A stretch of 26,577 nucleotides of DNA, taken from the IMG/VR virus record IMGVR_UViG_3300012920_000216, positions 1-26,577 of that record; one strand, written 5' to 3'. A program made the translations under genes and the position numbers. Positions 1-26,577 of this stretch are shown here, piece by piece. The DNA is from a virus. The stretch's first letter is position 1. Each line of letters starts with the position of its first letter. Below the pieces are notes generated by a model, which searched no databases, was not told the DNA's origin, and saw nothing but the letters and a program-made list of their open reading frames with translations.

Positions 1-2790
1 AGCAGTTGTTTGTCCTGCTAATACACTTATATTCTGTAAATTTGATCCATTTTTCTTTATAGTTACATTTACATTTGAACCTGCCGGAGCAGTATCAACA
101 TAAGCATGAACTTTTTTCAAGCTGTATGCTTTTTGTAAATACAATCTTTTAGTGCCTGTATTCGTTGCTAAAGTATCATCAAAGCGATATGCTTTAATAA
201 ATTCTTGTGTTTGTTGCGCAATCCAGTCATAATCACTACCATTATAACTTAGTATCTCTCCCGTGTTCGCTGTATTAGTATTTAGATGTGTATCTACATT
301 TGCATCATTATAGCCGCCTGCTGAAGATATTTCTTGCTGTACAAACGCTGTAGTTGCAATCTGAGTAGTATTTGTTCCACTGCTTGCTGTAGGAGCAACA
401 GGAGTCCCTGTAAACGTAGGAGAGTTTGATTGTGCGGCATCAGTAATACCGTATCCTGTCAATGTAGTTGGCTTACCTGATAAGCTACTAAAAGCTCCAT
501 CAAAACCACTAGGATCTACAGAGCTTGGATTAGTTTGTACCCACTGGTTAGAAGTCCCGTCTGCATAATAAACATAAAGTACAAGAGCATCATCGTCAAA
601 CCAGAGATCTCCGGCAGAAGGACTACTAGGAGCATTACCAGAAACAGATACATTTGCTCCTGAACTAAATCCTGATATTGCTGATTGAACAAATGCTGTT
701 GTTGCAATCTGAGTAGTATTTGTGCTAGAAGCGGCAGTAGGTGCCGTAGGGGTTCCGGTAAGTGCTGGACTTGCTAAAGGAGCAGCATCCGTAATACCAT
801 ATCCTGTTAGTGTAGTTGGCTTACCTGTAAGGGCACTAAATGCCCCGCTGAACACTTCTGACTGATTTGCAAGCCTTACCCAGTTTCCTGCATGAGCAAA
901 ATATGCCGCACCAGTAGCATGAACATGAGCAAACATACCGTGGTATGTGCTTGCACTAGGCAAATTAGAGGTTTGAGAGAATACATTTGCAAAATAAGCT
1001 TTACCTGTAGTAATAAAATCATTACTACCAATGTCTGCATCTGCACCAGTAGTAAGTGCATCAGTAATACCGTATCCTGATACTGTAGTAGGCTTGCTGC
1101 TTATATTTGAAAAAGCTAAGCTAGGAGGAGTATATGTGAATACTCCTGTAGTATTGTTATAGCTTAGTGTGCCGCTTCCAGATGCAGAGTTTGATGTTAC
1201 ACTAAAATCTCCAAGAGCGCTGAAACTACTAATTGCTCCTGTTACAAATGCTGTAGTTGCAATTTGATTTGTATTTGTATTAGCTGACGCAGTAGGAGCA
1301 GTAGGAGTGCCTGTAAGCGATGGAGAAGCTAGAGGAGCTTTTGTAGCTAAATTAGATGTAACTGTAGAGGCAAAGCTAGCATCATCATTAATAGCAGCAG
1401 CTAATTCATTTAAAGTATCTAAAGCCCCTGGGGCGGAATCAACTATTGCATCTACTTTCGCTTGTACATGCGATTCCTGCACTTGCCACTCAGGAATACC
1501 TGAAACCGTAAGTGTAATGTGAGAATTTCCAGAATTAGTTGTGCCTTCAGAAGTATACGTAAAGCTTTTTACTTTTTTATCAAATGCATTACCAGAAGAA
1601 CGTGTAAAAGAATTAGAATTAACTGCTGCAGTAGTATTGTCGTGATAAGTAAGTGTCCCAATAGTAGGATCATTTACTCCTGTACTGCTAAAGGCTTCCA
1701 AAAATAAAGCAGGACTTATATTTACTGTTCCGCTTGGGAGTCCTGATGAAAGAACCAGCCTGGTATCAGAAGCACCATTTGCAGGAATTGTAATATTGCC
1801 AGAAGAACTAGAAGCAAATCTACTATCCAAAGGCGCTACTGAAGTTCCTGCGACTTGCTTGTATAGAGCCCCTGAATCTGTTTCTATCCATATTTCATCA
1901 AATGCTACAAATGTTGCAGGGGCACTATCTTGAAAATATACTTTATTTGATGTTCCTATAGACTCTTGCACTTTAGATGTTGTAAACGCAGTTGTAGCAA
2001 GTTGCGTAGTATTTGTAGTAAGTGCTGCTGTAGGAGCAGTTGGAGTGCCTGTTAAGGCAGGAGATGCTAAAGGAGCAGCATCTGTAATACCATAGCCAGA
2101 AAGAGTAGTAGGCCTTCCGGTTAGACTTGCGAATTGTCCATTAAAAGCATCAGTAATGCCATACCCAGATATTGTTGTTGGAGTACCGCTTAAAGAACTA
2201 AATGCCCCGTCAAAAGCATCTGTAATACCATATCCAACTATTGTAGTTGGTCTACCTGTTAAAGAACTAAATGCTCCGTCAAAAGCATCTGTAATACCAT
2301 ACCCTGATATAGTAGTTGGTTTTCCTGTTAAAGAACTAAATGCACCATCAAAAGCATCTGTAATACCATATCCTGATATAGTACTAGGTTTATTTGTTAG
2401 CGCAGAAAAAGATCCGCTAAAAGCATCAATAATACCATAACCAGATATGGTATTAGGAGTAGAAGTTAAATCGCTAAAAGCTACGCTTGTAAGAGCATCT
2501 GTAATACCATACCCAGCTACCGTGGTGGGCTTGGCTGTAATTTGACTAAAAGATACACTTGTAAGAGCATCTGTAATACCATACCCAGCTACCGTGGTGG
2601 GTTTATTTAATATATCAGCAAAAGAAGGCTCATAAATTACATAATCTAAGCTATTCCAAGCTGTGACTCCGTCTCCTATCTTGAACTTGTCAGTATTAGT
2701 TTCGTAGCCTAATTCACCAGAACTAAGAGTAGGATTAGTACTAGCCCAATCTGCTGAAGTATCTCGCCTTATTTGTATTCGTGCTGTCAT
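1..2790 (-). CDS. Tail fibre with Mtd-like N-terminus, partial (C-terminus beyond left edge)
   Basis: The frame is open from an ATG at 2790 to the window edge: 930 codons with no stop, checked triplet by triplet over most of its length. The first 45 residues or so (TARIQIRRD, GELGYETNTDKFKIGDG, AWNSL) match the N-terminal domain of major tropism determinant-type fibres, which usually attaches the protein to the tail. Then come eight tandem GYGITDA units, and further on three dispersed ones (11 in all), plus four modules of the APLASPxLTGTPTAPT...ATTAFV type. One LDTLNELAAAINDD block and a DVDTHLNT...LSYNGSDYDW motif follow. The last visible stretch (KRLYLQKAYSLKKVHAYVDTA, KKNGSNL) resembles the start of a beta-sandwich domain common at fibre ends. 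The start overlaps the upstream stop as TAATG, suggesting coupled translation. The role is inferred to be receptor binding; the receptor-binding tip itself is not in the window. Confidence 0.9.
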   Translation of the reverse strand, partial: MTARIQIRRDTSADWASTNPTLSSGELGYETNTDKFKIGDGVTAWNSLDYVIYEPSFADILNKPTTVAGYGITDALTSVSFSQITAKPTTVAGYGITDALTSVAFSDLTSTPNTISGYGIIDAFSGSFSALTNKPSTISGYGITDAFDGAFSSLTGKPTTISGYGITDAFDGAFSSLTGRPTTIVGYGITDAFDGAFSSLSGTPTTISGYGITDAFNGQFASLTGRPTTLSGYGITDAAPLASPALTGTPTAPTAALTTNTTQLATTAFTTSKVQESIGTSNKVYFQDSAPATFVAFDEIWIETDSGALYKQVAGTSVAPLDSRFASSSSGNITIPANGASDTRLVLSSGLPSGTVNISPALFLEAFSSTGVNDPTIGTLTYHDNTTAAVNSNSFTRSSGNAFDKKVKSFTYTSEGTTNSGNSHITLTVSGIPEWQVQESHVQAKVDAIVDSAPGALDTLNELAAAINDDASFASTVTSNLATKAPLASPSLTGTPTAPTASANTNTNQIATTAFVTGAISSFSALGDFSVTSNSASGSGTLSYNNTTGVFTYTPPSLAFSNISSKPTTVSGYGITDALTTGADADIGSNDFITTGKAYFANVFSQTSNLPSASTYHGMFAHVHATGAAYFAHAGNWVRLANQSEVFSGAFSALTGKPTTLTGYGITDAAPLASPALTGTPTAPTAASSTNTTQIATTAFVQSAISGFSSGANVSVSGNAPSSPSAGDLWFDDDALVLYVYYADGTSNQWVQTNPSSVDPSGFDGAFSSLSGKPTTLTGYGITDAAQSNSPTFTGTPVAPTASSGTNTTQIATTAFVQQEISSAGGYNDANVDTHLNTNTANTGEILSYNGSDYDWIAQQTQEFIKAYRFDDTLATNTGTKRLYLQKAYSLKKVHAYVDTAPAGSNVNVTIKKNGSNLQNISVLAGQTTA
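341..2079 (-). repeat. Four dispersed copies of an ATTAFV fibre module
   Basis: Four copies of a block of about 100 bases encode APLASPxLTGTPTAPTA...NTTQIATTAFV. They lie at about 341-447, 689-786, 1243-1341 and 1984-2079, all in the reading frame of the fibre. A fifth, more diverged copy is in the upstream fibre gene at about 3018-3115. Three of the four copies follow directly after a GYGITDA or AT-rich linker unit, so the fibre is built of alternating modules. These modules are common in phage fibres. Confidence 0.85.
2078..2640 (-). repeat. Tandem 69/72-base repeat encoding eight GYGITDA units
   Basis: The sequence gcatc(t/a)gtaataccat recurs at 2078, 2147, 2216, 2285, 2354, 2423, 2495 and 2567. 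Steps are 69 bases (23 codons) five times, then 72 bases (24 codons) twice. Each unit encodes roughly GYGITDAFDGAFSSLTGKPTT. Units between 2147 and 2423 are the most alike at DNA level; the outer ones have diverged. The repeat stays in frame in the fibre gene and probably forms a repetitive fibre shaft. Single further copies lie near 445, 785 and 1060. Confidence 0.95.
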
Positions 2791-4646
2791 TATGCAGAGC
2801 CCCCGTCAAGAATTATTATTACATCACTCGATACAGTCGTGGCAGTGCCACCATCAACAACAAAGTTTACAGTGCCTCCTGCACCGCCTACTCCCGATTG
2901 ATTTACATTCCTAAATTTTTGAGTAGCAGTATCATATGCAATTACTTGATTTTGTTGTGGAGTGGTTATATTTACATCCGTTAGTCCACCTAAAGTTTGA
3001 GATCCTGACTGCTGCTTTACAAAAGCAGTTGTTGCTAAAGTAGTATCATTACTTGTTGTAGCAGGGGTGGGGGCTTTTGGTGCTCCAGTAAATGTCGGGT
3101 TAGATATAGGAGCTTTTAAAGCAAGTGTTTGGGTTATAGAAGTTGCAAAATTAGAGTCGTCGTTTATTGCTGCAGCAATTTCATTTAAGGTATCAAGAGT
3201 TCCAGGAGCACCATCAATTATGCTATTTACTTCATTAGTAACAAAAGCTTGAGTAGCAAAAGAACTCAAATCAGGCATAGTCATAGAGAAAACACCTGAG
3301 TTATTATTATAGCTTAAAGTACCTTGACCTGAGGGAGTAGTATTAACTACAGACAAACTTGTACGGTCAATTTTTGTTTTATTTAAGGTATATGTATCTA
3401 TAGCTGAAGAACTAAACAAAAATATTTGATTTACAGTTGTTGCTACTCCTATTTTTGTAGTTGAGCTACTTCTTGTTTGGGTTATCGTACCACTAGTAGT
3501 TATATGTACTAAGTCGCCTGGAGTTAAACCAGTGAAACCATTTACTAATCCATGAATAAATACAGCTACACTATTTGGTCCACTTGCAGAAGCAGCCGCA
3601 AAACCTACAAAAGCTTCTGAAGTATTATTTGAATTTACGGCCGCAATAGTACCGTTTGTAAGCAACTTTACAGGATCAAGAAAAGAGACTTGTCCTGTTA
3701 CTTGAAAAGTACCTTGAAGAGTATCTGTTGCAGTTTGTGCAAATCTTTCTTCTATAAGAGTGTTTGCAAAGTTTGCTGGGATCTCATTATCTTCTGTCCC
3801 TACGGAACTATTCGCAGGAAGAAGAACACCTCCTCCAGATGTTGCCGATAATGAGGCTTCTCCAATTGTAATAGTGTCGCCAGAGAAAAAAGCATCTTTT
3901 ACATAAAGTTCTTCGAATGCTTGACTTTGACTGCCTAAACTAACATTATAAAAGGTTGCTGTTTTTTGATTCGGAGCTTCACCAAAAGTATATGTGCCTC
4001 CTGCAGCTAAGCCAGTAGGAAAAAGATTCCCATCTAAATATAAGTTATTCCAAGCATTAGAATTATTTCCTAAATTTTTAGTGGTTCCCGCTTTAGGAAC
4101 TAAATCTACATTTAAATTCTGAAGTTCATTTTGCACCCAACTACTGTAAACATAATACTTGCTACTATCGTTTACAGGTACAGTAGTAAGATTTGTATTT
4201 GCTGCAAATATTGGCCCAGAAAACTCTCCTCCTGTTTTATCCATTTTTCCAGAAAGAGAAGTGTTAACGCTAGTTGTAGTAGCTGCATTACCGCTTACAG
4301 TCCCAATTTGAGTTTCTAAATCATGAACAAAATACTTTAACTCTTTTTCTAAGGCTACAATACCGTGCTTCAATGAAATAAAGTTTCCATCGATTTCTGG
4401 AATTGTAAGCAGTTCCTCGTTTGGCTTATGAGAAACTGCTACTGTATCATTATTCTCATGCTCGTACGACTGATCAGTAACTTTAGTAACAACACTAACG
4501 TTTTTACTAATTCTTGATTCCCACTCATTTTCAAGTTTATTATAGACATACTGAACTCCGTTCCGGAGAACCGGAACGGAGAAGTTGTCAGTAGGATCTG
4601 CATAAACAGGTACTGGTAGAGAAGGAGACGTACGAGAATGTGCCAT
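2790..4646 (-). CDS. Tail fibre / virion structural protein, 618 aa
   Basis: This fibre-like structural protein is probably part of the tail-tip adsorption apparatus. The N-terminal 60 residues (SLPVPVYADPTD, NGVQYVYNKLENEWESR) look like an attachment segment. Around residues 189-210 lies NLGNNSNAWNNLYLDGN, and around 249-280 TITIGEASLSATSGGGVLLP; both are familiar from fibre and structural proteins of marine T4-like and other phages. The C-terminal third has GTLSYNNNSGVF, LDTLNEIAAAINDD (about 480-498) and one ATTAFV module. These are shared with the next gene, indicating duplication or recombination. The end (about 590-618) is glycine- and valine-rich. ATG at 4646 is five bases after the upstream stop; the stop overlaps the next ATG as TAATG. 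No enzymatic domain is seen. Confidence 0.9.
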   Translation of the reverse strand: MAHSRTSPSLPVPVYADPTDNFSVPVLRNGVQYVYNKLENEWESRISKNVSVVTKVTDQSYEHENNDTVAVSHKPNEELLTIPEIDGNFISLKHGIVALEKELKYFVHDLETQIGTVSGNAATTTSVNTSLSGKMDKTGGEFSGPIFAANTNLTTVPVNDSSKYYVYSSWVQNELQNLNVDLVPKAGTTKNLGNNSNAWNNLYLDGNLFPTGLAAGGTYTFGEAPNQKTATFYNVSLGSQSQAFEELYVKDAFFSGDTITIGEASLSATSGGGVLLPANSSVGTEDNEIPANFANTLIEERFAQTATDTLQGTFQVTGQVSFLDPVKLLTNGTIAAVNSNNTSEAFVGFAAASASGPNSVAVFIHGLVNGFTGLTPGDLVHITTSGTITQTRSSSTTKIGVATTVNQIFLFSSSAIDTYTLNKTKIDRTSLSVVNTTPSGQGTLSYNNNSGVFSMTMPDLSSFATQAFVTNEVNSIIDGAPGTLDTLNEIAAAINDDSNFATSITQTLALKAPISNPTFTGAPKAPTPATTSNDTTLATTAFVKQQSGSQTLGGLTDVNITTPQQNQVIAYDTATQKFRNVNQSGVGGAGGTVNFVVDGGTATTVSSDVIIILDGGSA

Positions 4647-4651
4647 CTAGC

Positions 4652-6748
4652 TTATGATCCTGCGGCAGTATTATCCTGTAGCTGGACAGACCAAGTAATC
4701 TGCAAAGTATCTGCAGTTGCTTTATTTACCGGATCAAAAGTTGTACGACAAAGCATAGTCTGAGTCAAAGGCCCTTGAGTAAATCCATATGCGGCCGCTT
4801 GAATACTCTTTGCGCCTGCAGTAAGAACTCCATCAACAGGACCAAAAGTTGTGCTTCCTGTTACAGCATTGGCAGCTCCACCAGTAGGATCTACATGGAG
4901 AAGTTCAGAGTTAGCCACATTAGTAGTAGGAGCACCTATACCTGCTCGAGTATCAATATGAGCAAGTTCTGCTACGTTAGCATCGGTATTATTAGTTGTA
5001 TAAGGACGGCTGCCCACATCAAAGATTCCTAAGTCTTTGATATGCTTATTAAAGATACCTGCTTCTGTAATTGGATAGACCCTATTATGAGGAGCTCTAG
5101 AAGTATTTGCATTTGTTTTATGAATTACTTCATAGTCATTCTCTGGGCGAGGATTATTTTCTTTAAATGTAGCAACGTATACAATTCTGTCGCCATTTTT
5201 CTTATTTCCCGCTACAGCATTGGGAGCGTAAGTTTGGCCTGGAATATTGTATGCAATAAAGTCATTTCCAGTGGCAGTATTATATCTAGCATGCTGGTCG
5301 CCTGCACCCGCATTGGTAACGGTCAAGCCACCAACTGTAGAGTAGTCATTTTCTCCTTCTGGATAGCCTTCTGGTTTTGTACTTTTTCCGTCTGCTACAA
5401 TACTGGAGCCTACTAAAGCTCCTTGAAAAATACCATCAACAGCAGTTCCGAATTGAACAAACTCTGTGCCTCTAGTATCTGTTGCTATACTTCCGAAGCT
5501 AGTATGGTCGCCTGCTGAAGTAGGGGCATTAGTCGCTGTCTGACCTGCGGGCTTATCTTCTTCTGCTCCGATAAAGGGGAATCTAGGTCGCAAAGTACCA
5601 CTAATTGTATCAAGAACAGCATAGCCAACTTCATCTACAAAAGTATTAACATTGGTTGCACCAGCAAAGTTAGATCCTGCTGCCAGTGCTAAACCATTTT
5701 GATCTGTAAATATTAAGTCAATATTGTGTTCAATCTCTCTTTCATAGAAAGCACCAATTTGGCCACGACTAATTCCTAAAAGACCTATGCCTGCTTCCGT
5801 ATAAGGGCCACTACCATTTGCAAAACCAGTTGTAGAATTAAGAGCCTCAGTATTTGTAGTTCCATCTAACTTGGGTCTAGAAGCATTATTAGCTGCTCCA
5901 AAAGGCCCAAGCTGATCTCCATTCGGCTCAAATTGAGATTTTACATGAGTATGAGTGGGATGATTTGGCATATTCGCAACTACACTGTAAGAAGTGAGCG
6001 GAATCTGAGCAACATAATCAACATCAATAGTTGCACTTGCTGCATTATTTGCAGGGGCTTGGCCACCTAAACTACCACTAAGAGTAAGAGTTGTAAGAGT
6101 TGCATGAGGAACTCCTGACTCAATTCTAGTAATAGTAACATTGGTAGCAACTGTATTTGCTCCTACTTTTTTAACTTTCAGACCAGTCCTAAGTCTTTTT
6201 ACAGTATTACCTCCATCGCTTCCTGTCTGAAAACGAAGAGTAGTTACTCCTCCAGATTCATTGTAGATAGGCACATCCGTTCCATTACCATCAACACCTC
6301 TAGTAAGAGTAACCCCTTCTAGTGTAGGATATTCCCCTGCTAGGGTGGTGTCCTTCATTAACTGAACACGAAATCCTCTTTCATCTTGAAGCATGCGATC
6401 ATAAGCCTCTGGAGTTGCAGCTCTCTTTCTTGAAGTAGCTGTTTGTCCTGTAGTAGTATCAGTCTGACCTCTTGCATTAGTTGGAAGAGCATCAAAATCT
6501 TGAGCATTATACTGATTCGGCTTTTTACGAGCTGCAGCCCCGATTCCGACTGCCATATGGCTCATCATTCGAGGCATTTTGTGCTCGCCAGCACGATCTT
6601 GGCCGTCGTCAATCATTCTTCCAATGATATGCGCGATACCGGCACGAGTTACTTTATTTCGAATTGTTTTATGTTGCTTTACCTTACCGTCTTTATCACG
6701 AAGGACTAGGTTCACAACACCTTTTAAGCGACAATCGTCTTGGTACAT
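4652..6748 (-). CDS. Phage structural protein with a split conserved fold, 698 aa
   Basis: I cannot name this family securely. Residues 1-60 (RDKDGKVKQHKTIRNKVTRAG, IAHIIGRM) followed by MAVGIGAA resemble the start of a tail-associated protein family with an N-terminal 'rNkVt.aG..hIa' segment. Near the C-terminus ITEAGIFN (about 558-569) and RTTFDPVNKATADTLQITW (about 665-687) resemble the closing strands of the same fold. Usually these parts are close together; here about 400 residues separate them, rich in Thr, Ala, Asn and Gly and lacking a recognised domain. A PTHTHVK motif lies near residue 265. ATG at 6748 has a strong ribosome binding site (AAGGAG). It is 13 bases downstream of the 933-aa gene. 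The DNA is visibly richer in G+C than that neighbour. Likely a virion tail-tip protein; the role is inferred from position. Confidence 0.88.
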   Translation of the reverse strand: MYQDDCRLKGVVNLVLRDKDGKVKQHKTIRNKVTRAGIAHIIGRMIDDGQDRAGEHKMPRMMSHMAVGIGAAARKKPNQYNAQDFDALPTNARGQTDTTTGQTATSRKRAATPEAYDRMLQDERGFRVQLMKDTTLAGEYPTLEGVTLTRGVDGNGTDVPIYNESGGVTTLRFQTGSDGGNTVKRLRTGLKVKKVGANTVATNVTITRIESGVPHATLTTLTLSGSLGGQAPANNAASATIDVDYVAQIPLTSYSVVANMPNHPTHTHVKSQFEPNGDQLGPFGAANNASRPKLDGTTNTEALNSTTGFANGSGPYTEAGIGLLGISRGQIGAFYEREIEHNIDLIFTDQNGLALAAGSNFAGATNVNTFVDEVGYAVLDTISGTLRPRFPFIGAEEDKPAGQTATNAPTSAGDHTSFGSIATDTRGTEFVQFGTAVDGIFQGALVGSSIVADGKSTKPEGYPEGENDYSTVGGLTVTNAGAGDQHARYNTATGNDFIAYNIPGQTYAPNAVAGNKKNGDRIVYVATFKENNPRPENDYEVIHKTNANTSRAPHNRVYPITEAGIFNKHIKDLGIFDVGSRPYTTNNTDANVAELAHIDTRAGIGAPTTNVANSELLHVDPTGGAANAVTGSTTFGPVDGVLTAGAKSIQAAAYGFTQGPLTQTMLCRTTFDPVNKATADTLQITWSVQLQDNTAAGS

Positions 6749-6756
6749 TTAAGTTT

Positions 6757-6762
6757 CTCCTT
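6757..6762 (-). promoter_or_regulatory. Strong Shine-Dalgarno of the 698-aa gene
   Basis: On the minus strand AAGGAG lies 8 bases before the ATG at 6748, in the 13-base gap after the 933-aa gene. Several junctions here rely on overlaps instead, so this gene can be initiated independently. Confidence 0.8.
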
Positions 6763-9563
6763 TAAAATTGGCGTGATCTGCCAGGGGGTATTGCGGCAAC
6801 ATATGGTTCTAAAAAATATGCTCCTCTCGTATATTCTTCGTCTCTCATCCAAACATATCCTTTTTCAGAGGACGATAGAAATTCTGTAATACCTTCATCA
6901 TTTTTCTCAGTTTTCTTTGAAGTAAAACTTATTGTGGAAACAAAATGTTCTGGAATTATCTTTCCGAAAACTAAGGGTTCAAATTTATCTCTAACATTTA
7001 TTCTTAAAGTTGTTGATCTTTCTGGGGGCGCTCTAGAAATAGATATTTCATCAATATACCCTGTTACATTTTTTATGGGCTTATCGGTATCTTTAACTTT
7101 GGTAGAAATTAAATTAATAATTTCAAGAATACCTTTTCCTATTTTAAACGCGTGTAGTTCTTCAGATGCATCAATACTATTTGTTAGTTGTTTACTTTTT
7201 CCTGCAAGTAATAACTTTACTCTAAGATTATTTTTTTCTACAAAAGGTTTTTTAATTAGTCGATCGAATTCATTATCATTAAGGTCGACACGATGTTGAA
7301 CTTCGCTAGGCATAAATTTAAAAAATACATCTGCTCTTCCGCCTGTTCCATCTCTATCTTTACTACTTACTCCTAATCTTTCTGCTATTAACTTAACCTT
7401 TGCAGGTAAAACTTCTTCTTTAAAATCAACTTCTTCATTGTGTAATCGAGTCTGTATAAACTTTAGTACTCTTTCAAATTTATCATTTACAGCAAAATTA
7501 GTTCCAAGTCTAAAGTCTTTTATTATATCAATATCACTTATTAAAAAGACTCTTTCTGTAATTAATCTATCTCTACTTACATTGACATTATTTCGTAGAT
7601 TTATTTTATTTATTACATCAATATTTGGTTTTTTAGAAATAAAGTCTGGCAGTTTTAATTTATTTGGTATCGGCTTTCCTAAATTTTTATGAGTCTCACT
7701 AAAAGATTTTGCTACATCATTTTGTATTCTAGACTTTGATATATCAATTAACGAGTTTCTTGCATCAAAAATTTCAAATAAAGTTCTATTAATTTTAAAG
7801 TTTTCTCTATCAATAAGCTTTAGTTTATTCAAAACTTCTTTTTCTACCCTTAATTCTTTTTCTGTTTTTGTCTCTGCTCGATTTGTAGTTAAAATAAAAT
7901 TAGCTGGATTAAGTAGTAGTGAGCTTGTAAGTTCTGCATCTTCTCCTAAATGTTCATTAACTTGTACATCTTTTCTAACAATATCTATTGTCTTTATCTT
8001 GTGGGGGACAATAGGTTTAGTTACTTTTTTATTCGTAGTAGAAGCAGCTAAAAGTTTATCTACATTTATTAAGGCTTTTGGATTTAAAATTAGCTCTCTG
8101 TATTTTAAAATTTGTCGAAGATGTTTTTTAAGTTCATCATCTACACTATCGTCAATAGTAATATTTTCTGTAGAAATATTTAGTGTTTGACTAAATTGTA
8201 AAAGCTCGTCTACCTTTAATCTATTTAATACTAGTCTTGCTTTCGGAGATAGAGCTTGTGATGCTAAACGTACTCTATCAACAGTTAGTGTCGTTCCTTT
8301 TTCTAGTTTTACTCCTGCATCTAAAAATACTGCTAAGTCGCCAGGACCCGGTAAGCTAACTGAAGCATTCGCCGGTAGAGTTCTAGCAGATATTACTTCT
8401 ACTGCACCTGACGGATCAAAGGGCGTATTTATTCCTATATTAGTTGGAGGAAAAGATCCATTTTTAACATCATAAAAATACAGATTACCACTTCTATTAA
8501 CTACATTTGTAAAGCTACCGACGCCGGGAATGATAAACGTACCTGACTCTGGTATTCCGGTATACGCCTCGTCGTTAAATAGAAAAGGCCCGTGTTGTTG
8601 GCGGTACCCCGGCATCCACCAGTATACAAATCCAGTAAAACCGTCTGCAAATTCACCAAATCTGTTATTTATCTCATCTCTGTTCCAAAAAGGAAAAAAT
8701 CCGTTTTGGCCTCCAAAAATAAAAGAAGGATCTAAGGGAATTACTCCATTTTCATCTCCATACAATACATGTTTATTCGATAAATCACCTAGAGGATCGT
8801 TCGGATTTTGGCTATTAATTGTATTAAAGTACCCACCTGCAGGGGCTTTCCAATAACCTGTTCCAAAAGTGCCTGCTGGTAATATAGGCAGTCCAGCGGG
8901 TTGAGTGGTGTGTACAAATTCGTACGCATCTTCAGGCTGGTTTGAAAGAGGGTGTGATGCAGTTACATCTCTACCTAATCCAGCAATCATTCCGTAATCT
9001 TTAGAAACTCTATTTGCTAGCGCATAGTTAGGAAATTCAGTTCCCGGTTTTAATCCTCTATGAATATCTACCTTATACCCTTTTGATATAAAATTAATTG
9101 AATTTGCTAAGTCTCTATATTTTTTACTTTCAAAAATGTCGTCTACAGTATCACTAATTTTAAATATATCTAGTAAAGATTTTTCTTGCAATACTCTTGT
9201 TCTAGAAATTATTTGTAAAAGCTCTTCCTTAAGAGTAGCATATTTTGTAGTTACTAAATCATCTATATTTACAAAAGAAAGATATTTAGTGGATTGAACT
9301 CTTTCTACTACATCTGTTAGCGTTACAGTATTTGTAATTTCTTCTCTAAGAAGTATAAATACATCTAGTAATACATCAAATAAACCAGGAGTATTAGATG
9401 TTACATTAAACAAAAGAGGCGCATTGCCTCCATCTACTCCTGAAACAATTGGGTCATTTGATAGGGTCGTAGACCCCATTCGCAACCCATTTGTAGTAAT
9501 GTTTTGAAATCTAGGATCGTCTTTTGCCTGAGCTAATAATATTTTTATATCAAAATCAGCCAT
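6762..9563 (-). CDS. Large virion-associated protein of unknown family, 933 aa
   Basis: I do not recognise this protein with confidence. Three parts are visible. Residues about 50-185 are Leu/Ile/Asp/Lys-rich with degenerate repeats (LLQIISRTRVLQEKSLLDIF, DTVDDIF). Residues about 186-425 are rich in Gly, Pro, Phe, Trp and Tyr (GFVYWWMPGYRQQHGPF). Residues about 426-860 return to Lys/Ile/Asn/Asp-rich repeats of roughly 20 residues (FKINRTLFEIFDARNSLIDI, VFLISDIDIIKDF). The C-terminal motif (EEYTRGAYFLEPYV, ending SRQF) faintly recalls the end of repeat-rich structural proteins in marine phages; this is memory, not a search. ATG at 9563 follows the upstream TAA with no gap and no clear ribosome binding site, so translation is probably coupled. 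Position among fibre genes suggests a tail-tip component. Confidence 0.88.
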   Translation of the reverse strand: MADFDIKILLAQAKDDPRFQNITTNGLRMGSTTLSNDPIVSGVDGGNAPLLFNVTSNTPGLFDVLLDVFILLREEITNTVTLTDVVERVQSTKYLSFVNIDDLVTTKYATLKEELLQIISRTRVLQEKSLLDIFKISDTVDDIFESKKYRDLANSINFISKGYKVDIHRGLKPGTEFPNYALANRVSKDYGMIAGLGRDVTASHPLSNQPEDAYEFVHTTQPAGLPILPAGTFGTGYWKAPAGGYFNTINSQNPNDPLGDLSNKHVLYGDENGVIPLDPSFIFGGQNGFFPFWNRDEINNRFGEFADGFTGFVYWWMPGYRQQHGPFLFNDEAYTGIPESGTFIIPGVGSFTNVVNRSGNLYFYDVKNGSFPPTNIGINTPFDPSGAVEVISARTLPANASVSLPGPGDLAVFLDAGVKLEKGTTLTVDRVRLASQALSPKARLVLNRLKVDELLQFSQTLNISTENITIDDSVDDELKKHLRQILKYRELILNPKALINVDKLLAASTTNKKVTKPIVPHKIKTIDIVRKDVQVNEHLGEDAELTSSLLLNPANFILTTNRAETKTEKELRVEKEVLNKLKLIDRENFKINRTLFEIFDARNSLIDISKSRIQNDVAKSFSETHKNLGKPIPNKLKLPDFISKKPNIDVINKINLRNNVNVSRDRLITERVFLISDIDIIKDFRLGTNFAVNDKFERVLKFIQTRLHNEEVDFKEEVLPAKVKLIAERLGVSSKDRDGTGGRADVFFKFMPSEVQHRVDLNDNEFDRLIKKPFVEKNNLRVKLLLAGKSKQLTNSIDASEELHAFKIGKGILEIINLISTKVKDTDKPIKNVTGYIDEISISRAPPERSTTLRINVRDKFEPLVFGKIIPEHFVSTISFTSKKTEKNDEGITEFLSSSEKGYVWMRDEEYTRGAYFLEPYVAAIPPGRSRQF

Positions 9564-9746
9564 TTAGATCACTATATTTATTTGATTTGATTTCACCTCT
9601 GTTAATTTTGGGGAATCTTCTATCAAAGAAAAGAATACCGCAGTATTAGTTTTTCGAGTTGCTAAGTCTGGAGTTGTTAAAGTAGCTTTTTTTAATACAG
9701 GACTATTTCCTGCATTTGCTCCAAACAGTATTAAATTCTTTTTCAC
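9564..9746 (-). CDS. Small protein of unknown function, 60 aa, GTG start
   Basis: The frame starts with GTG at 9746, which overlaps the stop of the 115-aa gene as GTGA, and ends with TAA directly before the ATG of the 933-aa gene. There is no in-frame ATG to use instead at this junction. The protein is MKKNLILFGANAGNSPVLKK followed by a Thr/Lys-rich stretch and SNQINIVI at the end. It has no signal peptide, membrane helix or known motif that I can see. The perfect fit between two coupled neighbours supports it as a real gene. It may be a small connector or assembly partner of the flanking proteins; that is inference. Confidence 0.7.
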   Translation of the reverse strand: MKKNLILFGANAGNSPVLKKATLTTPDLATRKTNTAVFFSLIEDSPKLTEVKSNQINIVI

Positions 9747-10090
9747 GATCCAAAATCATCTCGGACTTTTATATCAATTAACTCAAAGACACTCATTACC
9801 TCTCCATTTGCAAGAGTAAATTCAATTTCTCCTTCATAAAAACCTTCATCTGGCCCCGGGCCGCTTGAAGGTGCCAAGAAACTAGAAAGAGGAAAGACTA
9901 GAAGCCCTGCTGGTAGATTAGAGGAAACTGTATCTAAAGGAATAGTTGCTAGTATTGAAGTCGTAGCTTTTTTACGGATACGTAAATTTATGGTGCCAGA
10001 CCCTACAAAAGCCTCTCCAGTATCTGAGCGAGTTACAGTCGCCTTTAGCTGCGGTCCTGTATCTCCTTTTACTACTTGAATTATATCCAT
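9743..10090 (-). CDS. BppU-like N-terminal-domain protein, 115 aa (probable tail-tip adaptor)
   Basis: The protein begins DIIQVVKGDTGPQLKATVTR, then INLRIRKK, then PAGLLVFPLSS, and ends GFYEGEIEFTLANGEVMSVFE...IKVRDDFGS. This pattern (a GDTaPql start, a strand with charged residues, then 'GlyeGEveft..dG...f...i.v') matches the small immunoglobulin-like domain found alone in many phages and at the N-terminus of BppU-type baseplate upper proteins. It therefore probably acts as a structural adaptor at the tail tip; no enzyme residues are seen. ATG at 10090 is preceded by an AGGAG 13 bases away, a rather long spacing. It is the first gene after the internal promoter and leads the distal block. 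Family assignment is from motif recognition and is moderate. Confidence 0.82.
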   Translation of the reverse strand: MDIIQVVKGDTGPQLKATVTRSDTGEAFVGSGTINLRIRKKATTSILATIPLDTVSSNLPAGLLVFPLSSFLAPSSGPGPDEGFYEGEIEFTLANGEVMSVFELIDIKVRDDFGS

Positions 10091-10103
10091 TTACTTTGAC
10101 GTA

Positions 10104-10116
10104 CTCCTAGAGGAGG
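10104..10116 (-). promoter_or_regulatory. Ribosome binding site preceded by its own complement
   Basis: On the transcript the leader reads CCUCCU, CU, AGGAG. AGGAG (10104-10108) is the likely Shine-Dalgarno of the 115-aa gene, 13 bases before AUG. CCUCCU (10111-10116) is its complement. A CUCC/GGAG stem with a four-base loop could form and partly hide the site. The stem is only four pairs, so the regulatory effect is uncertain. Confidence 0.5.
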
Positions 10117-10130
10117 CTTTTATTACAAGT

Positions 10131-10166
10131 TAAAATGATTATATCAATCCTCACATGAAATGTCAA
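10131..10166 (-). promoter_or_regulatory. Consensus sigma-70 promoter for the distal tail/fibre block
   Basis: On the minus strand TTGACA (10161-10166) and TATAAT (10138-10143) are separated by exactly 17 bases. TG one base before the -10 gives an extended -10 (TGaTATAAT). Every consensus element is perfect. The expected start is an A near 10131, leaving a leader of about 41 bases before the ATG at 10090. It sits in the only intergenic gap of the window and points at the 115-aa gene and the fibre genes after it. Confidence 0.88.
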
Positions 10167-10183
10167 GAGTTATTTTTTAGTGG

Positions 10184-10753
10184 TTATATGAAATCTGGGC
10201 CGGAGTACCATTGAACTAAAGAGTATCTAACTCCTTTTGTTACTGGAAACACTCTATGTTTTAAAGAAGAACCAAAAATTATTATTGTACCCTGTACTTT
10301 TCCTCTAGGATGCCAACTAAAAATTTCATTTTCATCCCAATAATCTCTAATATGTAACTCTCCTCCTTCATAAGATGAGGGATCAGAAAGCTGCACTGTT
10401 ACAGATACTTTTCTTTGAATATCTCGAGCTATATCACAGTCTCTATGCCAATCGTAATGCTCTCCTTCTTCATAAACAGTAAACTGAGGTTTTTCTCTCG
10501 AAGTAAGACTAAAATTCCAATTATTATAGAGATTTGCTCGAGATACGTAGTTAAAAAGTAAGTTATCTACCCACCCATTTTCTGGAAGCCAGCAGAGTTT
10601 TGATTTTCGCATTTTTTCATTTACAAGCCCCTCCGCATCTATTGTGCCCTTTATCATTCCTTGTTCATGGCCTTCTTGTATAATTTTATTACAAATTTCA
10701 GAAGAAAGCTCCCCTTCCCATAAAGAGAAGGGAGTTTGTATTAATTTTTTCAT
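10184..10753 (-). CDS. 2-oxoglutarate/Fe(II)-dependent oxygenase (prolyl 4-hydroxylase-like), 189 aa
   Basis: The protein is predicted to hydroxylate a substrate using O2, 2-oxoglutarate and Fe(II). The metal triad is visible: H103 and D105 in DWHRD, and H166 in SLKHRVFPV. R176 (KGVRYSL) is in the usual place for binding the 2-oxoglutarate carboxylate. QLSDPSSYEGGELHI and GTIIIFGSSLKHRVFPV are typical of the P4Hc/PKHD type. Length suits the small single-domain phage members. The ATG at 10753 overlaps the stop of J as TAATG, so synthesis is probably coupled to J. Its stop lies about 18 bases before the -35 of the internal promoter. Such enzymes are common in marine phage genomes but their targets are mostly unknown. 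The substrate could be a tail protein, a host protein or a small molecule; the sequence does not decide. Confidence 0.93.
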   Translation of the reverse strand: MKKLIQTPFSLWEGELSSEICNKIIQEGHEQGMIKGTIDAEGLVNEKMRKSKLCWLPENGWVDNLLFNYVSRANLYNNWNFSLTSREKPQFTVYEEGEHYDWHRDCDIARDIQRKVSVTVQLSDPSSYEGGELHIRDYWDENEIFSWHPRGKVQGTIIIFGSSLKHRVFPVTKGVRYSLVQWYSGPDFI

Positions 10754-13700
10754 TAAGTAAGTCGTCCAAGTATAACTCTAGGATTACCACTCGCATCATT
10801 TACTAAAATGCGAGGTCCTGTTCCTCCCGAGCCCGAACTACCGTCCATAAATATCGAACTAGTAGCAGTGGCACTACTAGAAGATATTTCTAGCTGTTCG
10901 GCACCGATTGCACCAGCTTTTATTATGTCTGCGGTTACCAAAACTTGAGAAACCCAAGAATTGCCACTTCGTCTAAATGCTGCTTGAGTCCCTGAAGAAT
11001 TTTCAACAATTGCTACAGCCCCTTCGACATAAGTGCCTGCAGGAATACTGCCAGACGATGGCGGGCTTGCATTCTGCTGATTTACATACAAAAAACCGCT
11101 TGAGCCATCAGAGCCGTTAGTTCCAACAAATTTTACATACGTTGCTTGGTGCATTGCAGCAGTAAGAGTAGTAGGTTTAGTACCTGTGTACTCAAAAAAA
11201 GTAACATACTCATTGGAGCCCGGCGTAAAGGAAAGATGAGAAGTACTACTAGGGTTTGCTCTATCCGAATAAATAGGTATTACTCCTTCAGTATCTCCAT
11301 CAGTTCCATCAGTTCCAATAAATCTTACAAAACCGCTGCTGCTTGTAGTAGTGGGTTTAGTTCCTGTGTACTCTACATATTTTACGAATTGTCTGGCGCC
11401 TCGTGAAGTAGAAACACTTCCTCCACTAGCCGCAGTAGAGTAGAAAATTACTACACCCTGACCAGCGTCACCATCATCACCATCATTTATAGTTATTGAA
11501 TTACTTGAATTACCGTCACTGAAAGTAACAGTAGTACTATTTCCACTAGAGGTAATACTGCTAATTGTTACTGAACCTCCCGGAGGTCCGGGCACAGTAG
11601 AAGCGGCTCCAGGCGGTCCGGGCGGTCCCCTAAGCTGAATGTTTGGGGCTACTAATTCTATCGAGCTGGTAGGGCCTGCAGTAAATTTAAAATAATTAGT
11701 ATTATCTCCGATATAAACATTGCCAAGGCCGTCCATGTAAAAACCTGCATCACTATCAGTAAAGCTTGTTTTATTAGCACTGTAAATTCTACCAACTGAA
11801 TTAGTGCTGTTTCCAAGTTTTAAATTGCTCGCTACATTAAGGCTATTTGATATTGTTGTATTTGCTGTGAGCGTATCTGCAGAAAGAGTCCCATTTACAA
11901 TTGCACTTCCATCAATAAATTCAGTTACTTTTGAACTAAAGCTAGAAGCATTTACAGGGCCATTACTACCACTATTATCCGTTCTAGTGCCTGTATAGAC
12001 TCGTGTCGCCGCATATGCAGGAGTATTACCTGTAGCTGCTTGAGTCAATGTAACCCTATCATTAGGAGAGATGAAGCCGTCTGTAGAAGCTCCCATTACT
12101 AGTCCTGCGGCTGTTTGAGCTGCTGCAGCACTTAAAGTACCTGCCCATGCCGCTCCAGTTGTTGTCCCTACTGAGCTAAAGGTAAAGGTTGCTCCATCTC
12201 GTACTGTTTGTTTAACTTTTGCAAATCTTAAAATGTTACTTTGAATTAATGCATTACTATCGCCTAAATCTCTAATTTCCACTGTTAAGGACGCTGTAGT
12301 TATAGAAGCCGTAGTAAGAATTGCAGAATTACTACTACTAATAGTAACTATTCCCGTACTGCTAACAGACCCTACACAGTTTACTGCTCCTCCGGAAGGA
12401 AAAGTTACAGAAAACTTTTTGTCTCCTGCTGACCCATTTGCAGCAAAATTTGAAACAGTATCAAAAGTATAAGACTGTCCTCCCTTGCTTACGGTAAAAC
12501 TAGTTGCAAAATCATTAGCACTGCCACTAACAATTCCATTTTCATCTGCAATAAATAAGTGAGAGGAATTTGTGCCGGCTGAATTATAAGCATCTTCTCC
12601 ATCAGTTCCAGGAGTTGCAGGAGCAGCATCTTGACCAGCAAGAGATTTAAATATTGTTTGAGTTATTGACTTCTCTTGAATATCTCCTAAAATATCTCTG
12701 CCTTTTATAGTCCAAGTAATACTTTCATTTTGCCCAGATAATTCACCCAGTCTTTCCGCATTATCAATACTAATAATTTGATTTCCGTTTGTTCCTCCTG
12801 AATAGGTTATATTTCCTGCTCTTAAATTAGTATCTGTATCAGTTACAGATTCAATATACCATTCTCCATTTTCAATATCTGCATCGTTTGCAGGCCCTCC
12901 GCCTGAATTTGCAGTTGCATTGTTTGTTCCTATGTATTTTCCTACTGTACTTCCAAAGAAAACCTCCATTTGTGCTGCGGTTCCGGGAATTATAGTTCCT
13001 GAAGTTGCGCCATCCGAAGCTGCTGCTACTGCTACCGTATTGTTAGGTAGAGAGATTGACATAGCAGGAGATCCCGGCCCTAACTTTAATATTGGAGTGC
13101 TATCGGTTGCAGAAACAACTTCAGGGCTTACATTTAAAGAAACTTCAACTTCTACAGAGCTTATACTTTTTTGGGTATTTGTACCTGCTATATTTACAGT
13201 AAAATTACCCGCTACAGAATTAGGAGGTGTTATTACTAAGGTATTTGAAGTAGACCAATCTTTAAGAACATCTCCTGCTTGATTTTTGAATCTATATTTT
13301 GCATCGCTTGGAAAATTAAATGCTTGTGCTGTAAGAGTTATCGCTGATGCATTATTAGTTAAAGAGAAACCAGTATTAGAAGAATTATATACTACTGTAT
13401 TATCATTTGCAGTGAGTGCAACAGTTCTTCCTTCTGTTCCAGAAGCTCCGTCTTTTACTCTTACTAAATTAAAATCTTTTGTTAATGTTTTATCCGTATT
13501 GGAAGGATCAAACTTCTCTCTAACAGTTACAGTAAATTCTAAAGGACTACCGTCTCCATATGGAAAAGTTTCTGCTGCATTGGTAGATGCTCCTGCAAGT
13601 TGTTTTGTAAATCTTTTAGAGACTACATCTACATCTACAAAATCTGAGTCAGCTACAAAAGTAGTGCCCGTTGTTGCATTGAATCCTGTTCCTGTTACTT

Positions 13701-16700
13701 TTGCTTGAGGAGTTTCGAACCCAATAGCCTCTCCTGTTAAAGTTATATTAGCATAAGTTGTTTGAAGAGGGTACTGTGCTGGATTAGTATTAGGTATTGC
13801 AGTGCCGTCATAATTAAGAGTAGCAACATTAGAATCTAGTACCAAGCTTCTAGGTAGTACTAAATCTGCGTTTAGTGTGCAGAAGTTATCAAAAGATCCG
13901 CCCGCAGTAAGTTTTCCTATAAGAAAATCAACACTGAAATCTGGGCTAAGCTCATCTCTATAGTGATCGGACTCTACAAAAACCCCATCATAAAGTCCTC
14001 CAATTGAAGTTGTTGCAGAAGTGATTCTACCGCTGGCAGCGCTTCCTGCGACTCCAGCACTCAAACCACTGGGAGCAAGGGTTTCAAAATACTGATTACC
14101 TGATGTAACCACTTCTGTAATTACTCTTTTAGAGTGTCCAGAGGAAGCAGTATTAAAGTTAGAGTTTGAAAATCCTTGAATTGATACATCGTCCCCTACT
14201 TCAAAGGGGATGGTTGCCGGAGTAAAGTACCGTATTTTTATAACACCATTATCATTTATGGATTCTGCAGAAGTAATATTATGAGTTTTATATTCAAAAA
14301 CTCTATCGATGAACATTACAGTATTACTTTCTATATAAGAAACTTTTGCTGCAAGTTTTTCAGAAAATTTTATTACGCTTGTAGCAGAGTAGTCCCCAAG
14401 AAAATTTGTTCCTACTCCTACTACTTTTGCAGATCCTTGATCAACTTTTACTTTTCCTTGTTTAGACTGCCAAATATCAAGATTACCGAAAGAGTAGTTT
14501 CCTGAATCGGTTGGATCATTTGTATTATATTGTTTAGTTGTAGATTTTATTTGGTCATACCAATAATCCACATTGAGAACCGGATCTGCAATATGATTAA
14601 TTAGTCTTATTGAAGAACTACCATTGTAATCTTTTAAAAATACAAAAGCGCTATTTTTATTTAAAAGACTAGAGCTCCACCAAGACTCTGATGTAAATTG
14701 TCCTAAAAGCGAATAATCTACTTCACCTGTAGCGATATTTACATTTGTAGACCCTGAATTAGACCTATCTCTAAAGGAACGAAATGTTACAGGATTTTTC
14801 TCATATGAGAAAGTTTTAGCCCCTACCGCAGTGCCAATTACTCTTGTCGAATTAACTATTCCTCCAACTAATAAACCTTTATCTCTATCGTTATTTCCGC
14901 CAAAAGTATCAAAAATTTCTACAACTGTTACCGCAGGTCTAGAAACTCTTCCTAAATCACTAAAAGAAGAAACAGTAAAAGTCCATTTTCCTTCAGGAAT
15001 ATTATCATATTCCATAGAAGTTGTTCCAGTGGTTCGACTTTCTTCGAATCCTGGAATAGTTGTAGTAACTTCATAACCTCTTATATTTGAAGTATTAGCA
15101 GGGGGATCCCATGTCAATACTATTTCTTCCCCCGGACTTTCAAACTTAGGGGCACGAAGTATTCGCAGCCCCGTAGGAGGCGGCAATGAAGTGTTAGGAT
15201 CGGGATCTGGAAAAAGAGGATCTGGTAGTGCAGTAGTAAAGTTTGTTTCAATAGTATCAAACTTAGTATTGTAGTGCTCTACAGCACTAATAGCAATTAC
15301 ACCTTTTGCTTCTTCTACAATTTTTAATATTTTATATTCTTTATAAGATGCTTCTGTTTCTAATTCATCTTTTAGTGCCCAAATTTTGCCAATATTTGCC
15401 GCTGCTACGTCAGAGGCAGAAAGCTCAGTAGTAGTTAGAGTATCTCCTAAACTATTTCCAGAGGCTCCTGATTGTTGAAAAGTAACTTCTTTTGTATGCG
15501 TTTCTGAGGCATCTCGTAAAAGTAAAGGAATTCCTATTAAAGATCTCCTAGTTGAATTAGTTGTGTTAGCCGGCCCTCCTGCGCAAGCGTTAGATACAAA
15601 CTTATCATAATCTTCATCTGTCCAAGCGCCTCCGGCACCAGACCCTCCTACGTTGATTTCTACAGGGTTGCCTTGAGGGTCAAACCATTTAGTTATAGCC
15701 GTTCCTTCAGTAACAAATCCTTGCCCTGATATATCACTTGATTTTTGTAAAATAACTTTTCGTTCTGCCAAAAGCAAAGCGATAGTATAAGCTCCTGCTC
15801 CTCCAACCGCTGTAGTAGTTCCGTCTAAATCTTCTGCTAAATTTCTATCAAAAACTACAGTTGTTACACCATTGCTGTCTCGTACTGCACTTTTTATTCT
15901 TCCGCCATAAGAATATCCAAAGTCATGATTATCTTGAACATTTATTAGATCTCCGGGGGCGAGAAAAGCACCATTAATACTTGTGCTAAAAGTTACAACT
16001 TCTACTTGATTTAAAGCTGTCCAAAGTTTCCATCTTCCATAACGAATTGCTTGCCCTTCTGAAGTGCATCCAAAAGCCACAGACTCAGATTTTATTACTT
16101 GGCCCGTTTTAACAATATTGTCTCGATCCTCTACAAATAAAGGCTCGATTTTATATTCATTATTTGGATTGTTCCACTTTACTACTACTTGATTTGTTCG
16201 TGTTTTTGTACCTGTAAATTCATATTGAAAATTGCCATTAATTACATTTGATCTATTAAAGTTATAAACTGCTACTTTTGGTTCATCTATAATCGGCGTT
16301 ATTTGGCCATCCATCCAGTATAGCATACCACGAAATATAGTTGCCATATCTTTAAGAACTTTATAAACATCAACAGCTTTTTGTAAGTATAAATTAGCAG
16401 TAAATCTAGGCTCTACTCCTCCTTTTCCATCAGATACTAACTCGTCACAGTAACGAGCAATTTTATACAAAGAAAATACATCAATATCGGCGTCACGAAC
16501 ATACTCTCCGACCCCATATCTATTATTTGTTAATATATCATGAAAAATCCAAGCAGGATTATTTGTGTATTCTTTATGATCTGTTAGTTCTCCATTAAAT
16601 AATCCAGTATATAATCTTGATGCTTCTGGAAAAGATCCAAGCTGCTCTTTCCCCTGTAATCCTCCAGATGCAGGCAAAGAGTCTAAAAACTCTTGTGTGA

Positions 16701-18510
16701 TCATCCCAAACTTTTCACGAGGAGTATAATTTTTAGGAATACGAACTTTTAAGCCATAGCACTCATAACTTCTTTTTGGTAAATTTGTAAACTGTCTCGT
16801 ATTGAACGAAACATGAGCCATAGAAGTATAAGGATAATTTAGTCTTTCTTTTATAACTGCAAAAGCATTAGGAATTTGAGAGCCTTGAACTGCTTGTATT
16901 TTAGGCACTCCAGGACTGTCATCTTTTTGACGATAGTCTATTGATAGCCCTGCTCCTCCAGCATAAGTAGACCATGAATGCGCTCTTGCAGAAGGAGTAT
17001 CATTATTATTTTCGCTTTCTGTTATTCTAACTATTGTCAGCTTAAACCCAGAAAAAGGTTGATACTGTTCTAAATTTATTGTATGGGTAAAAGCAATTCC
17101 TGCAACAGATTTTGCTCCGTGTGCAAAAATGGGGGTACCTTGGGCAGTAACATCCCTATTTGTTCCATTAATATTTACAACACCATCTACTGCAACGCCT
17201 CCGCTCACAAAGGCTGTAACACCTCCGCTTATGCTAGTTTGGCTACCTGTCTTTTTTAGAGTTGTACTGAGAGCTGCACTTATTTCACCCGTGCCCTCTA
17301 AAAATCCTACATCTGTATAATTACCTGTTACTCCATTTTTTATTGCTAAATGAATAACATAGGCAGCTCCTGCCTGTTGTTTTTTTGCATCATCCATATT
17401 CATGGCGTACAAACCGCCAGGATATTTAAAAAGCAAATGTACAGTATCTACGCTTCCTGCTGCTGCGCCATCATAGGTAATAGTTTGAGGTATTCCAGTT
17501 TTTAACTCTCGAATAGGTGGAAGGCCAATAGAAGTGTGCCCCACAGTACCGCTTATACTTGTTAAAGCATTCTGATCTTTTGTTCCGGGCACAAACTGAT
17601 ACCCTGAAGATCTAATTTTATTTGTCTTAGGGTTTGAATGAGAAGAATCATCGTACACTACAGGAGTTATAGAAAATGTTTTATTACTAAAAGAGTATAC
17701 AGGACCTGCTGTAGTTATTTCAGTTCCTGAAATACTTGAAATTTTTATAAATTGAGAGAATTTTAATTTTAGATTGCTTCTTCCATTACTATCCGTCTCT
17801 TTTATCCACTCATATCCATTATCTAACGTTCCAATTTTAAGTTTAATAGTAATTTGAGTAGTAGTAAATGCTGAAATTGTACCTGTTATTTTTCGATCTT
17901 CATCTTTTGAAAATACAGTTACGAGGCCATCTCCACTACTAAGATTGTCTAGCCGAGACACCTCTCCAACTGTGTAATTTGTAACCATGTTACTTTTAGT
18001 ATTTGAACTAATAACAGAGTCAGCAAAATCTCCTGTGAGTACCAGAGTATAAGTTGTTGCTTGCTGAGCCCAAGGATTAGGACTAGCGTCAGAAGAGCTA
18101 CTTGCACTAAATTGTATAGGAGCTTCTCCTGGCACAGCAGGAGATGCTTGAGCTTGATCTTCAAACTCAAATACATTGTGAAGAAGTATGTATCTTTTTC
18201 CTGTTGTTTCTCCTTCTGTACTGACATTATAGTCAAAGAGTTCATCAGCATACTCGTTTATGTGTATTAATCGAGTATTAGTAGAGTCTCTTGATACTGT
18301 TTCTCCCTCAACGGAACTATAGCCTATTTCACTATCATCATGTATACTATCATTGTTGAGAAAAATACTTTTCCCACCATGAACAAGACCCGCAATAGGA
18401 CCTTCAGAAATTATATCTGTAATTCCTACTGCTTGTTCTGTGTGGCCTTGTAGAGCTGTACTATAGCCATCAGTAATATTTCGTGGAATGTTAACTGGAC
18501 CCGTTACCAT
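10753..18510 (-). CDS. J: Tail tip / host specificity protein J homologue, 2,585 aa
   Basis: This is the central tip hub and fibre of a lambda-like tail. The N-terminus (LQGHTEQAVGITDIISEGPI, GLVHGGKSIFLN) has the J pattern. YPYTSMAHVSFNTRQF (about residue 560), NNPAWIFHDILTNNRYGVG (about 648-668) and GRWKLWTALNQVEVVTFSTS (about 820) are J hallmarks. A fibronectin III-like domain lies at about 1108-1197 (GEEIVLTWDPP, IRGYEVTTT). Beyond it are beta-rich repeats, GFYMDGLGNVYIGDNTNYF and a GPPGPPG stretch at about 2292. Two related domains with VEYTGTKPTT / FEYTGTKPTT follow, then ADIIKAGAIGAEQLEISS near the end. It is more than twice the length of lambda J (1,132 aa). Extra sequence sits near residues 90-540 and after the Fn3 domain. 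A GGAG ribosome binding site precedes the ATG at 18510; the stop overlaps the oxygenase start. Confidence 0.95.
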   Translation of the reverse strand: MVTGPVNIPRNITDGYSTALQGHTEQAVGITDIISEGPIAGLVHGGKSIFLNNDSIHDDSEIGYSSVEGETVSRDSTNTRLIHINEYADELFDYNVSTEGETTGKRYILLHNVFEFEDQAQASPAVPGEAPIQFSASSSSDASPNPWAQQATTYTLVLTGDFADSVISSNTKSNMVTNYTVGEVSRLDNLSSGDGLVTVFSKDEDRKITGTISAFTTTQITIKLKIGTLDNGYEWIKETDSNGRSNLKLKFSQFIKISSISGTEITTAGPVYSFSNKTFSITPVVYDDSSHSNPKTNKIRSSGYQFVPGTKDQNALTSISGTVGHTSIGLPPIRELKTGIPQTITYDGAAAGSVDTVHLLFKYPGGLYAMNMDDAKKQQAGAAYVIHLAIKNGVTGNYTDVGFLEGTGEISAALSTTLKKTGSQTSISGGVTAFVSGGVAVDGVVNINGTNRDVTAQGTPIFAHGAKSVAGIAFTHTINLEQYQPFSGFKLTIVRITESENNNDTPSARAHSWSTYAGGAGLSIDYRQKDDSPGVPKIQAVQGSQIPNAFAVIKERLNYPYTSMAHVSFNTRQFTNLPKRSYECYGLKVRIPKNYTPREKFGMITQEFLDSLPASGGLQGKEQLGSFPEASRLYTGLFNGELTDHKEYTNNPAWIFHDILTNNRYGVGEYVRDADIDVFSLYKIARYCDELVSDGKGGVEPRFTANLYLQKAVDVYKVLKDMATIFRGMLYWMDGQITPIIDEPKVAVYNFNRSNVINGNFQYEFTGTKTRTNQVVVKWNNPNNEYKIEPLFVEDRDNIVKTGQVIKSESVAFGCTSEGQAIRYGRWKLWTALNQVEVVTFSTSINGAFLAPGDLINVQDNHDFGYSYGGRIKSAVRDSNGVTTVVFDRNLAEDLDGTTTAVGGAGAYTIALLLAERKVILQKSSDISGQGFVTEGTAITKWFDPQGNPVEINVGGSGAGGAWTDEDYDKFVSNACAGGPANTTNSTRRSLIGIPLLLRDASETHTKEVTFQQSGASGNSLGDTLTTTELSASDVAAANIGKIWALKDELETEASYKEYKILKIVEEAKGVIAISAVEHYNTKFDTIETNFTTALPDPLFPDPDPNTSLPPPTGLRILRAPKFESPGEEIVLTWDPPANTSNIRGYEVTTTIPGFEESRTTGTTSMEYDNIPEGKWTFTVSSFSDLGRVSRPAVTVVEIFDTFGGNNDRDKGLLVGGIVNSTRVIGTAVGAKTFSYEKNPVTFRSFRDRSNSGSTNVNIATGEVDYSLLGQFTSESWWSSSLLNKNSAFVFLKDYNGSSSIRLINHIADPVLNVDYWYDQIKSTTKQYNTNDPTDSGNYSFGNLDIWQSKQGKVKVDQGSAKVVGVGTNFLGDYSATSVIKFSEKLAAKVSYIESNTVMFIDRVFEYKTHNITSAESINDNGVIKIRYFTPATIPFEVGDDVSIQGFSNSNFNTASSGHSKRVITEVVTSGNQYFETLAPSGLSAGVAGSAASGRITSATTSIGGLYDGVFVESDHYRDELSPDFSVDFLIGKLTAGGSFDNFCTLNADLVLPRSLVLDSNVATLNYDGTAIPNTNPAQYPLQTTYANITLTGEAIGFETPQAKVTGTGFNATTGTTFVADSDFVDVDVVSKRFTKQLAGASTNAAETFPYGDGSPLEFTVTVREKFDPSNTDKTLTKDFNLVRVKDGASGTEGRTVALTANDNTVVYNSSNTGFSLTNNASAITLTAQAFNFPSDAKYRFKNQAGDVLKDWSTSNTLVITPPNSVAGNFTVNIAGTNTQKSISSVEVEVSLNVSPEVVSATDSTPILKLGPGSPAMSISLPNNTVAVAAASDGATSGTIIPGTAAQMEVFFGSTVGKYIGTNNATANSGGGPANDADIENGEWYIESVTDTDTNLRAGNITYSGGTNGNQIISIDNAERLGELSGQNESITWTIKGRDILGDIQEKSITQTIFKSLAGQDAAPATPGTDGEDAYNSAGTNSSHLFIADENGIVSGSANDFATSFTVSKGGQSYTFDTVSNFAANGSAGDKKFSVTFPSGGAVNCVGSVSSTGIVTISSSNSAILTTASITTASLTVEIRDLGDSNALIQSNILRFAKVKQTVRDGATFTFSSVGTTTGAAWAGTLSAAAAQTAAGLVMGASTDGFISPNDRVTLTQAATGNTPAYAATRVYTGTRTDNSGSNGPVNASSFSSKVTEFIDGSAIVNGTLSADTLTANTTISNSLNVASNLKLGNSTNSVGRIYSANKTSFTDSDAGFYMDGLGNVYIGDNTNYFKFTAGPTSSIELVAPNIQLRGPPGPPGAASTVPGPPGGSVTISSITSSGNSTTVTFSDGNSSNSITINDGDDGDAGQGVVIFYSTAASGGSVSTSRGARQFVKYVEYTGTKPTTTSSSGFVRFIGTDGTDGDTEGVIPIYSDRANPSSTSHLSFTPGSNEYVTFFEYTGTKPTTLTAAMHQATYVKFVGTNGSDGSSGFLYVNQQNASPPSSGSIPAGTYVEGAVAIVENSSGTQAAFRRSGNSWVSQVLVTADIIKAGAIGAEQLEISSSSATATSSIFMDGSSGSGGTGPRILVNDASGNPRVILGRLT
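11105..11450 (-). repeat. Duplicated domain in the J C-terminus
   Basis: Two successive units of about 55-60 residues encode VVIFYSTA...FVKYVEYTGTKPTT...FVRFIGTDG and VIPIYSDR...YVTFFEYTGTKPTT...YVKFVGTNG. A shorter, weaker relative may follow (FLYVNQQN, about 10980-11104). Each is bounded by short Gly-X-Y strings (GDDGDAGQG, GTDGTDGDT, GTNGSDGSS). They are probably repeated beta domains along the distal fibre. Confidence 0.8.
11571..11640 (-). other. Collagen-like Gly-Pro-Pro segment in J
   Basis: On the minus strand this encodes RGPPGPPGAA, a short break, then PGPPGG (residues about 2291-2313). Triplets GPP-GPP-GAA and GPP are short but follow the collagen Gly-X-Y pattern. Such stretches often occur in trimeric phage fibres. 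It matters here because the next gene is a prolyl-hydroxylase-like enzyme. Confidence 0.85.
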
Positions 18511-18520
18511 TTTTTATTTT

Positions 18521-18524
18521 CTCC
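18521..18524 (-). promoter_or_regulatory. Ribosome binding site of J
   Basis: GGAG on the minus strand lies 10 bases before the ATG at 18510, in and next to the 13-base gap after the I homologue. It supports this start for J. Confidence 0.65.
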
Positions 18525-19198
18525 TATACTTCTTTAAATGAAAATAAAGAAGTATTATAAATTGTGGATATACCTGCACCTACAGGCATGTCTCCATCCG
18601 CCCCATGTAATCCTCTACCAAAAGTATCATAACTTATTGTCTCTCCCATTATTTCAAAACCACAAGGCTGCCCCGGAACTCTTAATCTACCATACAATAT
18701 CGGGACAGGATCTCCTGATTTAATACTTTGAACATTACCATTAAATAAATAACTTTCTTCTCCTGGCTCCGTTTTATCTACGGCAGGGTCTGGTGCCATT
18801 AGTTCCATTAGTCCTGTAGTTACTAGCATTGTTCCCGCTACAAGCATGGTTGTTGTAGCCCAAGCCGCCCAGCCCATAGGATTTGTTACTGCCAGAACAA
18901 CAAGTACGGCACCAGTAATTATTTTTAAAGCACTTTTTGACCCGGCAGGAAGAGGAGTAATTATAATATCTCCTTCATTTATTTCCATAAGTAGTTCTTC
19001 TGGATATTCTAATTCAGATCCTGCTGCATCTATATGTAAAAACGTTCCTTCTTCATGCTTCTTTTGAAAGTATGGACGAAACTCAGAAAAATTTGCATCT
19101 AAGCATTTGAAAACATCTGCAGTAGTATTGCAATCTATTTGTAAGTGAGGAGTAAAAACTTCACCGAGTTCCCCTTCTAAATATACATTACGCAACAT
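18524..19198 (-). CDS. I: Tail assembly protein I homologue, 224 aa
   Basis: This matches the lambda I family of tail-tip assembly proteins. The N-terminal 80 residues form a small ubiquitin-like part (MLRNVYLEGELGEVF, MEINEGDIIITPLPAGS). A long hydrophobic region follows (about 90-134: ALKIITGAVLVVLAVTN, TTTMLVAGTMLVTTGLM). Then comes the family signature SYLFNGNVQSIKSGDPVPILYGRLRVPG. The hydrophobic region is known in this family, and its membrane contact has not been shown here. In lambda, I acts with K, L and J in building the tip. The start at 19198 lies 11 bases inside the K homologue, as expected of coupled genes; TAG ends it 13 bases before J. Confidence 0.93.
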   Translation of the reverse strand: MLRNVYLEGELGEVFTPHLQIDCNTTADVFKCLDANFSEFRPYFQKKHEEGTFLHIDAAGSELEYPEELLMEINEGDIIITPLPAGSKSALKIITGAVLVVLAVTNPMGWAAWATTTMLVAGTMLVTTGLMELMAPDPAVDKTEPGEESYLFNGNVQSIKSGDPVPILYGRLRVPGQPCGFEIMGETISYDTFGRGLHGADGDMPVGAGISTIYNTSLFSFKEV

Positions 19199-19895
19199 AT
19201 CTATATACTCTATTTATAAACTTGGCCCAAAAAGGGTACAGATTTTCTCTGCACGATAAGCGATGTACTGCATGGTGATAAAAAATATCATTTCCTAAAT
19301 AAACACCACAATGATTAGCTACATTAGAGTGTACACAAAAAGTAATCACATCATTTTTTTGAATATTTTCTATTGGAACTTCTTGACCTCCCCACTCCTT
19401 TACTATTTCAGGAGAAAAATAATCTAGATCTTTGTTGAACCAATTATCTTCAAAAGGTATTCTGGGAGAAAGCTCAATATTCTGACTTTTTAAATAATCT
19501 CTCATTGCTTCAAAACAGTCTTTTATACCAAACTCGTATTCTCTGCCATATAGTTCTGTTCTATCTTTTACGGGCTTTAGTATATTTAAATCCATTTCAG
19601 GGTATGAAAAAATAAAAAAAGGAATACCTAATGTGTTACAGTTATTAACATCCGTTTCACTTGCTTCAGAAGTTGCATCAGGATGGCTGTGAACTATTCC
19701 AACTATGTCTGAAGTTCTACTTATTTTTAGATACTCTTTTGAGTCAAAGATAAAAGTTTCTTCGGGATTTTCTGCAACGTTTTTACAAGGAATCCAATAG
19801 TCTTTTCCTTGTTTTACAGCTATAACTCCGCAGGCTTCTTTTGGGTATTCTCTAAAAAAATGAGGTTCGATTTCATGTAAAAAATCTAATATCAT
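19188..19895 (-). CDS. K: Tail tip peptidase K homologue: JAMM plus NlpC/P60, 235 aa
   Basis: Two enzyme-like domains are fused as in lambda K. The N-terminal JAMM/MPN part has E20, then HSHP with H69 and H71, S79 and D82, a complete HxH-x7-S-x2-D zinc motif. The C-terminal NlpC/P60 part has C127 in KDCFEAMRDY and H195 in NHCGVYLGN, consistent with a cysteine peptidase; the third residue is not certain (H207 or H208 are candidates). Such tip proteins are thought to cut peptidoglycan stems during genome entry or to process tip components. Both active sites look intact. The ATG at 19895 overlaps the stop of L by ATGA, and the end overlaps I by 11 bases. Confidence 0.94.
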   Translation of the reverse strand: MILDFLHEIEPHFFREYPKEACGVIAVKQGKDYWIPCKNVAENPEETFIFDSKEYLKISRTSDIVGIVHSHPDATSEASETDVNNCNTLGIPFFIFSYPEMDLNILKPVKDRTELYGREYEFGIKDCFEAMRDYLKSQNIELSPRIPFEDNWFNKDLDYFSPEIVKEWGGQEVPIENIQKNDVITFCVHSNVANHCGVYLGNDIFYHHAVHRLSCRENLYPFWAKFINRVYRYVA

Positions 19896-21130
19896 CTAAA
19901 GCCTTTGGTTCCTGGGAACCCTCCAAATGGAAGTGAGATCTGATTGTTGAATATAGCACTGGGAATTGCATGTTTAACGCCATTTGCGTCTGTTTTAATA
20001 GCAGTGACTCCTGTTTGACTAATTGCTGTTCTAATATCTGACTGATAACGAGCTTTGCAGGAAGCTATGAGTTTTCCGCATACATCTCCTCTAACCCAAG
20101 ATGCCGGATTTGTTTCAGGGTCGTTTGTTTGTCCGGCCGCCCCTGATGGATTTTGAGAAACTACTGCTTTATAGACTTCTCCATTTTTAAAAGCATAAGT
20201 AGCTCTTCTTGCATCTCCATCAAAAATAGTAACAGGAAGTGAGTTTGTCCAAAGTTCATAAGTTCTTACAATTCTCCAATGTCCGCTTTTTTCTGTTGGA
20301 GTATTGTTCATAGTATCTATAGTTGCTTGATAAAGCAAAGGACTATGGAAAACAATATCATTAGTATTGTAAACTGTAGAACCACTATATGTTAAATCAC
20401 TTAAATTAGTGGGCAAACACTCTCTAAATATTAAAGGTTCATCGTCTATTGTAAAAAATTGAAAAGGTCTGTCACCATTATGGTCTCTCATTTTAGAGTC
20501 CCAGTGACACGCACTTTTAACATCTGTTTTATCTAGCCTCCAACCCTTATAAGACCAAGGACAATATTTTCCTACTACAACTCTATTAGGTACTTTTACT
20601 CCTGTTAATTCAAAAGGGCTTGCTAGTTCTAATTCAACTGAGATGGACGTTTTTCCTGAAATTCTATCGATAACATACTCACTTCTTGGAAATTGAAAAG
20701 AGTTAGAAGGAGTAGCACTTTCGCTCGATAACTTTACATATTTTTTAAGAGTTCTTCTATATACTAGTCTCTTTCCTAATAAATCATCAAGCACAAAATT
20801 AGAAATATTAAGAGGAGCAGCAGCTAACTGAGTTCTTAAAGGATTATTATTTCTAAAAAGAGTTTCAACATTTGGTATTGTTAATCTCGGTCTAGCAGAT
20901 GCTCCATCGCTGTGCCTTTCTATTCCTTCTATAGCGATTGGCATTGGTTCATATTCTTCACCGTCAAAAGTTATTGTTTCGTCCGTATCATAAGAATGAA
21001 AATTTAAATAAATTGACGAAGTTCCTGTAGTTGTATCTCCAGGAATCCACTCCAGCTGATATAGTAAAATATAAGCTTCTGTAGCATCAAGCTCTAATGC
21101 TTGAATTTCTTGTGAGATATTATCTGTCAT
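19892..21130 (-). CDS. L: Minor tail protein L homologue with an internal insertion, 412 aa
   Basis: This is an L-type distal tail protein. The N-terminal domain has YLNFHSYDTDETITFDGEEY and ARPRLTIPN as in the family. The C-terminal domain carries four cysteines in the usual order, C190 (GKYCPWSYKG), C208 (SACHW), C351 and C358 (CGKLIASCKARY), and the LPFGGFPG end. In lambda L the matching cysteines bind an iron-sulfur cluster. The protein is much longer than lambda L (232 aa). Much of the excess is about 140 residues between C208 and C351, containing two segments like carbohydrate-binding modules (YNTNDIVFHSPLLYQA...HW and YAFKNGEVYKAVV...SW). ATGA overlaps join it to M and K. Cluster binding is inferred from the family. 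Confidence 0.93.
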   Translation of the reverse strand: MTDNISQEIQALELDATEAYILLYQLEWIPGDTTTGTSSIYLNFHSYDTDETITFDGEEYEPMPIAIEGIERHSDGASARPRLTIPNVETLFRNNNPLRTQLAAAPLNISNFVLDDLLGKRLVYRRTLKKYVKLSSESATPSNSFQFPRSEYVIDRISGKTSISVELELASPFELTGVKVPNRVVVGKYCPWSYKGWRLDKTDVKSACHWDSKMRDHNGDRPFQFFTIDDEPLIFRECLPTNLSDLTYSGSTVYNTNDIVFHSPLLYQATIDTMNNTPTEKSGHWRIVRTYELWTNSLPVTIFDGDARRATYAFKNGEVYKAVVSQNPSGAAGQTNDPETNPASWVRGDVCGKLIASCKARYQSDIRTAISQTGVTAIKTDANGVKHAIPSAIFNNQISLPFGGFPGTKGFR

Positions 21131-21636
21131 ACAGTATAAACTCTTCTTAGTTGTGCTGAAATAGATTGAACATCATCATGCCCAATATTTACAGAGTAAG
21201 ACTGAACGGCAACTCGTACCGATTCTCTTTCTAATCGTATAGGAAAACTGGCAGGTTGAACTATATCAAAAAATAAAGAAATAAGTGTAATTTCTTGCCA
21301 TAATCTATTTGAAAGATTCATGGTATATGTTTCTCTTTTTGTATTTATTCCATCTCTTACTCTTTGCTCGTATCCGTCTCCAAATGCAGCAAGTAAAACT
21401 TTTTGTTGAGTTTGCCTAGCAAATCCTCTATCAAATTTTATCTCTCTATTATTAAACCCTGTGGGATATAATTTGTCTATAATTTTATTATAAAGTTCCT
21501 CGTCAGGAACTCCAGATTCAGTAGGATAGCGATTACGTAGTTCTGTATAAAGCCGTCTTTGTAAAGACGAACCTCCATTTGCATCTGAATCAGTAAGAGG
21601 CTTTGGAATGTCAAAACTAAATGCTCTAGATGCCAT
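21127..21636 (-). CDS. M: Minor tail protein M homologue, 169 aa
   Basis: The core FGDGYEQRVRDGINTKRETYTM (residues about 85-106) and the later VRVAVQSYSVNIGHDDVQSI with a C-terminal LRRVYTV match the M family, whose lambda member (109 aa) has FGDGYSQR and is part of the distal tail. About 70 extra N-terminal residues (PKPLTDSDANGGSSLQRRLY, VPDEELYNKIIDKLYPTGFN) are Tyr/Arg/Asp-rich and not seen in lambda M. It probably links the tail tube end to L. ATG at 21636 overlaps the tape measure stop as TAATG; the stop overlaps L as ATGA. Confidence 0.9.
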   Translation of the reverse strand: MASRAFSFDIPKPLTDSDANGGSSLQRRLYTELRNRYPTESGVPDEELYNKIIDKLYPTGFNNREIKFDRGFARQTQQKVLLAAFGDGYEQRVRDGINTKRETYTMNLSNRLWQEITLISLFFDIVQPASFPIRLERESVRVAVQSYSVNIGHDDVQSISAQLRRVYTV

Positions 21637-24600
21637 TATGATACTCCATGCGGGCTAAGTATCCCGCCCGGCCTTTTCTGATTTACAAGCTCTTTTTGAA
21701 CTGCTGCAGATATTGCTACTCCAAGCTGTCGAGCTTCTTCAGAGTCTGCATCTTGGTTTCTTTCGGTTCTTCCGCCTTCAATACTTAGATTTACAGTTAC
21801 ATTGTTTTGCTGAGAAGATTCCCCCATTTGTCCTCTATTTGGAACATTTAAATCTACTGGGATTTTCTTTCCGTCAGGCAAAGGTACGACAGCTTCATCG
21901 CCATGAAGAATTGCGGGGTACCCTGCTTTTGGACCTCTAGCAATTCCTCCATCTCCGTATCCAAGAGGCGGATATAGTCCTTTTGCAGCAGGTCTTGCTA
22001 TCATTACTTTTGTCAAAGTCGCCACTGCCGCTGTGTTTGCTTTTTCTGTTACAGTGTTTGCTATTTCTGACTTTGTTTGCAGCTTTGTAATCAGTCTTTG
22101 TATCATCATTGCTAAATGAAGAACTGCCATGGCTTTTTGTAGTTTTTGAGCTGCAGAAGAATTTCCCATTAAAGCAGCAATAGACCCTCCAATGGCAAAT
22201 ACATTTTCTCCAAGTACTTCTTGCATTTCTCCCAGCTTACTTGTATTTTCTTCGGTAGCTGTAACTTTTGGATCCTTTGCTCCTCCTGCCATTCCCTCTG
22301 GAGGCGGACCTGACTCATAAGTTATTCCATCTATAGTTCCTGTCGGGCCAAACGGATCTTGTCCCACTCCAGCACTCCCTACTGCGCCGCCCGGCGCCTT
22401 TAGTGCTGCAAGTGTTGCTGGGCCTAATTCTACTGTAGGCCCCGCTGCTCCTAACGGGGGAGGTGCCATTCCTACAGGAGCTGGAAGTGCGGCTCCAGGA
22501 GCAGTTGGAGCCAAAGGAGGCAGGACAGTATCAGGAGTAGTATACGGATCAAACATTGAAGGCTGAGAAGTTGCAGGGGGTACAGCAACAGGTCCCGGAA
22601 CAGTATCAGGTTTTGGTTGCAAAGCAGCTGTCGAGTCACAGCAATCAACTTTAATTCTAAGCTCAATATCACGTATAGCTTCTTGTATTTTTAATGCAAC
22701 ATGATTTCCACCAGTTTCTATCTTTGTTTGAATATCAGTTGCAACATCGGCGCCTGTTTGCTTAGTTGCTTCATTCGCAGTATTTTGTGCCTCTTGTCTT
22801 CTTTTCGCTAGTTCTGTTTCGGCATCAATTATTGCTTGTTTCATTGCTTCTGCTTGATTTTCTTGAAGCCCCAGCTTTTCTAGCAGAGGATCTACAATTA
22901 TGTTTTTAACAATAGATTCTTGGATAGTTCGAAGAACTCCACGTGCTACATCTTTTAGTGCATCACTAAGTTTCATACTTTCATCATGTAAACTCTGAAA
23001 CACTGCATTTATTCCGTCATTCAAACCTTTGCCGAAAGCATCTGCAGCATCATTAAGCACTAAATTTAAAGGCTCCAGTTCTTCAACTGCAAGTCGTAAT
23101 TCATCTCTAAATCTTGTTAAATCAGCTTTAGAAGCTTTTTCTAATTGGTTTGCTAATGCCGTGGCTAGTTTTGCGCTTTCTCTATACTGAGGTATAAAAG
23201 ACAGTTGTAAATTTGCTATAGAGTCATAATGAGCAGCTAGTGCTTCAGTTTCTGCATCTTGTCTTGATCTTGCACGAATTTCTTTAGCTTTTGCCTGCGC
23301 TTCTTTTGCTGCAATTTGAGCTTTTAGCACTAAGAGGTTATTTTCTTGCACGATCATATCTCTTCTTAGTTTAAACTCTTGTTCTATTAAGAGTCTTTTT
23401 TGCTCTATTGTTCTATTTTCTAACTCTAATCGGAACTTAGCAGAGGCCCTCTCTTCATTAAAGAAAGGATTTCTAACGCCTGCTTCTTTTATTTTAAACG
23501 CAAGATCTTTATCTGCCTGATCAAGAATACTATCTTGTATATCTTTTTGTAGCCTTACTTGCTTTTGTAGCTCTTTAGTAAAACTTTGTTGTAGACGAAA
23601 TTTTCTATCGTCTCTTTGTAATAGTTCAATTTCTTTTACTAAAGGAAGAAGTAGTTTCTGTATTCTCTCTTCTTCTTGTTTTTGTTTATTTATTGCTTCA
23701 GCTACACCTTCTTGTAGCTTTAATTGTCGGTAAGTCTCATCCGCAAGTGTTAGACCTAATTCATCTGCTAGAGCTATATCTGCTTTAATTTTTCTTAAAT
23801 TAAGATTTGCATCTTCTGCCGCTTGGGCTGCAGAAAGACTCGCTTTTTCAAAGTTCAGAGCATTTTCCATTACTCCAACTCTTTTTTTCTGGTTTTCAAA
23901 TCCCTCTTCTTCTAATGTTTTATATTTTTCTTCAATTGCTGTACGTCTTTCTGCCAAAGCAGCCCGTAGCTCTTCTACGGTTAAATCTTCGAATTTTTTC
24001 TCGACTGTATCTTCAATTAGTGAATAAGCGTCTCTCAGAGCAGCAGTTTGACCTTTATTAATATCATCGCCCATAAGCTCCCCAATAGTAATTGTTCTTC
24101 CAGAACTAAAGGGGCCCTTTTCTACTTGTTGACTTAACTGAGGTAACTTATCCAATAAGTTTCCTAAGTTATTATCCATCTCATCTAAAGCTGTGAATAT
24201 TCCTGTAAATTGTGAGCCGTCTGGCATAAACTTACCTGATGCTTCACCAAAAGCTTGAACAGCTTTGCTTATTGCTCCATAAGATTGTGCAAGCCTTGCT
24301 ATTTCTTCTTGACTGGTTTGAATGTCCCCTGTTGCCTCTGAAAATGCGTCTCCTAAGGCTCGAGTTCTATCAATAGCGTCTTGTGGATCTAGCCCATCAA
24401 AAGCAGCTCGAGCTTCATTAACTTGCTCTTGTAAAGCATCTAAATCCTCCAATGAGGTTTCACTTACTAATGAAGTTTCGCTTATGGCTTGAATTGCTTC
24501 TCTCATTAAAGGGAGAGATGCCTCTAAGCCGTTTAACCTTTCTAAAGCAACTAAAGCCTCTGGGCTATCTTTTACAAAACTTAACTGATTATTGTCTGCT

Positions 24601-26525
24601 ACTCGTATAAGATCTTCTAAATTATCTTTTGCTTGTAAAATTTTTAATCTTAAAGGATCTAAAGTTCTATCCCTTGCTTTCTCCAAAGGATTCATTCCTC
24701 GAGTAAGTTCAGCAAATTCTGTATTTAGGTCTGCTACTGCTTTTCCTGCTTGAACTATTTCATTGTTTAATTCTGCTACCGTATTTGCTGAAGTTTGAGG
24801 GCCTTTAACGCCCAGTGCAACTCCTGCAGACTCCAAAGGTGATAATAAACTTCTATCCTGGAGCGTTGCTGTCATATCGTTAGGATTTGTAGCTGATTGG
24901 CCAGAGAAGCGCTTTTGCTCTGCCAAAGCTAATTTTTCTACAGCGATTCTTAAAGAGTTTATTTGGTTTATTACAGGAGAAAAATTAAAGTTTCCTACTA
25001 AGTTTAAACTTCTTCCTAGTTGAAGTAATTTATTATCTGTTTTTTCAAAATCGTTTCTTACTTCTTGAACTGCTTCGGATTGCTTTTCAAAAGCTGAAGA
25101 TAAATTTTCTGTTGCTCTCTCTGCATCTGCCAAATCTTTTGAAATAAGAAAAGCTCGACGAAATTCTTTTCCAAGTTCCACTGCCATTACTACTAACCCA
25201 GCAAGAGTGGCGGCACCAATCAATTTATTAACAGCAGCACCAACAGCAGCAGTCATTAATTTTAAAGTTCCCATCACTTTGCCATACTGAAATTGAAAAT
25301 CAATAAGATTAATTTTCCAGCTAGCAAACATTTTCCCCATTAAGCCTTTTCCTTCCGCACTCATTCTAACATTTTGTGCTCGAATAATTGCTATATCTCT
25401 TTCTATTTCGGCTCTTTCCATATGAGAAAGGTTTATGACTTCACTAGTTTTTGCTCGAACAGACCTTTCTATTTGTTTTAGTTGTCTCTCCGTAAATTGT
25501 CCTTTTCTAATTTCTCCTGCTATAACAGACTTAGTTTCTGTTTGTGCAGCTGCCATAAGTCTCTTTCGCGCACCAATACCTGCTGCCGCTGTAGTCTGTA
25601 TCATAGGACCTACAGGTGCAAAAGATTTTATAATATTGACTCCTAAGATCCCTATTACGGCTGCAACTGCAAATATACTATCCTTTAATGCTCCTGCAAT
25701 AAAGTTTGCAATATCTGCGATTGGTTTTGCTAAGTCTTTAAATGTATCTTGAAATGCAGCGCCAAACTGAGTCACTGCATTTACAGAGTCTCCAACGTCT
25801 TGAAACTTTTGTTCGCCCTGTTCAAGTACAGCATTTACAACCGCTTGAGTCTTTTCAAACTGAGTTAAATCTTTTACATTTTTATTAATTGCAGCAGCGT
25901 AGTCTCGAGAGGCTCTATCAAGACGAATGATAATACCAAGTTCATCAAGTAGTTCTGGTTCTGCTTTGATTGCACCTCGTGTCAAACGATTAAATGCATC
26001 AGTAACATCTCTACCTAAAATTGTTCCTGCATTTTTTGCAACTTTACCTAATCGTTCCATCTGGTCAGCAGTCAGTCCTGCGGCTTGTCCGATTGCTACA
26101 GCCTGGGCAGCTTCTTTGAATGCTACTAGACCTCCGGTTGCTGCTTGAACATTACTACTTAATAATTTTAAAGATACGCCTGTTCTGGCTGCAAACATCT
26201 CTTGCCCTGCAGTAAGAGCAGAAAGATCAGCCGCTTGCTTAAAAAATTGAAATGCAGCAGAAAGAGCAAATACACTGGCGGCAACAGTTGCATAAGCACC
26301 AACCAAGCCACCCATGCCCTGTGCCATTTTAGAAAATTCTTTTGTAGTATTTGAAGTAGTCTTGGCCGCACCTTTTAGATTTCTATCAAGAGTACGAGTC
26401 CCAGTACTTGTACGATCAGTAGCGTTATCCACTCCATCTAAAGCAGAGCGAAGTTTTTTTGCAGACACAGTTGCTTTCTGCATTTTGCCATTGACTTCAA
26501 TATCAATAGTAATTTTCTTTGCCAT
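21636..26525 (-). CDS. Tail tape measure protein, 1,629 aa
   Basis: The protein sets tail length and leaves with the DNA at infection. The N-terminal part has MAQGMGGLVGAYATVAASVF (about 67-86) and the family region LGRDVTDAFNRLTRGAIKAEPELL (about 170-194). Further hydrophobic segments lie at about 283-300 and 418-452. Long coiled-coil-like stretches occupy about 840-1175. A Pro/Ala-rich stretch (about 1300-1400) precedes another hydrophobic region, and the C-terminus has GDGGIARGPKAGYP...HGDEAVVPLPDGKKIPVDL, typical of tape measures. By the rule of about 1.5 angstrom per residue, the tail would be about 240 nm (inference). The ATG at 26525 overlaps an upstream TAA as TAATG; AAAGG stands before it. 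Confidence 0.96.
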   Translation of the reverse strand: MAKKITIDIEVNGKMQKATVSAKKLRSALDGVDNATDRTSTGTRTLDRNLKGAAKTTSNTTKEFSKMAQGMGGLVGAYATVAASVFALSAAFQFFKQAADLSALTAGQEMFAARTGVSLKLLSSNVQAATGGLVAFKEAAQAVAIGQAAGLTADQMERLGKVAKNAGTILGRDVTDAFNRLTRGAIKAEPELLDELGIIIRLDRASRDYAAAINKNVKDLTQFEKTQAVVNAVLEQGEQKFQDVGDSVNAVTQFGAAFQDTFKDLAKPIADIANFIAGALKDSIFAVAAVIGILGVNIIKSFAPVGPMIQTTAAAGIGARKRLMAAAQTETKSVIAGEIRKGQFTERQLKQIERSVRAKTSEVINLSHMERAEIERDIAIIRAQNVRMSAEGKGLMGKMFASWKINLIDFQFQYGKVMGTLKLMTAAVGAAVNKLIGAATLAGLVVMAVELGKEFRRAFLISKDLADAERATENLSSAFEKQSEAVQEVRNDFEKTDNKLLQLGRSLNLVGNFNFSPVINQINSLRIAVEKLALAEQKRFSGQSATNPNDMTATLQDRSLLSPLESAGVALGVKGPQTSANTVAELNNEIVQAGKAVADLNTEFAELTRGMNPLEKARDRTLDPLRLKILQAKDNLEDLIRVADNNQLSFVKDSPEALVALERLNGLEASLPLMREAIQAISETSLVSETSLEDLDALQEQVNEARAAFDGLDPQDAIDRTRALGDAFSEATGDIQTSQEEIARLAQSYGAISKAVQAFGEASGKFMPDGSQFTGIFTALDEMDNNLGNLLDKLPQLSQQVEKGPFSSGRTITIGELMGDDINKGQTAALRDAYSLIEDTVEKKFEDLTVEELRAALAERRTAIEEKYKTLEEEGFENQKKRVGVMENALNFEKASLSAAQAAEDANLNLRKIKADIALADELGLTLADETYRQLKLQEGVAEAINKQKQEEERIQKLLLPLVKEIELLQRDDRKFRLQQSFTKELQKQVRLQKDIQDSILDQADKDLAFKIKEAGVRNPFFNEERASAKFRLELENRTIEQKRLLIEQEFKLRRDMIVQENNLLVLKAQIAAKEAQAKAKEIRARSRQDAETEALAAHYDSIANLQLSFIPQYRESAKLATALANQLEKASKADLTRFRDELRLAVEELEPLNLVLNDAADAFGKGLNDGINAVFQSLHDESMKLSDALKDVARGVLRTIQESIVKNIIVDPLLEKLGLQENQAEAMKQAIIDAETELAKRRQEAQNTANEATKQTGADVATDIQTKIETGGNHVALKIQEAIRDIELRIKVDCCDSTAALQPKPDTVPGPVAVPPATSQPSMFDPYTTPDTVLPPLAPTAPGAALPAPVGMAPPPLGAAGPTVELGPATLAALKAPGGAVGSAGVGQDPFGPTGTIDGITYESGPPPEGMAGGAKDPKVTATEENTSKLGEMQEVLGENVFAIGGSIAALMGNSSAAQKLQKAMAVLHLAMMIQRLITKLQTKSEIANTVTEKANTAAVATLTKVMIARPAAKGLYPPLGYGDGGIARGPKAGYPAILHGDEAVVPLPDGKKIPVDLNVPNRGQMGESSQQNNVTVNLSIEGGRTERNQDADSEEARQLGVAISAAVQKELVNQKRPGGILSPHGVS

Positions 26526-26577
26526 TAACCTTTCACATTATGGGTGTAGTTTTTTCCACCGCTTTTAGCTTTTCGCT
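26525..26577 (-). CDS. C-terminal end of an upstream tail gene, partial
   Basis: The right edge has 17 codons that read to TAA in one frame, giving a Lys/Gly-rich end (RKAKSGGKNYTHNVKG). The TAA overlaps the ATG of the tape measure as TAATG, the same junction type as elsewhere here. In this position lambda has the G/GT tail chaperones, so that is the best guess. A second frame also stays open until a TGA 11 bases before the ATG (SEKLKAVEKTTPIM), so the frame is not settled by 53 bases. Confidence 0.5.
   Translation of the reverse strand, partial: RKAKSGGKNYTHNVKG

Follow-up and report, generated by a model that had tools for sequence, protein, structure and literature searches.

The 2OG/Fe(II) oxygenase encoded directly behind the central tail fibre gene of this virus is best explained as a protein hydroxylase, encoded by the phage, that acts on the collagen-like part of the fibre from the gene just upstream, and as one of several enzymes that can fill a slot devoted to collagen modification; we give this reading a probability of about 0.6. 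With similar confidence we extend it to tailed marine phages, which would own a collagen-modification system: next to the central fibre gene, a slot with exchangeable content holds prolyl-hydroxylase-like oxygenases, a second 2OG family or glycosyltransferases, elsewhere PLOD-type enzymes with an apparent oxygenase part are found, and the enzymes appear matched to the prolines or Y-lysines of the nearby collagen. This points to a chemical finishing of collagen by the phages themselves, rather like that in animals.

The window, the whole stretch of DNA analysed, is a 26,577-base IMG/VR virus record. A lambda-like tail region on its minus strand encodes M-like (PF05939), L (PF05100), K-like (JAB and NlpC/P60), I-like (phrog_32) and J proteins. 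The features needed here are the following (loci of related viruses carry L numbers):

10753..18510, minus strand: J, lambda-J-type central tail fibre or tail-tip protein of 2585 aa, assigned by profiles; the proposed substrate
11572..11628, minus strand: J residues 2295-2313, GPPGPPGAASTVPGPPGGS, a short collagen-like tract with prolines, read from the sequence
11089..11628, minus strand: J residues 2295-2474, by alignment the place of an unbroken collagen tract in L001, L002 and L003; in the window the Gly-X-Y stretches are short and separated by other sequence
10756..11055, minus strand: C-terminal module of J, its last 100 aa, by alignment also in the oxygenase-carrying fibres L010, L014 and L015 of a second scaffold
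10184..10753, minus strand: 2OG/Fe(II) oxygenase of 189 aa with a prolyl-hydroxylase-like predicted fold, the slot occupant (profile, alignment, model)
10439..10447, minus strand: iron-binding motif H103-R-D105 of the oxygenase (alignment)
10226..10258, minus strand: H166 (iron) to R176 (2-oxoglutarate) of the oxygenase (alignment)
9743..10090, minus strand: gene for 115 aa, the downstream bound of the slot, with a counterpart directly after J in L165

J matched the tip-attachment profiles PF13550 (Phage-tail_3; 75.1 bits, cut-off 23) and phrog_31 (E 1.7e-114). The overlap of the J stop with the oxygenase start, claimed in the original prediction, is present: the stop TAA and the ATG form TAATG with one base in common. 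The GPPGPPG and PGPP noticed in J are likewise there, the latter within PGPPG. Three GPP were observed, at residues 2295, 2298 and 2308, where composition leads to 0.41 expected; this number was reached in 13 of 2000 shuffles of J and GPPGPPG in none of 2000. An intact oxygenase gene overlapping a J gene with a GPP-bearing tract is therefore a real observation. Shorter Gly-X-Y strings also occur as had been described, but the longest run, four triplets, is not unusual alone, being reached in 359 of 2000 shuffles. These strings gain meaning because relatives have 28-37 consecutive triplets at the same place: between VAPNIQL and GSSGFLY, the site of GPPGPPG in the window, unbroken tracts of 36 (L001), 37 (L002) and 28 triplets (L003/L004) were found. 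The cut-off of the Pfam Collagen profile (PF01391, 27.2 bits) was passed by L001 (55.2 bits) and L002 (57.8 bits); a search with the window J at E 0.001 did not list this profile. The tract of the window is short, minimal and broken into short stretches, and the oxygenase may thus act on only a few prolines here.

Two near relatives prefer proline clearly in the Y position, L001 with 13 Y- against 5 X-prolines and L003/L004 with 16 against 1; L002 has 7 and 6. GPP occurs in the oxygenase-linked fibres of the window, L001 and L002. A requirement of GPP or Y-proline as the link to the oxygenase was rejected, since L005 and L006 break the rule: both carry the oxygenase with 16 X-prolines and no Y-proline, L005 also without GPP. 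The second fibre family consists of L010, L014 and L015, whose alignment with J is poor in the N-terminal part of J and which share 30-32% identity with the window over the last 100 aa, together with L172/L173; in places this family resembles J distantly (phrog_31 in L014 and L173). In all five, a member of the same oxygenase family comes after Gly-X-Y/proline tracts, which are interrupted in L014 and L015.

The oxygenase matched PF13640 (2OG-FeII_Oxy_3) with E 3.3e-15 and 57.3 bits (cut-off 27), and the C-terminal part of PHROG 61 with E 1.5e-37. It is a single domain of 189 aa without the GT25/GT_PLOD glycosyltransferase domains of PLOD-type enzymes. The H-x-D...H...R signature, predicted to be intact, proved invariant at H103, D105, H166 and R176 across the 36 rows of the alignment. 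The 2OG-binding residue is consequently Arg176 in the window and in all rows. Collagen P4Hs, among them vCPH of the virus PBCV-1, use Lys at this point, and Arg is the PHD-type residue. Among solved proteins, sequence profiles placed PiuC/YbiX types nearest, at scores below the NCBIfam cut-offs: the YbiX equivalog model gave 66.4 bits against a required 143, and the other three models were missed too. A structure model predicted from the 36-sequence alignment (mean pLDDT 89.9, pTM 0.88) had the Pseudomonas putida prolyl hydroxylase PPHD as its top Foldseek match, and the structural aligner ranked vCPH first (5c5t; Z 18.5, 2.5 A, 166 residues), tied with PPHD (18.1), the Trichoplax prolyl hydroxylase (18.1) and PHD2 (18.0). 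Lower scores were obtained for PiuC (16.9) and the algal P4H 3gze (16.9); a PiuC-like reading, favoured by the profiles, was not singled out by structure. The model has the P4H-type double-stranded beta-helix, with PHD2 and PPHD tied, and so supports a prolyl-hydroxylase-like enzyme; collagen, HIF-like and EF-Tu-like substrates are not told apart by this predicted fold.

The association of enzyme and collagen was surveyed in the slot, the space bounded by the fibre gene on one side and, downstream, by a gene of about 110-126 aa, which is LtfC/BppU_N-like in L010 and has the 115-aa gene as its counterpart in the window. Scans used the J domain, the C-terminal module, the aligned oxygenases and the second scaffold. 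A fibre match was obtained at 255 loci; in 109 of them the fibre was complete at its 3' end and the bounding gene lay no more than 6 kb away, and removal of 18 near copies left 91 non-redundant bounded loci; close relatives are L278, L279 and L282 as well as L172 and L327. Slots called empty had 59-261 bases before the bounding gene, the others at least 466 bases. Fifty-nine slots were empty, 17 held this oxygenase, six other enzymes (labels assigned by hand) and nine other genes; these nine were counted in neither group, and none had more than four prolines. Six of the 17 oxygenase loci (L273, L278, L279, L282, L283, L327) had been found via the fibre search and not the enzyme search. Among the other enzymes, 2OG-FeII_Oxy_4 (L276, L305, L307) represents another type of oxygenase; the rest are glycosyltransferase-like, with Glycos_transf_1 (L285, L287) or Capsule_synth (L125, L276, L305). 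By size only, no ORF of PLOD type is contained in any of the 17 slots with the oxygenase.

Prolines in Gly-X-Y runs separated the groups at three thresholds that were chosen after seeing the data: at least four prolines occurred in 17/17 oxygenase loci versus 6/59 empty ones (Fisher p 2.6e-12), at least six in 15/17 versus 1/59 and at least eight in 15/17 versus 0/59 (p 4.8e-14). Only the window itself and L018 fell below six among the 17. The loci with other enzymes all reached eight (6/6), so that any of these enzymes gave 21/23 versus 0/59 at this threshold and 23/23 versus 6/59 at four. Slots empty despite collagen-like tracts included those of L160, L296 and L298, which are Asp/Asn-rich, and of L169 and L128 with six and four prolines. 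The correlation between the oxygenase and GPP in the adjacent J, for which a survey had been proposed, thus exists for proline-bearing collagen tracts, but not for GPP or Y-proline as such (L005). The lack of any genomic correlation, named beforehand as a refuting result, did not come out of this survey. From the suggested dedicated enzyme-J pair the co-occurrence and the prolyl-hydroxylase fold can be retained; the isolation of the pair cannot, as the slot also takes another oxygenase family and glycosyltransferases.

Kinship of the loci was handled by trees of the conserved fibre domain with the tract left out. The J tree has five changes of oxygenase state, and for at least four prolines about 4 of the five independent pairs went the same way and 0 the opposite way. 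Five pairs on supported branches of the second-family tree gave about 4.8 with and 0 against. Both trees together amount to about 9 to 0; p 0.05 is out of reach for either tree by itself. As a trait, the length of Gly-X-Y runs was set aside with its weaker signal (J tree, at least four triplets: 2.6 same, 0 opposite in five pairs; second family, at least six: 3.9 same, 0.2 opposite); the reason lies in proline-poor runs, which also occur beside empty slots. Sister loci showed the association directly. Most of J matches between L002, with oxygenase and collagen, and L082, with neither, and the C-terminus diverges. In both contigs a 115-aa gene like that of the window comes next, in L082 directly after J. 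L165 belongs to the same contig as L082; it lacks both collagen and oxygenase, and its J, too, has such a gene directly behind it. The joint absence is repeated in L014 versus L264/L265 of the second family and in L278 versus L288. The poorest pair is L018/L222, with near-identical J domains, similar short tracts and the oxygenase only in L018.

Proline as the target residue would fit this distribution. An enzyme that acts on the collagen-like fibre but targets Asp/Asn, Thr or Lys, or that initiates glycosylation, is the alternative that fares best, and we regard it as unlikely. The tracts of the window clade are indeed also rich in Asp, Asn and Thr, one oxygenase locus (L273) has 42 Y-lysines, glycosyltransferases are among the other slot occupants, and in the phage S-CAM9 a member of the oxygenase family adjoins a PLOD-type gene. 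However, the Asp/Asn-rich, nearly proline-free tracts of L160 and L298 stand beside empty slots, the nearest folds are prolyl hydroxylases, and the proline count holds in every oxygenase locus at the lowest threshold, whereas at least three Y-lysines were present in 1/17 (L273), 0/6 other-enzyme and 0/59 empty loci.

Y-lysine collagen mostly accompanies a different enzyme. In the fibre of L286, 70-105 Gly-X-Y triplets and 32-46 Y-lysines were counted, depending on the counting rule. A protein that begins 389 bases further on, truncated by the contig end, contains Glyco_transf_25 (E 1.6e-24) and GT_PLOD (E 3e-46) domains. These domains were also detected in the Synechococcus phages S-CAM9 and S-8S56 and the Roseobacter phage CRP-6, where a fibre gene with 55-97 triplets and 22-26 Y-lysines precedes the PLOD-type gene by at most 1.6 kb. 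The glycosyltransferase is likely followed by an oxygenase part, though a weakly matched one. PF13640 reached 18.6 bits (cut-off 27) in the CRP-6 protein and gave no match in the S-CAM9 and S-8S56 proteins, which align with it. S-CAM9 encodes two further 2OG oxygenases between fibre and PLOD-type gene, one of which matches the window oxygenase. Together with 23 relatives including L286, the only one of these in which domains were scanned, the three phages make up 26 PLOD-type loci, with L286/L345 and L353/L354 as near copies. A collagen ORF with at least ten Y-lysines was present in the fetched stretch of 19 of the 26; 16 of these ORFs were near and upstream (two on the opposite strand), and three started 7-8 kb downstream. 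The seven loci without such collagen were L347, L355 and L359 (<2 kb upstream), L365 (2.7 kb) and L360, L364 and L366 (9 kb).

The C-terminus of the fibre is a swapped module, and anything adjacent would move along with it. A collagen-bearing fibre end and a neighbouring oxygenase might accordingly travel as one recombination block with no catalytic link, which we consider quite improbable. Such hitch-hiking is at odds with the variety of occupants, as this oxygenase, the 2OG-FeII_Oxy_4 type and two kinds of glycosyltransferases all go with at least four prolines, and with the close sisters L276 and L283, in which the enzyme differs and the collagen stays. Enzyme type and collagen residue go together, PLOD-type relatives with Y-lysine, so that linkage alone does not explain the pairing.

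The oxygenase family itself is wider than the slot. The window oxygenase matched 351 of 50,697 phage records, mostly cyanophages, and its search in IMG/VR returned 76 relatives; 67 of these loci were examined, nine truncated ones being left out. A giant fibre ORF lies directly upstream in 11 of the 67, and the idea that every family member stands beside collagen was therefore rejected. Most of the IMG/VR relatives are in another neighbourhood, without a Gly-X-Y run of at least six triplets in the fetched flanks. By eye, the remaining loci, as far as displayed, have the appearance of a replication-type region. PF01391 was matched in 5 of 20 whole records, which are fragments, and in one of the five (G008, L031) the collagen ORF is far from the oxygenase. 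No Gly-X-Y run of more than seven triplets lies within 9 kb of the oxygenase in HTVC023P, HTVC033P, S-SM1 and P-SSM7, and these phages lend no support to the collagen reading. The bacterial genomes (genome_contigs) contributed only two loci with no collagen-like tract seen near either; the enzyme of one, L187, did not match the oxygenase profile used. A host-directed auxiliary enzyme, either an EF-Tu hydroxylase like PPHD (solved with EF-Tu and tied in fold) or an iron-uptake hydroxylase like PiuC/YbiX (best by sequence profiles), would suit the many members away from fibres, but it leaves the slot, the start-stop overlap with J and the joint absence with collagen in sisters unexplained, the YbiX cut-offs are not reached, and we rate it the least probable of the alternatives.

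If the oxygenase is a hydroxylase of the fibre collagen, J and the enzyme are probably translated from one message and translationally coupled. The enzyme would hydroxylate Gly-X-Y prolines of the nascent, unwound J with 2-oxoglutarate, oxygen and iron of the host, ahead of or during the assembly of three J chains into a triple helix. In animal procollagen, too, prolines are hydroxylated on the unwound chains, and the trimer forms afterwards. The expected benefit would be a stabilised triple helix and a stiffer or more stable distal fibre. In phages with glycosyltransferases the hydroxyl groups could serve as attachment points for sugars. We infer J as substrate, proline as target and the effect on stability from gene order, active-site residues, predicted fold, the homologous collagen tract and the co-occurrence across independent lineages.

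Marine phages commonly carry oxygenases of this kind, which have, to our knowledge, no known target; the residue-matched pairing of enzyme and fibre provides a concrete candidate substrate. Marine-phage members annotated as '2OG-Fe(II) oxygenase' (PHROG 61) bear no substrate in their annotation, and the profile spans a glycosyltransferase and an oxygenase part; the accessible part of the Phold paper describes PHROG 61-type proteins as similar to EGLN3 (PMC12774648). As far as the available portions of the sources reach, virus-made collagen modification was known before from PBCV-1 and Mimivirus, and the phage fibre as proposed substrate is new. PBCV-1 makes a collagen-modifying enzyme according to the PDB title of 5c5t, which is cited in the accessible text of PMC9301287. 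This vCPH is, like the window oxygenase, a small stand-alone viral 2OG oxygenase (profile match E 6.7e-7); in the tailed phage, however, the gene overlaps that of the presumed fibre substrate, and the identity is about 23%. Mimivirus L230 and R699 modify virus-encoded collagen, as excerpted from PMC9546862, and related GT25/GT_PLOD domains are those of L286, S-CAM9, S-8S56 and CRP-6. Mimivirus differs as a giant virus of eukaryotes with lysine chemistry (same excerpt), while the window enzyme has no glycosyltransferase domain. Gly-X-Y tracts inside phage tail fibres (phrog_1806 and others) are described in PMC3368898. The available part of that 2012 paper states that bacteria and viruses have no hydroxylases for collagen Y-proline and no Y-Pro preference, and that E. 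coli prophage collagens do without a hydroxylase; L001 and L003/L004 deviate from this description by their preference. A 2022 survey, in the text available, names viral prolyl 4-hydroxylase genes alongside collagen in tail fibres and says of the viral use of the enzyme that it 'remains cryptic' (PMC9301287). It came nearest among the literature matches listed, mostly without subscription papers and preprints, in whose accessible text no phage oxygenase or PLOD-type enzyme is tied to a collagen-like phage fibre. If true, the pairing would be a counterpart of animal collagen maturation in viruses of prokaryotes, and the compact enzymes could serve in making hydroxylated or glycosylated collagen in bacteria.

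A variant of the gene order was observed in the second fibre family: in L172/L173 the oxygenase comes after a protein of 122 aa, which in L172 matches a tail-assembly chaperone.

PLOD-type glycosyltransferase genes, each with GT25 and GT_PLOD matches, lie close to tail fibres whose collagen carries lysine in the Y position of the Gly-X-Y triplets; all three in the named phages are labelled hypothetical protein in the database.

L286:8074-9315, + strand, locus from the database searches
KU686205.1 34413-36257, Synechococcus phage S-CAM9
OQ504984.1 171526-173391, Synechococcus phage S-8S56
MK613348.1 33029-34798, Roseobacter phage CRP-6

At two further loci, L356 and L357, a PLOD-type relative has as its neighbour, on the other strand, a collagen ORF with 160-170 triplets. 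Of the 225 Gly-X-Y triplets in the fibre of locus L273 (record G019), 42 carry lysine in Y; other reading frames of that record, 2224 and 1212 aa long, match collagen as well.

The slot downstream of the fibre gene held an additional DUF6445/phrog_1644-like protein ahead of the 2OG/Fe(II) oxygenase at two loci.

L283:13564-14115, identified by a match
L278:13804-14370, likeness to the L283 protein judged by eye

Past its collagen tract, the L278 fibre ends in about 125 aa with a stretch, CVSPDSLVEL...NDHPMF, named Hint/intein-like by eye, which is perhaps self-cleaving.

The window itself encodes a tail L-like protein.

19892-21130, - strand, L domain followed by a weak match to the carbohydrate-binding family CBM_5_12 (under the cut-off, E 1.2e-4)
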